NCBI GenBank assembly: GCA_015689775.1
Contig: WVSR01000002.1
Coordinates: forward strand, 62,001 to 126,000
DNA: 64,000 nt
Origin: Rhodobacterales bacterium LSUCC0387
Lineage (GTDB): Bacteria > Pseudomonadota > Alphaproteobacteria > Rhodobacterales > Rhodobacteraceae
Direction: 5' to 3'
Position 1 is the first letter of the stretch. Each line of letters begins with the position of its first letter. The notes under the pieces are model-generated. The model did not search any database and had not been told where the DNA came from. It saw nothing but the letters and a program-made list of their open reading frames with translations. The position numbers and the translations under genes are program-made. Shown here piece by piece: positions 1-64,000 of the stretch.

Positions 1-365
1 CTGTCTCTAGAAGGGGAGTCAGCGGTACCGACTTTCCTACCTAGCTTGCCTTTGTAATACTCTTCTTCATTCTGGAACTCTTCAGAGGCAAACATATTTT
101 TTGCATTGATCACCAACAACAAATTTTCGTGGCTCTGCAAATGAATATTCCACGTATTTGGCGGCGCAGGTACGTATGCAACAGGTTTAGGTTTTCGCGG
201 ATCAGTACAGTCAATCACGCTAAAACCATTCGAAAACATATGGCCTACGATAGCATGTCGTTTGTTGACCATAACTTGTACACCGTCTGGGCGCCCACCT
301 TGATCAGAGTACCCGATCAAATTCATGTTGTAAGCGTAATCAGGTGTTGGCAAATCTTGGCTCAC
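1..365 (-). CDS. LVIVD-repeat-like protein, 3' end cut by the window edge
   Basis: An open frame runs on the minus strand from a GTG start at 365 to the window edge, with about 121 codons visible and no stop. An AAGGAA ribosome site lies a few bases upstream of the GTG. The N-terminus reads YNMNLIGYSDQGGRPDGVQV, followed by HAIVGHMFSNGFSVIDCTDP and PPNTWNIHLQSHENLLLVIN. These short strand-rich blocks ending in VID or LVIN are what I associate with LVIVD-repeat (beta-propeller-like) proteins of proteobacteria. The enzymatic role, if any, is unknown. It follows the GST gene by 21 bases and probably forms the third gene of a gntR-GST-LVIVD transcript. The family assignment is by motif resemblance only; the truncated C-terminus could hold other domains. 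Confidence 0.6.
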   Translation of the reverse strand, partial: MSQDLPTPDYAYNMNLIGYSDQGGRPDGVQVMVNKRHAIVGHMFSNGFSVIDCTDPRKPKPVAYVPAPPNTWNIHLQSHENLLLVINAKNMFASEEFQNEEEYYKGKLGRKVGTADSPSRD

Positions 366-386
366 TGTTATTCCTTTCAATGCAGA

Positions 387-1025
387 TCAGGGTAGAGGGA
401 TTTCAGTGACAAATTTAGGGATTTGATAGCCTCGCTGAACAGCTGGTCTATCTGCTATTCTGACATACCAATCCTTTACATTTTTAAATTGATTAAGTTC
501 GATTTTCTGCCAGTCAAAGCGAGAAATCCACGGCCAAATGGCCATGTCTGTTATTGAATATTCTCCTGCCCCTGCTCCAGCAACAAACTTGCGACCTTCA
601 AGTTTGCGATCCAGGACTGAGTACAATCTCAACGCTTCAGTGGTATAGCGCTCCTCCGAGTATTCAGATTTACCCGGGTTATACTTAACAAAATGGTGCA
701 CTTGCCCAAGCATCGGACCAATGCCTCCCATTTGCCACATCAACCACTCAATGGCTTCCCATTTGTGTTCCCCATGTGGGATAAATCTCTTATATTTTTC
801 AGATAGATAAAGCATTATCGAGCCAGACTCCATCATTGTAACACCGGTATCGTGGTCTACGATTGCAGGGATACGATTATTCGGAGAAATTTTTAGAAAA
901 TCTGGCGCGAATTGCTCTTTGTTCGAAATATCGATTGAGTGCACTTTGTAAGGAACACCCAACTCTTCCAACAAAATCGATACTTTGCGGCCATTCGGGG
1001 TTGTCCAAGTGTATAAATCAATCAT
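387..1025 (-). CDS. YfcG/YghU-like glutathione transferase (disulfide-bond oxidoreductase type)
   Basis: This 212-residue protein has an N-terminal thioredoxin fold (about 1-85) and a C-terminal helical GST domain (about 90-205). The start MIDLYTWTTPNGRKVSILLEE and the later ISPNNRIPAIVDHD, ESGSIMLYLSEK, QMGGIGPMLGQVHHF and SITDMAIWPW closely match what I recall of E. coli YfcG. The TPN motif near residue 10 replaces the usual catalytic Tyr/Ser/Cys, as in the Nu class, whose members reduce disulfides using glutathione. The protein should be cytosolic. It starts three bases after the GntR gene and precedes the LVIVD gene, so it is likely co-regulated with them; its role in the neighbouring catabolic cluster is unknown. 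The family is secure, the substrate is not. Confidence 0.88.
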   Translation of the reverse strand: MIDLYTWTTPNGRKVSILLEELGVPYKVHSIDISNKEQFAPDFLKISPNNRIPAIVDHDTGVTMMESGSIMLYLSEKYKRFIPHGEHKWEAIEWLMWQMGGIGPMLGQVHHFVKYNPGKSEYSEERYTTEALRLYSVLDRKLEGRKFVAGAGAGEYSITDMAIWPWISRFDWQKIELNQFKNVKDWYVRIADRPAVQRGYQIPKFVTEIPLP

Positions 1026-1028
1026 TCT

Positions 1029-1709
1029 TCAATCCTCTGATAAAAAAGTTGCATTTACAGAATGTAGATGTTTCTTCATGGCCAGTTGAGCGCCTTTGCG
1101 GTCCCTGGCTTCTAGTGCGCTAACTATATCGTCGTGCTCATCAAATGAATGGTAGTCAGGCGAAGGGCGGCCATCGGGCAATTTAAGCTTCGACCACACA
1201 ACGGCGACGCGCACATCGTTAACAATCCTATGCATCTCAATAAGCAATGGATTTTCAGATGCAAATGCGATCACTTCATGGAAACGAGCATCCAATTCTT
1301 CGTATTGCGACCAACAGCTCACATCTCTCATCGCCTTTGAGAGTCGACGAGCCTCATCAATATCCCTTTGAGACCCATGGATAGCTGCAAAGCCTGCTAA
1401 TTCAGGCTCTAATGCTAGGCGAGCCATCATAGCGTGATGAGGGCTCGTAGTGTTAAACAATTGATCTAATTTGAACGAGTATTTGGGCAGACCTATGCTG
1501 GACGCCAAATAAGTTCCTCGCCCTACTTTTCTGTCTAGTATTCCATACGCCTCAAGAAGCAACATTGATTGTCGCAAATCACCACGTGATAGCCCCAGCA
1601 CCTTGGCCAGGTCTCTTTCAGACGGCAACTTATCCCCCGGCTGTAAGCCAGAGCTCTCGATCCAGGCTTGTATTGTTTCACTTCTTTCAGAATTGATTTT
1701 TACATCCAT
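1029..1709 (-). CDS. GntR-family transcriptional regulator (FadR/FCD subfamily)
   Basis: The protein has 226 residues. A winged helix-turn-helix occupies about residues 5-70, with the GntR signature GDKLPSERDLAKVLGLSRG and VGRGTYLAS. An all-helical FCD effector domain follows (about 85-215), with LALEPELAGFAA, DARFHEVIAFASENPLL and a late H in KKHLHSV that may contribute to metal or ligand binding as in FadR-like regulators. It is transcribed divergently from the alcohol dehydrogenase operon, a common arrangement for local repressors of carboxylate catabolism. One of the two identical palindromes in the intergenic region lies immediately upstream of its own ATG, which suggests autoregulation. 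The ligand is unknown, probably an intermediate of the adjacent pathway. Confidence 0.9.
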   Translation of the reverse strand: MDVKINSERSETIQAWIESSGLQPGDKLPSERDLAKVLGLSRGDLRQSMLLLEAYGILDRKVGRGTYLASSIGLPKYSFKLDQLFNTTSPHHAMMARLALEPELAGFAAIHGSQRDIDEARRLSKAMRDVSCWSQYEELDARFHEVIAFASENPLLIEMHRIVNDVRVAVVWSKLKLPDGRPSPDYHSFDEHDDIVSALEARDRKGAQLAMKKHLHSVNATFLSED

Positions 1710-1712
1710 TAT

Positions 1713-1722
1713 TGGTTAACCA
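1713..1722. promoter_or_regulatory. Palindromic operator, copy 1 (TGGTTAACCA)
   Basis: A perfect 10-bp palindrome sits just upstream of the gntR start codon. It is part of a longer identical string, ATTATTGGTTAACCATTG, that recurs at copy 2 about 138 bases away. Its position would allow a bound repressor to block gntR expression. Assignment to the adjacent GntR protein is inferred from location and symmetry. Confidence 0.65.
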
Positions 1723-1850
1723 TTGGGACAAGTTAAGTGTGGAATTGGAGGTAAGTGGATTTAAGCTCCCGCCCAAATATTTTCCTTTACTTTAAAAACA
1801 CATAAAATACACTCAGTCACAAAGAATGATTCCGCAAGAAGAAAAATTAT

Positions 1851-1860
1851 TGGTTAACCA
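1851..1860. promoter_or_regulatory. Palindromic operator, copy 2 (TGGTTAACCA)
   Basis: This is the second copy of the palindrome, in the same orientation and with the same flanks (ATTATTGGTTAACCATTG), lying about 42 bases upstream of the alcohol dehydrogenase ATG. Two identical sites in one divergent promoter region fit control of both transcripts by the GntR regulator. Promoter elements themselves could not be placed with confidence. Confidence 0.65.
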
Positions 1861-1902
1861 TTGTGGATCGATTTTGATGATTGCAAATAGGCACCCCATC
1901 AT

Positions 1903-3069
1903 ATGAGCAACAGATCAAGTGTTAAATTTTCAAAAGATTATCCCGTTCCTGAAGACATGAAGGCTTGGGTTCTTGGGGACCCAGATGAGCTAAAACTCGT
2001 CACAAAAAAAGTACCTCTTCCGGGGCGCGCAGAGGCATTGGTTAGGATTGATGCGGTGGCCATTTGCGCGACGGATTTAGAGGTAATTTCTTACGGTACG
2101 CCGGCTATTTTTGAGGGTGGTGCGCCATTCAACAAAAATTTCACGCCGGGGCATGAATACATGGGCACTATAGTTGGTCTCGGCCAAGGCGTAGACGAAT
2201 TTGAAATAGGCGATCGGGTTACCGTTGAGATCCACGCCGGTTGCGGGCAATGCAAGCGTTGCAGAATGGGAATGTATACTTCGTGCCACAACTATGGCCT
2301 TAATTACGGCGATGTAAATAAGGGGCACCGCGCAAACGGATTCACAACCAACGGTGGGTTTGCCGAATATGCCGTGAATAACATTAATACGATGATCAAA
2401 GTGCCGAATGAAATGAATGATGCCGAAGCTACACTGGTCGTGACGGCAGGCACATCAATGTATGGGTTAACGGAACTCGGTGGCTTAGTTGCGGGTGAGA
2501 GCGTCGTAGTTATTGGGCCGGGTCCAATTGGGTTATTGGCAGTTGCCGTAGCAAAATCTCTTGGCGCTAGCCCGGTTGTTTTGGTCGGGACTCGCGAAAA
2601 CCGAAACAGTATTGGATTAGATTTGGGTGCAGATTTTGCGATTGATGCGCGTAAGGGAGATGTTGTTGAGCGCGTCAAAGAGTTAGTGGGTCCAAAAGGT
2701 GCGGATTATGTAATCGACTGCGCCGGCAACGAAGATACAGTCAATCAAGCAATTCACATGACGAACCGTGGCGGTAAAGTGTGTCTTGCGGCATTTCCCA
2801 AGAAGCCGGTGCAGTTTGACCTGGGCTACTTGGCCGTAAATAACATTTATCTCTATGGGATCAGGGGCGAAGGTAGATCTGCTACTCACCGCGCAATGGC
2901 GTTCATGGCGGAAAAACGCTTCGATGCTGCAAGAGTTCACACCCATACCTTTCGAATGAACGCCCTACCCGAGGCGTTACGATACGCTAGAGAGCGAGTT
3001 GATGATGCAATCAAAGTAGTGGTTGTGAACAACAGCTCTGAACTGTCAGTCTCTGCCCAAACCCAATAG
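1903..3069 (+). CDS. Zinc-dependent medium-chain alcohol/polyol dehydrogenase
   Basis: The 388-residue MDR protein has an N-terminal GroES-like catalytic domain and a central Rossmann domain. Likely catalytic zinc ligands are C55 (AICATD) and H84-E85 (GHEYMG). The structural zinc cysteines C114, C117, C120 and C128 are all present. The NAD(P)-binding motif is VVIGPGPIGLLAV. It resembles threonine/sorbitol dehydrogenase-type enzymes that oxidise a secondary alcohol, but the substrate cannot be read from sequence. It is the first gene of a plus-strand run followed eight bases later by a DapA-family lyase, so it probably oxidises or reduces a hydroxy acid made or used by that lyase. An N-terminal extension of about 20 residues precedes the usual KAWVLGDP start. 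Confidence 0.88.
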   Translation: MSNRSSVKFSKDYPVPEDMKAWVLGDPDELKLVTKKVPLPGRAEALVRIDAVAICATDLEVISYGTPAIFEGGAPFNKNFTPGHEYMGTIVGLGQGVDEFEIGDRVTVEIHAGCGQCKRCRMGMYTSCHNYGLNYGDVNKGHRANGFTTNGGFAEYAVNNINTMIKVPNEMNDAEATLVVTAGTSMYGLTELGGLVAGESVVVIGPGPIGLLAVAVAKSLGASPVVLVGTRENRNSIGLDLGADFAIDARKGDVVERVKELVGPKGADYVIDCAGNEDTVNQAIHMTNRGGKVCLAAFPKKPVQFDLGYLAVNNIYLYGIRGEGRSATHRAMAFMAEKRFDAARVHTHTFRMNALPEALRYARERVDDAIKVVVVNNSSELSVSAQTQ

Positions 3070-3077
3070 GAAACAAA

Positions 3078-3995
3078 ATGAATAAGGCAGTTAGAGGAAT
3101 TTACGCTGCGGCTGTTTCTCCCTTCAACAAGGACGGAGCATTGGATGCGAAAAAGCTTGTAAACTATTGTGAATACTTGGTCACCAAAGGAGGCTGCGAC
3201 GGGGTGGCTCCAACTGGGACAACGGGCGAAGGCAATTCAATTTCATTTATACAAAAACTTAAGATTGCAGAGGCCTTTGCTGACGCTAAATTTGAGCCTT
3301 CGAGAGTGATTTTTGGAACGGGTTCTTGCGCTTCGCAAGATGCTGTAGACCTGTCTAAAGCCATGATTGATGCAGGTTTCCCTAACGTTCTCGTTTTACC
3401 ACCTTTCTATTATAAGAATCCCTCTAATGATGGCCTATATGCTTACTATTCTGAGCTTATTGAAGGTGTAGGAAACGAGAACCTGAGGGTCTACATTTAC
3501 CATTTCCCGCAGATGTCTATGACGCCAATACCGGTCGATGTGGTGGTTAAACTAAGAAACGATTACGGCCCCATATTTGCGGGTCTAAAAGACTCGAGTG
3601 GAGATATTAGCCAAGCATTGGCATTTGCTTCTGCCACTGGAGGCGTGAAAAATGGCTTTGATGTTTACCCTTCGAGCGAAGCGCTTTTGTTTCAAGGTTT
3701 AGAGGGGGGTTGCGCCGGGATAATTTCAGGATCGACCAATGCGTTTGGAAATTATGTTCAGCGAGCTTTGAAAGACGGACCGGATAGCAAATCTTTTGAA
3801 TTGGTTAAAGCTGCTAGAGCAGTTGCATCAAAATACCCGTTAATGGCTGCCATGAAACAAGTCGAAGCTTGGCGCAGCAATGATGACACCTGGACGGAAA
3901 TGGCCGCTCCGCTTGTAAAGCTAGACAGTGAGCAGAAAAATAGTCTTAAATCAGACATGGATAACTTATCAAAACTTGCTGCTGGTATTGAATAA
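3078..3995 (+). CDS. DapA-family lyase/aldolase (DHDPS/NAL superfamily)
   Basis: This 305-residue (beta/alpha)8-barrel protein keeps the class I aldolase signatures. GTTGE is at 47-51, the tyrosine is at Y141 (YHFP), and the Schiff-base lysine is K171 in AGLKDSSGD. Members cleave or condense pyruvate-type 2-oxo acids. A role in lysine synthesis is unlikely because the gene sits between a polyol-type dehydrogenase and a TRAP transporter under a GntR regulator. A catabolic 2-oxo-acid aldolase or dehydratase acting on an imported sugar acid or carboxylate is more plausible. It starts eight bases after the dehydrogenase stop, indicating cotranscription. The superfamily is secure, the substrate is unresolved. 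Confidence 0.87.
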   Translation: MNKAVRGIYAAAVSPFNKDGALDAKKLVNYCEYLVTKGGCDGVAPTGTTGEGNSISFIQKLKIAEAFADAKFEPSRVIFGTGSCASQDAVDLSKAMIDAGFPNVLVLPPFYYKNPSNDGLYAYYSELIEGVGNENLRVYIYHFPQMSMTPIPVDVVVKLRNDYGPIFAGLKDSSGDISQALAFASATGGVKNGFDVYPSSEALLFQGLEGGCAGIISGSTNAFGNYVQRALKDGPDSKSFELVKAARAVASKYPLMAAMKQVEAWRSNDDTWTEMAAPLVKLDSEQKNSLKSDMDNLSKLAAGIE

Positions 3996-4100
3996 TCATC
4001 TGAACAAAAAAATAATGAAGGCAGGAAACATAGCTAAAATCGAGCTAAAAACTAAAAATTAAATGTAACATTAGAAATTTTTTCATAATGGGAGGAAAAT

Positions 4101-5162
4101 ATGAAAAAACTAATGCGCACCGGAGCCACAGCTGCTCTTGCTCTGTCTGTGAGCACGCCTGTCTTCGCAGAGGATATAACGCTCAGGATAGGTTCTGGGC
4201 ACCCGCCAGGCGTTGTTTACGCAGGTTTGATGATTAACTATTTCCAAGCCGAGCTTAAGGAGCGTGTAGAGGCGCGGACAGACCACACTGTTAACTTTGT
4301 TGAAGGTTACTCGGGATCTATAGCCAAGGTTAATGAAGTTCTAGAAGCTGTACAGGATGGCATTCTGGATATTGGTGGTTTCTGTTTCTGCTTCGAGCCT
4401 TCCAACTTACCGCTTCATGCATTCCAGGTGATGATGCCATTCGGCACCATGGACCCAGAAATGTCGTTGGATATTGCACAAGAGGTTTATGCCGAGGTCC
4501 CTTACCTGAGCGATGTTTTCGAAGACAACTTCAATCAGGTTTTACTCAGCAGAATTGCTGATGGCGGATATAATTTGGGTACATCTTTCCCTTGGGACGA
4601 TCTGTCCGACTTGCAGGGGCAAAAAATTGCCGGTGCTGGCCTGAACCTAAACTGGTTAAGACTGGCCGGTGTATCTGAAGTTCAGTCATCTTTGGCAACT
4701 GCGTACACGGAAATGACTACGAATGTGTATGAAGGCTGGATCATGTTCCCGTCTGCTTGGGTCAACTTGAAGCTTTACGAGCCTGGCCCCTACTACAGTT
4801 TGATCGGGTTTGGTTCTATGACATGGCATGGGATGACCATGAACCAAGACACCTACAATTCGTTACCGGATGACTTCAAAGAAATCTTGCTCGAAGTTGC
4901 TGCAGACTTTGAAGAACAAACCGGTAGCGTGAATGCGTCTGAGTATGACCGCTTAGTCGGCGAGCTGCGGGAACTAATCACAGTGACCGAAATATCTCCC
5001 GAAGTTCGCAGAGCTTGGGCAGAAAGCTTGGCTGATTGGCCGCAATCTCTTGCGGATGATTTGAACGGTCAAGGCCTTCCAGCGACTCAGGTGCTGAACT
5101 TGGTACTAGATCGTGCGGAAGCTCACGGATACGAGTGGCCAGTTCGTTACGTTGTAGAGTAA
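4101..5162 (+). CDS. dctP: TRAP transporter substrate-binding protein (DctP family)
   Basis: The 353-residue protein begins with a classical signal peptide (MKKLMRTGATAALALSVS) with likely cleavage after VFA at residue 23, so it acts in the periplasm. The mature part has the two-lobed DctP pattern, including GSIAKVNEVLEAVQDGILDI and DDLSDLQGQKIAGAG. A strong GGGAGGAAA ribosome site lies six bases before the ATG. It captures an organic acid and delivers it to the DctQM permease encoded next. A stable hairpin separates it from dctQ, which fits higher expression of the binding protein than of the membrane parts. The ligand is unknown; the neighbouring lyase and dehydrogenase suggest a hydroxy- or oxo-carboxylate. 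Confidence 0.92.
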   Translation: MKKLMRTGATAALALSVSTPVFAEDITLRIGSGHPPGVVYAGLMINYFQAELKERVEARTDHTVNFVEGYSGSIAKVNEVLEAVQDGILDIGGFCFCFEPSNLPLHAFQVMMPFGTMDPEMSLDIAQEVYAEVPYLSDVFEDNFNQVLLSRIADGGYNLGTSFPWDDLSDLQGQKIAGAGLNLNWLRLAGVSEVQSSLATAYTEMTTNVYEGWIMFPSAWVNLKLYEPGPYYSLIGFGSMTWHGMTMNQDTYNSLPDDFKEILLEVAADFEEQTGSVNASEYDRLVGELRELITVTEISPEVRRAWAESLADWPQSLADDLNGQGLPATQVLNLVLDRAEAHGYEWPVRYVVE

Positions 5163-5178
5163 TACAAGAAAAAGAAAC

Positions 5179-5204
5179 GAGCGCCCCAACTTTTTGGGGC
5201 GCTC
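5179..5204 (+). terminator. Hairpin between dctP and dctQ (attenuating/processing stem-loop)
   Basis: GAGCGCCCCAA (5179-5189) pairs perfectly with TTGGGGCGCTC (5194-5204) around a CTTT loop, giving an 11-bp stem. It is followed by CAAACTTTATCTT rather than a pure T-run. It lies in the 72-base gap after dctP and probably acts as a partial terminator or mRNA-stabilising structure that raises binding protein over permease. Confidence 0.75.
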
Positions 5205-5234
5205 AAACTTTATCTTCTAGAAGGCTTAACTGAT

Positions 5235-5735
5235 ATGTTTCTTGTTCGTTTGAGCGATAAGCTCACAAGAACACTTATGGTTCTAGGAGCAGGTTGGGCA
5301 TTCGTCCTATGTTTCTTGATATTATTTGATATTATCATGCGAGCCATAAATATGCCAATTTCAGGCACTAAGGAAATCGTGGCTAACTCGGTCGTGATGA
5401 TTGTGTTTTTGCAAATTGGATTTGCTATCCGTAGTGGCGCCATGCTTAGGGCTGATTTTATCGTAACAGCCTTACCCAAATCTTTTCAAAAGATACTGTT
5501 GTTCATTGCTTTAGCTTTGGGTGCAGTTTTATTTTTCTTTTTAATGAAAGCTGGAATAAAATTAGGGGTAAGGTCGTTTGTAAATGGCGAGTTTGATGGG
5601 GAAGGGGCACTGCGCGTACCCGTATGGCCAACTCGCTGGATGGTGGTTTTTGGGGCGGGCCTAGCAGGCATAAATTACTTGATCCTTTCAATCGTAGAAC
5701 TTTTTGATCTTCGTATAGACCCAGTGGAGCTTTAA
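5235..5735 (+). CDS. dctQ: TRAP transporter small permease (DctQ family)
   Basis: The 166-residue inner membrane protein has about four hydrophobic segments (roughly 15-38, 50-70, 88-110 and 130-150) in the DctQ arrangement. The first helix contains LGAGWAFVLCFLILFDIIMR, followed by the typical ISGTKEIVANSVV segment. It pairs with DctM to form the membrane part of a sodium-dependent TRAP carrier. It ends one base before the dctM start, so the two are translationally linked. The assignment rests on topology, the FDIIMRAIN...SGTKEI motif and position between dctP and dctM. Confidence 0.9.
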   Translation: MFLVRLSDKLTRTLMVLGAGWAFVLCFLILFDIIMRAINMPISGTKEIVANSVVMIVFLQIGFAIRSGAMLRADFIVTALPKSFQKILLFIALALGAVLFFFLMKAGIKLGVRSFVNGEFDGEGALRVPVWPTRWMVVFGAGLAGINYLILSIVELFDLRIDPVEL

Positions 5736-5736
5736 C

Positions 5737-7092
5737 GTGTTCGATTTTGGAACTGCAGGCATTATTATTGGCCTTCTTATGGCAATGGTCCTATTGGGCG
5801 TCCACGTCGCGGTGTCTTTAGGTATTACGAGTCTAGTGGGTGTTTACCTGGTGACTGGAAAAATTGCCATCGTTGAGGCAACTATCGGCTCCACCGCAAC
5901 AGAAGCTCTTCGCGATTTTACGTTTGCAGTGATACCATTATTCATGCTGATGGGTGAGTTTATTGGACGCTCCGGTGCGATTACCGATATCTACGTTGCA
6001 ATAAACCGAGGGCTGCGAAAGATCCCCGCGAGATTGGCAATCGCGACAGTTCTAGGAAACACGGTGTTCTCCTTTGTCACTGGTGTATCTATCGCCTCAG
6101 CTGCAGCATTCAGTCGAATTGCTTACCCCGAAATGAAGGCGCATGGATATAACCGTGGGTTCTCGCTTGGTGCAATTGCGGGGTCAAGCTGTCTTGGTAT
6201 GCTGATCCCGCCTTCGGTTCTTATGATTGTCTGGGGTATCCTCACAGAACAATCAATTGGTAAGATATTTCTTGCAGGGGTTCTGCCGGGAATACTACTG
6301 GCCGTTTTGTTCATTCTTTACATCGTTGTTAGAGCTTTCATTTCTCCTAATTTAGTGGGGGGTATTTCGTATGACGGTAAAGACGATCCAATCCGAGTTT
6401 CAGACGGCTTTGACAGCAGCGCAGTCGACCTAAAGCCATACGATCTTGTGATTTCAATGCTTGGTGTTTTTGGCATCATTGGAGCAGTTTTAGGCGGGAT
6501 TTGGTTCGGTCTTTTCACACCCACAGAAGGAGCTGGCGCAGGGGCAGCTCTTGCTCTAATTCTTGCTTATATTAAAGGCATGCGCTGGCGTGGATTTATA
6601 GATTCAATATATGCGGTGGGTAAAACAGCTGCACCAATTATGATCCTTCTTCTCTGCGCAGCGCTTTATTCCAGAACACTGGCTATGACTGGTGTAACAA
6701 ATGCTATTCGTGAATTCTTTGTGTCTTCTGGATTAGAGCCATTTATTGTTCTGTCTCTAATTATTTTAATTTGGTTCATTTTGGGAATGATAATTGACAG
6801 TATTTCAATAATGCTACTGACAGTTCCTATCCTAGAACCTGTGGCTCTAGCGTTTGGATATGATCAATTGGCTTTTGCAATTGTTGGTATAATTGCGATT
6901 GAAGCTGGTTTGCTTACGCCGCCTTTTGGCCTTCTTGTTTACACTGTAAAAGCAGCCATCAACGACGACGATGTTGGTGTTCAGAACATATTCTACTCGT
7001 CCATTCCTTACTGGTTTGTAATGCTTTTTGCAGTCGCGATCATTATCTCTTTTCCTTGGATAGCCAATTGGCTGCCTAACCTCTTAATGTAG
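5737..7092 (+). CDS. dctM: TRAP transporter large permease (DctM family)
   Basis: The 451-residue polytopic protein starts with GTG one base after dctQ. It shows the DctM features: FAVIPLFMLMGEFIGRSG near residue 70, GNTVFSFVTGVSIASAAAFS, then SSCLGMLIPPSVLMIVWG, and FGLFTPTEGAGAGAALALI in the second half. About twelve hydrophobic segments are visible. It is the transport subunit that moves the substrate with sodium across the inner membrane. The next gene follows after 12 bases, so the operon continues. The length is slightly above the usual 425-430 residues because of a soluble loop around residues 205-235. Confidence 0.93.
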   Translation: MFDFGTAGIIIGLLMAMVLLGVHVAVSLGITSLVGVYLVTGKIAIVEATIGSTATEALRDFTFAVIPLFMLMGEFIGRSGAITDIYVAINRGLRKIPARLAIATVLGNTVFSFVTGVSIASAAAFSRIAYPEMKAHGYNRGFSLGAIAGSSCLGMLIPPSVLMIVWGILTEQSIGKIFLAGVLPGILLAVLFILYIVVRAFISPNLVGGISYDGKDDPIRVSDGFDSSAVDLKPYDLVISMLGVFGIIGAVLGGIWFGLFTPTEGAGAGAALALILAYIKGMRWRGFIDSIYAVGKTAAPIMILLLCAALYSRTLAMTGVTNAIREFFVSSGLEPFIVLSLIILIWFILGMIIDSISIMLLTVPILEPVALAFGYDQLAFAIVGIIAIEAGLLTPPFGLLVYTVKAAINDDDVGVQNIFYSSIPYWFVMLFAVAIIISFPWIANWLPNLLM

Positions 7093-7104
7093 GGAGAAAT
7101 CACC

Positions 7105-7410
7105 TTGCCTGCTTATTGGATTGCTCGATCAAAGATAAACAACCCTGTTGAATACAAGAAATACACTGATTTGGTTCCAGCTATAATTGCAAAATATCAA
7201 GGTAAAGTTCTCGCCCGTGGTGGGGAATACGAAATCATGGAAGGTCCAGAATATTTCCATCGTTTTGTTGTAATCGAATTTCCCAACATGGAGTTGGCGA
7301 CAGCATGTTTTAAATCAGATGAATACAATGATGCAGCGGCGTTCCGCAGAAATAGTGGTGCGGGAGAAGTACAAACTGTAATAGTCGAGAGCGGTGAGGC
7401 CACTAAGTAG
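7105..7410 (+). CDS. DUF1330 family protein
   Basis: This 101-residue protein starts with TTG at 7105, chosen because a GGGAGAAAT ribosome site precedes it and because family members begin MPAYWIAR. Visible family features are MPAYWIARSKINNPVEYKKY, a glycine-containing VLARGGEYEIMEG segment, and RFVVIEFPNMELATACFKSD. DUF1330 proteins are small dimeric alpha-beta-barrel (ferredoxin-like) proteins that often sit in catabolic operons; their activity is mostly unknown. It lies 12 bases after dctM and 10 bases before the quinone oxidoreductase gene. It may be a small enzyme of the pathway, such as an isomerase or a monooxygenase-like protein, but nothing in the sequence proves this. Confidence 0.82.
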   Translation: MPAYWIARSKINNPVEYKKYTDLVPAIIAKYQGKVLARGGEYEIMEGPEYFHRFVVIEFPNMELATACFKSDEYNDAAAFRRNSGAGEVQTVIVESGEATK

Positions 7411-7420
7411 GGAGAATTAA

Positions 7421-8392
7421 ATGGAACGTCGAATAATAATAAAAAAACATGGCGATCCCGATGTCATGCAATCCGATGGATTTGAATTAAGCGCTCCCTT
7501 GGAGGGAGAAGTGCAAATCAAACATACTGCCGTTGGACTGAACTACATGGACGTGTACCAAAGGTCTGGGTACTATCCTATGAGCCTACCCACACCACTT
7601 GGTTTGGAAGCCGCTGGAGAAATTGTTGCTCTGGGTGAAGGTGTCAAAAACCTAAAAATTGGAGATCGAGTTGTCTATGGTGGCTTACTAGGGGCCTATG
7701 CGACAGCCAGGAATGCTCCAGCATCTCGTGTTGTAAAAATTCCAAGTGATATTTCCGATGAGATCGCTGCCGCGGCTTTGATGAAAGGCATGACAGTCGA
7801 ATATCTGATGGAAAGGACCTACAAGGTTCAACCTGGTCAAAAAGTTTTATTTTTTGCTGCATCCGGCGGAGTAGGGCAAATTGCAGGCCAATGGGGAAAA
7901 CACCTTGGCGCAGAAATGATAGGCGTTACGTCTGGGCCAAAAAATTGTACCCGCGCGCTTGAGTTAGGCTACGCACATGCTCTCGACCGAAACTCGGATG
8001 ATATAATTGAACGAGTGAAACAAATAACAAACGGCAAAGGCGTTCCGGTTGTTTATGACAGTGTAGGTAAAGCGACGTACGAGCAATCGCTACGTAGCTT
8101 AGCTACATATGGAGTTTTTGTTTCTTTTGGCGCAACTACCGGTGAGGCCCCTGCAGTAGCACCAAGTGTTTTACAACACGGTGGCTCACTGTACTTTACT
8201 CGGCCTACGCTTGCCAACTACGTTGCAGCGCGAACGGATCTAGAACACTCGGCGAACAGGGTCTTTGAAATGATCCAGAGCGGTAAAATAACGATCAATA
8301 TCGATCAAAAATATCCGTTGGAAGATATTGTTGGTGCGCACCAACAACTCGAAACCGGCACTAGTACGGGATCAACAGTATTAATTCCCTGA
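7421..8392 (+). CDS. NADPH:quinone oxidoreductase-like MDR protein (Qor/zeta-crystallin type)
   Basis: The 323-residue zinc-free medium-chain reductase has an N-terminal GroES-like domain (NYMDVYQRSGYY, PTPLGLEAAGEIVALGEG) and the nucleotide-binding motif AASGGVGQIAGQWGKHLGA. There is no structural zinc cysteine cluster, unlike the dehydrogenase at the start of the operon. Qor-type enzymes reduce quinones or the double bond of activated enoyl or enone substrates with NADPH. Its place in the operon after DUF1330 and before a carboxylate carrier suggests reduction of a pathway intermediate. Ribosome site GGGAGAA precedes the ATG. Confidence 0.87.
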   Translation: MERRIIIKKHGDPDVMQSDGFELSAPLEGEVQIKHTAVGLNYMDVYQRSGYYPMSLPTPLGLEAAGEIVALGEGVKNLKIGDRVVYGGLLGAYATARNAPASRVVKIPSDISDEIAAAALMKGMTVEYLMERTYKVQPGQKVLFFAASGGVGQIAGQWGKHLGAEMIGVTSGPKNCTRALELGYAHALDRNSDDIIERVKQITNGKGVPVVYDSVGKATYEQSLRSLATYGVFVSFGATTGEAPAVAPSVLQHGGSLYFTRPTLANYVAARTDLEHSANRVFEMIQSGKITINIDQKYPLEDIVGAHQQLETGTSTGSTVLIP

Positions 8393-8401
8393 GAATTGAT
8401 A

Positions 8402-9772
8402 ATGATACAACTAAAGAGCAGCAACATAGCGTTTGCGAGTGCAGGAATTGCCGTTACGTTGATATGTTACGGTACTCTTGTCCAAGACGGGGGATTGATT
8501 TGGAAAGCTGCTGGATTTGGTGTGGGCTCCTTGGGGCTGTTTTCTACTCGTGCAACCCCTGAAATCGTTACGGCTTTTGGAATATTCTTAGTGGCACTTG
8601 CTCTGGGCATTGTCCCCGCTGAGAAGGTTTTTTCAGGGTTTGTTTCCGGTGGTTTTTGGCTTTTAGTTTCAGGCATCATCCTTGGGACAGCAATTACATC
8701 AACTGGGCTCGCAGACGAGGTATCAAAACGCCTAATTTTATATACTGGGCAGTCATATCCAAAAGCGTTAATTGCTGTCGCAATATGTGGCATGGTGCTA
8801 GGGTTTTTGGTGCCATCAACAATGCCAAGGATCGTAGTTATTATCCCAATAGCTCTCGCTCTTGCATCACGCTTCGGCCTTGATGAAGGTGCGAAAGGTA
8901 CGATAGGTCTGATAGCAACATCAGCATTAGCAACATTGCTGCCGACTTACACAATTCTAACTGCTAATCTACCGACAATTGTCCACGTAGGCGCAATCGA
9001 TCAGGTATATGGGATTCACACCACCTATTCTGAGTATTTTATATATCAGCTGCCAGTTAACATCCTGAGATTGGGTGTTATAGTTATGTACATGCTGTGG
9101 TTTACAAAAGATGTTAGGCCTAGCGTAAAATATTTTGATCCATCCAGCTCAAAACTGACAAAAAAACAACTTCATCTCCTGATTATTTTGGTGTGTGCGA
9201 TCAGCTTTTGGGCGACAGATTTCATTCACCATATTCCACCAGCTTGGATATCTCTTGTTGCAGCTACAGTTGTGATTTGGCCGCGCTTTGGAATGCTTTC
9301 ATCAACAGCAATGAAAGAAAAAATTGACCTTACCCCAGCAATTTTTTTAGCCTCAATAATAACTGTCGTCACAGTCGCAACTGAAGCAGGGTTAGATCAC
9401 TTAGTATCTGATTTTATATTGCGAATACTGCCTGATCAAAACGGTGGCCTTGCGGCGATTTTCTCGGTATTCGGCGTTTCATTTGTTCTGTCTCACTTGA
9501 CCACAGCTCCCGCTGCACCGGCGGTACTCGTACCATTGGCCCAAAATCTGTCAGAAGCGACGGGTCTCTCAATGAACACTACTTTAATGACACAGATTAT
9601 CGGAATCTCAACGCCTGCTATCCCCTACCAGGCTCCACCGTTGATTATTGCAATGTCTCTTTCCAAGGTGCCTAACTTGGTTTTCTTGAAAATTTGTATG
9701 CTGCTATCGCTCGTGGTTATGATGTTTGGTCTACCAATTACTTATGCCTGGTGGAGCATCATAACGCCGTGA
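8402..9772 (+). CDS. DASS/SLC13-type anion (carboxylate) transporter
   Basis: The product has 456 residues from the ATG at 8402. This start was chosen over the TTG six bases upstream because GAGAA lies seven bases before it. About eleven to twelve hydrophobic segments are visible. A paired re-entrant-like repeat (LATLLPTYTILTANLPTIVH and LSHLTTAPAAPAVLVPLAQ) fits sodium-coupled di/tricarboxylate or sulfate carriers. It is the last gene of the plus-strand operon, so the operon encodes two unrelated uptake systems, TRAP and DASS. These may import different substrates, or one may export a product. The ion-transporter superfamily call is good; the exact substrate is unknown. Confidence 0.78.
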   Translation: MIQLKSSNIAFASAGIAVTLICYGTLVQDGGLIWKAAGFGVGSLGLFSTRATPEIVTAFGIFLVALALGIVPAEKVFSGFVSGGFWLLVSGIILGTAITSTGLADEVSKRLILYTGQSYPKALIAVAICGMVLGFLVPSTMPRIVVIIPIALALASRFGLDEGAKGTIGLIATSALATLLPTYTILTANLPTIVHVGAIDQVYGIHTTYSEYFIYQLPVNILRLGVIVMYMLWFTKDVRPSVKYFDPSSSKLTKKQLHLLIILVCAISFWATDFIHHIPPAWISLVAATVVIWPRFGMLSSTAMKEKIDLTPAIFLASIITVVTVATEAGLDHLVSDFILRILPDQNGGLAAIFSVFGVSFVLSHLTTAPAAPAVLVPLAQNLSEATGLSMNTTLMTQIIGISTPAIPYQAPPLIIAMSLSKVPNLVFLKICMLLSLVVMMFGLPITYAWWSIITP

Positions 9773-9811
9773 GTTCATCTATGATTAAACTCAAACGAAC
9801 AGCAACATTGA

Positions 9812-10372
9812 TTAGTTTATTTCACGTAACCATTTTTCAATTGGATCACCGCTCGAGATATTAGAATTCACTAGACCATCAATCATGAATGTTGGCGAGG
9901 AGTGGATCCCATTTTGCCTTGAGTACTTGGTGTGTCGTTTTATTTCAGCGTCAATTTCTAGAGATTGAAAATCGTCTGCCAGCGACAAGTCAGTTATTTT
10001 TTCGATTTTTTCAATTAGCTGCATTGGGGTCTCGAACAACAATGGCCCAGTCCGATGCTCATGTAGTTCGAATTCTTCTTTGTTAGCGAATATTGCGCCC
10101 ATAACTGCTTTTGCCGCAGATTTGCCATTTTTCTGCATCGATGCACCTAAAATAACCCGACAAAGTATTCCAGAAAATACATGCCAGGGCTGAGAGTGTA
10201 ACCATATCCTTAAAGCGATATTTTCTGATCGCTCTTCTGATAAAAAATCATCAAGTTTGAAAAAAGTGCGAGCAGAAAATGGGCATGTTGGTTCCAAAAA
10301 TATTTCGAATAACTTTTTTCCATTTCCCCACACCAATGGCTCAAAAGGGCTTCGTGCTATCACAGCGGACAT
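9812..10372 (-). CDS. DsbA-family thioredoxin-like protein with CPFS motif
   Basis: This 186-residue protein has a thioredoxin fold with an inserted helical domain. The active-site-like motif is C30-P-F-S33 (LEPTCPFSART), so only the first cysteine of a CxxC pair is kept. A cis-proline loop is visible at HSSPTFMIDGLVN. No signal peptide is present, so the protein is probably cytosolic. Single-cysteine members of this clan include FrnE-like and 2-hydroxychromene-2-carboxylate isomerase-like enzymes, which use glutathione. It is convergent with the carboxylate carrier and 39 bases away. A link with the GST and quinone reductase of the same region is possible but unproven. Confidence 0.75.
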   Translation of the reverse strand: MSAVIARSPFEPLVWGNGKKLFEIFLEPTCPFSARTFFKLDDFLSEERSENIALRIWLHSQPWHVFSGILCRVILGASMQKNGKSAAKAVMGAIFANKEEFELHEHRTGPLLFETPMQLIEKIEKITDLSLADDFQSLEIDAEIKRHTKYSRQNGIHSSPTFMIDGLVNSNISSGDPIEKWLREIN

Positions 10373-10639
10373 TACTCTTACTCCGTGATCATTTATGTTG
10401 GCGACAATTTTGTAAGTGGACTACGTCTTTCTATTAGGCCTGCGTCTTTAAGCTAACGGGGACCATCACTCGCGCGATCATTCCCATTATCACTGTTAGC
10501 CGAATTACTTTCCGGTTCAGCAATATCAATTGCGATCCAGATCTCAAAAAATTTTACCGATATAGCAATTAGACCCAACTGAAAAAATAAGTTTCTTTCC
10601 AATACCTGAGTGGGGCAGTGGCACGAATAGAACCAATTT

Positions 10640-11896
10640 TTATATGCCCTCCACAATTTCGCGCATTGCTGTGAGGAATTGTGCGACTTCGGTTTCGGTG
10701 TTGTAGTGGCACATCGAGACGCGCACGGCGGCGTCTAGGCCCAAAGGGGAGAGCACGTTGCCTGAATAGTGATCCGCCTTGCGGGTATGGGTGCGGATGC
10801 CGCGTTCGCGCAGTTTGGCGACAATATCGGGCGCGGCTTGGCCTTTGACGGTTAAACAAACCAGACCCTCGCGTGCGGGGTTCTCTAGGCCGCCGATGAT
10901 GTCGACCTCCGCCATATCCTTGAGGCCTTTGATGTTGCCAATGCCGTTGATCATGGTGTCGGTAAGACGTTTTTCATGGGCGTGGATTGCCTCGCCTGCC
11001 GCCACAACCCGCGCGCGTGGGTCGGTCTGATCCGAGACTTCGCCGCCCAGCCAGACGAAATAATCCACCACATCGGAAAAGGTCACATAGGCGCCTGTAT
11101 CACGGGTGCCGAATTCCCATGGGTTTCCCGGCGCATCAATCAGATGTTCATGTTTGATCGCATGCAGCCTGTCACTGACCCAAGCCACGCCATAGCCATG
11201 ACGCGAGAAGACCTTATAGGGCGAAATGACATAGCCATCGACATCATAGCTCTCGATATCAAGCCTGCCATGCGCGGCGTGCTGGATGCCATCAACGATG
11301 ATGATGCAATCAGGCGCAATTTTACGGATTTCGGCCGCAATCGCGCCCACATCCACCCCCATGCCCGTGACGGGCGAGGTGTGCAAGATCGTGGCCACGC
11401 GGGTATCTGGGGTGATTTCGGGGCGATAGGCTTCGGGGCCGACTGTGCCCTTGGCGTCGTCATGTGCGACAAGGATATGGGGCTTGCCCGCCACTTCAGC
11501 CCAATGGGCAGCGGCACTGCGCGACGCGGGATGTTCCAACGTGCTGCCCAAAACGCGACCTGCGCCCGTGCCCACAATCGCGGTTCGGATCAAGCGAAAC
11601 AGCAATTCTGTGCCGCTTTCACCCACGAAAAACTGCCCCTTCGGCGCGTTGAAAAACAGCCGCATATCGGCTTTTGCTTTGTCGATCAGTGCCACAAGGG
11701 CATGCGCGGCAGGGTTGTCACGGCCTTGATTGTCGGGGATGGCGGCGAATTTGGCCGAAGTTCCGACCACAGAATTCAGCGTCAATGCACCGCCTGCATT
11801 CTCGAAAAACACCCGAGGCCCTTCAAAGGGGCAGGTGTCCACATGGGCGAAGCGACCGCGAATTTCATCTAACAAACCCGATTTTTCACTCAGCAT
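10640..11896 (-). CDS. Class V aminotransferase-fold PLP enzyme (cysteine desulfurase-like)
   Basis: The 418-residue fold-type I PLP enzyme resembles the NifS/CsdA/isopenicillin epimerase group. The internal aldimine lysine is in SPYKVFSRHGYG, preceded by the cofactor-binding aspartate of IIVDGIQHAAHG. N-terminal landmarks are RVFFENAGGALTLNSV and FFVGESGTELLFRLIR. No desulfurase active-site cysteine loop is evident in the C-terminal part, so an aminotransferase, lyase or epimerase role is as likely as sulfur mobilisation. It is divergent from matB with a 97-base gap. Base composition changes here from the AT-rich left cluster to a GC-richer block. Confidence 0.82.
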   Translation of the reverse strand: MLSEKSGLLDEIRGRFAHVDTCPFEGPRVFFENAGGALTLNSVVGTSAKFAAIPDNQGRDNPAAHALVALIDKAKADMRLFFNAPKGQFFVGESGTELLFRLIRTAIVGTGAGRVLGSTLEHPASRSAAAHWAEVAGKPHILVAHDDAKGTVGPEAYRPEITPDTRVATILHTSPVTGMGVDVGAIAAEIRKIAPDCIIIVDGIQHAAHGRLDIESYDVDGYVISPYKVFSRHGYGVAWVSDRLHAIKHEHLIDAPGNPWEFGTRDTGAYVTFSDVVDYFVWLGGEVSDQTDPRARVVAAGEAIHAHEKRLTDTMINGIGNIKGLKDMAEVDIIGGLENPAREGLVCLTVKGQAAPDIVAKLRERGIRTHTRKADHYSGNVLSPLGLDAAVRVSMCHYNTETEVAQFLTAMREIVEGI

Positions 11897-11993
11897 TTGA
11901 CCATTTCTTTCTACACAGTAAGGTTGCGCCTCTTAGGGCAGGGGGCGATAAAGCGTCCAAGTCAGCGCGCCTATAGGAGTGAGGAAATCGCGA

Positions 11994-13508
11994 ATGAGCA
12001 ACCCCCTTTTTGACGCTTTATTGGCCCCCCATCGGGGCAAGGAGAGCAGCTTTCTGATCTTGCCTGACGGATCAGAAATGTCACATAGCGCATTCCTTGG
12101 TTTGGCCAATCAAATGGCCCATGCTTTGCGTGCTGCAGATGTGGGAGTGGGGGACCGGGTTGCGGTGCATGTTGAGAAAACCGCGCCTGCTTTGGCGCTC
12201 TATGCGGCTTGTATCACGGCGGGTGCTGTGTTTTTGCCACTGAACACCGCCTATACGCCCGCCGAGTTATCTTATTTCATCACCGATGCTGACGCTGCGC
12301 TTGTGGTCTGTGATCCGTCAGAAGTCGCCGCATTGATCCCAATCGCCGAAACCTGCAAGGCGGCAATCCTGACCTTGGATGCGTCAGGGGAGGGCAGTTT
12401 GACCACCGCAGCGGGGCAGCATCCCACGGATTTCAAGCCTGTGCCGCGCGGGCAAGATAATCTCGCGGCGCTTCTTTATACTTCGGGGACGACGGGCCGC
12501 TCAAAGGGGGCAATGATGACCCATGAGAACCTACTGTCAAACGCGAGCGCCTTGGCCGAGGAGTGGCGCTTTACAGGGGATGATGTGCTGCTGCACGCTT
12601 TGCCGATATTCCATTCGCATGGGCTTTTTGTGGCTTGCAATGTCAGCTTGTTGGCACGCAATGCGATGATCTTTCTGCCAAAATTTGACCAAGAGGCAAT
12701 TTTGCAACTCTTGCCGCGCGCCACCACGATGATGGGTGTGCCGACCTTCTACACGCGGCTGTTGGAGGATGCGCGCTTCACCCGTGACTTGGTCGCGCAT
12801 ATGCGGCTCTTTGTGTCTGGCTCTGCACCGCTTTTGGCCGAAACTCATTTGGCCTTCGAGGGCCGTACGGGTCACCGCATTCTTGAAAGATATGGGATGA
12901 CTGAGACGAATATGAACACCTCAAACCCCTATGAGGGGGATCGGCGCGCAGGAACGGTTGGTTTCCCTCTGAAGGGAGTGGAAGTGCGTGTCTGTGATCC
13001 TGAGACGCGCGCAGAATTGCCCATGGGCGAGATCGGGATGCTTCATGTGCGCGGGCCAAATGTATTTTGTGGCTATTGGAACATGCCTGAAAAAACCCGT
13101 GAAGAACTGCTTGAAGATGGTTTTTTTATCACGGGCGATTTGGCCAAGATTGACGCGGATGGCTATGTCACCATCGTTGGGCGGGGTAAGGATTTGATCA
13201 TCTCGGGCGGGTTTAACATTTATCCAAAAGAGATTGAGATGTTCCTCGATGCGCAGTCAGGAGTAAAGGAAAGCGCTGTCATTGGTGCGCCGCACCCTGA
13301 TTTTGGTGAAAGCGTGGTGGCGGTTTTGGTGCCTGAGGCAGAAGACAGTATTGATTTGGATGCAATCCTTGCTGCGGCCAAGGTGGAACTTGCAGGGTTC
13401 AAGCGTCCTCGTCATTTTGCCATTGTCGAGGCCTTGCCGCGCAACACAATGGGTAAAGTTCAAAAAGCCAAGATGCGCAAAACCTATGCAGATGTGTTTC
13501 AAGCTTAG
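11994..13508 (+). CDS. matB: Malonyl-CoA synthetase (MatB-type acyl-CoA ligase)
   Basis: The product is 504 residues from the ATG at 11994, preceded by GAGG. An in-frame GTG at 11979 would leave no room for a ribosome site. ANL-superfamily motifs are present: the P-loop YTSGTTGRSKGAMMTH, ALPIFHSHGLF, ERYGMTETNMNTSNPYEG, GDLAKIDADGYVTIVGRGKD and the C-terminal catalytic lysine of PRNTMGKVQKAK. The ERYGMTET and PIFHSHGLF pattern is that of MatB, which activates malonate or methylmalonate to its CoA thioester in the cytosol. The stop overlaps the stop of the convergent EamA gene by four bases. Other short dicarboxylates as substrates cannot be excluded. Confidence 0.86.
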   Translation: MSNPLFDALLAPHRGKESSFLILPDGSEMSHSAFLGLANQMAHALRAADVGVGDRVAVHVEKTAPALALYAACITAGAVFLPLNTAYTPAELSYFITDADAALVVCDPSEVAALIPIAETCKAAILTLDASGEGSLTTAAGQHPTDFKPVPRGQDNLAALLYTSGTTGRSKGAMMTHENLLSNASALAEEWRFTGDDVLLHALPIFHSHGLFVACNVSLLARNAMIFLPKFDQEAILQLLPRATTMMGVPTFYTRLLEDARFTRDLVAHMRLFVSGSAPLLAETHLAFEGRTGHRILERYGMTETNMNTSNPYEGDRRAGTVGFPLKGVEVRVCDPETRAELPMGEIGMLHVRGPNVFCGYWNMPEKTREELLEDGFFITGDLAKIDADGYVTIVGRGKDLIISGGFNIYPKEIEMFLDAQSGVKESAVIGAPHPDFGESVVAVLVPEAEDSIDLDAILAAAKVELAGFKRPRHFAIVEALPRNTMGKVQKAKMRKTYADVFQA

Positions 13509-14437
13509 ACAGGTGGGGTCGGGCGGCGTTGCAGATCTGCGCGCCGCTCACGTGCGAAGACATAAAGGCCTGATCCCACGATAATCGCGATACCCAACCA
13601 AGTTAGGCTGTCTGGGAAATCTTGGAACAGGACATACCCTACCGCTACAGATCCCGCGATTTCGAGATATTGAAGCGGCGCGATTGTGGCTGTGGGTGCC
13701 AGTTTTAGGGCGACTGACAGCAAGAGATGAGAAATAGTGGCCAGGATACCCACGGCCAATAAGGCCATCATGGCAAATTGATTGGGCCAAACAGGATCTA
13801 ACCATGGGTTGTTCGTGCCCTCAAACCCAACAATGAGGGGTAGGATTAACAGGGATGCCCCCAATGCAGTATATGCCTGAAGCGCGATTGGATGTTGGCG
13901 GTCTGACATTGTGCGCGTGAGGATCATATAAGCGGCAAATGTCACAGCCGTTCCAAGGGGGAGTAACGCCACAAACCCCAATTCCTGAAAGCTTGGTTGG
14001 ATCACAAAAAGCGCACCGATAAACCCAATGACACAGGCAATTATACGGCGCGGGCCGACCTGCTCGCCCAACAAAAGCCCCCCCATGAGGGTCAGGATAA
14101 AGGGCTCGACAAAGAAGATGGCCATGGCGTTTGCAATTGGCATGTATCGAATGGCCGAGAAAAAGCAAAATGTTGCCAAAAGCAGCATCAAGCCGCGCAT
14201 CAGATGCCCCACAACATCGCGCGCCGTGGGGCGCATGGCGACCCCCATCATAATCGCCAAGGGGATCAAGATCACAACTTGAACCCCGAAGCGCGCCGCA
14301 ACAATTTGCAGCACGGGCACCTCATTAGGGGTGAGCTTGGCCATCCCGTCCATAATTGGGGCGGTGATGCAAAAGCCGATCATAAAAAGAATACCCAAAA
14401 CAGGCTTATCTGCGGTGCTGCGCATGCTATGATCCAT
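13505..14437 (-). CDS. EamA/DMT-family membrane transporter
   Basis: The 310-residue protein has ten predicted membrane helices in two EamA halves. Visible landmarks are PVLGILFMIGFCITAPIMDGMAK, YMPIANAMAIFFVEPFILTLMGG with LLGEQVG, and near the C-terminus IAPLQYLEIAGSVAVGYVLFQD. The start is uncertain. The open frame extends upstream into the methyltransferase gene, and candidate ATGs outside that gene are at 14491, 14473 and 14437; I chose the last because it puts the first helix near the N-terminus. Members export metabolites such as amino acids or drugs. It follows the methyltransferase gene by 88 bases on the same strand. Confidence 0.85.
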   Translation of the reverse strand: MDHSMRSTADKPVLGILFMIGFCITAPIMDGMAKLTPNEVPVLQIVAARFGVQVVILIPLAIMMGVAMRPTARDVVGHLMRGLMLLLATFCFFSAIRYMPIANAMAIFFVEPFILTLMGGLLLGEQVGPRRIIACVIGFIGALFVIQPSFQELGFVALLPLGTAVTFAAYMILTRTMSDRQHPIALQAYTALGASLLILPLIVGFEGTNNPWLDPVWPNQFAMMALLAVGILATISHLLLSVALKLAPTATIAPLQYLEIAGSVAVGYVLFQDFPDSLTWLGIAIIVGSGLYVFARERRADLQRRPTPPV

Positions 14438-14525
14438 CGTGATACTGGCCCCATCAAACAGGGGCGTATGCTGCATCACTGGCACGATCATACGGTTTTG
14501 GGAATGATAATTTGCGGGCGCTGGT

Positions 14526-15479
14526 TTAGGCCATGACCTTATTGAGATCATCATCGCGTAAGGGGGCTTGGCGATGGGCAGGCGTCGCAAATACTATCAA
14601 TCCCATCACATCTTCTCCACGATCTTGGCGAATAGGGGCTTCGGTGATCTTCGGCGGGGCAAAACCCGCTTGCGCAAGAAGATCAGTGATATAGCTCTGT
14701 GAATGTGTGAAACGGCGTGATGTCATTAGGCGCACGGGCGCATCACCTGCCTCGACTGTGAAACAAAGACGCCCTTCGGGCAAAAGCGCATCGGCGCACC
14801 ATCCGATTACCTGTTCCAAAGCACCGATATAATTGAACACATCCGCCGCTACGATCAGGTCATAGCTTGGGCCGATAAGTGCCAATTCTGTGATGTCGCA
14901 TTTGTCTAGCCTGTCGTAACAGCCCTTTTCCTCGGCCTCGGACAACATGGCCGCAGAAAGGTCATATCCAACAAGCTGCGCCGCAATTGGGCGCAACAGA
15001 ACCCCCATGAGGCCCGTGCCGCATCCCAAATCCAGTGCAGCATTGGCGTGGCGAAGGCCTGCGCGCGACAACTCTTCGGCAATCAATTCTGGTGCGCGAT
15101 ACCCAAGCCCCTCGCGCAGTGATCTCTCAAAGCGCGGCGCATATTGATCAAATAATGTCTCGACAAAGGCCGCGGGCATGCGGTCGGTGATGGGGTCAGC
15201 CCGCGCGATAAGATCGCATTTCATTGCTGCACCAAAAGGATCGCTTGGGTCGAGGCTCATCGCCTTACGCCAAGCTGCAATGGCCAAATCTGCTTCGCCT
15301 GTGGCCTCGTGATATTCACCCAAACGATACCACCCAGCCGCCCAATAAGGGGAGAGCTCAAGCGCGGAATTCAACGCCTCGACTGCGCCTGCAGCATCGC
15401 CTAAATGCGCGAGGGTCTCCGCAAAAGCTGCGCGCCTATCTGCCGCCGTATCGCCAGAGGAAAAGGTGTTAAACCCCAT
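14526..15479 (-). CDS. SAM-dependent methyltransferase with N-terminal TPR segment
   Basis: The 317-residue protein has two parts. Residues 15-90 form about two TPR-like helical pairs (AVEALNSALELSPYWAAGWY, ADLAIAAWRKAMSLDPSDP). Residues 115-310 form a class I methyltransferase domain with motif I LDLGCGTGLMGVLL and post-I VGYDLSAAMLSEA. The FDQYAPRFERSL linker between the parts is a hallmark I associate with a proteobacterial family of TPR-methyltransferases. The substrate is unknown; the TPRs suggest a protein target. The minus-strand order is methyltransferase then EamA transporter. Confidence 0.83.
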   Translation of the reverse strand: MGFNTFSSGDTAADRRAAFAETLAHLGDAAGAVEALNSALELSPYWAAGWYRLGEYHEATGEADLAIAAWRKAMSLDPSDPFGAAMKCDLIARADPITDRMPAAFVETLFDQYAPRFERSLREGLGYRAPELIAEELSRAGLRHANAALDLGCGTGLMGVLLRPIAAQLVGYDLSAAMLSEAEEKGCYDRLDKCDITELALIGPSYDLIVAADVFNYIGALEQVIGWCADALLPEGRLCFTVEAGDAPVRLMTSRRFTHSQSYITDLLAQAGFAPPKITEAPIRQDRGEDVMGLIVFATPAHRQAPLRDDDLNKVMA

Positions 15480-15686
15480 GATTTTGTAACTTTAAACCTT
15501 GGCCTAACGCCCTTATTGCGTCCCTGGCCATGAAACTACGGCTGAGGCCCATAGCGTAGTCGCAGATATGTCCGGACTGTCTTGCAGTCAAGCACCTTAA
15601 CACATCAAATCAACGCATCGCTGTGGCGTTCAATTTTTGGCGTAATCTTTGGATCAAGTACCTTGCACGCAGATGCGATTAATTAT

Positions 15687-17363
15687 TCACGACATGCTGG
15701 CGTCACGGATCATTTGAAAGCCCGTATAACCGTTATTTGCTATATCTTCGCAACGGGCGCTGTAAACATCTAGCCCGCCAGCATACGGCATGAACACACG
15801 TGGTTTTCCGGGAATATTAGCTCCCAAATACCAAGAGTGGTTTGCCTTCGGTAGCAGGGTATTACTCGCAACTGTATTCACGTGTTCTGTCCATTGAAGC
15901 ATCGCTTCTTCAAGAACCTCAATGGATCGAATTTTGTTAGATTCAGCGAAATGTAATAAGTCAGAAATCCAATTCACATTTTGCTCAATTGATCTTGGCA
16001 TATTGGTTAAGACAGAAGGGCTGCCTGGCCCAGTGACAATGAACATATTTGGAAAATGAGCCACGCCGACACCTAGGTAGGTTTTTGGTCCTTCGCACCA
16101 CGCGTCACACAGCCTAAGGCCCTTTTTTCCGACTATGTCCATATTAAGAAGTGCACCGGACATCGCATCAAAGCCAGTAGCAAATACTATGATATCGGCT
16201 TCAATCTTTGTACCGTCTTCAAGAACCATACCGTGCTTGTCTAATTTCGAAATCGGGTTTTCACGAACATCAACAAGATGAACATTCTTGCGATTATAGG
16301 TTTCGAAATAATTTGTATCTATTGGGGGACGCTTTGTCGCGAAAGGGTGATCGGACGGCAATAACTTTTTGGCGGTGTCTTGGTTCCCGACAATTTCAAA
16401 TATCTTTGAGCGTATAAAATCGGACATGATTTTATTTGATCGCTCGTTGAATAGAATGTCCTGAAAACTTTCGCGGAACCGAAGGCCTCCTATCTCCCAG
16501 GCTTGTTCTAAAATCTCGATGCGTTCGTTTTCGGGTGTTTCAATTAGGTTCCGTGGAGGAGCTGTCCATGGATGGCCATGCCGGGATGATAGCATCTGAG
16601 CCTTTACATGGTTTCGTTCTTTTGTGAATTTTGAATGAAAATCGGAGTGCAGTGGAGCATTTCGAGCCGGAACACTGTAATTTGGAGTGCGCTGTAAGAC
16701 AGTTAGCTTCTGCGCCTCTTGTGCAATAACTGGAATTGCCTGAATTCCGGTTGAGCCTGTGCCAATAATTGCTACCGATTTGTTGTGAAAATCTACGCCA
16801 TCATGAGGCCATTGACCCGTATGGTATATTTGGCCTTCAAATTCTTGTGAGCCATCAAAATCGGGAGTGTTTGTTGAGGACAAGCAACCCACCGCCGATA
16901 CCAAATATTTTGCTTCAATGAGAAAGCCACTATTGCACTGTATTTGCCAGCATGCCGTGTCTTCATTCCACACAGCTGTTTTGACGCGTTGATCAAGATA
17001 AATGTCATGTCGCAAATGCAATTTATCTGCACAAAAATTCAGATAGGAAAGTATCTCAGCTTGGCCCGGATATCGCTCTGACCATCTCCATTCGTTTAGA
17101 ATTTCGTCCGAAAAATAATAACAATATGTGTGGCTTTCTGAGTCACACCGAGCGCCCGGGTATCGGTTCCAGTACCAGGTGCCTCCAACACCAGCACCAG
17201 CCTCAACAATAGCGGCTTTCAAATGCAATTTGTCTCGCAATAAATGAAGCTGATATAGGCCGGAAAATCCAGCGCCGATGATGATGGCATCAAGCTGTAA
17301 TTTCGATCCGTTAGCTACGGGGTGTTGATCAATCGATGTGTTCGCCATTGTCTTTTTAAACAT
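15687..17363 (-). CDS. Flavin-containing Baeyer-Villiger-type monooxygenase
   Basis: The 558-residue protein shows the type I BVMO layout. The FAD-binding GxGxxG is at 30-35 (IIGAGFSG), followed by GVGGTWYWNRYPGARCD. The fingerprint FxGxxxHTxxWP is at 175-186 (FEGQIYHTGQWP). The NADPH-binding motif is at 201-206 (IIGTGSTGIQ). C-terminal landmarks are FATGFDAMSGALL and TGPGSPSVLTNMP. The enzyme should insert oxygen next to a ketone, giving an ester or lactone, using NADPH and O2. It is divergent from the carbamoylase gene with a 118-base gap, so it may be part of the hydantoin cluster, though no obvious ketone intermediate is known there. M6 is an alternative start. Confidence 0.88.
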   Translation of the reverse strand: MFKKTMANTSIDQHPVANGSKLQLDAIIIGAGFSGLYQLHLLRDKLHLKAAIVEAGAGVGGTWYWNRYPGARCDSESHTYCYYFSDEILNEWRWSERYPGQAEILSYLNFCADKLHLRHDIYLDQRVKTAVWNEDTACWQIQCNSGFLIEAKYLVSAVGCLSSTNTPDFDGSQEFEGQIYHTGQWPHDGVDFHNKSVAIIGTGSTGIQAIPVIAQEAQKLTVLQRTPNYSVPARNAPLHSDFHSKFTKERNHVKAQMLSSRHGHPWTAPPRNLIETPENERIEILEQAWEIGGLRFRESFQDILFNERSNKIMSDFIRSKIFEIVGNQDTAKKLLPSDHPFATKRPPIDTNYFETYNRKNVHLVDVRENPISKLDKHGMVLEDGTKIEADIIVFATGFDAMSGALLNMDIVGKKGLRLCDAWCEGPKTYLGVGVAHFPNMFIVTGPGSPSVLTNMPRSIEQNVNWISDLLHFAESNKIRSIEVLEEAMLQWTEHVNTVASNTLLPKANHSWYLGANIPGKPRVFMPYAGGLDVYSARCEDIANNGYTGFQMIRDASMS

Positions 17364-17404
17364 TAGTGTTTCAGAATTTCCTCTAGGAGCTAGTACTGTA
17401 ACGT

Positions 17405-17417
17405 GACTATTCTAGTC
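17405..17417. promoter_or_regulatory. Dyad GACTA-TTC-TAGTC in divergent promoter region
   Basis: Perfect 5-bp arms around a 3-base centre lie midway between the monooxygenase start and the carbamoylase start, where an operator controlling both genes would be expected. No regulator gene is adjacent. Short dyads occur by chance, so support is weak. Confidence 0.3.
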
Positions 17418-17481
17418 TGGACAGAGCCAAGGCAGTTGTTGCGTTTGGGTAGAAGTTTTTGAGCTGTTCGGGAGGTGAATT

Positions 17482-18408
17482 ATGAGAGAGATAGTGATTG
17501 GCGGCGCCCAAATGGGCGCCATTCAAAAAGCCGATACTAGAGAAGCTGTCGTGGATCGGATGATTGTTTTGCTTGATCAAGCAAAAGAAGCGGGCTGCGA
17601 TCTGGTCGTATATCCCGAACTGGCTCTTACAACTTTTTTCCCGCGCTGGTTTATGGATGACCAATCAGATGTTGATTTTTGGTTTGAAAATGAAATGCCT
17701 AATGCTGCAACAGCACCACTTTTCGCAGCAGCGAAGAAAGCTCAGATAGCGATAAGTTTTGGATACGCGGAACGAACTCAAGATGGGCATTACTACAATA
17801 CTTCCATGCTCACTGATCGAGATGCGAACATAATTGGTACGTATAGAAAGGTGCATTTGCCGGGGCATTCGGATTATGATCCCGAGCGTTCATTCCAGCA
17901 TCTTGAAAAACGCTATTTTGAGCCTGGCAATCTTGGATTTCCAGTGTGGAAAAATTTGAATGCAAGAATGGGGATGTGTATCTGTAATGATCGTCGTTGG
18001 CCCGAAGTATATCGTGAAATGGGTTTGCAAGGTGTCGAGCTGGTGATGCTTGGGTACAATACTCCGACTGTGAATAGTCAGTTATCTGATGAAGGTATTG
18101 AGCAAAGGCTTTATCACTCTGAACTTTCTATGACTGCAGGCGCTTATCAAAATGCGACTTGGGTGGTCGGTGTTGCAAAAGCCGGTTTGGAGGACGGACA
18201 CCCTCTAATGGCAGGATCAATAATCGTAGATCCTAATGGTTATGTTGTTGCGAGAGCCTCCTCTGAGGTCGATGAACTTGTTGTTCACGCTTGTGATATG
18301 GATGCTTGTACCTTTGGTAAAACAACAATTTTTGACTTTGGCCGACATCGTCGTATCGAACATTATCAACGGATAGGCACACAAGCGGGTGTAGTTATAA
18401 ATGACTGA
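17482..18408 (+). CDS. N-carbamoyl-D-amino acid amidohydrolase (nitrilase superfamily)
   Basis: The 308-residue protein keeps the nitrilase-superfamily catalytic triad: E46 (VYPELALTTFFP), K123 (YRKVHLPGH) and C168 (CICNDRRWPE). The segments PELALTTFFPRW, FQHLEKRYFEPG and ICNDRRWPE closely match, from memory, the Agrobacterium D-carbamoylase used with hydantoinase. It hydrolyses N-carbamoyl amino acids to the amino acid, CO2 and ammonia. The hydantoinase and hydantoin racemase encoded downstream supply its substrate, which makes the functional call strong. A GGGAGGTG ribosome site precedes the ATG. Stereochemistry is inferred by similarity only. Confidence 0.9.
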   Translation: MREIVIGGAQMGAIQKADTREAVVDRMIVLLDQAKEAGCDLVVYPELALTTFFPRWFMDDQSDVDFWFENEMPNAATAPLFAAAKKAQIAISFGYAERTQDGHYYNTSMLTDRDANIIGTYRKVHLPGHSDYDPERSFQHLEKRYFEPGNLGFPVWKNLNARMGMCICNDRRWPEVYREMGLQGVELVMLGYNTPTVNSQLSDEGIEQRLYHSELSMTAGAYQNATWVVGVAKAGLEDGHPLMAGSIIVDPNGYVVARASSEVDELVVHACDMDACTFGKTTIFDFGRHRRIEHYQRIGTQAGVVIND

Positions 18409-18461
18409 TCAAAAGCATGGCACGCTCAGAATAAGTAGTCTCAGTTTGAAAAGACGTTGCG

Positions 18462-18490
18462 TTGGTTTGGACGGCTGATGACGATATACT
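18462..18490 (+). promoter_or_regulatory. Possible promoter upstream of the second DapA-family gene
   Basis: TTGGTT (18462-18467) and TATACT (18485-18490) are separated by 17 bases, in the 100-base gap between the carbamoylase and the DapA-family gene. The spacing and -10 match are good but the -35 is poor. Confidence 0.3.
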
Positions 18491-18508
18491 GATTTTGGAG
18501 CGGTCAAA

Positions 18509-19444
18509 ATGGCTGAAAAGATTAACAGACATTCGCGTGGCGTATTTGTCATTTCTGTTACACCATTCTCGAAAAACGGAGCGCTTGATTTAGAAAGCGT
18601 TGACCGATTGATCGAGTTTTACATCGAATGTGGTGTAACCGGCATGACCATTCTCGGTATAATGGGCGAAGCGCAAAAACTATCAGCGCAAGATGCCATA
18701 CAGTTCTCCAAGCATGTTTTGGATCGTGTTGCAGGTCGAATTCCAGTTGTGGTTGGCGTATCTGGCGCTGGTTTGGGTAATCTATCAGACCTGACTAAAT
18801 GCGTCATGGATGATGGGGCTGCGGGGGTAATGGTAGCTCCCATGCCTGGTCTTGTGCACGAGGTGAAACTAAAAAACTACTTCGGTGAAGTTTGTAAGGC
18901 TCTAGGGGATGATGTCCCGATTTGCCTGCAAGACTACCCACAGACAACAGGCGTTAACTTTAGTGTAGAAACAATCCTCGATTTAACTCGCACTTATGCA
19001 CAAATCGTTATGCTAAAACATGAAGATTGGCCTGGATTAAATAAACTATCACAGGTTCGCGCTCAAAGTGGCACTGATCACATGCCGAGATTGTCTATTC
19101 TAACGGGAAATGCCGCTTTATTTCTTCCCCAAGAACTTCAGCGTGGAGCTGATGGAGCAATGACAGGTTTTGCCTACCCTGAAATGTTAGTCAACGTGGT
19201 AAACCGGCATCAAGAAGGTGACATAGATGCAGCTGAAAACCTCTTTGATGCTTACTTGCCGTTAGTTCGCTATGAACACCAGATTGGTATCGGCTTAGCC
19301 ATTCGCAAAGAGATATTATACCGTCGAGGTGTAATTAAAAGCCCTACAGTAAGAGCTCCTGGCCCTGCGCTCACCGATATCGATCACGCCGAGCTAACGC
19401 GTTTAATCGAGCGCCTGAATGTAAGATTGTCTGACCTGCAGTAA
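18509..19444 (+). CDS. Atypical DapA-family protein in the hydantoin cluster
   Basis: The 311-residue barrel protein of the DHDPS/NAL superfamily has altered active-site motifs. The usual GTTGE is GIMGE (50-54), and the tyrosine three residues before the conserved proline is Q141 (QDYPQTTG). A lysine that could form the Schiff base is present at K170 (VMLKHEDWPG). It therefore belongs to a divergent subgroup whose reaction is probably not dihydrodipicolinate synthesis. It lies between the carbamoylase and hydantoinase genes, 34 bases before the latter, so it likely acts on the amino acid or oxo acid released from the hydantoin. Identity with the other DapA-family gene of this window is low by eye. 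Confidence 0.82.
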   Translation: MAEKINRHSRGVFVISVTPFSKNGALDLESVDRLIEFYIECGVTGMTILGIMGEAQKLSAQDAIQFSKHVLDRVAGRIPVVVGVSGAGLGNLSDLTKCVMDDGAAGVMVAPMPGLVHEVKLKNYFGEVCKALGDDVPICLQDYPQTTGVNFSVETILDLTRTYAQIVMLKHEDWPGLNKLSQVRAQSGTDHMPRLSILTGNAALFLPQELQRGADGAMTGFAYPEMLVNVVNRHQEGDIDAAENLFDAYLPLVRYEHQIGIGLAIRKEILYRRGVIKSPTVRAPGPALTDIDHAELTRLIERLNVRLSDLQ

Positions 19445-19478
19445 AATATTTTCAATGTAATGAGGTTTGGAGAAAACG

Positions 19479-20927
19479 GTGCAGCATGATTTGGTGATAA
19501 AAGGCGGGAAAGTTGTTACCGCATCGGAATCCTTCTTTGCTGATATTGGCGTGTCGGGTGGTAAGATTGCCACTTTGGGGATTGATCTGTTAGGTGATGA
19601 GGTCATTGATGCTACCAATAAACTGGTAATGCCAGGCGGAATTGAAGCGCATTGCCACATCGCTCAAGAGAGCGGCATGGGCTTAATGACTGCTGATGAT
19701 TATCAAACTGGATCAATTTCAGCGGCGTTTGGAGGAAATTCCTGCTTCGTACCGTTTGCAGCTCAAAAAGTAGGGCAGAGTGTTGCTGAAACGCTTTCTA
19801 CCTATGATGGTAGGGCTTCAACAAAATCAGTTATCGACTACTCTTATCATCTCATACTTACCGATCCGAATTCAGATGTTCTGGCAGAGCTTCCAGGTGT
19901 CTTTGAGAGGGGGATCACTTCCTTCAAAATTTTCATGACTTATGCGACTCGAGTGAGTGATGCGCAAATACTTGATATTATGACCGTGGCACGACGCTAT
20001 GGGGGCCTTACCATGGTCCACGCTGAAAATCATGACATGCTCACCTGGATGTCCTCTGCTTTAGTGGAAAACGGCTACACCGATCCCAAATTTCACGCTC
20101 CATCGCGCCCAGCTATAGCTGAAGAAGAAGCAATCAATCGGGTAATAAGTTTAGCCAAGCTCACAAATGCCCCGTTGATGATTGTTCATGTTTCGACACC
20201 GAAAGGCGCCGCCTTGGTTGCTGAAGCAAGATCTGAGGGTGCATACATCTTTGGTGAAACTTGTCCGCACTACCTATTATTGACGCGAAATGATCTAGAT
20301 CGTTCAGACAAGGAAGGCGCAAAGTACATTTGTTCGCCGCCACTTCGCGACGAAAATACGCAATCAATTTTGTGGCGTCATGTGGCTGCTGGAACGTTTA
20401 GCGTTGTGTCATCTGACCACGCCCCTTACCGGTTTGATGATACGGGTAAGTTTGCTAATGGGCCGGACGTTGACTTCCGTAAAATAGCTAACGGAATGCC
20501 AGGTATTGAGATGCGACTGCCCATTCTGTTTTCAGAGGGTGTGTTGAAGGGCAGAATTAATCTTAATCAGTTCGTAGCTTTATCATCAACTAATGCGGCT
20601 CGATTGTATGGCATGCATCCGTTCAAAGGAACAATGTCCATTGGTGCAGATGCTGACATCGCGATATGGGATCCAAACCTCACGAAGGTGGCTGGTGAGA
20701 CGCATGATTATGTGAATTATAATCCATTTGAAGGGATGGAGGTTACAGGTTGGCCAGTGACTGTTCTTACAAGGGGTCAGAAGATTGTTGAGAACGATAA
20801 GCTGATAGCTAATCCAGGTGATGGAGAATTCGTCAAACGGGGTCGTACCGATTTGTCGGGCTTAACCGGAACGCATTTGCCAGAAACTGATCCAACATAC
20901 AATTTTGGAGCAAATATTATTACATGA
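19479..20927 (+). CDS. Dihydropyrimidinase / D-hydantoinase
   Basis: The protein is 482 residues from a GTG at 19479, chosen because GGAG lies six bases upstream; the TTG at 19467 has no properly spaced site. The amidohydrolase metal ligands are visible: H58 and H60 (EAHCHI), the carboxylated lysine K150 (TSFKIFMTY), H181 (VHAEN), H237 (IVHVST) and D313 (SDHAPY). It hydrolyses cyclic ureides such as 5-substituted hydantoins or dihydropyrimidines to N-carbamoyl amino acids. The family usually reads PHTH where this protein has AHCH. It overlaps the racemase gene by four bases. Confidence 0.93.
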   Translation: MQHDLVIKGGKVVTASESFFADIGVSGGKIATLGIDLLGDEVIDATNKLVMPGGIEAHCHIAQESGMGLMTADDYQTGSISAAFGGNSCFVPFAAQKVGQSVAETLSTYDGRASTKSVIDYSYHLILTDPNSDVLAELPGVFERGITSFKIFMTYATRVSDAQILDIMTVARRYGGLTMVHAENHDMLTWMSSALVENGYTDPKFHAPSRPAIAEEEAINRVISLAKLTNAPLMIVHVSTPKGAALVAEARSEGAYIFGETCPHYLLLTRNDLDRSDKEGAKYICSPPLRDENTQSILWRHVAAGTFSVVSSDHAPYRFDDTGKFANGPDVDFRKIANGMPGIEMRLPILFSEGVLKGRINLNQFVALSSTNAARLYGMHPFKGTMSIGADADIAIWDPNLTKVAGETHDYVNYNPFEGMEVTGWPVTVLTRGQKIVENDKLIANPGDGEFVKRGRTDLSGLTGTHLPETDPTYNFGANIIT

Positions 20928-21577
20928 ATGGTCCGATATTAGTAATTAATCCAAATTCTAATGAATTGGTTACCGATGGCATAAGGGATGCGCTGACGGA
21001 ATTTAATCTGCCCAAAAGGCCCGCAATTGAGTGTGTCACTTTGAAGGAGGGACCGTTTGGAATCGAAAGTCAGTTGGATTCTGATAGTGTAATTATCCCG
21101 TTAGTTAATTTGGTACAGTCCCGAGCGGATGCGGGGGCTTTTGTTATAGCTTGTTATTCAGATCCAGGTCTTCACGCTTGCCGGTCAATTACCCAAAAGC
21201 CTGTTTTTGGAATTCAAGAAAGTGGAGTGTTAAGTGCATTAGCTCGCGCGGACCGCTTCGGAGTTATCGCAATCTCAGATGCCTCTATACAACGTCATTG
21301 GCGAGTTATGGCACGGATGCAAGTTCTTGATCGGCTGGCCGGTGAATTGCCATTGAATATGAGCGTTGATGAAAGCGCACGGGGCACTAAAACGCTGGAA
21401 AAACTCGTGAATGTAGGCGGACTTCTGAAAAAACAGGGCGCTGAGGTGCTTGTTTTGGGCTGTGCTGGGATGGCAACGCACCGAAAAAAGCTAGAAGAGG
21501 CGCTTGGGATACCTGTGATTGATCCAACTCAAGCAGCTGTGACATTGGCTATGGGAGTTTTGCTCTCAAACACATAA
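20924..21577 (+). CDS. Hydantoin racemase (Asp/Glu/hydantoin racemase family)
   Basis: The 217-residue protein has both catalytic cysteines expected for a two-base racemase, C77 (IACYSDPGL) and C180 (LGCAGMA), plus the N-terminal ILVINPNSNELVTDGI signature. It interconverts the enantiomers of 5-substituted hydantoins so that a stereospecific hydantoinase/carbamoylase pair can use the racemate. The ATG overlaps the hydantoinase stop, so the two are translationally coupled. Together with the upstream genes it completes the hydantoinase process gene set. Allantoin racemase is a related alternative, but no allantoinase partner lies here. Confidence 0.88.
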   Translation: MNGPILVINPNSNELVTDGIRDALTEFNLPKRPAIECVTLKEGPFGIESQLDSDSVIIPLVNLVQSRADAGAFVIACYSDPGLHACRSITQKPVFGIQESGVLSALARADRFGVIAISDASIQRHWRVMARMQVLDRLAGELPLNMSVDESARGTKTLEKLVNVGGLLKKQGAEVLVLGCAGMATHRKKLEEALGIPVIDPTQAAVTLAMGVLLSNT

Positions 21578-21696
21578 GCAACTTTACAATCCATAAGTGG
21601 TCATCCGCGATCGTCTTAAGAAAATTGTGATTTTGTTAGTAAGACAAGTGATTAATATAGTTTGGTGAAGCACTATGATTTCTCACGGCTATCCCT

Positions 21697-21714
21697 GTTG
21701 GTTGATTAACCAAC
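21697..21714. promoter_or_regulatory. Operator-like inverted repeat GTTGGTT-GATT-AACCAAC
   Basis: Perfect 7-bp arms surround a 4-base spacer in the 240-base gap between the racemase gene and the EamA gene, about 100 bases upstream of the latter. The TTGGTT/AACCAA half-sites are the same as those of the gntR-associated palindromes at 1.7-1.9 kb, but with a longer centre. It could be bound by a GntR-type regulator that controls the transporter. No regulator gene is adjacent. Confidence 0.5.
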
Positions 21715-21817
21715 TATGCCAGCTACGACGGCCGTGCGTTGTTGATTCTAGACTTAAAACTTTGTGATGTGTCTTTGGAAGCTAGTAATCTGATAAATAT
21801 AAGAAAAGTGGTGAAAC

Positions 21818-22735
21818 TTGGCTAGTAAAATTGGGATTGTGTGGGCAAATCAATCCGCATCCTTAAAAAGTATCTTTTTGATGATTGCATCCACTTTCTT
21901 TGCTGCGACGATGCATGTTCTTGTAAGGATTAATACTGAAGAATTACACGCTTTTGAGGTTGCTTTTTTCAGGAGCCTCTTTGGGTTTATCGTGATTTTA
22001 CCAATGATAATTCGATCACGTTTTAAGTTTCTAAAGACGACTAAGTTACGGTTACACCTTGTCCGTGGTCTGTTAAACACAACTTCGATGCTAATGTTCT
22101 TTTCCAGTTTAGGATTGATTACTTTAGCTCGCGTTAACTCGCTAAGTTTCACAGCCCCAATCTTTTTGGCAATATTAAGCGTGATCTTCTTGGGTGAGCG
22201 CTTTCGGATTTATCGTTGGATGGCAATCGTCATGGGTTTCATAGGAATGCTCATCATTCTTCGCCCAGGTTGGTTGGAAATTGACACTGGTTCGATATTG
22301 GTACTTGCGTCAGCTTTTTTTTGGGCTGGATCAATGCTATTTATTAAAATCTTATCAAAAACTGATGATAGCTTGACCATAGTTTCTTGGATGGGCGTCA
22401 CCACGATTATTTTATCGTTCATTCCAGCTCTGCTGGTTTGGAAAACCCCAGATTTTAATCAACTTGTTTGGTTAGTGGTGATTGGATGCTTGGGATCTGC
22501 CACGCAGCTTACCCTTAGCCAAGCATTTAAGGAAGTGGACCCAACCGTATTGATGCCCTTTGACTATGTTAAGTTAATTTGGGGAATTGTATTCGGGTTT
22601 TGGCTCTTTGGCGAAGTCCCGGATGTTTTTACTTGGATAGGCGGAACTATAATTTTTGTCTCAGGAGTGTTCATTGCTATGAGAGAAAAGAAAAGTAACG
22701 CGAAGCCCGTACAAGCGTCGACCTCAGTGGTCTAA
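21818..22735 (+). CDS. EamA/DMT-family membrane transporter
   Basis: The 305-residue protein has ten hydrophobic segments in two EamA repeats. Landmarks are STFFAATMHVLVRINTEELH, the VRGLLNTTSMLMFFSSLGLI segment, ILSVIFLGERF, and in the second half TLSQAFKEVDPTVLMPFDYV with FGFWLFGEVPD. The start is uncertain: no ATG is available near the N-terminus and TTG at 21818 was taken. It follows the hydantoin genes after a gap with an operator-like repeat, so it may import or export a metabolite of that pathway under separate control. The substrate cannot be deduced. Confidence 0.83.
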   Translation: MASKIGIVWANQSASLKSIFLMIASTFFAATMHVLVRINTEELHAFEVAFFRSLFGFIVILPMIIRSRFKFLKTTKLRLHLVRGLLNTTSMLMFFSSLGLITLARVNSLSFTAPIFLAILSVIFLGERFRIYRWMAIVMGFIGMLIILRPGWLEIDTGSILVLASAFFWAGSMLFIKILSKTDDSLTIVSWMGVTTIILSFIPALLVWKTPDFNQLVWLVVIGCLGSATQLTLSQAFKEVDPTVLMPFDYVKLIWGIVFGFWLFGEVPDVFTWIGGTIIFVSGVFIAMREKKSNAKPVQASTSVV

Positions 22736-22865
22736 TATTGGCTATCCAAAAATTGTAAACAAAGGTGGTCGCTTGGAATGATTTAGGAATAAATATTTTT
22801 CTTTGGACTGTGGTGTTTAATCAGTCATGTTGGGGTCAGCATAGATAGTAGCCATCAGTTAAAGT

Positions 22866-23699
22866 TTAGGGAATAACGCTTGCAGCAATGAAGCGTAGGC
22901 ATACCGCCGCCAGAAACAGTCCGAAAGCCATTTCAAGATGGCGACGCGTAAGTCGATGGGCCAAAATCACGCCGAAGTGTGTAGTCATTAGCGATGTTGG
23001 AATGGTCAAGGCCAGGGTTGCAAGCGATACGAAGCCGACCGCGTCGGGCGGAAGATCGTTGTGCCCCCAGCCTGCTGCCATGTAGCCAAGAGTTCCGGGA
23101 ATGGCGATCAAGACCCCAACACCTGCTGATGTGGAAATAGCACGATGAATGGGCATGTTATGCAAGGTCAGGATTAGGGTCGATACAGCTCCGCCGCCGA
23201 TCCCCATCAACGCTGAGATAAGCCCGATCCCCGCCCCATAAGCGCTCAACGAAGCCTTGTTTGGAAGTGCGTCACGTAGTTTCCAACCCGACCCTCCCGA
23301 CAAGAGTTTAAAAGCATTTATTGCAGCCACGCATGCAAATACTAGTTGGAAAACATATGGTCCGGCATTGCGGGCTATCAGTGACCCGATTAAGACGCCG
23401 ATTAAGATAGGCAGTGCCCAAATTCGTAGAAGATCCGTGTCGACAGTCCCGCGCCGGAAATGACCCAGCGATGAACTGATAGATGTCGGGATAATAACGG
23501 CAAGCGATGTGCCGACAGCCATTGGCATCGCCAGTTCTGGAGCATGACCTAACGTTTTGAAGACTTCGAAAAAGACTGGTACGGATATCGCTCCCCCACC
23601 AATACCGAACAGGCCCGCTAGAAATCCAACCAAGGCTCCGGCCATCGCCAATGTAGCAATCAACGGCAGGAGCGTCGCTGGATCAAATAGCGTGCTCAC
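22866..23699 (-). CDS. TauE/SafE-family membrane protein (sulfite exporter-like)
   Basis: The 277-residue polytopic protein has about eight hydrophobic segments. The family shows internal duplication, visible here as GFLAGLFGIGGGAISVPVFF near residue 25 and LISALMGIGGGAVSTLILTL near residue 160. Members move small anions such as sulfite, sulfoacetate or other organosulfur or carboxylic compounds outwards or inwards. Its ATG overlaps the stop of the HIBADH-family gene by four bases, so it is cotranscribed with the dehydrogenase. Whether this cluster handles sulfur compounds is not shown by other genes. Confidence 0.88.
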   Translation of the reverse strand: MSTLFDPATLLPLIATLAMAGALVGFLAGLFGIGGGAISVPVFFEVFKTLGHAPELAMPMAVGTSLAVIIPTSISSSLGHFRRGTVDTDLLRIWALPILIGVLIGSLIARNAGPYVFQLVFACVAAINAFKLLSGGSGWKLRDALPNKASLSAYGAGIGLISALMGIGGGAVSTLILTLHNMPIHRAISTSAGVGVLIAIPGTLGYMAAGWGHNDLPPDAVGFVSLATLALTIPTSLMTTHFGVILAHRLTRRHLEMAFGLFLAAVCLRFIAASVIP

Positions 23700-24562
23700 T
23701 TTCTGGCTGCGCGACGGCTAACGCTGGCGCCGTCAAAACCACCTAATCCTGACGCGATCGCGTCGGCATAGCAAGCGGCCGACGAACGCGCAGTGGGAAG
23801 TTCGCGTCCCATGGTTTCGGCCAGTTGCAATGCAAGACCAAGGTCCTTGGCAAGACCCGCCACGTCGAACGTGGCTGTCTGGTCCCTGCCTGAAAGTGTG
23901 TCGATCACGACTTGCCCGCGATTTTTGAGCACCGCCGGCCCTGCTGAGCTATCTGCAATCACACTAATCGCCAAATCATCCGGCACCCCAGCACCGTGAA
24001 GTAGCGCGAGGCTTTCTCCCAATGTCTGCCAGTAGATTGCCAAGGGCAAGTTGATTGCAAGTTTCATTCGCGCAGCGTTACTCACATTGCCCATATCAGC
24101 AACGCGCCGGCAAAGCTGACCGAGAATAGGTTGCGCCCGCACCATTGCAGCTGGCGACCCACCTGCCATGCCGAGTAATTGTCCTTTGAGAGCCGGCGCA
24201 ACTGTTCCGCCCACAGGGCAATGGACAAAATCGGCACCTGCCGTACGCGCCGTTTCGGCAAGCTCCTCTGCCTCATCAGGAAGCAGTGTCGACATCTCGA
24301 TGATTAATCGCCCCGCAAGTCCCAAAGCTAAAAGCTCATCCAATACGTCCCGTGCTGCCGAGCCACCTGTCAGTGACATAATGATCGCGTCGCAAGTAGC
24401 GATACCGCCAAGGTCGCTTTCAGCGGCTCCGGCGGCAACGGCTTCTGCTGCGCGAGCAATGTTGCGGTTCCAGACCTTTACCTTGTAGCCTGTCTCGATT
24501 AGGCGCCGGGCGAAAGCGGTGCCCATTCGGCCTGTTCCGGCAACTCCGATCACCTGGGCCAT
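23696..24562 (-). CDS. NAD(P)-dependent beta-hydroxyacid dehydrogenase (HIBADH family)
   Basis: The protein is 288 residues from the ATG at 24562. This start sits six bases after GGAGGT; the ATG two codons upstream is directly adjacent to that site and is unlikely. The N-terminal Rossmann motif is GVAGTGRMGTAFARRLIETG with CDAIIMSLTGG further on. The substrate signature region is present as DFVHCPVGGTVAPALKGQLL, and the catalytic lysine is in ARMKLAINLPLA. The enzyme oxidises a 3-hydroxy acid (hydroxyisobutyrate, tartronate semialdehyde or sulfolactaldehyde type). The exact substrate is open. Confidence 0.88.
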   Translation of the reverse strand: MAQVIGVAGTGRMGTAFARRLIETGYKVKVWNRNIARAAEAVAAGAAESDLGGIATCDAIIMSLTGGSAARDVLDELLALGLAGRLIIEMSTLLPDEAEELAETARTAGADFVHCPVGGTVAPALKGQLLGMAGGSPAAMVRAQPILGQLCRRVADMGNVSNAARMKLAINLPLAIYWQTLGESLALLHGAGVPDDLAISVIADSSAGPAVLKNRGQVVIDTLSGRDQTATFDVAGLAKDLGLALQLAETMGRELPTARSSAACYADAIASGLGGFDGASVSRRAARK

Positions 24563-24619
24563 GGTCATACCTCCGTCCTGATTGGCTGTGGTGGCATTTC
24601 AGCGCTCTTGGTCCTCAGG

Positions 24620-25315
24620 TCAGCCTGCCTTTGGGCCAATCCGTACCTGCATAGGCTCTACGCCATCCATGCTGCAGTCCAGCACATCTCCCGTAACCAC
24701 TGCGCCCACACCAGCGGGCGTCCCCGTCATGATTATGTCACCCGCCATCAAACGATGCTGCTCGGAGAGTTTAGAGATGATCTCATCGACCTTCCAGATC
24801 ATGAGAGATATGTCGGCATCTTGCCGGACCTGACCATTCACCTTTAGGCGTACATGCCCCATAGTCAGGACGCCGCTATCGCTGGCCCGAGTTATCGGAC
24901 CAACTGGGGCAGAATGGTCAAAGCCCTTCGTTACTTCCCACGGCAGACCTTTTTCCAATGCTTCGGCCTGATGATCGCGGCGGGTCATGTCGAGGCCAAC
25001 AGCATAACCATAAATATGATCAGATGCCTCGGCGACCGGAATGTTATAGCCGCCCGATTTTAATGCCACCACCAGCTCGCACTCGAAATGGAAATTGTTG
25101 GTAAATACCGGATAGGGAATTTCTCCACCATTTTTCACAATCGCGTCTGCAGGTTTCATGAAAATGACTGGTGGGTCCCGCTCATCGGCATTCATCTCGA
25201 TGATGTGGGCCGTGTAGTTTTTGCCAATGCAGTAAATGCGCCGAACTGGGAATAATTCATCTGTCCCGGAGATGTCGAGATGCGCTTGCGGCGGTGGGGT
25301 TAAGGCGTAGGTCAT
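24620..25315 (-). CDS. Fumarylacetoacetate hydrolase (FAH)-family protein
   Basis: The protein is 231 residues from the ATG at 25315, which is preceded by AAGGAG; a longer frame exists upstream but lacks such a site. FAH-fold motifs are visible: RRIYCIGKNYTAHIIEMN, PPVIFMKPADAIV, the metal-binding FHFECELVVALKSGG, VGLDMTRRDHQ and DIIMTGTPAGVGAV. This length and motif set fit the short FAH branch that includes fumarylpyruvate hydrolases and oxaloacetate decarboxylase-like (FAHD1) enzymes. It is divergent from the ABC transporter operon across a 216-base promoter region and is followed after 57 bases by the dehydrogenase gene. Confidence 0.87.
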   Translation of the reverse strand: MTYALTPPPQAHLDISGTDELFPVRRIYCIGKNYTAHIIEMNADERDPPVIFMKPADAIVKNGGEIPYPVFTNNFHFECELVVALKSGGYNIPVAEASDHIYGYAVGLDMTRRDHQAEALEKGLPWEVTKGFDHSAPVGPITRASDSGVLTMGHVRLKVNGQVRQDADISLMIWKVDEIISKLSEQHRLMAGDIIMTGTPAGVGAVVTGDVLDCSMDGVEPMQVRIGPKAG

Positions 25316-25430
25316 TATGGAAGGCTCCTTGGTGGCGCGGTCCTGACGCGGGCCGGGAAGATTCACTCTTTTTATGATCTCGCGCTTGAGTGAGCAGATC
25401 AAGATATAAAATGATAAACGAACAACAAAA

Positions 25431-25465
25431 ATATATTTTCTCGCAATGAGTAGCGAATCATATAT
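25431..25465. promoter_or_regulatory. Imperfect dyad in the divergent FAH / ABC promoter region
   Basis: ATATAT arms at both ends (25431-25436 and 25460-25465) enclose TCGC and GCGA half-sites eight bases apart (25441-25444 and 25453-25456). It lies between the divergent operons whose last plus-strand gene encodes a GntR regulator. The nested symmetry centres differ by half a base, so the match is imperfect. Confidence 0.35.
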
Positions 25466-25531
25466 CCTTTTGCTTGCGACTTACAACCCATCGGATAACG
25501 GGGCAGAAGTCAGCATAAAAGGGAGGAAACA

Positions 25532-26563
25532 ATGATGAACAAGTTCAAAATGACCCGTCGAAGCTTCGGCCTTATGACGGCAGGTGGAGCGGCAAGCTTT
25601 ATCCTAGGCGCGCCGGCGATCGTTCGGGCGCAGACGGCAGTGACCTTTGCCGTGCCGAACCCCTCTGCTCTTACTTGGCTGCCCTATTGGGTCGCCGTGG
25701 GCGAGGGGTATTTCGCAGAGGAAGGTTTGGATCTTCGTCTCGAAGCTGTTGATGGCTCTTCGTCGGTTCTGCAGGCGATGAGCGCTGGACAGGCTCACAT
25801 CGGTGCACCTGGACCAGGGCCAACACTGGGCGCGCGTTCGCGGGGAGTGGATGTGAAGTTCCTATATAACCTATATCCAAAATCTGTGTTCGGCCTACTG
25901 GTCAAGGATGACAGCGCCTATCAATCGCCAGCAGACCTAAAGGGGTCAATAATAGGCGTAGGGACAGCGGACGGGGCGGAAGTCTCCTTCACCTCGGCGA
26001 TCATGACAGATCTCGGTCTGTCTGAGGGTGCGGATTTCACCTACCTGCCAGTCGGCGACGGCGGGACCGCAGCAGTGGCCTTCTTGCGTGATGATGTGAA
26101 CGCATACGCGGGCGCCGTTTCGGATGCTGCAATTCTGGCATCGCGCGGCCTGAACCTTCGCGAGATCACTCCTGAGGCATACCTGGGCTTCTTTGGAAAC
26201 GGAATCGCGATGCTCGAAAGCCAAATGGCTGCCATGCCAGATCTTGCCCCCAAGTTTGGCAAGGCATTGGTGCGCGGAATGCGCTTCGCCTCAGATGCGG
26301 CCAACAAGGAAAAGGCGCTAGCTCATTGTGCAGCGGGCAACCCGCAAGAGGGTGAGCAGGACTATGCCGCCTCTCTGTTTGACGGCGTGCTCAACCGGAT
26401 GACCCCGACTAACGCATTTATGGGTCAGGGTTACGGCTTCCAGCCGGCTGAACATTGGCAGGCGATACATGACAGTGCCGTTTCATCGGGGGCGCTTTCT
26501 GCGCCGCTGCCCGATCTGTCGGCTGTATACACGAATGATTTCGTGGCTGGCTGGAACGCCTGA
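25532..26563 (+). CDS. ABC transporter substrate-binding protein (NMT1/THI5-like), Tat-exported
   Basis: The 343-residue protein begins with a twin-arginine signal (MTRRSFGLMTAGGAA) and likely cleavage after VRA, near residue 33, so it folds before export to the periplasm. The mature part has the NMT1/SsuA-type pattern: LTWLPYWVAVGEGYFAEEGL, SSVLQAMSAGQAHIGAPGPG and LKGSIIGVGTADGAEVSF. Such proteins bind pyrimidine precursors, sulfonates, riboflavin-like or aromatic compounds. GGGAGGAAA precedes the ATG. It shares its last base with the start of the ATPase gene, forming a tight operon. Confidence 0.9.
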   Translation: MMNKFKMTRRSFGLMTAGGAASFILGAPAIVRAQTAVTFAVPNPSALTWLPYWVAVGEGYFAEEGLDLRLEAVDGSSSVLQAMSAGQAHIGAPGPGPTLGARSRGVDVKFLYNLYPKSVFGLLVKDDSAYQSPADLKGSIIGVGTADGAEVSFTSAIMTDLGLSEGADFTYLPVGDGGTAAVAFLRDDVNAYAGAVSDAAILASRGLNLREITPEAYLGFFGNGIAMLESQMAAMPDLAPKFGKALVRGMRFASDAANKEKALAHCAAGNPQEGEQDYAASLFDGVLNRMTPTNAFMGQGYGFQPAEHWQAIHDSAVSSGALSAPLPDLSAVYTNDFVAGWNA

Positions 26564-27378
26564 TGTCCATGGCAGAGCCCCGCAATTTGACCGCCAACTC
26601 GGCTGTACCGACGCGACCGGTTTACGAGATTGCGCGACTGTCGAAGACATATGCCCGCAACAGCCTGACGGCCCTCACCGATGTCAACCTTACGCTCTAC
26701 GAGGGTGAATTCGTATCAGTGGTCGGCTCTTCTGGCTGCGGGAAATCGACATTGCTCAAGATCATGGCGGGGCTCTTGCCGCCCACCAAAGGCCGAGTAG
26801 TTTTAGAAGGAAAGCCCGTATCAGGCCCGCGTGCTGATATCGGCATAATGTTTCAGCAGGCGACGCTGCTACCATGGAAAACAACGGTAGAAAACATCGT
26901 GCTCCCCATCCAGATACGCGAAGGGCGCGTAGCTGCAAAGGCCGCAATTCCGCGCGCGATGGACTTGCTCGAGCTTGTCGGCCTTGGGGAATTCGCCCAT
27001 GTCTATCCTGGCGAATTGTCTGGCGGGATGGCTCAGCGGGCATCTATTTGTCGGATGCTGATCGCAAATCCCGCAGTACTACTTCTAGACGAACCATTCA
27101 GCGCTCTTGATGAACTTACACGGGATTTCATGAACATGGAGCTGCAGCGCATTTGCGCCGAGCAAAATCGTACCGCATTCCTTGTTACGCATTCGTTGGC
27201 GGAAGCGGTGATTTTATCGGACCGCATTCTTGTGATGAAACCTCGTCCTGGCCGGATCGTCGAAGAAATCCTGATCGACCTTCCACGTCCACGCACCCTT
27301 GAAATGGTCAACACCGCCCATTTTGGCGAGATTGTTAGTCATATCCGTGACCTTTTGGGTAAGGAAGCATTTCAATGA
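26563..27378 (+). CDS. ABC transporter ATP-binding protein (SsuB/TauB-like)
   Basis: The 271-residue ATPase shows Walker A VGSSGCGKST (54-63), Q-loop IGIMFQQATLLPW, signature GELSGGMAQRASI, Walker B AVLLLDEPFSALD and the switch histidine in FLVTHSLAEAV. The C-terminal PRPGRIVEEILIDLPRPR is characteristic of the nitrate/sulfonate/taurine importer branch. It energises uptake of the ligand delivered by the upstream Tat-exported binding protein. Its start overlaps the binding protein stop by one base, and its end overlaps the permease start by four. Confidence 0.93.
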   Translation: MSMAEPRNLTANSAVPTRPVYEIARLSKTYARNSLTALTDVNLTLYEGEFVSVVGSSGCGKSTLLKIMAGLLPPTKGRVVLEGKPVSGPRADIGIMFQQATLLPWKTTVENIVLPIQIREGRVAAKAAIPRAMDLLELVGLGEFAHVYPGELSGGMAQRASICRMLIANPAVLLLDEPFSALDELTRDFMNMELQRICAEQNRTAFLVTHSLAEAVILSDRILVMKPRPGRIVEEILIDLPRPRTLEMVNTAHFGEIVSHIRDLLGKEAFQ

Positions 27379-28223
27379 ACATCACGCCTGAGGATAATGA
27401 AGATACCGTCTGGGTCGAAAGGGAGGCGTTCATAGACCGTATTCCGCGGTGGGTCGCAATGCTTGGCCTGGCTGTTTTGGTCATTGGCATTTGGCATCTA
27501 GCGACCGAACAAATGGGATGGGTATCACCAATCATTCTGCCTTCGCCTGGTGAAACGCTATCCGATCTAATGGGCGTGGGCTTGAACCTATTGAATAGGG
27601 GATACATGCTAGGTGCACTCTGGACCACGACCCGAACCGTGTTTTGGGCATTTCTGATTGCTGCAGGGATTGGTTTTTCATTGGGCGTGTTGGTAGGCGA
27701 AACCCGTTTCGGCGAAAAGGCCGTAATGCCCTACCTGGTTGCCATCGACACGATGCCTAAGGTTGCCTTCGCCCCGCTTTTTATTGCGTGGCTTGGTTTT
27801 GATATCGCCTCGAAGGTGGCGCTTGCAACCTTCATCGCCACATTTCCGATTGTGGTTTCGACCGCTGCTGGCCTTTATGCTGCATCGGAGAACGAGCGCA
27901 TGCTGTTCAAATCGATCGGTGCCAGCCGATGGCAGACGCTTGTGCGACTAAAGCTACCCAATGCGCTGCCCTTTATATTTACCGGCCTAAAGATCGCTGC
28001 TGTGGGCGTGATGGCAGGTGCAATAACTGGCGAGTTTCTTGGTGGAGGCCAGGGTTTCGGTGCATTGATTCGCGAATCTGCAAGCATGTTGGATACGCCG
28101 CGCGTCTTTTCGTTGATCTTGTACCTGTCTTTGTTGGGTTTGGCCCTTTTCTTCACGGTGGCTTGGGTGCAGAAGCGTCTCGTTTTTTGGAATAAGGGCG
28201 ATAGGCCCGGTGGTGTGACGTAA
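27375..28223 (+). CDS. ABC transporter permease (SsuC/TauC-like)
   Basis: The 282-residue inner membrane protein has about six helices. The coupling EAA loop appears as ENERMLFKSIGASRWQTLVRLKLPNALP, where it contacts the ATPase. Other family features are PSPGETLSDL, PKVAFAPLFIAWLGFDIASK and GAITGEFLGGGQGFGALI. It completes the importer with the two upstream genes. Its stop shares a base with the start of the GntR gene, so the regulator is in the same transcript as the transporter. Confidence 0.92.
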   Translation: MNITPEDNEDTVWVEREAFIDRIPRWVAMLGLAVLVIGIWHLATEQMGWVSPIILPSPGETLSDLMGVGLNLLNRGYMLGALWTTTRTVFWAFLIAAGIGFSLGVLVGETRFGEKAVMPYLVAIDTMPKVAFAPLFIAWLGFDIASKVALATFIATFPIVVSTAAGLYAASENERMLFKSIGASRWQTLVRLKLPNALPFIFTGLKIAAVGVMAGAITGEFLGGGQGFGALIRESASMLDTPRVFSLILYLSLLGLALFFTVAWVQKRLVFWNKGDRPGGVT

Positions 28224-28915
28224 TGAATGTTCTAGACAAGCCAGCAAACGACCCAAAGAATCTATCGGATAAGGCCCACGAACAAATCCGCCGTGATATT
28301 CTGGTCGGTGCTTTGTTTCCTGGTGATAAGCTGCTGATCGAAGCGATGTCTGAACGATACGGCATTGGTATAGCCCCAGTGCGCGAGGCGCTGAACCGGC
28401 TTTCGTCGGAGGGGCTGGTCGAGCGTAAGAGCCAGCGGGGCTTTTTCGTGACCGAGATCTCAATGGCCACCCTCGAAGAACTGGTAAAAACCCGCATCTG
28501 GCTCGAAACGCTTGGGCTCCGTGAGGCGATGAAGCATTCGACTGAGGAATGGGAGGAACAGCTGGTTATCGCCTACCATCGGCTGGCCCGCACGAACCGG
28601 CGCATACCTCCCGAGGCAGAGAATGATTTGTCTGAGGAATGGGAATTGCGGCACAAGGAATTCCACATGCTACTTCTCGATCGGTGTGGCTCAAGTTGGT
28701 TGTTGGGTTTTTGCTCGACCATGATGGATCAAGCGGTACGCTATCGGAATCTGTCGATGAACTTGCATCCAAACCTTTTGCGCCGCGAAGGGGCCGCAGC
28801 CGAGCATGAAGCGCTTTTGAATGCCGTGCTTGAGCATGATACGACACTTGCCTGCCAACTCCTTGTCGAGCACTACACGGTCACCTTGGAGGGGCTGCGG
28901 TCTTTGCTAACTTGA
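28223..28915 (+). CDS. GntR-family transcriptional regulator (FCD subfamily)
   Basis: The 230-residue regulator has an N-terminal winged helix (AHEQIRRDILVGALFPGDKL, IGIAPVREALNRLSSEGLVE, KSQRGFFVTEIS) and a C-terminal FCD-type helical domain (about 85-220), including WELRHKEFHMLLLDRCGS. It is the last gene of the ABC transporter operon and probably controls that operon and the divergent FAH-HIBADH-TauE genes. It is distinct in sequence from the GntR protein at 1 kb. The inducer is unknown. Confidence 0.9.
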   Translation: MNVLDKPANDPKNLSDKAHEQIRRDILVGALFPGDKLLIEAMSERYGIGIAPVREALNRLSSEGLVERKSQRGFFVTEISMATLEELVKTRIWLETLGLREAMKHSTEEWEEQLVIAYHRLARTNRRIPPEAENDLSEEWELRHKEFHMLLLDRCGSSWLLGFCSTMMDQAVRYRNLSMNLHPNLLRREGAAAEHEALLNAVLEHDTTLACQLLVEHYTVTLEGLRSLLT

Positions 28916-28944
28916 AAATTTATAATTTGTGAGCAGGAGTTTTT

Positions 28945-29721
28945 ATGGGAGTAGATTTTGATAGCGACTTGGGGAAGCTCCAACGTTCGATGGCTGAGAG
29001 CATCGCAGGGACTAATCGACGCAATGCAATTTTGAGTGAGTTACAAATTGAGCCCGGCGATACCATCATTGATGTCGGTTGTGGTGCTGGTCATCTATTA
29101 ACACATCTGGCAAAAGCAGTCGGCGGCGATGGAACAGTTTATGGTTTAGACCCTAGCAAAGCACAGATTGACCAAGCTAATCTGCGTTGCTCAGAATTTG
29201 AAAATGTTAAGCTAATTGAAAGAAATGCAGATAACAGCCAATTGCCGAATGATTGCTGTCATTACGCAACTTCAACACAAGCCCTAGAATATATCCCTGA
29301 CGTTGACCCAGCTTTAGATGAAATTACACGCATTCTTCAGTCAGGAGGTGCATTCGTTAACGTTTCCATACTTTGGGACCATTTTAAATTCTATGGTGCA
29401 GACCAGCGATTGAATGAAAAAATTCACGATTCATTTAGAGCACATTGTAGCCATCAAATGCTGCCAATGGAGCTACCTGGCAAGCTTGAGCGCCGTGGCT
29501 TTAAATACATAAAAGACAAATCATTAGCGTTTGTCATTACTAGAAGAGATAGAAACTCACCAGCCCGATACACAGAAGATGTAATGGCAAACTTTGCGTT
29601 AACTCAGGGCATATCGAAAGAAGAGGTTTCGGATTGGAAATCTCAGCTTGAAAAAGCTGAGCAGGAAGGTCGGTTTGGCTTTACAAGTTTCCCAGTTATG
29701 ACGAGTGGCTATTTGGGCTGA
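28945..29721 (+). CDS. Class I SAM-dependent methyltransferase
   Basis: The 258-residue protein has motif I IIDVGCGAGHLLTHLAKAVG (about 46-65), motif II VYGLDPSKAQIDQA and a UbiE/Methyltransf_11-like core with TSTQALEYIPDVDPALDEI. An AGGAG site precedes the ATG. The substrate is unknown; the general fold resembles small-molecule methyltransferases such as arsenite or quinone methylases, but no specific signature is visible. The gene is clearly AT-richer than the upstream ABC/GntR operon, which suggests separate acquisition. It is followed by a short repeat region rather than another plus-strand gene. Confidence 0.83.
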   Translation: MGVDFDSDLGKLQRSMAESIAGTNRRNAILSELQIEPGDTIIDVGCGAGHLLTHLAKAVGGDGTVYGLDPSKAQIDQANLRCSEFENVKLIERNADNSQLPNDCCHYATSTQALEYIPDVDPALDEITRILQSGGAFVNVSILWDHFKFYGADQRLNEKIHDSFRAHCSHQMLPMELPGKLERRGFKYIKDKSLAFVITRRDRNSPARYTEDVMANFALTQGISKEEVSDWKSQLEKAEQEGRFGFTSFPVMTSGYLG

Positions 29722-29723
29722 CA

Positions 29724-29936
29724 TTAATCTTCAAGCTCATCACTACGCCAATTAAGCCGCAATATAAATCGCACTACACCCGCCTCGAGCATAACGCGCT
29801 TGCACAAGTGAGCAAGCACGCAGCTGAGAGTGCTTCGGTCAGTGCTATTTTGATCAACTTGCTTATCAACTCTATCAACCCTATCAACTGGAGTGGACAA
29901 GGTTGATAGGGTTGACGGCTTGCTCGAGTGCTCCAC
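29724..29936 (-). CDS. Small hypothetical ORF encoded across a repeat region (doubtful)
   Basis: A 70-codon minus-strand frame lies immediately downstream of the methyltransferase gene. Its N-terminal third is low-complexity (STLSTLSTPVDRVDRVD) because it reads through the TATCAAC-type repeats. The remaining part, CVLAHLCKRVMLEAGVVRFI and LRLNWRSDELED, looks more protein-like. I do not recognise it. It could be a remnant of a gene cut by an integration event, or a chance frame. Confidence 0.22.
   Translation of the reverse strand: MEHSSKPSTLSTLSTPVDRVDRVDKQVDQNSTDRSTLSCVLAHLCKRVMLEAGVVRFILRLNWRSDELED
29875..29915. repeat. 14-bp perfect inverted repeat with TATCAAC-type direct repeats
   Basis: TCAACCCTATCAAC (29875-29888) is the exact reverse complement of GTTGATAGGGTTGA (29902-29915), with a 13-base loop. 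Just upstream, three head-to-tail 9-base units of TATCAACNC type run from about 29864 to 29890. This could be a transcription terminator between the convergent methyltransferase and autotransporter genes, or a protein-binding/recombination site. Confidence 0.6.
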
Positions 29937-29952
29937 TCAACACTGCGGCCCA

Positions 29953-32034
29953 TCAGAACCGCATCTCCACCCCGAAGACTGCACTTGAACGGCGTGAGCT
30001 GCCGACCTTGTCCACGGCAAAGCGGAAGTCGATGTTGCGAAGGCCGTCGTTCGAGTGGGCGGTGTAGCCCACCTCACCACCGCTACCGCAGTTTTCTGTG
30101 CGGCGTGTCGCCATGGTTCGCTCGCAGATCAGACGCGGCGAGAATGACAGTGAGGCATTAGTGTTGGCTGTAGGGCTATTTTGGATGGCGTATATAACCT
30201 CTGGACGGAGCGTCACGTTAGCAATTGATACCGAGCCTGCATTGAGGCTGAGGGTATCATCCACCAAGCCGTAAGCTCTGCCCGTGAAAAAGACCGTGCC
30301 AATCTGGGTCTTGCCATAATTAACGGCCAGTTCAGGACGGAACTCATAATCCGTGTAGTCATATGAACCCGAAACGGAAGCTCCTACTGTGACTGTCTCG
30401 CTGCGGTAATCGCTTTCCAGTGCCAGCGTGCCATTGCTCATGTCCAGCTCACTATGGCCCACACCAAGTGACAAATAGGCGTCTGTGAAGAGCGTCTCTG
30501 CCAATCGATGTGCGATATACCCCCCCACATTCAATCCAAGGCGGGTCTGGTCGCCTGCAAACGTCCCGTTGATATCGCTTTCGGACGCTTCAGCCCCCAC
30601 ATAGTAACCAAGCAATGTGCCATCGGCGACCATATGCTCCCACGCCACACGAGCAGACAGCGTGGCTGTGGTGTTATCCGTATCCAGATCATGCTGAATA
30701 TCGAAATCGCTGAAGAACAGACGGCGATAAGCGCCACTGTGACGTATTAGGCTTGCAGTGGCTGTTCCTCTGGTGCTGAGCGTTCCTGCATCAGCGGAGG
30801 CCACGCCATCTATCTCCAATGGCGCTGAGCGTGTGGAGAGCGTTGGAAGGCTGCCGTCCGCCCCTCTCAGACGCCCTCTGACATCACTCATCATCCGTGC
30901 TGAGGCGTTCAGGCTGCTTCTGACAGCCCGCATCATGTCATCCACCAGGACTGTGCGGATGGCTGTCTCATTGGCAGCAAAATCAAGTGCAGGCGAATTG
31001 GTCTGCACTACAGTAAACGTGGCACTACTCGCAGTTATGGCGTTATCGGAGCTATCCTCAACCGTTGCCCCTATCGCCACATAAACCGTCTGCTCCGAAC
31101 TGAAATCACCCGTTGGGTTAATTGTAATCACATTGCCGCTGACGGTCGCATCAAAGGCGATGTTAGAGCCGCTGGAGTTCGTGTCCTTCAAGGTAATCAG
31201 TGCATCCACATTTGTGTCTGACAAAGCACTGTCATCAAGCAGCCGAACCGCTTCGTTGAAGGTAATCGTGATATTTGCATCTGCAGCTACACCCGTGGCA
31301 CCGTCCGCAGGGCTGAACGTCAGGGTGGGGGCGATGAATTCTCTAATCGGGGTGCCGGAAACAAACCAGGCCTTGGTATTAATGTTAAGTGGATAGGCTG
31401 CCTGCATAGCTGTAGCGCTGCCCGAGAACAAATTCCAATCCGCCCCGTCAGGGATATTCGAAACATCCCAGCCCCGAATATCTTGGCTAAAATCGGGCGC
31501 ATCACGAAACATCTGTCCAAGCGAGGTTGCTGATGTAACGTCCCAAGCACTAATGTCTTGATTGAAGCTCGTAGCCTGCCAAAACATCCAAAAGAAATCA
31601 GTATTATTACTTACGTCCCACCTACCAATGTCAGCGTTAAAGACATTAGCATTATAAAACATTGCTTTAAAATAGGTGCCTGAGCTTACATCCCAACTGC
31701 CTATGTCTGCATTGAAAGCTCTAGCTTTGTAAAACATTAAATAAAAGTTTGTTACGCTGCTCACATTCCACGCGCTGATGTCGCCATTGAAGGTCGTCCG
31801 GTCCTTGAAAGCAGAATCCATGTCAGTAACTTGAGACGTGTCCCAATTTGGCATCGTTCCAAATCCTGAACTTGCACCGTAACTGGTACAAAGACCTGTA
31901 ACCGGTTGCTCAGCCAGACAATTAGTTATCGCTGTCGAGAAAGTTGCATCCGTCAGTGGAGTTTGAGCCATTGCGGGAATGCTGAACTGGGCTGCGAAAA
32001 CCAAACTTAATAAAAAAAGTCCAATAAATCTCAT
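29953..32034 (-). CDS. Surface autotransporter with BspA-like repeats and an Ig-like domain
   Basis: The 693-residue protein has four parts. A signal peptide occupies 1-23 (LLSLVFAAQFSIPAMA). BspA-type (DUF285) repeats of about 25 residues cover 64-195, each with a W-[DN]-[VT]-S core and F-N-x-D-I spacing. An SbsA-like Ig domain covers about 237-343 (LTFSPADGATGVAADANITI and ITINPTGDF). A C-terminal beta-barrel of about 250 residues ends in a terminal phenylalanine (VFGVEMRF), typical of outer membrane proteins. It should be displayed on the cell surface, perhaps in adhesion. It is convergent with the methyltransferase gene and ends a region bounded by tRNA-Glu. Confidence 0.85.
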   Translation of the reverse strand: MRFIGLFLLSLVFAAQFSIPAMAQTPLTDATFSTAITNCLAEQPVTGLCTSYGASSGFGTMPNWDTSQVTDMDSAFKDRTTFNGDISAWNVSSVTNFYLMFYKARAFNADIGSWDVSSGTYFKAMFYNANVFNADIGRWDVSNNTDFFWMFWQATSFNQDISAWDVTSATSLGQMFRDAPDFSQDIRGWDVSNIPDGADWNLFSGSATAMQAAYPLNINTKAWFVSGTPIREFIAPTLTFSPADGATGVAADANITITFNEAVRLLDDSALSDTNVDALITLKDTNSSGSNIAFDATVSGNVITINPTGDFSSEQTVYVAIGATVEDSSDNAITASSATFTVVQTNSPALDFAANETAIRTVLVDDMMRAVRSSLNASARMMSDVRGRLRGADGSLPTLSTRSAPLEIDGVASADAGTLSTRGTATASLIRHSGAYRRLFFSDFDIQHDLDTDNTTATLSARVAWEHMVADGTLLGYYVGAEASESDINGTFAGDQTRLGLNVGGYIAHRLAETLFTDAYLSLGVGHSELDMSNGTLALESDYRSETVTVGASVSGSYDYTDYEFRPELAVNYGKTQIGTVFFTGRAYGLVDDTLSLNAGSVSIANVTLRPEVIYAIQNSPTANTNASLSFSPRLICERTMATRRTENCGSGGEVGYTAHSNDGLRNIDFRFAVDKVGSSRRSSAVFGVEMRF

Positions 32035-32357
32035 GTCAGTCTCAGCTTAAAGCTTGAAGAGACCGACTTAGATCAATCCAAAATTGGAGTTACACGCATA
32101 ACCTAAATACTATGGGTCATATTAAGCAACACAAAACGGGAGCAATGCGCGCGCGTAGTAAGGTGGCTCGCCGTCGACGTCAAATTACATCCAAATTCTC
32201 TGGATGATTTGCCAGGGTGGTCTATTTGCAAAAATTTTTATTCTGAAAACATCGCCATTTATTCGCCAAAGCGCAATGCAATGTGGGGACGGGTGTCAGG
32301 TTTAAAAATTCCAGACTTCGTCAAGCCATTGAGAATATTTATCTATTTTTGGTGATG
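32035..32357. other. Non-coding gap between the autotransporter start and tRNA-Glu
   Basis: These 323 bases hold no convincing gene on either strand. The left part must contain the autotransporter promoter and leader. A weak GTCTC...GAGAC inverted pair lies near 32039-32063. I looked for a repeat of the tRNA 3' end that would mark an integration site and found none by eye. Confidence 0.6.
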
Positions 32358-32432
32358 TGGCAGCCCGTAGGGGAATCGAACCCCTCTTTCCAGGTTGAAA
32401 ACCTGGCGTCCTAACCGATAGACGAACGGGCC
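32358..32432 (-). tRNA. tRNA-Glu (anticodon TTC)
   Basis: A complete 75-base cloverleaf is readable on the minus strand. The acceptor stem GGCCCGT pairs with ACGGGCT (one G-U at the first pair), followed by discriminator G and an encoded CCA. The anticodon arm is CCAGG-TTTTCAA-CCTGG with anticodon TTC. The T arm has GAGGGGTTCGATTCCCC. The D arm contains GGTTAGGA. It separates the accessory region on the left from the conserved recJ-glpX-hom block on the right; tRNA genes are frequent integration sites, but no flanking repeat was found. Confidence 0.97.
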
Positions 32433-32546
32433 ACGCTTAGTGTGCGCGGTTCTTAGGAAATGTGCGGCGGAGGCGCAAGAGGATTCTGTATTACTTTACG
32501 CTAATTTTTTATTTTCATAAATTGATCTAGGTCCAGCTTAGCTTGC

Positions 32547-34319
32547 TTAGACATCTGTCCATGCCGCATCTTCAAGGCGCAGTTGTACTTTGCTGCGGCC
32601 CTGCCAATGGTTCAATTCCAGCCGCCCTGCAATGTGCATGTTGCGTCCTGATCGCTGTGCTTCTTGTAAAGTGGGGCCAAGCGGGCCCTCCATAGCACCA
32701 AAAGCAATGCCGTCTATTTTAGCTGGACCGCCATCGGTGGCAGTGAATTTTAAATGAGTTTCACCCACTGGTTTTGAGAAGGTGATTTTCACATTTGGAA
32801 ATGCAAAACGTGGAGCAGGTGCAGAGGCACCGAATGGTCCTGCTTGGTCCAACAGTTCTATTAATTCCGGTGTGGCTCCCGAGGGTAGGATGACAGCATC
32901 GACCTGTAAATCTTGATGCGTGGTGAGACCTGAACCTTGACGAGCTAGAAGATCTGACAAACGTGCCATCGCGGGTTCAAGTTGTGCGCGATCAAGACTT
33001 AGACCTGCAGCCATTTTGTGCCCGCCGCCTTTTTCAATCAGGCCCTCTGCCGCCAACTTTTGTATGGCTGCGCCTAGGTCAATACCCGCAACTGAGCGAC
33101 CAGATCCCTTACCTGCATTCCCGTCAAAACCGATGACAATGGCTGGGCGGTTCGATGCTTCTTTTAGACGGCTTGCAACAATGCCTACCACACCAGCGTG
33201 CCATCCATCGTTTGCAGCCCAGACTAGCGGTGCATCTAAACCGCGTGCTTCCGCTTGCGCAAAAGCTGCATTACGTACTGCAGCCTCGATTTCGCGGCGG
33301 TCTGTGTTGAGGCTTTCGAGCTTGGTTGCTATCGCTTGGACCTTATGTGGTTCAGTCTCGCACAAAAGTTTTGTACCAAGATCGGCCTCTCCAATACGTC
33401 CTCCTGCATTGATACGTGGGCCGAGGACGAATCCTAAATGATAGGCGCTCGGAGTACGATCAAGACGAGCTACATCGCATAGCGCCACAATTCCTGGACG
33501 CGCACGTCTTGCCATAACAGCTAATCCTTGACGTACAAATGCGCGATTTACCCCAATTAATGGCGCTACGTCAGCCACTGTAGCAAGGGCAACTAGATCG
33601 AGCATTGCCATTAGATCAGGGCCGATTTTGTCATGAACTTTTCGTAGCTCGCGGTTCATTTCTACTAATACTAAAAATACAACAGCAGCCGCACAAAGAT
33701 GACCCAATTCTCCAGTTTCATCTTGGCGGTTTGGGTTTACAACGGCAACACATTCAGGCAATTCAGCACCACCCAAATGGTGATCGAGGACCACCACATC
33801 GCAGTCAGCTGCTGCGATTGGCTCATGTGATAGGGTCCCACAATCAACACAGATGATAAGATCATGTGCAGCGCCCAGCTCCTGCATTGCAGGAATGTTT
33901 GGGCCATAGCCTTCGTCAATTCTATCAGGCACATATATGGTCGCGTCATGTCCCAGTTGACGTAGCCAGTCTATCAAAAGTGCGGCGGAGCTGCCGCCAT
34001 CAACATCATAATCTGCAAAAATTGCGATCTTTTGACGTGTTGTGGCGGCGGTCAAGATACGTGCTGCGGCCTTATTCATATCCCGCAAATTGCGTGGGTC
34101 AGGTAGCAGGTCGCGAAGTGTAGGGTTCAAAAAACTTGTGGCCTTCTCAGGCAATACTCCGCGCTGTGCCAAAAGCATGGCCACAGGTTGGGGAAGTTGT
34201 GCTTCGCGCGTGATTACGGTCGCGTGGCGCTCCAGTTCAGCTGCAGGAGCGATCCATCTTTTGCCCGTAAGCGACACCTCTACTTCAAGGCAGATATTCG
34301 CGTTCAAATCATCTGTCAT
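32547..34319 (-). CDS. recJ: Single-stranded-DNA-specific exonuclease RecJ
   Basis: The protein is 590 residues from the ATG at 34319. The frame stays open upstream but would run into glpX. DHH-superfamily motifs are present: ADYDVDG (102-108), the DHH triad at 179-181 (VVVLDHHLGG), and in the DHHA1 domain GGRIGEADLGTKLL and the glycine-rich GKGSGRSVAGIDLG followed by GGHKMAAG. RecJ degrades single-stranded DNA 5' to 3' in recombination and mismatch repair. It lies 47 bases after glpX in an operon with hom. Confidence 0.95.
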   Translation of the reverse strand: MTDDLNANICLEVEVSLTGKRWIAPAAELERHATVITREAQLPQPVAMLLAQRGVLPEKATSFLNPTLRDLLPDPRNLRDMNKAAARILTAATTRQKIAIFADYDVDGGSSAALLIDWLRQLGHDATIYVPDRIDEGYGPNIPAMQELGAAHDLIICVDCGTLSHEPIAAADCDVVVLDHHLGGAELPECVAVVNPNRQDETGELGHLCAAAVVFLVLVEMNRELRKVHDKIGPDLMAMLDLVALATVADVAPLIGVNRAFVRQGLAVMARRARPGIVALCDVARLDRTPSAYHLGFVLGPRINAGGRIGEADLGTKLLCETEPHKVQAIATKLESLNTDRREIEAAVRNAAFAQAEARGLDAPLVWAANDGWHAGVVGIVASRLKEASNRPAIVIGFDGNAGKGSGRSVAGIDLGAAIQKLAAEGLIEKGGGHKMAAGLSLDRAQLEPAMARLSDLLARQGSGLTTHQDLQVDAVILPSGATPELIELLDQAGPFGASAPAPRFAFPNVKITFSKPVGETHLKFTATDGGPAKIDGIAFGAMEGPLGPTLQEAQRSGRNMHIAGRLELNHWQGRSKVQLRLEDAAWTDV

Positions 34320-34366
34320 AACAGACTTCGCGGTATGAGCTCCGTGTGTTTTGCAGTGTGAGTCAT

Positions 34367-35335
34367 TCAGCGGCCCGTGGGATGACGGTAGCTCATACGG
34401 CGGATTGAGCCCGTTTTGGAACGCATTAAGACCGTTTCTGTTGTCAGCCAACCTGGTTCTCTTTTAATGCCGGAAAGGATTGATCCTGAGGTCACACCTG
34501 TGGCAGCGAAGATTACATCCTCGGTTACCATTTCATCGCGTGTATAGACACGTTCAAAATTAGTAATACCGGCTTTGGAAGCACGAGCACGTTCATCCTC
34601 ATTTCGGAACAGCAGTCGTCCCCACATTTGTCCACCCATGCATTTCAAGGCGGCCGCAGCAAGAACTCCTTCGGGAGCGCCACCTTGGCCCATATACATA
34701 TCAATACCTGTCAGATTGGCCTCGGCGGTATGGATGACGCCCGCTACATCGCCGTCGGTAATCAAACGGATCGAGGCGCCTGTACTGCGAATTTCCGCAA
34801 TTATCGCCTCATGGCGGGGGCGCTCAAGTACACATACTGTGATGTCGTTTGGGCTGCATCCGCGCGCTGTGGAAAGGGCGGCGACACGTTCCGCAGGAGA
34901 CATATCCAGGTTGAGGATGCCTTCAGGGTAGCCAGGCCCAATTGCAAGCTTATCCATATAAGTATCAGGCGCGTGAAGCATAGATCCACGTGGCCCCATC
35001 GCAATCACAGTCAAGGCGTTTGGCATGTCCTTTGCGGTCAGCGTAGTCCCTTCAAGCGGATCGAGCGCGATATCCACGGCAGGGCCAGTTCCCGTGCCAA
35101 CCTCTTCGCCGATATACAACATCGGGGCTTCGTCTCGCTCGCCCTCACCAATCACAACCACACCTTGGATATCAAGCAGGTTCAACTGCTCGCGCATGGC
35201 GTTTACAGCGGCTTGGTCGGCGGCCTTTTCGTCACCGCGGCCAATGAGATCTGCAGAAGCAATTGCCGCTGCTTCAGAGACCCTTGCCAATCCCAGGGAG
35301 AGCAAGCGATCATTGAAATCGGATTTTTGCGACAT
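34367..35335 (-). CDS. glpX: Class II fructose-1,6-bisphosphatase
   Basis: The protein is 322 residues from MSQKSDF at 35335; extra codons upstream lack support. GlpX signatures are VIGEGERDEAPMLYIGE and DIALDPLEGTTLTA, which hold metal ligands, and GGAPEGVLAAAALKCMGG near the substrate site. It removes the 1-phosphate from fructose-1,6-bisphosphate in gluconeogenesis. This fits an organism living largely on organic acids and amino acids, as the rest of the window suggests. The gene lies 19 bases downstream of hom and upstream of recJ on the same strand. Confidence 0.95.
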   Translation of the reverse strand: MSQKSDFNDRLLSLGLARVSEAAAIASADLIGRGDEKAADQAAVNAMREQLNLLDIQGVVVIGEGERDEAPMLYIGEEVGTGTGPAVDIALDPLEGTTLTAKDMPNALTVIAMGPRGSMLHAPDTYMDKLAIGPGYPEGILNLDMSPAERVAALSTARGCSPNDITVCVLERPRHEAIIAEIRSTGASIRLITDGDVAGVIHTAEANLTGIDMYMGQGGAPEGVLAAAALKCMGGQMWGRLLFRNEDERARASKAGITNFERVYTRDEMVTEDVIFAATGVTSGSILSGIKREPGWLTTETVLMRSKTGSIRRMSYRHPTGR

Positions 35336-35354
35336 GAGCGCTGTAGCCTTTCTT

Positions 35355-36641
35355 TCAGACGTCTTCGATGCGCAAGGCAACTGGGGCGCTCATTAATACG
35401 CCCGTCTGCGGCAGGGCTGCAAGTGCCTCTTGCAGTGCGGGCTGAGCAGCTTTGTGAGTTACTATTAATACGGGCGCAGCCTCGTCGGGGTGATCATATT
35501 GACGCATTCGATCAATTGAAATGCCATTATCTCCCAAGACTGTGGCAATTTTTGCCAAAGCGCCAGGTTTGTCGTTGAGGGTCATGCGAATATAGTAACG
35601 CGCAGCCGAGGCCGCCGATGCGGGCGGTGTGGCTTTCAGCGTATCCGCGCGTTGGCCAAATGTAGAAACCCGTATGTTGCGCGCGATATCGCAAATATCT
35701 GACAGTACCGCACTTGCGGTTGGTCCTTCACCCGCACCCGCACCGCGCAGCACGATTTGGCCAACATGGTCTCCTTCCACCACCACCATATTCGTGCCTC
35801 CCTCAAGCTGCCCTAAGGGCGAGGAAGCAGGAACCAGGCAGGGGCTCATCCGCTGTTCTAAGCCTCGCCCTGTCATACGCGCCACTCCGAGAAGTTTAAT
35901 CTTGAACCCAAGATCAGCAGCGCGATTGATGTCTTCGATGGTGACGGCGCCAATGCCTTCGAGGCTTATACCGCTAAAATCAACTTTCGTGCCAAAAGCG
36001 ACAGAGGACAAAAGCGCCAATTTATGTCCCGCATCAATACCGCCGACATCAAGCTGTGGGTCGGCCTCTAAATAGCCAAGGCCATCAGCCTCGGCAAAAG
36101 CTTCCTCATAGGTGAGGCCTGCATTGCCCATACGCGTGAGGATGTAATTGCAGGTTCCGTTCATCACGCCCATTATCCGGGTGATCTGGTTGCCGGCCAA
36201 CCCTTCGGCCAAAGATTTGATGATTGGGATGCCCCCCGCCACTGCAGCCTCAAAGCGCAGGACAAGGTTATTATCCTCTGCCGCTTCGGCCAGTTCCTGT
36301 CCATGCAACGCCAAAAGCGCCTTGTTGGCTGTGACAACATCTTTGCCTGCGGCAATTGCTGCCTCGGTCGAGGTCTTTGCGGGGCCATCCGAGCCGCCCA
36401 TCAATTCAACAAATACATCCACATCATCGCGCTTGGCCATCGCAACCGGATCATCCTCCCATGCGTATTTCGCCAAATTCACGCCGCGATCTTTGTCACG
36501 GCTGCGTGCGCTTACGGCAGAAATGGTAACCTTGCGTCCTGTGCGAGCCTCGATCAGTGCGCCATTTTTCTGAATCATTTTGATGACACCTGTGCCAACC
36601 GTGCCAAGACCTGCGATTGCAAGACGCAAAGGGCGTTCCAT
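35355..36641 (-). CDS. hom: Homoserine dehydrogenase
   Basis: The protein is 428 residues from the ATG at 36641, which has GGAGG nine bases upstream. The N-terminal NAD(P) motif is AIAGLGTVGTGVI, the catalytic region includes MNGTCNYILTRM and ADGLGYLEADPQLDVGGIDA, and a C-terminal ACT domain (about 350-425, starting YYIRMTLNDKPGALAKIATV) indicates feedback control, usually by threonine. It reduces aspartate semialdehyde to homoserine on the way to threonine and methionine. It is the first gene of the hom-glpX-recJ run. Confidence 0.96.
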   Translation of the reverse strand: MERPLRLAIAGLGTVGTGVIKMIQKNGALIEARTGRKVTISAVSARSRDKDRGVNLAKYAWEDDPVAMAKRDDVDVFVELMGGSDGPAKTSTEAAIAAGKDVVTANKALLALHGQELAEAAEDNNLVLRFEAAVAGGIPIIKSLAEGLAGNQITRIMGVMNGTCNYILTRMGNAGLTYEEAFAEADGLGYLEADPQLDVGGIDAGHKLALLSSVAFGTKVDFSGISLEGIGAVTIEDINRAADLGFKIKLLGVARMTGRGLEQRMSPCLVPASSPLGQLEGGTNMVVVEGDHVGQIVLRGAGAGEGPTASAVLSDICDIARNIRVSTFGQRADTLKATPPASAASAARYYIRMTLNDKPGALAKIATVLGDNGISIDRMRQYDHPDEAAPVLIVTHKAAQPALQEALAALPQTGVLMSAPVALRIEDV

Positions 36642-36751
36642 GATGCCGAACCTCCAATAGCTGTGCGTATCGCGCACATTATTAAGTTGAGACCCTGTTA
36701 GCTCCTTCGAATAAAAGGTGCAACGCAGGCAGAACAACTATTCCTCAAGCA

Positions 36752-37012
36752 CTAATTAATGGGCTCATTTGCCAAAGCCGCTGCGCGGCGGCGCAGATCT
36801 TCCGCGCGGTCAGCTAATTCCCCAACGGTTGCTTCAGGGATGCTTAGTGTTTCTGCACTGGCAGGACTGCGCGTCTCCTCGATCTCAAGCGCGCTAATCG
36901 GCAAAAGCGCGGGATAGCTTGCATTGCGCACTTGTTTGCGAGCGCTGTCCTGAGTGCTGCAGGCAGACAAAACGAAGGGCAAGACTAACAAAAATGACGT
37001 GACATATCGCAT
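36752..37012 (-). CDS. Small predicted lipoprotein
   Basis: The product is 86 residues from the ATG at 37012; an in-frame TTG seven codons upstream is less likely. It has a short lipoprotein signal with lipobox LSAC (lipidated cysteine near residue 18 from this start), then a charged region ending in a helical stretch AEDLRRRAAALANEPIN. It should be anchored to a membrane facing the periplasm. I recognise no family. It is upstream of hom by 110 bases and divergent from dpaL. Small lipoproteins of this sort are common and usually of unknown role. Confidence 0.6.
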   Translation of the reverse strand: MRYVTSFLLVLPFVLSACSTQDSARKQVRNASYPALLPISALEIEETRSPASAETLSIPEATVGELADRAEDLRRRAAALANEPIN

Positions 37013-37178
37013 AGCTCTGCGATAGCGCGCCAATTGGTTTGGGTCTAGCCTTGTTTGCGCATTCGAGCCCAGCTAACTTGGCAAATTGGCGTTTTTTGTA
37101 TTTAGAGTGACGCAGGAAATACGAAAGCGCTTTTTAAATGGTCTTAGGCTTGGCGCAATTAAAAAAGGATTTTGCGCC

Positions 37179-38255
37179 ATGGAAGACAAAGTCTTGCAAT
37201 CAACTGCGATCCGTCAGAACCCTTATCGTGGGGTAGGTCTGCCTAATCTGCTAGGTTTTCCCAGTGATGATGCAAGCCCTGTAAAAGCTCTCTTGGAACA
37301 CTGTCCCGCTTATGTGCCCACGCCTCTTTTGGTGCGTGACGATTTGGCAAAAACTGCCGGCACAGCCGCGTTTTTCGTCAAAGACGAGCGTGGGCGTATG
37401 GGGCTCGGAAGTTTTAAAGCCTTGGGAGCGGCCTATGTCATTGCCCGCGTTGCGCGTGCAGCCATGGAAGACGGAGCCACTGATTTCAGCACGGCCCTCA
37501 AGGATCGCGCATTTATCGCCGCGAGTGCAGGCAATCATGGCCTGTCTGTTGCTGCAGGGGCGCGGGTCTTTGGCGCGCGTGCAATAATTTATCTGTCTGA
37601 CACTGTGCCTGAGGCTTTTGCCGATCGCCTCCGTGCGCAAGGGGCGGAGCCGCGCCGTGCGGGTGCCATCTATGAGGAAAGCATGGCCGCGGCCGAGGCC
37701 GCCGCAGCGGCAGGAGAAGGCACGCTTCTGCCGGATAGCACATGGGAGGGTGAGATGACCCAAGGCTATTTGGTGATGGAAGGGTATTTGCAAATTGGGG
37801 AAGAAATGGTCGAAGCGATGGACAGCCCACCAACGCATATTTTCTTGCAAGCGGGTGTGGGTGGGATGGCAGGAGCCTTGGCTGCCCATGCCCGCGCTAC
37901 ATGGGGGCAGTCACCACAGATTATTGTGGTTGAGCCTGATGCAGCTCCCGCCCTTCAAAATGCGATTGCTGCAGGTCATGTGGTCGACAGCAAAGGCCCT
38001 GTCTCAATCATGGGGCGGCTTGACTGTAAAACTGCCTCGCTTGTGGCGTTAGCGGGGTTGGCGCGCGATGCGGATCAGTTTTTGACGATCTCAGATGGCC
38101 AAGCGGCCTCTGGAGTGGCGCGATTGACCGAAGCGGGGCTTGCCTCCACGCCATCGGGTGCAGCGGGCGTAATTGCAGCGGCTTATCTTGGCTATGACTT
38201 TCCACCCGATGCGCGGGTTCTCTGTGTTCTTAGCGAAGGACCAGAGGATGTCTGA
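37179..38255 (+). CDS. dpaL: Diaminopropionate ammonia-lyase (DpaL-like PLP enzyme)
   Basis: The protein is 358 residues from the ATG at 37179, with AAGGA upstream. It is a fold-type II PLP enzyme with the lysine at K80 (LGSFKALGAAY), SAGNHGLSVAAGARVFG and a glycine-rich phosphate loop AGVGGMAGALAAH. The segments NPYRGVG, YVPTPLL and DSTWEGEMTQGYLVMEGY are typical of DpaL, which splits 2,3-diaminopropionate into pyruvate and two ammonia. It is shorter than the roughly 400-residue E. coli enzyme. Its stop lies inside the start region of the M24 peptidase gene, an eight-base overlap, so the two act together. Confidence 0.85.
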   Translation: MEDKVLQSTAIRQNPYRGVGLPNLLGFPSDDASPVKALLEHCPAYVPTPLLVRDDLAKTAGTAAFFVKDERGRMGLGSFKALGAAYVIARVARAAMEDGATDFSTALKDRAFIAASAGNHGLSVAAGARVFGARAIIYLSDTVPEAFADRLRAQGAEPRRAGAIYEESMAAAEAAAAAGEGTLLPDSTWEGEMTQGYLVMEGYLQIGEEMVEAMDSPPTHIFLQAGVGGMAGALAAHARATWGQSPQIIVVEPDAAPALQNAIAAGHVVDSKGPVSIMGRLDCKTASLVALAGLARDADQFLTISDGQAASGVARLTEAGLASTPSGAAGVIAAAYLGYDFPPDARVLCVLSEGPEDV

Positions 38256-39399
38256 TCTGTTCCCGCCCGCTGAGTATCACCGCCGTCACAGCGCGATTCA
38301 GGCCCGCCTACAGACCGCAGCCCTAGATGCAATTTTGCTGACCCAAGCGGCGGATATTTTCTATGTCACAGGCTTTCTCACGCGCTTTTGGGAGAGTCCC
38401 GCACGACCGTGGTTTGTGCTGATCCCCGCCACAGGCGTTCCAATAGCCGTGATCCCCGAGATCGGGGCTTATCTCATGGGGAAATCGGTGATCACAGATA
38501 TCCGGACATGGCCCGCACCGCGCCCCGAAGATGATGGGATCAGTCTGCTGGCTGAGGCATTATGTGATGTCACACCCAAAAACGGAAAGATCGGCGTAGC
38601 GATGGGCCTAGAGACGCAGCTGCGGATGCCTTTGGGGGATTTCTTTGCGCTGCAAACCCGTCTCGCCTCCCGCAGTTTTGTGGATGCAACAGATATCATG
38701 CACCGCACTCGTGAGATAAAATCGGCGCTTGAGATTGAAAAACTGAGCGCTGCCTGCGCCATTGGCAATCGCGCCTTTGCCCGCGTTGATGAAATTGCCC
38801 GCGGCGGCACGCCCTTAGACGCGGTGTTTCGCGCCTTTCAAATCCTGCTGCTCGAGGAGGGGGCTGATTGGGTGTCCTACGTCGCAGGGGGGGCCGGCGA
38901 GGGAGGCTATGGTGATGTAATTTCACCTGCCGCACCAACACCGCTGCGCAATGGCGATATTTTGATGTTGGATACGGGCGCGGTGAAAGACGGCTATTTT
39001 TGCGATTTCGACCGAAATTTTGCCATCGGAACCCCAAGCCCTGACGCTGCCCGTGGGCATCAGATTTTACAAGATGCGATTTATGCCGTGATGGAAGTGA
39101 TCGAACCAAATATACGCGCCTCAGACTTGCACGCGATGTTGTGCCGCGAAATTGCAGCGCGTGGTGGCACGCCTTGTGGCGGGCGGTTAGGGCATGGGTT
39201 GGGGGTGACGCTCACCGAATGGCCATCACTCACGCCGCAAGACCAGACAGTGCTGCACGCAGGTATGGTTCTCACGCTTGAGCCATCTGTTGATCTGGGG
39301 CAGGGGCGGATCCTAGTTGCCGAAGAAAATATTGTTTTGACGGAAAACGGGGCAGAGTTTTTAACAAACCCCGCCCCGCGAGACATTGCAATTTTATGA
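38248..39399 (+). CDS. M24-family metallopeptidase (Xaa-Pro dipeptidase/creatinase type)
   Basis: The protein is 383 residues from the ATG at 38248, just inside dpaL. It has an N-terminal creatinase-like domain (about 1-135) and a C-terminal pita-bread catalytic domain. The five metal ligands can be seen: two aspartates in LMLDTGAVKDGYFCDFDRN, the histidine of LGHGLGV, and glutamates in LTLEPSV and AEENIV. Substrates could be Xaa-Pro dipeptides or N-acylated amino acids; the coupling with dpaL suggests it releases an amino acid further degraded by DpaL. It ends six bases from the convergent glyA stop. Confidence 0.88.
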   Translation: MSDLFPPAEYHRRHSAIQARLQTAALDAILLTQAADIFYVTGFLTRFWESPARPWFVLIPATGVPIAVIPEIGAYLMGKSVITDIRTWPAPRPEDDGISLLAEALCDVTPKNGKIGVAMGLETQLRMPLGDFFALQTRLASRSFVDATDIMHRTREIKSALEIEKLSAACAIGNRAFARVDEIARGGTPLDAVFRAFQILLLEEGADWVSYVAGGAGEGGYGDVISPAAPTPLRNGDILMLDTGAVKDGYFCDFDRNFAIGTPSPDAARGHQILQDAIYAVMEVIEPNIRASDLHAMLCREIAARGGTPCGGRLGHGLGVTLTEWPSLTPQDQTVLHAGMVLTLEPSVDLGQGRILVAEENIVLTENGAEFLTNPAPRDIAIL

Positions 39400-39405
39400 T
39401 TTCTA

Positions 39406-40701
39406 TCAGATGCTTGGATAGATCGGGAAGCGCTGGCACAGCGTCTTGACCTCAGCGGCAACTTTCGCCTCTACGGCGCTATTGCCGTCCTCACCATTTG
39501 CGGCCAAACCATCGACTACCTCAACGATCCAATCCGCGACTTGGCGGAATTCAGTCTCGGTGAAGCCACGGGTTGTAGCCGCAGGCGTTCCCAAACGCAC
39601 GCCTGAAGTTATCATTGGCTTTTCTGTGTCAAACGGAATGCCGTTTTTGTTGCAGGTGATATTGGCACGGCCAAGCGCCTTTTCGGTGGCGTTGCCTTTT
39701 ACGCCTTTGGGGCGGAGGTCAACCAGCATCAAATGCGTATCTGTGCCGCCTGTGACGATATCTAACCCGCCCTTCATCAGCTGATCCGCCAGCGCTTTGG
39801 CATTGGCAATCACTTGGGTTTGATAGGCCTTGAATTCAGGGCGCAGCGCCTCACCAAAAGCTACGGCCTTGGCGGCGATAACGTGCATCAGCGGCCCGCC
39901 TTGAATGCCCGGGAAGATTGCCGAATTGACCTTCTTGGCGATATCTTCGTGATTGGTCAGGATCATCCCACCGCGTGGCCCACGCAGGGTTTTATGCGTG
40001 GTGGTGGTGGCAACATGTGCGTGTGGGAAAGGTGAAGGGTAGTGGCCCGATGCTACGAGACCTGCGAAATGCGCCATGTCGACCAAAAGATAGGCCCCGA
40101 CACTGTCAGAAATCTCACGCATTTTTGCAAAATCAATGACACGCGGAATGGCCGAGCCGCCCGCGATCAGCATTTTGGGTTTGTGTTCAGCCGCAAGTTC
40201 GGCAATCGCGTCATAGTCGATTTCCAAGTCCTGCTTGCGCACGCCGTATTGAACAGCGTTAAACCATTTTCCTGATTGGTTTGGCTTGGCGCCATGCGTC
40301 AAGTGGCCGCCTGCATCAAGGCTCATGCCCAAGATGGTTTCGCCGGGCGTCAAAAGGGCTGTAAAAACCCCTTGGTTCGCTTGGCTCCCTGAATTGGGCT
40401 GCACATTGGCAAAGCTACAGTCGAACAATTTGCAGGCCCGCTCGATCGCAAGGTTTTCTGCGATATCGACATAATCGCAGCCACCATAATACCGCCGACC
40501 TGGATAACCTTCGGCATATTTATTGGTCATGACCGAGCCTTGCGCAGCCATCACCGCCGCTGAGACGATGTTCTCGGATGCAATCAATTCGATCTCTTCG
40601 CTTTGACGACTAAATTCTTTGGTAATCGCGCCAAAGATTTCAGGGTCACGAGTGCTGAGGGCTTCGGTGAAAAATCCATCGTCACGGTGGGGCGCAGTCA
40701 T
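39406..40701 (-). CDS. glyA: Serine hydroxymethyltransferase
   Basis: The 431-residue protein is complete. Landmarks are [41 protein letters not shown], and the PLP lysine in [17 protein letters not shown]. It converts serine and tetrahydrofolate to glycine and methylene-tetrahydrofolate, feeding one-carbon metabolism. AAGGAG precedes the ATG. The gene is divergent from nadK across 235 bases in which I could not recognise a known riboswitch. It is convergent with the M24 peptidase gene. Confidence 0.97.
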
Positions 40702-40936
40702 AGTTAGGGCTCCTTACATCGGGGGCGCGTTTTGTTGAGTCACGCTCGGGCGCTGTCTATCGCGTGGGGTTTAGGGCAGAACAGCCCATTGGAAAAGGGC
40801 GAAAGCGGCAATTTGACAGAGAGTCGCGCCCTGTTGCTCCGCAAGGCGGACAAAATTGCACTGTTTTGCGGGGTATTGTGTTTCGGCATGGCACAGAACA
40901 GGATGGCACTACCCCTGTTTCGCAAAGGTCGCGAAG

Positions 40937-41704
40937 ATGAGCAAACATTTGAAAATAGCCTTTTTGGCCTCGCGGGCGCGGATGGCGCAGGCAGCCCTAG
41001 AGGAATTAAGCGCGGCTTATGGCCAAACAGCACCTCAGGAGGCCGATGTTATTGTGGCGCTTGGCGGGGATGGATTTATGCTGTCGACCTTGTACGAAAC
41101 CCAACCGCTGGATCGTCCTGTCTATGGAATGAACCGTGGCACGGTTGGCTTTTTGATGAATGAATATTCTGCCGATGGTTTGATGACCCGCCTGATCTCG
41201 GCGGAAGAGGCCCAGATCAATCCGTTGCGGATGAAGGCGCGGTGCACAACAGGTGAAACAATCGAGGCCTTGGCCATCAATGAGGTTAGTTTGCTTCGCA
41301 CAGGACCCCAAGCCGCCAAATTGCGCATCCATGTTGACGGAAAGCTGCGCATGCAGGAATTGGTCTGCGATGGCGCGCTGTTAAGCACGCCTGCAGGCTC
41401 GACCGCGTACAACTATTCTGCGCATGGCCCAATTTTGCCAATCGGCGCCGATGTTTTGGCGATGACCGCCGTGGCCGCGTTTCGTCCGCGCAGGTGGCGG
41501 GGGGCGCTGCTCAATAAATCATCCAACGTGATCTTCGAAGTGGTTGATCCTGATCACCGCCCTGTGATGGCAGATGCCGACAGCGTTTCTGTGAACAACG
41601 TCACCCAGGTAGAGATCTCAAGCGCGCAAGATGTGACCCATCGTATCCTGTTCGATCCAGGTCATGGTTTGGAAGAGCGGCTACTTCGTGAGCAATTCGT
41701 GTAA
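40937..41704 (+). CDS. nadK: NAD kinase
   Basis: The protein is 255 residues from the ATG at 40937; a longer frame upstream encodes a non-conserved tail. The NAD kinase signature GGDG is at 43-46 (VALGGDGFMLS), with MNRGTVGFLMNEY and the NE/D-type motif in AINEVSLLR. Next come DGALLSTPAGSTAYNYSAHGPILPIGA and LNKSSNVIFEV. It phosphorylates NAD to NADP using ATP. The next gene, maeB, encodes an NADP-type malic enzyme and lies 106 bases on, with a perfect palindrome between them that suggests separate control. Confidence 0.94.
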   Translation: MSKHLKIAFLASRARMAQAALEELSAAYGQTAPQEADVIVALGGDGFMLSTLYETQPLDRPVYGMNRGTVGFLMNEYSADGLMTRLISAEEAQINPLRMKARCTTGETIEALAINEVSLLRTGPQAAKLRIHVDGKLRMQELVCDGALLSTPAGSTAYNYSAHGPILPIGADVLAMTAVAAFRPRRWRGALLNKSSNVIFEVVDPDHRPVMADADSVSVNNVTQVEISSAQDVTHRILFDPGHGLEERLLREQFV

Positions 41705-41734
41705 TTCAAACGGACTTTGCCCTTTCCTGGATGA

Positions 41735-41752
41735 TAGTTTAACGTTAAACTA
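41735..41752. promoter_or_regulatory. 18-bp perfect palindrome upstream of maeB
   Basis: TAGTTTAACGTTAAACTA reads identically on both strands and lies 59 bases upstream of the maeB ATG in a 106-base gap. A central CG flanked by A/T-rich arms is the style of LacI-family operators. Alphaproteobacteria use LacI-type regulators (CceR/PckR) on central carbon genes including malic enzyme, but I could not check the motif. Confidence 0.65.
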
Positions 41753-41810
41753 ATTGTGCAGAGCGGCCTATTGGGGCTATCTGGCGACCATAGCCGATTG
41801 GGAATAGATC

Positions 41811-44090
41811 ATGACTGAAGAAAGCAACGACAGTTTGCGCCAGCGTGCGCTTGCCTATCATGCAGGCCCAAAACCAGGAAAATTGGAGGTGCGCGCGACT
41901 AAGCCTTTGGCAAATGGGCGCGACCTGTCGTTGGCCTATAGCCCTGGTGTTGCTGAAGCCTGCCTTGAGATCAAAGCAGACCCCGCCCATGCCGAAAGCT
42001 ATACAGGACGCGGTAACCTTGTTGCAGTGGTGACCAATGGCACGGCGGTTCTAGGCCTTGGCAATATTGGCGCACTTGCCTCGAAGCCGGTGATGGAAGG
42101 GAAGGCGGTTCTCTTCAAGAAATTCGCAGGCATTAACTGCTTTGATATTGAATTGAACGAAAGCGATCCCGAGAAACTGGCGGATATTGTGTGCGCGCTT
42201 GAGCCAACCTTTGGCGCAATCAATCTCGAGGATATCAAAGCGCCCGACTGCTTTATCGTAGAAAAACTGTGCCGCGAGCGGATGAATATTCCCGTTTTCC
42301 ATGATGACCAACATGGAACGGCGATTGTCGTGGGCGCGGCCGCAACGAACGCGCTGCGTCTTGCGGGGAAATCCTTCGGCGATATCAAGGTCGTGTCTAC
42401 AGGCGGCGGTGCGGCGGGGATTGCCTGCCTTAATATGCTGCTGAAACTGGGCCTCAAGCGTAAGAATGTTTGGCTCTGCGATTTGGATGGTCTGGTGTAT
42501 CGGGGTCGCGAGGCGGGAATGACTCCGCAAAAAGCCGAATATGCGCAAGGGGATAGCCCCGCCACCTTGGATGATGTGATCGAGGGGGCGGATTTGTTCC
42601 TTGGCCTTTCTGGCCCGGGTGTTTTGACGCGCGAGATGGTTGCGCGCATGGCGGATCGTCCTGTGGTCTTTGCCTTAGCGAACCCGAACCCAGAAATCAC
42701 CCCTGATGATGTGCGCGCGGTCAAGCCTGACGCAATCATTGCCACCGGACGGTCAGATTTTCCTAATCAAGTAAATAATGTTCTGTGCTTTCCGTTCATT
42801 TTCCGCGGCGCCTTGGATGTCGGAGCAAGCGAAATCAATGATGCGATGCAAATTGCCTGTATCGAAGGTATCGCCGCCTTAGCGCGCGCCACAACCAGTG
42901 CTGAAGCTGCCGCGGCCTATAAGGGCGAGCAGCTGACCTTTGGCCCTGACTATCTGATCCCCAAGCCATTCGACCCGCGCCTGATGGGTGTGGTGGCCAG
43001 TGCAGTAGCTGAGGCTGCTATGAGTTCAGGGGTTGCGAAGCGGCCCATAGATGACATCGCCGCCTATCGCGCCAAACTTAATCAGGCGGTGTTCCGCTCT
43101 GCGCTCATCATGCGCCCTGTCTTTGCCGCAGCAGCCACCACGACACGCCGTATTGCTTTTGCAGAAGGCGAGGATGAGCGCGTTTTGCGTGCGGCCCAAG
43201 CCATGCTTGAGGAGACCACAGACACACCCATTCTCATCGGTCGCCCCGATGTGATCGAAATGCGGGCCGAGCGGGCAGGCCTGACCATCCGTCCGCGTGT
43301 GGATTTCGAAATCGTAAACCCTGAAAATGACCCGCGCTATCGTGATTATTGGGGCAGCTATCACAGCGTGATGGAACGTCACGGGGTGACCCCTGATTTG
43401 GCCCGTGCGATTATGCGCACCAACACCACCGCCATCGGCGCGGTCATGGTGTATCGCGAGGAGGCGGACAGCTTGATCTGCGGTACCTTCGGCCAGTATT
43501 TGTGGCACTTGAAATATATCAGCCAGCTTTTGGCCCTTGACGGTTTGCATCCCGTTGGGGCGCTGTCCTTGATGATTTTGGAAGATGGGCCGCTCTATAT
43601 CGCTGATACGCATATTCACGCGCAGCCCACACCAGAACAAATCGCAGAGACCGTGATTGCCACAGCCCGTCATGTGCGCCGCTTCGGCATTGCTCCAAAA
43701 ATCGCGCTGTGTTCAGGCAGTCAATTTGGCAATCTCGACAGTGATAGCGGGCGGCGGATGCGAGCGGCGCTTGATATTCTAGATGCAATGGCGCTTGATT
43801 TTGCCTATGAGGGCGAAATGCATATCGACAGCGCGCTTGATCCCGAATTGCGCGCCCGAATTTTCCCTAATTCGCGCTTTGAGGGGCAGGCCAACGCGCT
43901 TGTCTTTGCCAATACAGATGCCGCTGGGGCGGCAAGGAATATTCTCAAGATGAAGGCAGGTGGGCTTGAGGTTGGACCGATTCTTATGGGGATGGGCAAT
44001 CGCGCGCATATTGTAACCCCCTCGATAACTGCACGGGGGCTTTTGAATATTTCCGCCCTCGCGGGCACGCCGGTCGCCACCTATGGCTGA
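41811..44090 (+). CDS. maeB: NADP-type malic enzyme MaeB with phosphotransacetylase-like C-terminal domain
   Basis: The 759-residue protein has two domains. Residues 1 to about 430 are the malic enzyme: the Tyr of SLAYSPGVAEACLEI, GNIGALASKPVMEGKAVLFK, FAGINCFDIEL, EDIKAPDCFIVE and the Rossmann VSTGGGAAGIACLNML. Residues about 435-759 resemble phosphotransacetylase (RIAFAEGEDERVLRAAQAML, GLEVGPILMGMGNRAHIVTP), as in other proteobacterial MaeB proteins, where this part is regulatory and binds acetyl-CoA. It converts malate to pyruvate with NADPH formation. A perfect palindrome upstream suggests control by central carbon state. Confidence 0.95.
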   Translation: MTEESNDSLRQRALAYHAGPKPGKLEVRATKPLANGRDLSLAYSPGVAEACLEIKADPAHAESYTGRGNLVAVVTNGTAVLGLGNIGALASKPVMEGKAVLFKKFAGINCFDIELNESDPEKLADIVCALEPTFGAINLEDIKAPDCFIVEKLCRERMNIPVFHDDQHGTAIVVGAAATNALRLAGKSFGDIKVVSTGGGAAGIACLNMLLKLGLKRKNVWLCDLDGLVYRGREAGMTPQKAEYAQGDSPATLDDVIEGADLFLGLSGPGVLTREMVARMADRPVVFALANPNPEITPDDVRAVKPDAIIATGRSDFPNQVNNVLCFPFIFRGALDVGASEINDAMQIACIEGIAALARATTSAEAAAAYKGEQLTFGPDYLIPKPFDPRLMGVVASAVAEAAMSSGVAKRPIDDIAAYRAKLNQAVFRSALIMRPVFAAAATTTRRIAFAEGEDERVLRAAQAMLEETTDTPILIGRPDVIEMRAERAGLTIRPRVDFEIVNPENDPRYRDYWGSYHSVMERHGVTPDLARAIMRTNTTAIGAVMVYREEADSLICGTFGQYLWHLKYISQLLALDGLHPVGALSLMILEDGPLYIADTHIHAQPTPEQIAETVIATARHVRRFGIAPKIALCSGSQFGNLDSDSGRRMRAALDILDAMALDFAYEGEMHIDSALDPELRARIFPNSRFEGQANALVFANTDAAGAARNILKMKAGGLEVGPILMGMGNRAHIVTPSITARGLLNISALAGTPVATYG

Positions 44091-44360
44091 CAGGCGCACT
44101 GCCGCGCCTTGGCCATGGATGGTGCGCAACAGTGCCAGAAACATCAGCGCAGTTGCCTTAAGCGCCGAGATTATCAGTGTGGGAAACGCCCAGATAAGTA
44201 CGGCAGAGGCAACAGCCGAAACAACCATGATAACAGTGGTGAAACTGTTATCTACTTCGCCTTCAACCACCTCGCGTGCGATGCGTCCTATAAGGTGCAG
44301 GCGATAGGTGGCATGGCGCGTGATGTAGCGGCTTGTGTCTTCGTTTAAGGACATGGTCAT
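43779..44360 (-). CDS. Hypothetical membrane protein, 3' part antisense to maeB
   Basis: A minus-strand frame from the ATG at 44360, preceded by AGGAG with good spacing, encodes MTMSLNEDTSRYITRHATYR and then a hydrophobic stretch TVIMVVSAVASAVLIWAFPT with a second segment ISALKATALMFLALL. These first 90 codons lie outside maeB and look like a genuine small two-helix membrane protein. The remaining hundred codons are antisense to the maeB 3' end and look random. The true gene may end earlier through a sequencing or natural frameshift, or the C-terminus may be non-conserved. Confidence 0.4.
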   Translation of the reverse strand: MTMSLNEDTSRYITRHATYRLHLIGRIAREVVEGEVDNSFTTVIMVVSAVASAVLIWAFPTLIISALKATALMFLALLRTIHGQGAAVRLSAIGGDRRAREGGNIQKPPCSYRGGYNMRAIAHPHKNRSNLKPTCLHLENIPCRPSGICIGKDKRVGLPLKARIRENSGAQFGIKRAVDMHFALIGKIKRHCI

Positions 44361-44514
44361 GGAGGAGGCTCCTGTTGAATATCCCCGACTTAACTTTCCC
44401 GCCGTGAAAACAAAGTGGTGCATGGCCGTAGTTTTCGCGTCTGCGTCAAAGTCACCTTCTTGCGCAAGCTATGTCTGAAGGGATAGAAAATTGCGCAAGC
44501 AAAGGGAGGCCCGG

Positions 44515-46407
44515 ATGAGCTATCAAAAGATTTATGAGTATGCCCGCTCCAACCCTGAAGGGTTTTGGATGGAGGCTTCTTCCGCCATTGATTGGGATGT
44601 TGAACCATCCCGCGCGCTGTCTGATGAAAAAGCGCCTCTTTATGAATGGTTTGCAGATGGTCAACTGAATGGCTGTTGGAACGCGGTGGATCGCCATGTC
44701 GCTGCAGGCTACGGGGATCGCACCGCGATCATCTATGACAGCCCCATCACCAGCACAGTTCAGAAAATTTCCTATGCGGAATTGCAAGAACGTGTCGCGC
44801 TTCTGGCGGGCGGCCTTCAGGCCAAAGGTGTGACCAAAGGGGATCGTGTCATCATCTACATGCCTATGGTGCCACAGGCGGTTGAGGCGATGCTTGCTTG
44901 CGCGCGCATTGGTGCGGTGCATTCAGTGGTCTTTGGCGGCTTTGCTGCGGCTGAATTGGCAGTGCGCATTGATGATGCGCAGCCCAAATGTATTATTGCC
45001 GCCTCCTGTGGTATCGAGCCTGGACGCGTGGTGCGTTATAAACCGCTTTTGGATGCGGCCATCGAGGCGGCCGCGCATAAGCCAGAATTTTGCGTGATTT
45101 TTCAGCGCGAACAAGAAGTAGCAAGCTTGACCGATGGGCGCGATGTCGAATGGTATGGCTTCCAACATGGGGTTGCGCCTGCGCCTTGTGTGCCCGTTGA
45201 GGGCAACCATCCCGCCTATATTCTCTATACCTCTGGCACAACGGGCCAGCCAAAGGGGGTCGTACGCCATACGGGCGGCCATCTGGTCGCGTTAAATTGG
45301 TCAATGCGCAATCTCTATGACATGAACCCCGGCGAGGTATTTTGGGCCGCTTCTGATGTGGGTTGGGTCGTAGGGCATTCCTATATTTGCTACGCGCCTC
45401 TGACCTTTGGCTGCACAACAATCGTGTTTGAAGGCAAACCCATCGGCACGCCTGATGCGGGTACGTTCTGGCGGGTGATTCACGAGCATAAGGTCAAATG
45501 CCTGTTTACAGCCCCAACAGCCTTCCGCGCGATCAAGCGCGAAGACCCAGAAGGCAGCTTTATTGGAAAATATGATATCTCAAGTCTTGAATCGCTGTTC
45601 TTGGCGGGTGAGCGCGCCGACCCTGACACAATCCAATGGGCGCAGGCAAAGCTTGGTGTTCCTGTGATTGACCATTGGTGGCAAACCGAAACGGGTTGGG
45701 CCATTTGTGGCAACCCATTGGGTATTGAGAAAATACCTGTCAAAATTGGTAGCCCCTCGGTACCAATGCCCGGGTATGATGTGCAAATTTTGGACGAGGG
45801 CGGGCATGAACTGCCCGCGGGTGAATTGGGTGCGATTGCGATTAAATTGCCGTTGCCGCCTGCAACCTTACCTACGTTGTGGAATGCCGAGGCCCGCTTC
45901 CGCAAATCCTATCTTGAGCATTTCAAAGGCTATTACGAGACGGGTGACGCGGGATATAAGGATGAGGATGGTTATCTTTATATCATGGCACGCACGGATG
46001 ATGTGATCAACGTTGCGGGTCATCGCCTGTCCACAGGTGGGATGGAGGAGGTCCTCGCCTCTCACCCTGATGTGGCTGAATGCGCGGTGATCGGCGTGGC
46101 AGATGATCTCAAAGGGCAAATGCCTATCGGATTTTTATGTCTCAACAAAGGGGCGACAAAAGATGCGGCAGATGTCGTGTCTGAATGCGTGAAACTTGTG
46201 CGTGAGAAAATCGGTCCCGTTGCTGCGTTCAAACTGGCCGTTGTGGTGGAACGCCTACCCAAAACTCGTTCGGGCAAGATTTTGCGTGGGACAATGGTAA
46301 AAATTGCCGATGGCGAAAGCTACAAAATGCCTGCCACCATTGATGATCCCACAATTTTAGACGAGGTCGCTGTGGCCTTAAAAACTTTGGGCTACCCCAA
46401 AGCATAA
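44515..46407 (+). CDS. prpE: Propionyl-CoA synthetase
   Basis: The protein is 630 residues from the ATG at 44515, preceded by GGGAGG. It has an ACAS-type N-terminus (EGFWMEASSAIDWDVEPSRA), the P-loop YTSGTTGQPKGVVRHTGGH, WWQTETGWAI, TGDAGYKDEDGYLYIMARTD and the C-terminal catalytic lysine in TRSGKILRGTM. The WDVEPSRAL and FADGQLNGCWNAVDRH motifs favour PrpE over acetyl-CoA synthetase. It activates propionate to propionyl-CoA in the cytosol. A clear terminator follows. The lysine may be acetylation-controlled as in related enzymes. Confidence 0.92.
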   Translation: MSYQKIYEYARSNPEGFWMEASSAIDWDVEPSRALSDEKAPLYEWFADGQLNGCWNAVDRHVAAGYGDRTAIIYDSPITSTVQKISYAELQERVALLAGGLQAKGVTKGDRVIIYMPMVPQAVEAMLACARIGAVHSVVFGGFAAAELAVRIDDAQPKCIIAASCGIEPGRVVRYKPLLDAAIEAAAHKPEFCVIFQREQEVASLTDGRDVEWYGFQHGVAPAPCVPVEGNHPAYILYTSGTTGQPKGVVRHTGGHLVALNWSMRNLYDMNPGEVFWAASDVGWVVGHSYICYAPLTFGCTTIVFEGKPIGTPDAGTFWRVIHEHKVKCLFTAPTAFRAIKREDPEGSFIGKYDISSLESLFLAGERADPDTIQWAQAKLGVPVIDHWWQTETGWAICGNPLGIEKIPVKIGSPSVPMPGYDVQILDEGGHELPAGELGAIAIKLPLPPATLPTLWNAEARFRKSYLEHFKGYYETGDAGYKDEDGYLYIMARTDDVINVAGHRLSTGGMEEVLASHPDVAECAVIGVADDLKGQMPIGFLCLNKGATKDAADVVSECVKLVREKIGPVAAFKLAVVVERLPKTRSGKILRGTMVKIADGESYKMPATIDDPTILDEVAVALKTLGYPKA

Positions 46408-46434
46408 GGCGGGTCTGGAGAGACAGTACTAAAG

Positions 46435-46457
46435 GCGGGCCTTTTGGCCCGCTTTTT
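46435..46457 (+). terminator. Rho-independent terminator after prpE
   Basis: GCGGGCC (46435-46441) pairs with GGCCCGC (46446-46452) around a TTTT loop, followed by TTTTT. It sits 27 bases after the prpE stop and separates prpE from the nucleoside salvage operon. Confidence 0.93.
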
Positions 46458-46523
46458 CTTTCGCCTTGCGTGCATCGGTTCGTCAGGACAGATTGAGGGA
46501 ACGCAATGCAAGGAGTGCGGATC

Positions 46524-46937
46524 ATGCCCCATACCAAGACACCAGACCCCGCATTGATGGCTGCTGCCGCAAAAATCCGTCCGCGCGCCTATGCCCCTTA
46601 TTCGGGCTTTGCGGTCGGTGCTGCGCTACGTGGGGCGGATGGGCAGATATACCAAGGGGTGAATGTCGAGAACGCGGCTTATCCGCAAGGCACCTGCGCT
46701 GAGGCAGGTGCAATTTCAGCCATGCTCGCCGCAGGCTGTAGCGAGATCCTAGAGGTTGCGGTAATCGCAGATAGCCCCGTTCCTGTCGCCCCTTGTGGGG
46801 GGTGTCGCCAAAAATTGCGGGAATTCAGCAAAGATGAGGTATTGATCACCATGGCCACCACGCGCGGCGCGGGTCAGGCAATCATGAGCATGGCGGAAAT
46901 CCTGCCTGGCGCCTTCGTGAAATCGGCGATGGAATAG
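46524..46937 (+). CDS. cdd: Cytidine deaminase
   Basis: The protein is 137 residues from the ATG at 46524, with AAGGAG eight bases upstream; the ATG at 46506 contains that site and is rejected. Zinc ligands are C58 and the CxxC pair C91 and C94 (PCGGCRQ), with the catalytic glutamate E60 (GTCAEAGAI). The three-cysteine pattern is that of tetrameric deaminases. It turns cytidine and deoxycytidine into uridine and deoxyuridine. It is the first gene of the cdd-deoA-deoB-small-add-upp operon. Confidence 0.95.
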   Translation: MPHTKTPDPALMAAAAKIRPRAYAPYSGFAVGAALRGADGQIYQGVNVENAAYPQGTCAEAGAISAMLAAGCSEILEVAVIADSPVPVAPCGGCRQKLREFSKDEVLITMATTRGAGQAIMSMAEILPGAFVKSAME

Positions 46938-46945
46938 GGCGGATC

Positions 46946-48256
46946 ATGGCTGAGCCGCGTAGCATCTTGGCAAAATTGCGGGAGGGTCAAACCCTGACCG
47001 AATTTGAGATGTTTGCCTTTGCCGAAGGTTTGGCGGATGGCACTGTCAGCGATGCACAGGCAGGGGCCTTTGCGATGGCCGTGTGTTTGCGCGGCCTCAG
47101 CCTCGAGAACCGCACGCATTTGACCCATGGGATGCTAGAAAGTGGCACAGTTTTGGGTTGGTCGCTGGATGGCCCTGTCATTGACAAACATTCCACAGGC
47201 GGGGTGGGCGATTGTGTGTCGCTAATCCTTGCACCTGCCTTAGCGGCCTGTGGGGCTTATGTGCCGATGATTTCAGGGCGTGGCTTGGGACATACGGGCG
47301 GCACCTTGGATAAGCTTTCGGCGATTTCGGGCTTGCAGATTGATGTTCCCATTGAGGATTTGCAACGCATTGTGGGGCAGGTGGGCTGTGCGATTGTCAG
47401 CGCCAATGCCGATATCGCCCCCGCGGATCGGAGGCTCTATGGGTTGCGTGATATCACCGCCACTGTGCCCAGCATCGATTTGATCACGGCTTCAATCTTG
47501 TCCAAGAAATTGGCGGCAGGGCTAGAGGCCTTGGTCTTAGACGTCAAATGCGGCTCGGGTGCGTTCATGCAAACCCCGCAAGAGGCAGTGCAACTGGCCC
47601 AATCCTTGGTGGATACAGCGCAAAGCGCAGGCTGTAAAACCACGGCCCTTGTCACCGATATGAACCAACCGCTTGCGTGCGCAGCGGGCAATGCCTTGGA
47701 AATGATGGAGGTGATGGAGGCGCTGTGCGGCCCAAATCTCGACAGTGATCTGACCCGCTTAACTATCAGCCTTGGGGGAGAGGCTCTGGTGCAAGCGGGG
47801 CTTGCAGTTGATGCTGCAGCGGGTGAAATGGCGATCAGAAACGCGCTGACCCAAGGTCACGCTGCCGAGGTTTTTGGCCGTATGGTCGCGGCTCAAGGAG
47901 GTGCATTGGATTTCGTTGCGCGTTGGCGAGATCGTTTGCCCGCAGCGCCCTATGTGGTGGATATTTTCCCACAAAAGACAGGCTATATCCGTGCAATTGA
48001 CGCCCGCGCCTTGGGCGAGGTTGTGGTGCATCTTGGTGGGGGGCGCCTACAGGCAGAGGATCAGATCGACAAGCGCGTTGGCCTTTCTGACATTCAGCGG
48101 ATTGGTGATTTGGTGGACCCCGCAACACCGCTTTTGCGCCTTCATGCGCGCGACCCTGAGATTGCCAAACATATGGGTGCGATCGTATTGGACGCGTTCA
48201 CCTTTTCTGAAGAAAGGCCGCAACGCCCTACCTTGATCCACGAAAGGATCGGCTGA
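46946..48256 (+). CDS. deoA: Thymidine phosphorylase
   Basis: The 436-residue protein shows the glycosyltransferase family 3 layout. The phosphate-binding KHSTGGVGDCVSLILAPALA, then MISGRGLGHTGGTLDKLSAI and SLDLITAS-like IDLITASILSKKLAAG, plus KCGSGAFM, are characteristic. It splits thymidine or deoxyuridine with phosphate to the base and deoxyribose-1-phosphate, which the next enzyme DeoB isomerises. It starts eight bases after cdd and ends directly before deoB. Confidence 0.95.
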   Translation: MAEPRSILAKLREGQTLTEFEMFAFAEGLADGTVSDAQAGAFAMAVCLRGLSLENRTHLTHGMLESGTVLGWSLDGPVIDKHSTGGVGDCVSLILAPALAACGAYVPMISGRGLGHTGGTLDKLSAISGLQIDVPIEDLQRIVGQVGCAIVSANADIAPADRRLYGLRDITATVPSIDLITASILSKKLAAGLEALVLDVKCGSGAFMQTPQEAVQLAQSLVDTAQSAGCKTTALVTDMNQPLACAAGNALEMMEVMEALCGPNLDSDLTRLTISLGGEALVQAGLAVDAAAGEMAIRNALTQGHAAEVFGRMVAAQGGALDFVARWRDRLPAAPYVVDIFPQKTGYIRAIDARALGEVVVHLGGGRLQAEDQIDKRVGLSDIQRIGDLVDPATPLLRLHARDPEIAKHMGAIVLDAFTFSEERPQRPTLIHERIG

Positions 48257-49441
48257 ATGGGGCGTGGATTTTTGGTGGTGATGGATTCTGTTGGTATCGG
48301 GGGGGCGTCTGACGCAGACCGATATTTCAACGCTGGCCATCCCGATACAGGCGCGAATACTGTGGGCCATATCGCGCAGACGCAGGCGTTGAGATTGCCT
48401 AATTTAGATCGTTTGGGCCTTGGGGCTGCTTTGCATCTGGCAAGCGGCATCTGCCCTGCACCCCTGACCACCGGCGCGCCGAATGCCATCTGGGGTGTGG
48501 CCGAAGAATGCGCTAACGGTAAAGACACGCCATCAGGCCATTGGGAACTAACAGGCTGCGCCTTGCCCTGGAATTGGCATTATTTTCCCTCTACGATCCC
48601 AAGTTTCCCTGAGGATTTGATCGGAGAGGTTCAATCTATCGCAGGTGTTGGGCGGATTTTGGGCAATTGCCACGACTCTGGCACCGAGATCATTGAACGC
48701 CTTGGGGCGCAACATCTGCAAACGGGATATCCGATCTGCTACACCTCGGCTGATAGTGTTTTTCAGATTGCGGCGCATGAACAGGTCTTTGGGCTAGAGC
48801 GTCTCTACGACCTATGCGAAAGGCTCGCGCCGCAGCTTCATGCGATGCGCGTGGGGCGGGTGATCGCGCGTCCCTTCACAGGGCGCCTAGGCGCGTTTAA
48901 GCGCACTGAAAACCGCCGCGATTACGCGATGGTGCCGCCCAACCCAACCCTGTTGGATCACGCGTCCGAGGCAGGGCGCGCGGTCATTGCCATAGGAAAA
49001 ATCAGCGATATCTTCGCCCATCGCGGCATCACGGAAAGCCATAAAGGGAATGATGCTCGCTTGATGGAGCATCTCGCCCGTGCTGTTGATTGCGCCCCTG
49101 ATGGTAGTCTTACGGTCGCGAATTTTGTTGAGTTTGATGCTCGTTTTGGTCATCGCCGCGATGTGGCGGGTTATGCGGGTGCGCTGGAATGGTTTGACAC
49201 GGCGATTGCGCCGATTATCGCTGCGCTGCGGGCAGGTGACATGCTTATTTTAACGGCAGATCATGGCAATGATCCCACATGGGTGGGCACGGATCACACC
49301 CGTGAACGTGTCCCATTTTTAGTGGCCGCCCCTGACCACGCGCCACAAGGTCTTGGGCTTCGAGCCTTTGCCGATATTGGTGCAAGTCTTGCCGCTCATT
49401 TGGGGCTTGCCCCCCTTCAGATTGGAACCCGCGCCTTATGA
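48257..49441 (+). CDS. deoB: Phosphopentomutase
   Basis: The 394-residue alkaline phosphatase-superfamily protein begins LVVMDSVGIGGASDADRYFN with the first metal aspartate. It continues with the catalytic threonine region CANGKDTPSGHWELTG and ends with metal-binding ILTADHGNDPTWVGTDHTRE. It interconverts (deoxy)ribose-1- and -5-phosphates, linking nucleoside phosphorolysis to central metabolism. It starts with no gap after deoA and its stop overlaps the next small gene by four bases. Confidence 0.95.
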   Translation: MGRGFLVVMDSVGIGGASDADRYFNAGHPDTGANTVGHIAQTQALRLPNLDRLGLGAALHLASGICPAPLTTGAPNAIWGVAEECANGKDTPSGHWELTGCALPWNWHYFPSTIPSFPEDLIGEVQSIAGVGRILGNCHDSGTEIIERLGAQHLQTGYPICYTSADSVFQIAAHEQVFGLERLYDLCERLAPQLHAMRVGRVIARPFTGRLGAFKRTENRRDYAMVPPNPTLLDHASEAGRAVIAIGKISDIFAHRGITESHKGNDARLMEHLARAVDCAPDGSLTVANFVEFDARFGHRRDVAGYAGALEWFDTAIAPIIAALRAGDMLILTADHGNDPTWVGTDHTRERVPFLVAAPDHAPQGLGLRAFADIGASLAAHLGLAPLQIGTRAL

Positions 49442-49599
49442 GCCAGATCGACAGCCAAATCATCTATGCCGCTATGACCTTTGTCGCTGCTCTACTTGGG
49501 GTGCGTCTGGCTGCGCGGGTCTTGTCGCAGGGGGGGATCTCATGGGGTATGGCCACCTTATTTGCCATCGTGGTCACCGCGCTTGGATATTATTTCTAG
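49438..49599 (+). CDS. Small membrane protein between deoB and add (53 aa)
   Basis: An ATG overlaps the deoB stop (ATGA), and the frame runs for 53 codons to a TAG nine bases before add. The product begins MSQIDSQIIYAAMTFVAALL and ends FAIVVTALGYYF, with two hydrophobic helices joined by the polar loop ARVLSQGGISWG. I recognise no family. The tight packing, translational coupling and absence of any other reading for this gap make it likely to be real. It may be a small accessory of nucleoside uptake or simply a conserved orphan. Confidence 0.65.
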   Translation: MSQIDSQIIYAAMTFVAALLGVRLAARVLSQGGISWGMATLFAIVVTALGYYF

Positions 49600-49608
49600 G
49601 GGGATGGG

Positions 49609-50595
49609 ATGTCAGATATGGCCTGCGTCAAAAAGGTTGAATTGCACCTTCATCTTGAGGGGGCGGCACAGCCCGATTTTATTCGTCAGATTGCATTCGA
49701 AAAAAAGGTAGATTTATCTGGTATTTTTACCACTCAAGGCGGCTACGATATACAAGACTTTGTCCATTTTTTGCGCGTCTATGAGGCGGCAACATCTGTT
49801 CTCACCACCCCTGAGGATTACGCGCGGCTGACGCGGTCTGTGCTTGAGGCATCGGCGCGTCATGGGGTGGTATATTGCGAGACCTTCTTGTCCCCTGATT
49901 TTTGTGGCGGCGGGGATATTGGCGCTTGGCGCGATTACCTCTCTGCAATGACCGAAGCCGCAGATGCCGCCGAGCGGGATTTTGGGATCACGATGCGGGG
50001 CGTGATTACGGCGGTTCGTCATTTTGGGCCAGATCAGGCGAAACGGGCCGCGCGCTGTGCTGCGGAAACCGCGGGTCGCATGATTTGCGGCTTTGGAATG
50101 GCGGGGGACGAAAAGATTGGTTATGTGCGCGATTTTTCTTGGAGCTTTGATTGCGCGGCCGAGGCAGGTTTGCCGTTTAGCATTCATGCTGGCGAATGGG
50201 GGGGGACGCAATCGGTGCGCGAGACTTTAGATGCCTATAATCCCCCCCGTATTGGACATGGTGTCGAGGCGATCAGCGATCCTGACTTGGTTGCGCGGCT
50301 TGCAGATACAGGCGTTGTTTTGGAGTGCTGCCCCGTGTCAAATGTCTTTCTTGGAGTTTTCCCAAATTGGAAAAGTCATCCCCTTGCGCGGCTGCGCGAG
50401 GCTGGGGTGAAGGTGACTGTGTCAACCGATGATCCGCCCTTTTTCCATACCAACATGAGCCGCGAATATGAGGCGTTGGAACAGCATTTTGGGTGGGGTG
50501 AGCCAGAATTTATTGAAATAAACCAAACCGCGCTTGCAGCGGCCTTTTGTGATGAGAAAACCCGCGCGCGCGTTGCGAAACGGCTTGAAGGCTAG
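49609..50595 (+). CDS. add: Adenosine deaminase
   Basis: The 328-residue amidohydrolase has zinc ligands H13 and H15 (ELHLHLEGAA), the later HAGEWGG histidine, the catalytic region RIGHGVEAISD and the aspartates of VSTDDPPFFHT. It deaminates adenosine and deoxyadenosine to inosine forms; related bacterial members act on adenine or other aminated purines. It lies in the nucleoside operon nine bases after the small membrane protein gene and 12 before upp. The ribosome site is GGGATGGG. Confidence 0.91.
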   Translation: MSDMACVKKVELHLHLEGAAQPDFIRQIAFEKKVDLSGIFTTQGGYDIQDFVHFLRVYEAATSVLTTPEDYARLTRSVLEASARHGVVYCETFLSPDFCGGGDIGAWRDYLSAMTEAADAAERDFGITMRGVITAVRHFGPDQAKRAARCAAETAGRMICGFGMAGDEKIGYVRDFSWSFDCAAEAGLPFSIHAGEWGGTQSVRETLDAYNPPRIGHGVEAISDPDLVARLADTGVVLECCPVSNVFLGVFPNWKSHPLARLREAGVKVTVSTDDPPFFHTNMSREYEALEQHFGWGEPEFIEINQTALAAAFCDEKTRARVAKRLEG

Positions 50596-50607
50596 GGGGG
50601 TAAGACT

Positions 50608-51246
50608 ATGCCTGAATTTGATACGCTGACCATCGTGACCCATCCGCTTGTGCAGCATAAGCTGAGCTTGATGCGGGACAAAACCTGCGCCTCTCAAGAT
50701 TTTGCGCGTCTTTTGACCGAAATTTCGATGCTGATGGCCTATGAGGTCACCCGCAATTTAGCGGTCACCACCACCGCCGTTGAAACACCGCTTGAGGTGA
50801 TGGATGCCCCTACACTCGCAGGGAAAAAACTGGCTTTAATTTCGATTTTGCGCGCGGGCAACGGAATGCTTGAGGGGATGCGCGCCGTGATCCCCGCCGC
50901 GCGGGTTGGGTTTGTCGGGCTTTACCGCAATGAGGAAACCCTTGAGCCGGTGGATTACTATCTCAACCTACCCTCCCACCTATCCCAACGTCATGTCATC
51001 GCCCTTGATCCGATGTTGGCAACGGGCAATTCCGCGGCAGCGGCGGTGGATAAAATTAAATCAGAAGGGGCCGGTGATATCAGTCTGATGACATTGCTAG
51101 CCGCACCTGAGGGCGTCAGGGCATTCGCAGCTCGCCATCCCGATGTGCCAATTTTCACGGCATCCTTGGATCGTGGCTTGAACGAAAAGGGCTATATCCT
51201 TCCAGGTCTGGGAGATGCGGGGGATCGGATATTCGCGACCAAGTAA
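50608..51246 (+). CDS. upp: Uracil phosphoribosyltransferase
   Basis: The 212-residue protein has the Upp N-terminus (VTHPLVQHKLSLMRDKTCAS), the ISILRAGNGMLEGM motif, the PRPP-binding ALDPMLATGNSAAAAVDKIK and the C-terminal uracil-binding YILPGLGDAGDRIFATK. It salvages uracil to UMP with PRPP. It is the last gene of the operon. No terminator hairpin was obvious in the 123 bases before the convergent hypothetical gene. Confidence 0.96.
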   Translation: MPEFDTLTIVTHPLVQHKLSLMRDKTCASQDFARLLTEISMLMAYEVTRNLAVTTTAVETPLEVMDAPTLAGKKLALISILRAGNGMLEGMRAVIPAARVGFVGLYRNEETLEPVDYYLNLPSHLSQRHVIALDPMLATGNSAAAAVDKIKSEGAGDISLMTLLAAPEGVRAFAARHPDVPIFTASLDRGLNEKGYILPGLGDAGDRIFATK

Positions 51247-51369
51247 AGAGTGCTTCGATTTGAGATGCGTGGCTTTTGTTGGCCATTTCTGAAGCAATGC
51301 TTTAACACGGATTGCTGTATTGATCTAGCGAGCAGCCGGGTTCTTCTCGGTGCATGTTCGGTGACCTAA

Positions 51370-52392
51370 TCAATTGGAGCAGATTTCCTGTAGGGCAACC
51401 CATCTGGTATCATTTAATAAGGGCGTGTTTGGCGTAGCACGAAGGGGGTCTGCCTCGATCAGGCTTAGGGTTTCCTCGCCTGAAATATCTAATGCATAGG
51501 CGTAAGGCTGCGAGGAAATCTCTGCCTGAGCGAATTGCAATAAAAGTGCCTCATCGGTCACCTCTGTTGGTGTTTCGGTTAACAGACTGGCTGCGCGCGC
51601 AGCCAGATGAGCGTCGCTGATCTGGCCTGAAGTCAACAGTCGAAATGTAGCCCACAAACCCGCCTCTTGCAGCAGTGTATGGGTGGGGTTGCTATCAACC
51701 AAGCGGATATATTCCGACAATAAAAACCCTGCCAAAACATCAGGGCTTTGGTAATCTTCAACCACGGATCGGTTCAGCACGATCAAATCGCCGGGCAAAT
51801 GCAGGCTTGCGGGCAGGCCATCGCGCAGAACCACAAGGCGCGGCACGATCGGTGTGGCGATGAACACCCGCCGCGCAAGGGCTGCAAGCGCGGCTTGCCC
51901 TGCGGTTTGATTGCAGCTTGGCCCCGTCAGTTGGATCATCTCTGTGAGAATGTCCTGACCGATTTCGCGCTTTTTTGCATCAGGCAAAAGATGCACTGTC
52001 TGGCGCACCAAGGCATCAGGCAACCAGAACAGGCCCAAGCCCAGAACCACCGCTGCGGTTGTTGACGCCAGAATGCCCCGCAACCGCCCAGGATGGGGGC
52101 GATTGCGGTCAATCATACTGCGTAGCTTTTCGACTGCGGCGATCATGTCCTCATCTGCGATTTCTATGCTTTCGTCACTGCCCTCCACGGGCACATAGAG
52201 GGCGGGCAGCTCGCCGGGATTAACGCGGATCACGGCAGCCAGTGACCAATGGGTGAGGGCGGTTTCTGAAAGAGTCGAAATGATCAAAGATGTGTTGCCC
52301 AAATTGATCAACACTTCGCGGCGTTGGCTGTCTCCAACATCGCGCCAAAGGCCTATTGCCTCTAGCTTTTGATATTCCTCTAACGCGGTCAA
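51370..52392 (-). CDS. Hypothetical membrane-anchored protein, possibly a degenerate M48-like peptidase fold
   Basis: The 340-residue protein has a cytosolic N-terminal part (about 1-105), one membrane segment (about 107-125, LASTTAAVVLGLGLFWL), and a helical C-terminal part. The stretch LPASLHLPGDLIVLNRSVVE followed by SPDVLAGFLLSEYIRL recalls the region around HExxH of M48 peptidases, but the zinc-binding histidines are absent. I do not recognise it otherwise. It is cotranscribed with the GST and MerR genes upstream. Only the topology is well supported. Confidence 0.65.
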   Translation of the reverse strand: MTALEEYQKLEAIGLWRDVGDSQRREVLINLGNTSLIISTLSETALTHWSLAAVIRVNPGELPALYVPVEGSDESIEIADEDMIAAVEKLRSMIDRNRPHPGRLRGILASTTAAVVLGLGLFWLPDALVRQTVHLLPDAKKREIGQDILTEMIQLTGPSCNQTAGQAALAALARRVFIATPIVPRLVVLRDGLPASLHLPGDLIVLNRSVVEDYQSPDVLAGFLLSEYIRLVDSNPTHTLLQEAGLWATFRLLTSGQISDAHLAARAASLLTETPTEVTDEALLLQFAQAEISSQPYAYALDISGEETLSLIEADPLRATPNTPLLNDTRWVALQEICSN

Positions 52393-52407
52393 GCAATGCC
52401 CTCGCGC

Positions 52408-53061
52408 TTATGCATCGCGAAACCCGTCATCTTTGCCCACGGTTGGCGCAGGCATCAGATCATAGGGATGCGCCCAATTGGGTTGGTGGGCTAAACGGGT
52501 TAACCATGCCGAAATAGCAGGATAATCGGTGCGAGTGAAATTGAAATTTTCGGGGTAATAGAGATAGCCTGCGCAGGCGATATCCGCCGCTGAGACACTG
52601 TCGCAGGCAATCCAGTCGCGGGTGCTCAGCACACCTTCAAGAACGGAGAGTGCCGCCTGCATCCGCCCTGTCAAATACCCAATAACGCCAGCATCGCGTT
52701 TGTCCGCGGGTGCGAAATTAATCAAGAACCGCAAAGGCCCCGCAGTGCCTGAAACCTTTTGATTGTCGAACAAAATCCACCGTAAGATTTCTTGGCGGTC
52801 TGCTGCACTCGCCCCTGCAAGTTTGCCTGTTTCATCCATAACCCAAGTTTGGATCAACCCTGATTGGGTCAGGATTTTGCCTCCCGCATTAAGCACGGGA
52901 ACTTCACCCATTGGGTTTATTGCGCGAAACTCTGCCCCGCGTGCCTCGCCATTGAAAAAATCAACAAAACGGGGATGCCAAGGCACGCCTGCCAGAGTGA
53001 GGCACAGCGCGGCTTTATAGGCATTTCCAGATTCCCCAAAACAATAGAGGGTGTTGGTCAC
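52408..53061 (-). CDS. Glutathione S-transferase family protein
   Basis: The 217-residue protein has a thioredoxin-like N-domain (MTNTLYCFGESGNAYKAALC; INPMGEVPVLNAGGKILTQS) with the conserved cis-proline and the QS glutathione-binding pair, and a helical C-domain (about 85-210). The possible catalytic serine is in ESGNAYK. It conjugates or reduces electrophiles with glutathione. It lies 22 bases after the MerR gene, so expression may respond to that regulator. It is unlike the YfcG-type GST at the left end. Confidence 0.85.
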   Translation of the reverse strand: MTNTLYCFGESGNAYKAALCLTLAGVPWHPRFVDFFNGEARGAEFRAINPMGEVPVLNAGGKILTQSGLIQTWVMDETGKLAGASAADRQEILRWILFDNQKVSGTAGPLRFLINFAPADKRDAGVIGYLTGRMQAALSVLEGVLSTRDWIACDSVSAADIACAGYLYYPENFNFTRTDYPAISAWLTRLAHQPNWAHPYDLMPAPTVGKDDGFRDA

Positions 53062-53083
53062 GGCTCGGTTTCCTTATGTTACG

Positions 53084-53506
53084 TCATTCTTGTGGGTCTT
53101 GATCCGATTTTCGGTCTGCCAGCATTTGCGCAACCAAATTAATTTGACTTTGCAAATCACGAATGGCTTGGCCTAATTCGGCATATTGTGCCTGCATATC
53201 GTGCAATCTTTCACGCCCAACTTCTAGGCTTCTTTCAAGTTGTGTCACTTGATTGTCGCCTAGTGCGTAAAGGTCAAGCAATTGTCTTATTGCCTCTAGG
53301 CTAAAGCCAAAGCGTTTGCCCCGCAAAATCAGTTTAAGGCGCGCTTGGTCGCCGCGGGAATAAAGCCGCTTTTGTCCCACACGTAAGGGGGCCAACAGTT
53401 CCTTGCTTTCGTAGAACCGAAGACTGCGCGCCGTCACTTGAAACTGCGCGCACATCTCGCCGATGGTGCGAAAATCGGCCTCACGCTGTAGGGCGTCTGA
53501 TGGCAT
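53084..53506 (-). CDS. MerR-family transcriptional regulator
   Basis: The protein is 140 residues from the ATG at 53506, with GAGGAAG just upstream; earlier starts lack this. The winged helix is visible as FRTIGEMCAQFQVTARSLRF, YESKELLAPLRV, QKRLYSRGDQARLKLI, and a coiled-coil dimerisation helix covers about 85-135. No cysteine metal-binding loop is present, so it is probably a stress or metabolite sensor of the LiuR/CueR-unlike branch. A 19-base dyad lies 43 bases upstream. The gene is divergent from two thioesterases and a MATE exporter. Confidence 0.88.
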   Translation of the reverse strand: MPSDALQREADFRTIGEMCAQFQVTARSLRFYESKELLAPLRVGQKRLYSRGDQARLKLILRGKRFGFSLEAIRQLLDLYALGDNQVTQLERSLEVGRERLHDMQAQYAELGQAIRDLQSQINLVAQMLADRKSDQDPQE

Positions 53507-53548
53507 TTTGGGCTTCCTCAGCTGATCCATGATTTGATCCCAGCATAT

Positions 53549-53567
53549 CATAGAATTGCCATCTATG
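53549..53567. promoter_or_regulatory. Dyad CATAGA-N7-TCTATG, likely MerR operator
   Basis: Perfect 6-bp arms around seven bases, 19 bp in total, sit in the 140-base divergent region between the MerR gene and the thioesterase gene. MerR operators are typically 18-20 bp dyads within a long promoter spacer, so the size fits. Core promoter elements were not resolved. Confidence 0.5.
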
Positions 53568-53646
53568 TAATTTGCGCATTGCCGTGGGCGCACGCTGCGC
53601 GTTACATGGAGGCAGATAATTAACCCCAATTTGTTGGATTACGGCC

Positions 53647-54120
53647 GTGCCCCACGACCAGTCGGATATCCTCCATGTCGCGCAAAGTTTAATCACGCAA
53701 CTGCCCTATGCGGTGGCGTTGCAGATAAACATTGTCGCCTTTGGATCTGGGGCTGCGGCGATGAAGATGAGGGTTCTGCCTGATCTCTGTGATGCTGGGG
53801 GCGTGCTGCATGAAGGTGCACTCACGGCGCTGATGGACACCTGTGCAGGCTCGGCGGTGATGGCGCATGACAGCGAACCCCTTGCTACGGTGACCCTAGA
53901 TCTGCGCCTTGATTTGATAAGCTGGATTGCAAAGGGCACAGTTCTCGCCAAGGCGGAATGCTATGCCATCAAGGGAAATGTGGCCTTCGTCACTGTGGTG
54001 GCCACCGATCAAGAGACAGGCGCGCTTTTGGCCAAAGCCAGCGGAAGTTTCACGGTCGAATATGGGCCAGAGGGCAAGGGTGGCTTGGAGACGGTCAACC
54101 TGCAAACAAGGCAGGGCTGA
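53647..54120 (+). CDS. PaaI-type hotdog thioesterase
   Basis: The 157-residue single hotdog-domain protein starts with GTG. The family motif for a PaaI-like acyl-CoA thioesterase is visible: LCDAGGVLHEGALTALMDTC, with the catalytic-type aspartate following HEG, then TVTLDLRLDLISW and AECYAIKGNVAFVTVVATDQ. It probably hydrolyses aryl- or acyl-CoA. Its stop overlaps the start of a second, different hotdog gene by one base, so the two may form a heteromer or have complementary substrates. Confidence 0.82.
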   Translation: MPHDQSDILHVAQSLITQLPYAVALQINIVAFGSGAAAMKMRVLPDLCDAGGVLHEGALTALMDTCAGSAVMAHDSEPLATVTLDLRLDLISWIAKGTVLAKAECYAIKGNVAFVTVVATDQETGALLAKASGSFTVEYGPEGKGGLETVNLQTRQG

Positions 54121-54512
54121 TGCAGCAGATATTGAAACAGCTGCCATATGCGCGGTTTTTGGGGCTAGAGGGCCAAGATGGCGGGGTGATCAAATTGCCC
54201 TATCGCGGGTTTTTGATTGGCAATCCAATTTTGCCTGCGCTGCATGGCGGGGTTACAGCATCGGTGCTGCAGATCGCGGCCCAAATCCATGTAATGGATG
54301 CGCTATCCATCCCGCTGACAACCCCGCCTAAGTTGATTGATTTCACGGTGGATTATTTGCGCCGTGGCTTGCCCGAAGATGGATTTGCCAAGGCGCAGAT
54401 GACCCGCGCGGGGCGCCGTTTTGCCTCGGTCTCGGTCACGATGTGGCAAGGTGATCCAGACGCCCCCATTGCCGCGGCGCATGGCCATTTTTCTTTGGTG
54501 ACAGCCCCATGA
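54120..54512 (+). CDS. Second hotdog-fold thioesterase-like protein
   Basis: The protein is 130 residues from the ATG that overlaps the previous stop (TGATG). The hotdog pattern includes ILPALHGGVTASVLQIAAQI and PPKLIDFTVDYLRRGLPEDG. The usual catalytic Asp/Glu after the HGG motif is replaced by V/T residues (HGGVTASVLQ), so it may be inactive alone and act as a partner of the upstream thioesterase. It is followed by the MATE gene with a four-base overlap. The fold is well supported, the activity is not. Confidence 0.75.
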   Translation: MQQILKQLPYARFLGLEGQDGGVIKLPYRGFLIGNPILPALHGGVTASVLQIAAQIHVMDALSIPLTTPPKLIDFTVDYLRRGLPEDGFAKAQMTRAGRRFASVSVTMWQGDPDAPIAAAHGHFSLVTAP

Positions 54513-55825
54513 TGGATCATACCATCCCTTTGACCCATGCGCGCGTGTTGCGCATCGCCGTGCCTGTGGTTCTGTCAAACATCACAGTGCCGCTTCTGGG
54601 TTTGGTGGACACGGGCGTTGTCGGCCAATTGGGCGATGCGGCTATGATCGGCGCGGTGGGTTTGGGCGCGATATCCATGACCACAGTGTTTTGGATTTTT
54701 GGGTTCTTGCGCATGGGCACTGTTGGTTTGGCCGCACAGGCCCATGGGGCAGGGGATCAGGCAGAAATCTCAGCCTTGCTGTCGCGCGTTTTGATGATTG
54801 GTGTGGTAGCAGGTGTGGTTATGATCCTGCTGCAATCGGTAATTTTCGCAGCCGTTTTTGCTATAGCCCCCGCAAGTGATGCGGTCGAAGCCTTGGCGCG
54901 CGATTACATGGCAATCCGCATTTGGTCTGCCCCCGCTGCAATCGCGATTTATGGCATCACGGGGTGGTTGATTGCTGCTGAACGCACAGGCTCCGTATTC
55001 GTTTTGCAGCTCTGGATGAACGGGTTAAACATCCTGCTGTCAGTGGGGTTTGTTTTGGGCTTGGGCTATGATGTCGATGGTGTGGCTGCCGCGACCGCGA
55101 TTGCAGAGTGGTTGGGGCTGGCGCTTGGGCTCTATCTGTGTCGGGCGGGATTTTCGCAGGCGGCATGGTGCGATTGGCCGCGTGTCTTTGATCGCGGGCG
55201 GCTTTTGCACATGGCGCAGGTCAACACCGATATTTTAATCCGTTCTGTCTTTCTGATGGCAGGCTTTACCTCATTCATCTACATCGGCTCAGATTTCGGG
55301 GATACGACCCTAGCCTCTAATCAAATTCTCATGCAATTTATCCATATTACTGCCTATGGGTTGGACGGGTTTGCCTTTGCTGCCGAAAGTCTTGTTGGAA
55401 AATCCTTAGGGGCCAAAAACCGTGCCGCCTTGCGCCGCAGCGCCATGATGACGGCGCTTTGGTCAGGCGCTGTGGCTGTGCTAATGGCCGCTGCTTTTTG
55501 GGCGTTTGGGGGCGATATCATTGATATTCTCACCACTGCGCCCAAAGTGCGGATTGAGGCGCGTGATTACCTGTTCTGGATGGTGCTTGCACCGCTTGTT
55601 GGGTTTCAGGCATGGATTTTGGACGGGATTTTCATTGGGGCAACCCGCACCCGTGATATGCGCAATATGATGGCCTTGTCTTTCGCTGGCTATGTCATGT
55701 TGTGCCTGACGCTGATCCCCGCCTATGGAAATCATGGGTTATGGGGTGCATTATTGGGGATGTTTATCCTGCGCGGTCTCAGCCTTGGGGCGCGCTATCC
55801 CGCACTTGAGCGAAGCGCGACCTAG
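54509..55825 (+). CDS. MATE-family efflux transporter (DinF-like)
   Basis: The 438-residue protein has about twelve membrane segments in two bundles. MATE features are PVVLSNITVPLLGLVDTGVV near the N-terminus with a conserved aspartate, GLDGFAFAAESLVGKSLGA in the middle, and ATRTRDMRNMM in the C-terminal half, a combination of the DinF branch. It exports organic cations using a sodium or proton gradient. It is the third gene of the thioesterase operon and ends four bases into the convergent ArsC-like gene. Confidence 0.9.
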   Translation: MMDHTIPLTHARVLRIAVPVVLSNITVPLLGLVDTGVVGQLGDAAMIGAVGLGAISMTTVFWIFGFLRMGTVGLAAQAHGAGDQAEISALLSRVLMIGVVAGVVMILLQSVIFAAVFAIAPASDAVEALARDYMAIRIWSAPAAIAIYGITGWLIAAERTGSVFVLQLWMNGLNILLSVGFVLGLGYDVDGVAAATAIAEWLGLALGLYLCRAGFSQAAWCDWPRVFDRGRLLHMAQVNTDILIRSVFLMAGFTSFIYIGSDFGDTTLASNQILMQFIHITAYGLDGFAFAAESLVGKSLGAKNRAALRRSAMMTALWSGAVAVLMAAAFWAFGGDIIDILTTAPKVRIEARDYLFWMVLAPLVGFQAWILDGIFIGATRTRDMRNMMALSFAGYVMLCLTLIPAYGNHGLWGALLGMFILRGLSLGARYPALERSAT

Positions 55826-56157
55826 AGCAGGGCGAGTATATTCTCGGGCGGGCGGCCAATCGCGGCGGCAGTTTCACTGATCAAAACGGGTCGTTCAATT
55901 AGGCGTGGATCATTGGCCATCGCGGCCATGATTGCGACCTCATCCGTCAAATCCACCCCCGTTTCACGGGCCTCTTTTGCGCGGATCAGATCACGAGCAG
56001 GGCGACCCAATTTTGCAATTACTGCGGCCAGTTCGGCATGGGTGGGTGCGGCGTCCAAATAGGCACGCGTTTCAAACTCTGCGCCCCGCTTTGTCAGCAA
56101 TACCAAAGCCTGACGTGATTTCGAGCAGCGTGGATTATGCCAGAGGGTCAAAGCCAT
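55822..56157 (-). CDS. ArsC/Spx-family protein (glutaredoxin-dependent arsenate reductase type)
   Basis: The 111-residue protein has the thioredoxin-like ArsC fold with C11 in HNPRCSKSR, the arginine-rich loop [15 protein letters not shown] and the late catalytic-type region [11 protein letters not shown]. The first cysteine and surrounding residues match arsenate reductases of the E. coli type, which pass electrons from glutathione and glutaredoxin. No arsenic regulator or exporter is adjacent, so the role may be different. Its start overlaps the pyrD end by ten bases. Confidence 0.82.
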
Positions 56158-57203
56158 GCGTCAACTCCTGTGCCGATGGCAGATTGCAAACTGTGATGGC
56201 CATCCTGCGCAAGAGCGGCGTCAAGACTTTGAAGGATATCTGCAACCAAACCCATACCCCCATAAACAAGCCCTGTGTAAAGCTGCACCAAATGCGCGCC
56301 CGCCTTGATCTTGGCATAGGCTTGGTCAGCATTTGCAACGCCACCCACACCAATCAGGGCAATCTTGCCGCCTGTTTGTTGCGATAGCCGCGCCAGAACT
56401 CGAGTGGAACGCTCGAACAATGGCTGACCTGATAGACCCCCTGTTTCGTGCCGATGGCGCCCGCGCAGTCCCTCGCGTGAAATGGTGGTATTGGTGGCAA
56501 TGATCCCTGAGAGCTGCATCCGCAGGGCAAGCTCTGCAATTGCGTCAATCTCGTCATTGCTAAGGTCAGGTGCAATTTTGACGAAGAGCGGCACGGGACG
56601 GGCGAGATCAAAATTCGCATCCATAACACCTTGCAACAAGAGCTCAAGCTGGTCTGCGGCTTGTAGGTCGCGCAGGTTCTCGGTATTTGGCGATGAGATG
56701 TTGATGGTAGCAAAATCAATTAGCCCTCCGCAGTGGGCCAAGACCAAGGCATAATCCGCCGCGCGATCCGTGCTGGTTTTATTTGCACCCAAATTCAAAC
56801 CCAAGGGAATGCGATGGGGGCGGTCGGCCAGACGCTTAGAAGCAGCCTCCATGCCCTCATTGTTAAAGCCAAAACGGTTGATCACCGCACGATCGCGTGG
56901 CAGACGAAACACGCGCGGTTGCGGATTTCCTGGTTGGGGCTGCGGCGTGATCGCCCCCACCTCGATAAATCCCAACCCCGTTTCCATTAAGGGGGCAATT
57001 GCGGTGGCATTTTTATCAAAGCCCGCCGCAAGGCCAAGCGGGTTTGGGAAATTCATCCCAGCCATAGTTATTGCCAAACGTGGGGTGGTAATCGGCCCTA
57101 TTCGGGGGGCAAGCCCCATGTTCAGCGCAGTTAGCGCAAGACCATGTGCCCGTTCAGGAGAGATAAGGCGCAAGGCAGCGAGAGCAGCTTTATCAAACAT
57201 CAA
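56148..57203 (-). CDS. pyrD: Dihydroorotate dehydrogenase (quinone), class 2
   Basis: The 351-residue FMN enzyme of the membrane-associated class 2 has an N-terminal amphipathic helix region ([20 protein letters not shown]), then [30 protein letters not shown], the catalytic-serine segment [14 protein letters not shown] and FMN-binding [20 protein letters not shown]. It oxidises dihydroorotate to orotate with quinone as acceptor in pyrimidine synthesis. It lies 16 bases after the DUF952 gene and overlaps the ArsC-like gene, forming a three-gene minus-strand operon. Confidence 0.95.
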
Positions 57204-57219
57204 GTGTCCTAATCTTTAA

Positions 57220-57558
57220 TCAACCGTTTAAATTGGGCAGGATATGAAAACCATTTTGTAACTTCAATTCGTGATGCCACAAAATCCCGCGCAAGGGCAG
57301 TTTTGAATACAAATGAGGGAAAAGGCCCCCCCCGCGCGACACCTCCCAACGCAGCGCGTCGCCAAATATACCGGCTTCATAGGCTATGAGCACCAATCCG
57401 CTAATACCCGAAAAATGTTTGGCCAAGGTTTCCTCGACCTGTGCCGCGGTGGAGAAATGGATGTACCCATCGGCCTTATCAACGGGCGCGCCCAATGTTT
57501 CTTTTTGTGCGCAAAGATCTCGCCATTCTATTGCTTGAAGGATTTTAAATATAAGCAT
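57220..57558 (-). CDS. DUF952 family protein
   Basis: The 112-residue protein carries the DUF952 pattern: IFKILQAIEWRDLCAQ, PVDKADGYIHFSTAAQVEET, DALRWEVSRGGGLFPHLYSK and LPLRGILWHHEL. The family is a small ADP-ribosyltransferase-like fold of unknown activity, common in alphaproteobacteria upstream of pyrD. Conserved D, H and R residues suggest an enzyme. It is the first gene of the DUF952-pyrD-arsC operon and the last gene of the GC-richer core block; an AT-richer cluster begins to its right. Confidence 0.85.
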   Translation of the reverse strand: MLIFKILQAIEWRDLCAQKETLGAPVDKADGYIHFSTAAQVEETLAKHFSGISGLVLIAYEAGIFGDALRWEVSRGGGLFPHLYSKLPLRGILWHHELKLQNGFHILPNLNG

Positions 57559-57635
57559 TTTCTGTAAATTTCGTCGGTTTAGAATGTTACTATCGTAATA
57601 CTGCTAAAACTTAGATTAGTAAGTCTGTATCAGTT

Positions 57636-57648
57636 GTTTTCGTAAAAC
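57636..57648. promoter_or_regulatory. Dyad GTTTT-CGT-AAAAC upstream of the asparaginase-like gene
   Basis: A short symmetric element extends to partially matched flanks (AGTT on the left, AACT on the right). It lies in the 152-base region between DUF952 and the asparaginase-like gene, 63 bases before the latter. This may be a regulator site for the right-hand cluster; chance is not excluded. Confidence 0.35.
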
Positions 57649-57710
57649 GAACTAGTTTTTGTTTCGATAAGCTTCACGCTTACTTGCGTCCAAACTAACT
57701 GTGTGACTTT

Positions 57711-58736
57711 ATGAACAGCAATGTAAGTTTGAGATCGAAGTTAATGAAGCCCTCAAAAAAGGTAGCTTTAATCGGATGTGGTGGAACGATTTCCACTCGC
57801 GCTTCTCACGCTTTTGATGTTTTAGATTACCCTGAAATTGGGCATAAGCTTACTGCAAATGAGATGGTTTCCGAATTACAACCATTCGTAGATTTTGCTG
57901 ATTTAGAGCCGATCGCTTTTCGAGAAGTTGGATCAAGCAAGATTGGTCCAACAGATTGGTTGGAGCTAGCGCGCTTAGTAAGAAATATATTTGATGAGAA
58001 ACCTGAATTAACGGGGATAGTCATACTTCATGGAACTGCAACATTAGAAGAAACGGCTTTTTTTCTCGATCTGACAGTTGAAATAGATCGCCCGGTTGTC
58101 CTTGTAGGCGCTCAGCGACCGCTAGGAGCCGTAGGTAGTGATGCATTGTCCAACGCTGTAGCGGCAATTCGAACGGCCACCGATGAGAAGGTACGTTCGA
58201 TGGGGGTTTTGATTGTTTTTAACGATGAAATTCATAGTGCCCGCGATGTTGCTAAGGGCTCTACTTATCGCCTAAATGCGTTTTCTTCGGGAGCTTATGG
58301 CGCATTAGGTGTTGTAGATCCAGATGGGGTGCGGGTCAGACGAGCGCCGCTTCGTAGTGATGTCAAATTCTCCATTTCTCACCTTTCTGCCCTACCTCGG
58401 GTGGATGTGCTTTATGCTGTTGCTGGGGGTGATGAAACAATTGCACGTGCTTGTATAAAAGCTGGTGCCCGTGGTTTAGTTTCTGCGGGTTTTGCCCCGG
58501 GTATGACATCTCCATTAGAATGGAAAGAATTACTGAGGGCGGTTTCTAAAGGTATCCCGGTTGTACAATGTAGCCGAGTCGCTTCTGGTAGGATCGCGCG
58601 AAGGTTACATTTGAAAAAATTCAGTATTATTTCTGGAGAAAACTTGTCAGCTCACAAGGCGCGAATTTTGCTTATGGTGGGACTGACCGTTACTGATGAG
58701 ACTGAAGCGTTGCAAAACTATTTTGATCAGATGTGA
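57711..58736 (+). CDS. Asparaginase/glutaminase-family amidohydrolase with altered triad
   Basis: The 341-residue protein has the N-terminal nucleophile motif CGGTIST (T26) and the second motif HGTATLEETAFFLDL. In typical asparaginases the second motif is HGTDTxEET; here the aspartate of the Thr-Asp-Lys triad is alanine (A110) while T109 and K182 (RDVAKGS) remain. The enzyme family hydrolyses the side-chain amide of asparagine or glutamine. The substitution and the downstream imidase-like gene suggest a different amide, such as a half-amide of a dicarboxylate. M12 (57744) is an alternative start. The next gene starts one base after the stop. Confidence 0.8.
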   Translation: MNSNVSLRSKLMKPSKKVALIGCGGTISTRASHAFDVLDYPEIGHKLTANEMVSELQPFVDFADLEPIAFREVGSSKIGPTDWLELARLVRNIFDEKPELTGIVILHGTATLEETAFFLDLTVEIDRPVVLVGAQRPLGAVGSDALSNAVAAIRTATDEKVRSMGVLIVFNDEIHSARDVAKGSTYRLNAFSSGAYGALGVVDPDGVRVRRAPLRSDVKFSISHLSALPRVDVLYAVAGGDETIARACIKAGARGLVSAGFAPGMTSPLEWKELLRAVSKGIPVVQCSRVASGRIARRLHLKKFSIISGENLSAHKARILLMVGLTVTDETEALQNYFDQM

Positions 58737-58737
58737 A

Positions 58738-59631
58738 ATGAAACTGAGGGCTCATAATCGTTATGACTATATCCCCTTGCCAGATCGGCAGGATTACACC
58801 TGGCCGGAAGGGAAAAGATTAGCTTTCTGTTTATGCAATAACTTGGAAGTATTTTCCTATCGAGACGGTATCGGATCTGATAGTGCGGTTTTAAATGCTC
58901 CTCAGACACATCGTAATTACGCGTGGCGTGACTACGGAAATAGAGTTGGTCAATGGTATCTCTTTGACTTGCTCGACGATTTTTCAATTCCTGCATCGCA
59001 TAATTCAAATTCCGCGCTTTTCAGGCGTCACCCGCAACTGCTGGATAGGATAAAACGGAGGGGTGATGAAATAGTTGCTCATGGCCGTTCTAACGGTGAA
59101 CGACAAGACGTCTTGGATGAACCAAACGAACGTAAATTGATACAGGAAGCTACCGAAGAGCTTATTGAACTGATTGGTTACCAACCAAAAGGGTGGATGG
59201 GGCCGTATTTCGCGCAAAGCGAAGTAACATTAGATTTGCTGCAAGAAGCTGGATATTGCTTCAATTTGGATTGGCCCGCAGATGATCAGCCATTTTGGAT
59301 GCGTACACGTAATGGTCGTATTATGTCTGTGCCATACTCAATTGAATTGAATGACTCACCCTCGATGGTTTTTCGGCAAGAGAGCGCAATGTCGTTTGAA
59401 AGGATGATCCAAGACCAATTCGATGAAATGATGTACCTATCCCAAAAACGGCCTCTTGTTTTCACATTAATTACTCACCCATTTGTCTTTGGTCATCCGT
59501 ATAGGCTCAGAGCATTGCGCCGTGCTTTGACGCATATAATGAAGCGCCGAGACGATCTTTGGATTACAACCGTTGGAGGCGTTTACGATTATTGCGCTAG
59601 TCTCGAAAAGGGCATTTTGCCTGGGAGTTGA
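58738..59631 (+). CDS. Polysaccharide deacetylase-family protein (PuuE allantoinase/imidase-like)
   Basis: The protein is 297 residues from the ATG at 58738, one base after the asparaginase-like stop. It has the NodB-homology fold as used by PuuE and cyclic imidases: HNSNSALFRRHPQLLDRIKR, GDEIVAHGRSNGERQ, GWMGPYFAQSEVTLDLLQEA, NLDWPADDQPFWMR and VPYSIELNDSP. The NDD and HG motifs common in these amide-cleaving members are clear. It should hydrolyse a ring amide (allantoin, succinimide-type imide) rather than a sugar acetyl group. Coupling to the amidase-like gene suggests successive ring opening and deamidation. Confidence 0.82.
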   Translation: MKLRAHNRYDYIPLPDRQDYTWPEGKRLAFCLCNNLEVFSYRDGIGSDSAVLNAPQTHRNYAWRDYGNRVGQWYLFDLLDDFSIPASHNSNSALFRRHPQLLDRIKRRGDEIVAHGRSNGERQDVLDEPNERKLIQEATEELIELIGYQPKGWMGPYFAQSEVTLDLLQEAGYCFNLDWPADDQPFWMRTRNGRIMSVPYSIELNDSPSMVFRQESAMSFERMIQDQFDEMMYLSQKRPLVFTLITHPFVFGHPYRLRALRRALTHIMKRRDDLWITTVGGVYDYCASLEKGILPGS

Positions 59632-59632
59632 G

Positions 59633-59661
59633 GCACTTTCTCTAATCGTGTCAAAAAGTGC
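59633..59661. terminator. Possible hairpin between convergent genes
   Basis: GCACTTT (59633-59639) can pair with AAAGTGC (59655-59661) across a 15-base loop, between the convergent deacetylase-family gene and tcuB. No strong T-run follows on either strand, so the terminator call is weak. Confidence 0.3.
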
Positions 59662-59701
59662 GGCTGTTCGAAAAAGGCAAATGTATCCCTCGCCATTGAG
59701 A

Positions 59702-60778
59702 TTACGGACTGTTTGAATCCGTTTTACGTTGCGCATCACGCACCAACGCGGCAAAGCGGTAAATGCCGTGAACCATTTTTGTATACGGCGTAAGTAGAAA
59801 GAACGCGAGGACTGCTCCGAGATGGGTCGCCAAAGCCAGCGGCATCCAGGCGGTCTGACCAACGATATATAAAACGATTCCGCTGGCAGCTACAAAGCCC
59901 AAGAGCGCAATAAAACCGAATTCCCCATTGCGCGCTGCCATTGAACCTAAATTAGGATCAGCTTTAAGTTTGAGGCGAAATAACCAAACAGCGCCCCATG
60001 TTAGCATCAGGCCGCCAGGGACACCCAGAAGTTTGGGCAACGAGAACAAACCGTATGGCGCTGACAGGTCAAAGGCGTAGTGGAGAATGGTTCCTGAGGA
60101 GGTGCTCGCAAAACACAGCAGGAACCCATATAAAACTAATTGATGGGCAACGCGCCTCGCTTGGGTGAAGCGGTCTTCGTCTTCAAAATTACAGCCCTCG
60201 CCATGCCCACCAGCCAGGTTGTGCATATTAGCAGCAGCGCGAAGAGCGTCGTGAAGATGACTTAGTTCAATGCGCGTACCGTCCACAGCCAGCCAATACC
60301 GACGCAAACTTACTATGAGACTGGCAAGTGGTAACACGAAGGCAGGTGCAAATATTACAACCATTAGGTCGTGAGACATAAACGCGTAAAACCCTTCTCC
60401 GTTACCTCGCCCTAGCCATTGGGTCAAAACGAACAAAGCAGCAAAACAAAGACTGGTGGCAAGAGCGATGGCCATCCCATTTTTTTGAAAATGGGTTGCG
60501 ACAAAACGCGGATACGCAAAAGCTTCCCAGCTGTCTTGCCTGACCTCTGCTAGAGCGGCTGGTAGGTTTAGGTCGAACTCATGAGGAGCCGTGTACTGGC
60601 ACGCGTAGTAACAGCCACGGCAATTGTGACAGAGATTTGCCAATTGTATGATGTCTCCATCAGAAAACTCTCGATTGCTATGGAGCGAAGGGAAAACTGA
60701 GCAGTAGCCTTCACAGTAGCGGCATGCATTGCAAATCTCAGACTGCCGGCGCGCTTCTTCCTTCGTATCAATTAGCAT
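59702..60778 (-). CDS. tcuB: Tricarballylate utilization protein TcuB (Fe-S/heme membrane protein)
   Basis: The 358-residue protein starts with an iron-sulfur region: CNACRYCEGYCSVFP and CHNCRGCYYACQYTAPHEF provide two ferredoxin-like 4Fe-4S motifs (residues 17-70). The rest holds about six hydrophobic helices with histidines in HQLVLYGFLLC and FDLSAPYGLFSLPKLLG, compatible with heme binding. In tricarballylate users TcuB passes electrons from the reduced flavin of TcuA to the quinone pool. The gene overlaps the tcuA end by eleven bases. Confidence 0.9.
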   Translation of the reverse strand: MLIDTKEEARRQSEICNACRYCEGYCSVFPSLHSNREFSDGDIIQLANLCHNCRGCYYACQYTAPHEFDLNLPAALAEVRQDSWEAFAYPRFVATHFQKNGMAIALATSLCFAALFVLTQWLGRGNGEGFYAFMSHDLMVVIFAPAFVLPLASLIVSLRRYWLAVDGTRIELSHLHDALRAAANMHNLAGGHGEGCNFEDEDRFTQARRVAHQLVLYGFLLCFASTSSGTILHYAFDLSAPYGLFSLPKLLGVPGGLMLTWGAVWLFRLKLKADPNLGSMAARNGEFGFIALLGFVAASGIVLYIVGQTAWMPLALATHLGAVLAFFLLTPYTKMVHGIYRFAALVRDAQRKTDSNSP

Positions 60779-62168
60779 ACTTTGCAGCCTCTTTCCCGGC
60801 GATGCGTCCGAAAACGGTACCGATAGTCATTCCAAACCCTGCTAAATATCCTTGACCCAGAATGGATCCGGCCATTGTTTCACCCGCAGCCCAAAGGTTG
60901 CTTACCGGGCGATTGCCAACGCTACATTGCGCGTTCTCATCGACCTTCAATCCCAGGTACGTGAATGTGACTCCGGTGCGTAGCGAGTAACCATAAAAAG
61001 GTGCTTCTATAATGGGCCGTGCCCAGTTGGTTTTTGGTGGTTTAAGGCCAGATGTGCTTACACCATCCAGCTCTGTAGGGCGAAAGCCGCTAGTATCACC
61101 ACAGCTTGCATTGAATTTGTCTACCGTAGCTCGCAGCTTTTGAGCTGGTAGATCCATTTTTATTGCTAAATCCTCAATTGTGTCCGCTTTAATTGGTGGG
61201 AAGACGGACGGCATGAACAGTTCAAGTGACTCAGCATCGATGATTGCATAGCCTATTTGCTCAGGCTGAGCGGCGATCAATCGACCCCATATAGCATAAC
61301 GTTTGGGCCATACGTCTTCGCCTTCATCATAGAACCGTTCTGCATCCTTATTGACCACAATCGAGAATGGCACACAATCAAGCCGCGTGACGATGCCACC
61401 ATCATATTTTGGCGAGCGTCCGTCTATAGCTACCGCATGGCATTGTGTCGGATCTCCCACTTGCTCTAATCCCTGGCGGAGCAAATCGTCTAGAACTACA
61501 CCACGATTATAGGGCGTGCCTCGTATTAGAAAATTCTTGGCAGCAGGGCCCCAGGCACGTGCAAGCCAATCGGTATCTGCTTGAAATCCGCCTGATGCGA
61601 CCACAACTGCCTTTGGCGATAGTCGGAAAGATTGCTCGCGCTGAATGTAGTCGAGATAGAGGACCTCGCCGTCATCGACCTCAAGATGTGTGACGCTTGC
61701 ATCGTATTTGACATCTACTCCCAAATTTTCAGCTGTACGGTAATACGCATTGATCAGAGCTTTCCCGCCACCGAGAAAGAAAGCGTTTGTACGGGCAAGG
61801 GACAACGTGCCTGATAGAGATGGCTGAAATCTTACGCCGTGTCTCTCCATCCATGGCATACATTCCTCGGATTGGCGAATAACCATTCGTGCAAGGCCTT
61901 GGTCGGTTTCGCCGTTAGTAACCTTCATTAGATCGTTAAAATATTCATCTTCGCTATAGCTTTCGATTAGAGGCCCTAATGGCTCGGAATGCATGCATCG
62001 AAAATTACGCGTATGACGAGAGTTTCCCCCGCGGTAGGCCTTTGGTGCAGCCTCTAGAATTAGAACCGTTGCACCAGCCTCAGCGGCAGTAATCGCAGAA
62101 CACAGTGCTGCATTTCCACCGCCAATCACGACAATGTCGTAGGACTCTGACGCTCTGATAATCTTCAA
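60768..62168 (-). CDS. tcuA: FAD-dependent tricarballylate dehydrogenase TcuA
   Basis: The protein is 466 residues from a TTG at 62168, seven bases after AAAAGGTG; a TTG six codons further upstream is the alternative. It is a flavoprotein of the fumarate reductase/succinate dehydrogenase type. The FAD motif is DIVVIGGGNAALCSAITAAE with VLILEAAPKAYRGGNSRHTR, and the C-terminal FAD motif is NLWAAGETMAGSILGQGYLA. TcuA oxidises tricarballylate to cis-aconitate. It is followed by tcuB. A 17-bp palindrome lies upstream. Confidence 0.88.
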   Translation of the reverse strand: MKIIRASESYDIVVIGGGNAALCSAITAAEAGATVLILEAAPKAYRGGNSRHTRNFRCMHSEPLGPLIESYSEDEYFNDLMKVTNGETDQGLARMVIRQSEECMPWMERHGVRFQPSLSGTLSLARTNAFFLGGGKALINAYYRTAENLGVDVKYDASVTHLEVDDGEVLYLDYIQREQSFRLSPKAVVVASGGFQADTDWLARAWGPAAKNFLIRGTPYNRGVVLDDLLRQGLEQVGDPTQCHAVAIDGRSPKYDGGIVTRLDCVPFSIVVNKDAERFYDEGEDVWPKRYAIWGRLIAAQPEQIGYAIIDAESLELFMPSVFPPIKADTIEDLAIKMDLPAQKLRATVDKFNASCGDTSGFRPTELDGVSTSGLKPPKTNWARPIIEAPFYGYSLRTGVTFTYLGLKVDENAQCSVGNRPVSNLWAAGETMAGSILGQGYLAGFGMTIGTVFGRIAGKEAAKYAN

Positions 62169-62260
62169 TTTACACCTTTTGGACAATTAAGGATTTGAAA
62201 ACAGCTTGTTTGATCTATCGTCAAACCGGTTAGTAAGGGACAACCAATCAAAGTGCATTT

Positions 62261-62277
62261 ATACTGAACTTCAGTAT
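62261..62277. promoter_or_regulatory. 17-bp palindrome ATACTGAACTTCAGTAT upstream of tcuA
   Basis: Perfect 8-bp arms around a single central base lie in the 136-base gap between the racemase-family gene and tcuA, about 93 bases before the tcuA start. With no T-run after it, an operator is more likely than a terminator. It has a T-N11-A-like spacing compatible with LysR-type regulators; TcuR is LysR-type in other bacteria. No regulator gene is visible in the window. Confidence 0.5.
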
Positions 62278-62304
62278 CGATAATTGTTTTTTATTAAGTT
62301 CCAT

Positions 62305-63069
62305 TCAATGGCCATACTTAGATGCAGTTTCAAGCATAGCATGTATAACTTCCGGCTTCGGTTTCGGAGATTTTGGGTAGGCAGTTCTACTATGTGATAG
62401 GTTTAGGCCAAACAAAGCCTCAGCCATAGCATATGTAAGCGGTCCTGGGTTTATAACTGGGACAGGTAGCGCCTCAGCCAAATGCATGTGGGCTTGGTGC
62501 ATGGTGGTTGAGCCTAAGACTATGACATCAGCTCCGTCAGTTTCGATGCATTGTAGTGCAAGTTCCGTAAGAGCTGGGAAGATGTCAGATTCTTTTCCGG
62601 TTAATAGGCTTTGGTTATTTGGCGTCATATTTAATGCTCTGATTGACGCGCAGGCATGGGCTATACCAAGCTCATCGAGCGTCTTCGTATAGAGGTGCTT
62701 CCAGTGCGGCCAAAGTGCAATAATTGAGAAACGTTTTCCCAGCATCATCGCCATTAGAAGCGAGGCTCGCCCGGGGCCAATAACTGGTATAGTCAATTCA
62801 GACCTCAGGGCCGCCATCCCACTGTCACTCATCGTGTCAATGCATACTGCGTCAAATCCCCGTTTTTCTGCTTCTAGACCAGCCTCTAAAACTCCTATCT
62901 CGGCGAGCGCCATATCTGAGGCGCTTACGTAATTTTGTGGCGCTACCTTAACGGATTCAAACGTAAAAGATATGTCTGGACCTAATTTTACAGCATTCAG
63001 CTGTTCTTCTCTCTGACTGCGATTTTCTGGCGTCATAGGAAATGGAACAATTACAAGAACAGATTTCAT
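62305..63069 (-). CDS. Asp/Glu racemase-superfamily protein
   Basis: The 254-residue protein has the racemase fold with C76 (AVCIDTMSDSG) in the first half, but the second-half position holds S186 (VIVLGSTTM) where two-base racemases have cysteine. The superfamily also includes maleate cis-trans isomerase and arylmalonate decarboxylase, which use other residue pairs. Given the altered second position and the tcuAB neighbours, an isomerase acting on a di- or tricarboxylate is a reasonable alternative. It is divergent from the MmgE/PrpD gene with 84 bases between. The hydantoin racemase in this window has both cysteines. Confidence 0.82.
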   Translation of the reverse strand: MKSVLVIVPFPMTPENRSQREEQLNAVKLGPDISFTFESVKVAPQNYVSASDMALAEIGVLEAGLEAEKRGFDAVCIDTMSDSGMAALRSELTIPVIGPGRASLLMAMMLGKRFSIIALWPHWKHLYTKTLDELGIAHACASIRALNMTPNNQSLLTGKESDIFPALTELALQCIETDGADVIVLGSTTMHQAHMHLAEALPVPVINPGPLTYAMAEALFGLNLSHSRTAYPKSPKPKPEVIHAMLETASKYGH

Positions 63070-63153
63070 TTTAGCACTCCAAACGCAGTGATTTTATTGT
63101 GATTTTTTTAATTTTAAGTAACATTAAATCCAAATTTTTGAAAGGCTACACCT

Positions 63154-64000
63154 ATGAAGCATTTGTTGAATTTTGCCGAGTTTCTTGCACAGGTTTCAGT
63201 TCCAGATGATGTTTTAAATAAAACGGCATTGATCTTTTGTGACAGTATTGGCGCCATAGTCGGAGGAGCGGAGGAGCTAGAAGTTCGTTCGTTAACGGAA
63301 AAGTATTCGTCCCGATCTGATGGCCCTGCCATAATTATCGGTTCAAAAAGTTTAACTGACATAAAAGTTGCTGCTTTTTTGAATGGCACTGCCGGTACGA
63401 CCCTTGAAATGGATGAGGGTAATCAATTTTGTAAAGGCCACCCCGCAATGCATGTCATTCCAGCGGCACTAGCGGAGGCTTCGGTTCAAAAAGTATCTGG
63501 AAAAAAGCTGCTTACAGCAATTGCGCTGGGGTATGAGGCTGCAGCGCGAGTTGGAATTGCAACGTCTTTACGGCCGGCAATGCATCCGCATGGTACTTGG
63601 GGTGCAATTGGGGCAGCAGTGGCGGTGATGCATCTAAGAGATGCCAGCGCAACACAAGTTTATGAAGTTATGAATATTGCGGCAAACCTTGGCCTTACAA
63701 CCTCGCGAAAAACGATGTTGGAAGGTGGGACAGTTCGAAATGTATTCGCTGGTATTTCAAACAAGATGGGTTTGATTGCCGCAGATCTAGTAGAAGTAGG
63801 ATATTCAGGTGATCGCAACGGGGTAGGGCATGTTTTTGGATCTGTCGCCTCTGATAGTTTTGATGACAGTGCACTTTCAGATCAACTTGGGGAACGTTGG
63901 GAAGTGATGAGAAACTATTTCAAAATGCACTCCTGTTGCCGTTATAATCATGCAGCGTTGGATGTGATTGAAGCTTTGCAGGTTAAGCATCCCAGCATGT
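63154..64000 (+). CDS. MmgE/PrpD-family protein, 3' end cut by the window edge
   Basis: An open frame from the ATG at 63154 (AAAGG upstream) runs to the window end without a stop, covering 282 codons of a family that is usually about 450 long. PrpD-fold landmarks are FCDSIGAIVGGAEE, GTAGTTLEMDEGNQF, GHPAMHVIPAALAEA, GYEAAARVG and RPAMHPHGTWGAIGAAVAV. The family includes 2-methylcitrate dehydratase, cis-aconitate decarboxylase and iminodisuccinate epimerase. Next to tcuAB the aconitate-related functions are attractive, but this is inference. Confidence 0.88.
   Translation, partial: MKHLLNFAEFLAQVSVPDDVLNKTALIFCDSIGAIVGGAEELEVRSLTEKYSSRSDGPAIIIGSKSLTDIKVAAFLNGTAGTTLEMDEGNQFCKGHPAMHVIPAALAEASVQKVSGKKLLTAIALGYEAAARVGIATSLRPAMHPHGTWGAIGAAVAVMHLRDASATQVYEVMNIAANLGLTTSRKTMLEGGTVRNVFAGISNKMGLIAADLVEVGYSGDRNGVGHVFGSVASDSFDDSALSDQLGERWEVMRNYFKMHSCCRYNHAALDVIEALQVKHPSM

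Follow-up and report, generated by a model that had tools for sequence, protein, structure and literature searches.

Six genes at the left edge of a putative catabolic island for carboxylated N-heterocycles in Rhodobacterales bacterium LSUCC0387

Six adjacent genes and the island around them

Do the six adjacent genes at the right-hand end of the 64,000-nt stretch analysed (the window) encode one catabolic pathway? An earlier note had read them as a possible chain leading from a cyclic imide or amide to aconitate or itaconate. Profile matches (Pfam/NCBIfam) place all six at 57711-64000 and in the families proposed. Gene A (57711..58736, plus strand) specifies an amidase subfamily with the asparaginase fold, and B (58738..59631, plus strand) a PuuE-like putative cyclic-amide hydrolase of the polysaccharide deacetylase fold (type-1 clade). 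The minus strand carries C (59702..60778), a TcuB-type Fe-S electron-transfer protein, and D (60768..62186), a TcuA-type FAD dehydrogenase, both recognised by profile, as well as E (62305..63069), an Asp/Glu-racemase-family protein. Gene F (63154..64000, plus strand), for an MmgE/PrpD protein of 441 amino acids, extends past the window to L002:8479. The inserted block to which they belong looks like an undescribed catabolic pathway; no literature on this gene set was present among the matches listed, most subscription journals lying outside the coverage.

The six genes are the left end (57559..64000, no strand assigned) of an inserted island of 33 genes and about 37.6 kb, which lies between a DUF952 gene and a tRNA-Gly gene and ends at approximately C2:157161. 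In two sister species (G002 and G003) the site is empty: the gap between these flanking genes measures only about 90-130 bp, and none of the genes A to Zk has a match at E <= 1e-10 at the corresponding site. At the thresholds used, A, D and E are absent from all three same-genus genomes (one of them 69% complete). Gene GC content in the island (0.43-0.51) is below that of the flanks (0.51-0.56), and trees show its genes to be a mosaic of two cluster types; direct repeats of at least 10 bp were sought at the island borders and none was found. With moderate confidence, we read the six genes as the left margin of a catabolic island that arrived by horizontal insertion and whose contents act by the mechanism proposed below.

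The island also holds a HyuA-HyuB pair, three PuuE-like and three isochorismatase-type genes and, outside the core described below, CaiB-like and HMG-CoA-lyase-like genes. Assignments were made by family search for 25 of the 33 genes and by eye for eight (S, U, V, Y and the GntR, HMG-CoA-lyase-like, CaiB-like and LeuD genes). The 33 include no recognisable PLP enzyme or oxygenase, and the loss of nitrogen would therefore most simply occur by hydrolysis.

The recurrent core and its optional neighbours

The evidence does not favour the six genes by themselves as the pathway. What other genomes share most widely with the island lies to the right of the window and comprises a cyclic amidohydrolase (H), a cysteine amidase (M), an FAD enzyme (K), two MmgE/PrpD proteins (J and L), a KKCGH-type lyase (G) and a transporter; it includes no CoA enzyme. 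This core recurs in Roseivivax, Tianweitania and Methylobacterium. The order G-M-K-J-H-A-B-I-TRAP-L is extant in R. isoporae, an uncultured Rhodobacteraceae, T. aestuarii and G400, and a type 2 order (M-L-K-J-TRAP-I-H-...-G) in G247, G437, G304 and G209 and likewise, without J, in G771, which harbours a distant relative of A (46%) outside its cluster. On plasmids of Methylobacterium currus and M. nodulans, the arrangement is G-M-ABC-L-K-J-H; plasmid 4 of Variovorax SRS16 carries L-K-J-H-M, without G within the 29 kb examined. Since ordered pieces of this kind, 6 to 15 genes long or longer, turn up again on plasmids and in other genomes, the adjacency goes beyond chance. The functional link proposed for the six genes thus stands in that they belong to recurrent catabolic units, and falls in that the unit is a different one.

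Pairs A-B, E-F and TcuAB (C and D) are separable, optional add-ons to the core, and the complete set of six is found in one of 12 clusters, the window's own. The pairing of A with B is kept: a PuuE-like gene adjoins the altered asparaginase in five of the eight A-subfamily loci examined (the asparaginase loci being the best 80 of 446, with seven mapped and ten aligned). A-B lying far from tcuAB in relatives, named in the earlier note as evidence against a link, is observed in G400 (different contigs) and not in R. isoporae or T. aestuarii. TcuAB adjoins the unit in five of the 12 clusters, and three of these (the window, G247 and G437) have E and F next to it. In G304, G209 and G239, E-F stands with no TcuAB beside it, whereas the DNA covered from R. 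isoporae and T. aestuarii has TcuAB and lacks E-F.

Gene I, a nitroreductase-methyltransferase fusion, is present in all 12 chromosomal clusters and absent from the plasmid cores (a plasmid search with I gave no match at 1e-40); its predicted structure (three sequences; mean pLDDT 52) is too poor for use. Two clusters are reduced, in G239 to E-F-I-TRAP, with weak relatives of HyuAB lying about 6 kb off, and in G309 to TRAP, a 43% relative of B, and I; both are left unaccounted for by the linear scheme below. All cluster counts refer to the DNA covered, in which a gene's absence beside a cluster may reflect the end of the stretch (L045 was covered with 10-kb flanks, the G209 contig to 20 kb of its 35 kb). 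The plasmid records covered were three of the five with K (H9 and H11 left out) and four of the six with E (H3 and H6 left out).

Conserved and altered active sites

Gene product A matches the asparaginase Pfam model with 173 bits (cut-off 22.5) and stays below the type II L-asparaginase cut-off (TIGR00520; 233 versus 314.3 bits). The alteration of its catalytic triad noticed earlier is borne out, the changed residue being the triad Asp (HGTDT to HGTAT, in HGTATLEET), and a nearby Gln is a Ser. In all eight subfamily rows Asp is replaced by Ala and Gln by Ser or Thr, while both Thr and the Lys are kept. The two replaced positions would be those that hold the alpha-amino group of asparagine.

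Product B matches Polysacc_deac_1 (33.5 bits; cut-off 23.1), far below the allantoinase PuuE model (TIGR03212; 97.6 versus 424.6 bits). Its first ATG (58696) overlaps A, and the start at 58738 agrees with relatives. The scores tell against the suggestion that B is an imidase: it is nearer PuuE (3cl6; 81.6 bits, E 5e-22) than HpPgdA (3qbu; 45.2 bits, E 7e-11), which stands in here for imidase sequences, these lying outside the comparison; the HpPgdA structure is linked to imidases in the accessible part of PMC9304392. Amidohydrolase H retains its metal ligands (HxH, Lys, His, His, Asp), and M, of the isochorismatase fold, its Cys; the closest solved structures are L-hydantoinase 1gkr and N-carbamoylsarcosine amidohydrolase, respectively. 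No curated cut-off was reached by H (25 of 62 models listed) or by M.

Products D and C reach TcuA and TcuB cut-offs (NF006130, 667.4 bits, equivalog cut-off 369; TIGR02484, 342 versus 246.6 bits), C falling short of another TcuB model (NF011607; 369 of 524). Flavin enzyme K carries Ile and Tyr at two positions that are Arg and His in fumarate reductases of the flavocytochrome-c kind. Protein E matches Asp_Glu_race (102 bits; cut-off 31) and no NCBIfam model, its closest solved structures being hydantoin and allantoin racemases. Said to have a single cysteine, it in fact has three (76, 140 and 174), none at a catalytic position: Thr and Ser replace the two catalytic cysteines in 13 of 14 aligned rows, and the 14th also has neither (the alignment left out rows below 60% coverage, weaker relatives, plasmid copies and loci L034 and L041-L043). 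This loss counts against maleimide conversion via maleamate and maleate to fumarate with E as maleate isomerase, an attractive route given B, M and E together, which we rejected.

Protein F matches both MmgE/PrpD Pfam domains (121 and 114 bits; cut-offs 32.1), and J and L also meet the N- and C-domain cut-offs. All three lie far under PrpD cut-offs (F 23/950, NF042438; J 22/458, TIGR02330; L 24/575, NF006943). Against aligned solved relatives, F has Arg for Lys in nine of nine F-type rows with the His positions kept; it thereby departs from the conserved Lys and His set of cis-aconitate decarboxylase. At positions aligning with dicarboxylate-binding residues, L, like F, has Arg for Lys and J has Gln for His (L-type rows L197 and L198 are one G771 gene). 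Such a Lys is listed as substrate-binding in the accessible part of PMC12290011, the mapping onto F being by our alignment; residue names were looked for in PMC7347537 and none was present. The best solved match of F is Bacillus subtilis 'IRG1', which probably has a different function (PMC12290011, in the part accessible), and the solved relatives of both F and J include iminodisuccinate epimerase. With residues altered in K, F, L, J and E, these enzymes may therefore perform other chemistry.

Lyases G and X keep the KKCGH motif and score 296 and 301 bits, below the PrpB cut-off of 354 (TIGR02317). The second-best solved match of G is the petal death protein, which we take to be a 2-alkylmalate lyase; lyases of that type are KKCGH lyases, like G and X. 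The island resembles the 2-methylcitrate cycle (PrpD and PrpB) in joining MmgE/PrpD proteins to a KKCGH lyase, and differs from it in these PrpB and PrpD scores.

A candidate pathway and its alternatives

From the observed gene content, recurrence, insertion and residues kept or altered, we infer a substrate class, reactions and an order of steps. There is, in our estimate, an even chance that the island takes up and degrades a carboxylated N-heterocycle with amide-type ring bonds (a cyclic imide, ureide or lactam). The acid would be imported by the TRAP transporter, its ring opened by hydrolases H (hydantoinase/allantoinase-type) and B (PuuE-type), and ammonia released by amidases M and A to leave a substituted 1,4-dicarboxylate, A having the asparaginase fold and lacking the putative contacts to an alpha-amino group. 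Flavin enzyme K, or TcuAB where present, would introduce a double bond, the MmgE/PrpD proteins J, L and F would hydrate or epimerise the product, and G and X would cleave it into a 2-oxo acid and a carboxylic acid for central metabolism. Several substrates may be served, given the three PuuE-like and three isochorismatase-type genes, HyuAB and H.

Nicotinate breakdown in Aspergillus nidulans is alike in that a PuuE-related imidase (HxnM) opens a ring and an amidase (HxnN) then frees ammonia, yielding a hydroxy-dicarboxylate; however, a pyridine-ring hydroxylase is not recognised here, HxnN is FAAH-like whereas A has the asparaginase fold, and HxnM is nearest HpPgdA whereas B is nearer PuuE (PMC9304392, accessible in part). 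The itaconate/methylsuccinate cluster also employs an MmgE/PrpD protein, an (S)-(R)-methylsuccinate isomerase, in dicarboxylate catabolism, and characterised MmgE/PrpD substrates have a 1,4-dicarboxylate in common; that route is CoA-dependent, in contrast to the core, and F, J and L differ at aligned binding residues (PMC12290011, in the part accessible). The CaiB-like and HMG-CoA-lyase-like genes make CoA chemistry possible elsewhere in the island.

There is a slim chance that the core is a bacterial pathway, the first such, for imides derived from tetrapyrroles, such as hematinic acid and the methyl-ethyl- and methyl-vinyl-maleimides, which are single-ring remnants of chlorophyll, bilins and heme. 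Once such an imide had been opened and deamidated, a 2-alkyl-3-methyl-maleate would result; an MmgE/PrpD (or LeuCD-like) enzyme would hydrate this to a 2-methyl-3-alkyl-malate, which the PrpB-like lyase would break into pyruvate and an acid (glutarate in the case of hematinic acid). If so, the pathway would close a gap in the account of what becomes of chlorophyll nitrogen, and the altered asparaginase, the racemase-family protein lacking its catalytic cysteines and the MmgE/PrpD proteins with Arg for Lys would each be a new enzyme function. The six-enzyme core, on chromosomes and plasmids in alphaproteobacteria and partly in a betaproteobacterium, with altered active sites around it, is a compact target, through which MmgE/PrpD, isochorismatase and PuuE-like genes that so far have a family name alone could gain functions.

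We regard as unlikely, and weigh seriously, a pathway for hydantoins or cyclic ureides, in which H would open a 5-substituted hydantoin or a dihydropyrimidine acid, the carbamoyl group would be removed by M or by a carbamoylase of the nitrilase family, and the rest would follow: E as a relative of hydantoin racemase, and an amino-dicarboxylate passing to oxidation by K or to an MmgE/PrpD protein of the iminodisuccinate-epimerase kind. The nearest solved relatives of H, M, E and B, the HyuA-HyuB pair within the island and the epimerase relative of F and J all point this way, and a G247 gene resembling N-carbamoylases (nitrilase family, by eye) suits a hydantoin substrate too; however, E is without both racemase cysteines, a remover of the leftover amino group is not recognised in the island, and H and M stay below curated cut-offs among the models listed.

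That the site merely gathers unrelated catabolic operons, neighbours sharing an address and not a pathway, appears quite improbable: the PyrD-MurA interval does vary among congeneric species (54.8 kb here as against 51.2 kb in G002 and 17.7 kb in G003), the island is a mosaic and TcuAB is common by itself in relatives, but the ordered blocks recur elsewhere. Very doubtful, too, is an opine-like or lactam-opine catabolism that would degrade imino-polycarboxylates and the lactams they form, on the model put forward for the succinamopine Ti plasmid pTiEU6, of which one region likewise combines asparaginase, HyuA/HyuB (hydantoinase/oxoprolinase A and B) and mmgE (PMC6733357, accessible in part, where no mention of the H-M-K-J-L-G core was found); an opine oxidase or dehydrogenase is not recognised in the island, A lacks the putative contacts to the amino group of asparagine, and within the DNA covered no asparaginase or HyuAB gene accompanies the plasmid cores.

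To the chain of the earlier note, in which B and A would lead to tricarballylate or a relative, TcuAB to cis-aconitate and F, by decarboxylation or isomerisation, to itaconate, we give hardly any credence and rejected it as the main reading: TcuA and TcuB reach curated cut-offs and adjoin E and F in three clusters, but the conserved Lys is Arg in F, the doubt over B. subtilis IRG1 applies, E-F and TcuAB are found apart, and TcuA is unmatched at 1e-80 in four of eight cluster genomes and on another contig in two. Compared with tcuABC, TcuAB here adjoins an amide-hydrolase cluster; as in tcuABC, the genes that come next in L044 and G247 encode a GntR regulator and a membrane protein resembling AbrB (by eye).

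Gene content and insertion site of the island

The six adjacent genes at 57711-64000 proved to be what the earlier note had read, as confirmed by their open reading frames and by family searches: asparaginase-like (A), PuuE-like (B), TcuB (C), TcuA (D), Asp/Glu-racemase-family (E) and MmgE/PrpD (F). TcuA and TcuB reached curated cut-offs, the proteins of A, B and F are superfamily members that reached no named NCBIfam cut-off, and the sole match of E in the family search was the broad Pfam Asp/Glu racemase model.

We examined the contig rightward past the end of the window (G000:C2:62001-126000). To the right of F lie genes for two PrpB-like lyases (G and X), a hydantoinase/allantoinase-like protein (H), a nitroreductase-methyltransferase fusion (I; L002:10932-12341), further MmgE/PrpD proteins (J and L), a flavocytochrome-c-like FAD enzyme (K), two proteins of the isochorismatase fold (M and O), SnoaL (N), AtuA (P), two PuuE-like proteins (Q and R), a FAD protein (W), HyuA-HyuB, a tautomerase-DUF4440 protein, a LeuC-LeuD pair and a TRAP transporter (T-U-V). 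LeuD, U and V were named by eye, as were an MFS protein (S), an isochorismatase-like protein (Y), a GntR regulator, and HMG-CoA-lyase-like and CaiB-like genes in the same region. We refer to H, M, K, J, L and G with the transporter as the core.

The region from A to LeuD is an inserted island. Its genes have a GC content of 0.43-0.51 (mean of window positions 1-57000, 0.513; two long genes to the right of the first block, 0.54-0.56). In both sister species, G003 and G002, about 90-130 bp separate tRNA-Gly(TCC) from the DUF952 gene that borders A on its left; G000 has this tRNA at C2:157162 (L004:3162), and the interval between the two spans about 37.6 kb and 33 genes. None of the genes lettered A to Zk had a match at 1e-10 at the DUF952/tRNA-Gly site in G002 or G003, and A, D and E are absent, at the thresholds used, from all three same-genus genomes (one of them 69% complete). 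The SDR and cupin genes to the right of the tRNA in G000 are matched in G002; in G003, what comes after the tRNA looks by eye like a phosphonate (phn) operon. No direct repeat of at least 10 bp was found at the island borders.

The wider pyrD-murA interval is a gene-exchange site adjoining tRNA-Gly. Its content and length differ among the three species: 51.2 kb in G002 (G002:C1:2503001-2557000; L226-L228), 17.7 kb in G003 (G003:C3:51901-71900; L229) and 54.8 kb in G000 (G000:C2:118-174 kb). Further right, a second low-GC block (L004:13236-18344) adjoins tRNA-Thr and holds, by eye, amidohydrolase, PdxA-like, enoyl-CoA-hydratase-like, CaiB-like and HIBADH-like genes.

Recurrence of the core and its modules

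Gene A belongs to a distinct subfamily, with members in Roseivivax isoporae (L044, 64% identity), an uncultured Rhodobacteraceae (L045, 60%), G400 (59%), Tianweitania aestuarii (L047, 53%), two Alcaligenaceae MAGs (L046, 51%; L048, 49%) and G083 (49%); beyond L048, relatives among the best 80 of 446 are at most 39% identical. The order G-M-K-J-H-A-B, I (on the opposite strand), T-U-V, L is identical in L044, L045 and L047, and TcuAB adjoins this type-1 cluster in L044 and L047. The same type-1 cluster occurs in G400, of the window's family, while L046 and L048 carry A without B or the core within the DNA mapped. G083 (L124) is a third arrangement of the same gene kinds: its A-subfamily asparaginase has an MmgE/PrpD gene and relatives of HyuA-HyuB in its vicinity, together with genes named by eye as a branched-chain-type ABC transporter.

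Type-2 clusters (M-L-K-J, TRAP, I, H, G, at 46-82% identity) occur in G247, G437, G304 and G209. All four include F-E, TcuB-TcuA adjoin E-F in G247 and G437, and HyuA-HyuB, N, O, P, Q and R are variable. G771, from another family, has a type-2 cluster that lacks J, E and F. In G239, E-F-I-TRAP stand together and weak relatives of HyuAB lie about 6 kb off, and G309 has the TRAP transporter, a 43% identical B relative and I. A nitrilase-family gene lies between G and F in G247 (L177:6269-7207); by eye it resembles an N-carbamoyl-amino-acid hydrolase, which would favour a hydantoin-type substrate. The E gene of G209 (G209:C236:18441-19193) has an in-frame TAG in this assembly and may therefore be decaying. 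G100 (L127-L129) has eight E matches in one genome, several as tandem pairs.

Used as a marker at 1e-80, I had matches in 8 of the 394 genomes of the family and 2 of the 385 of the class (G000 counted in each). It is present in all 12 chromosomal clusters that we counted (window, L044, L045, L047, G209, G239, G247, G304, G309, G400, G437 and G771), about 3 kb or less from the TRAP genes in 11 and about 12 kb in the window. MPWGG occupies the place expected for a SAM-binding motif and is invariant in three aligned sequences.

The earlier note had joined all six genes in one candidate pathway. A-B (window, L044, L045, L047 and G400), E-F (window, G209, G239, G247, G304 and G437) and adjacent TcuAB (window, L044, L047, G247 and G437) do each recur, in 5, 6 and 5 of the 12 clusters, respectively, but all three come together in the window only. 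TcuA is common in relatives anyway (19 of 121 genomes, counting that of the window), and TcuB is beside it at all 18 other loci; five of these loci, opened more widely, had no other gene of the A-LeuD set nearby, one having a Zk relative. Among eight of the G genomes, TcuA had no match at 1e-80 in four, was on another contig in two and within the cluster in two. In the trees, B of the window falls among the type-1 sequences (support 100/99) and K and M of the window among those of type 2, from which we infer a type-2 island that carries an A-B pair of the type-1 kind.

The smallest form of the cluster is found on plasmids (three of the five plasmid records with K were opened). Those of Methylobacterium currus and M. 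nodulans carry GntR, G, M, a branched-chain ABC transporter, L, K, J and H, and no other orthologue-like island gene within the 29 kb fetched, racemase-family genes excepted: M. nodulans has two about 5 kb from the core, one of them sharing 30% identity with E. In Variovorax sp. SRS16, the set consists of ABC, L, K, J, a GTP-binding protein, H and M and lacks G. I, A, B, F and TcuAB are absent from all three stretches fetched. The SRS16 GTP-binding protein gene (L217:16680-17726) adjoins the metal-dependent hydrolase H within the core, and its product may be a metal chaperone for H.

The E module also stands elsewhere (four of six records with E were opened). Neorhizobium petrolearium combines E, an E-like second copy, W, X, F, HyuA-HyuB and Y; Tistrella mobilis pTM1 and Rhizobium rhizoryzae have similar sets, and in Variovorax paradoxus two PuuE-like genes and an isochorismatase-like gene accompany E and a second copy.

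Predicted chemistry of the core

The chemistry of the core families most likely forms one coherent line, in an order that we infer: uptake and ring opening would be followed by hydrolysis of the amide, desaturation, a hydration or epimerisation step, and finally C-C cleavage. Among the core genes we recognised none for CoA chemistry, no PLP enzyme and no oxygenase; the CaiB-like and HMG-CoA-lyase-like genes lie in the wider island. The data are compatible with more than one substrate class. A cyclic imide accounts for the nitrogen through hydrolysis alone; with a cyclic ureide, an amine without an obvious enzyme would remain, and we rank the ureide second for that reason.

Our literature search found no publication describing this gene cluster. 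The closest leads are the step carried out by HxnM and HxnN in A. nidulans (PMC9304392), the succinamopine region, which unites asparaginase, HyuAB and mmgE (PMC6733357), a recently described MmgE/PrpD function, methylsuccinate isomerase (PMC12290011), and the origin of hematinic acid from chlorophyll breakdown (PMC7318184). The last paper refers to maleimides from leaves and lake sediments; it detected none in its own leaves.

Several active sites are altered. In all eight subfamily rows of the alignment, both Thr and the Lys of A are retained, Ala replaces the triad Asp and Ser/Thr replaces a Gln; eight other asparaginase-like rows have six Asp, one Asn and one Gly at the triad Asp position. 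The replaced residues are those that we take to hold the alpha-amino group, so that an amide without one is a natural guess for the substrate of A. In 13 of 14 aligned E rows, Thr and Ser replace the two racemase cysteines; 13 of 14 also have a Cys two positions ahead of the first of these sites.

Arg stands at one position where aligned solved relatives have Lys in all nine F-type and all ten distinct L-type rows; all nine J-type rows keep the Lys and have Gln for a His. Lys and His of this kind are described as dicarboxylate-binding in PMC12290011, their transfer onto F, J and L being our own mapping. HxH, Lys, two His and Asp are conserved in H, the KKCGH motif in G and X, and the Cys in M. 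In the alignment, K has Ile and Tyr at the positions of Arg and His in flavocytochrome c fumarate reductase.
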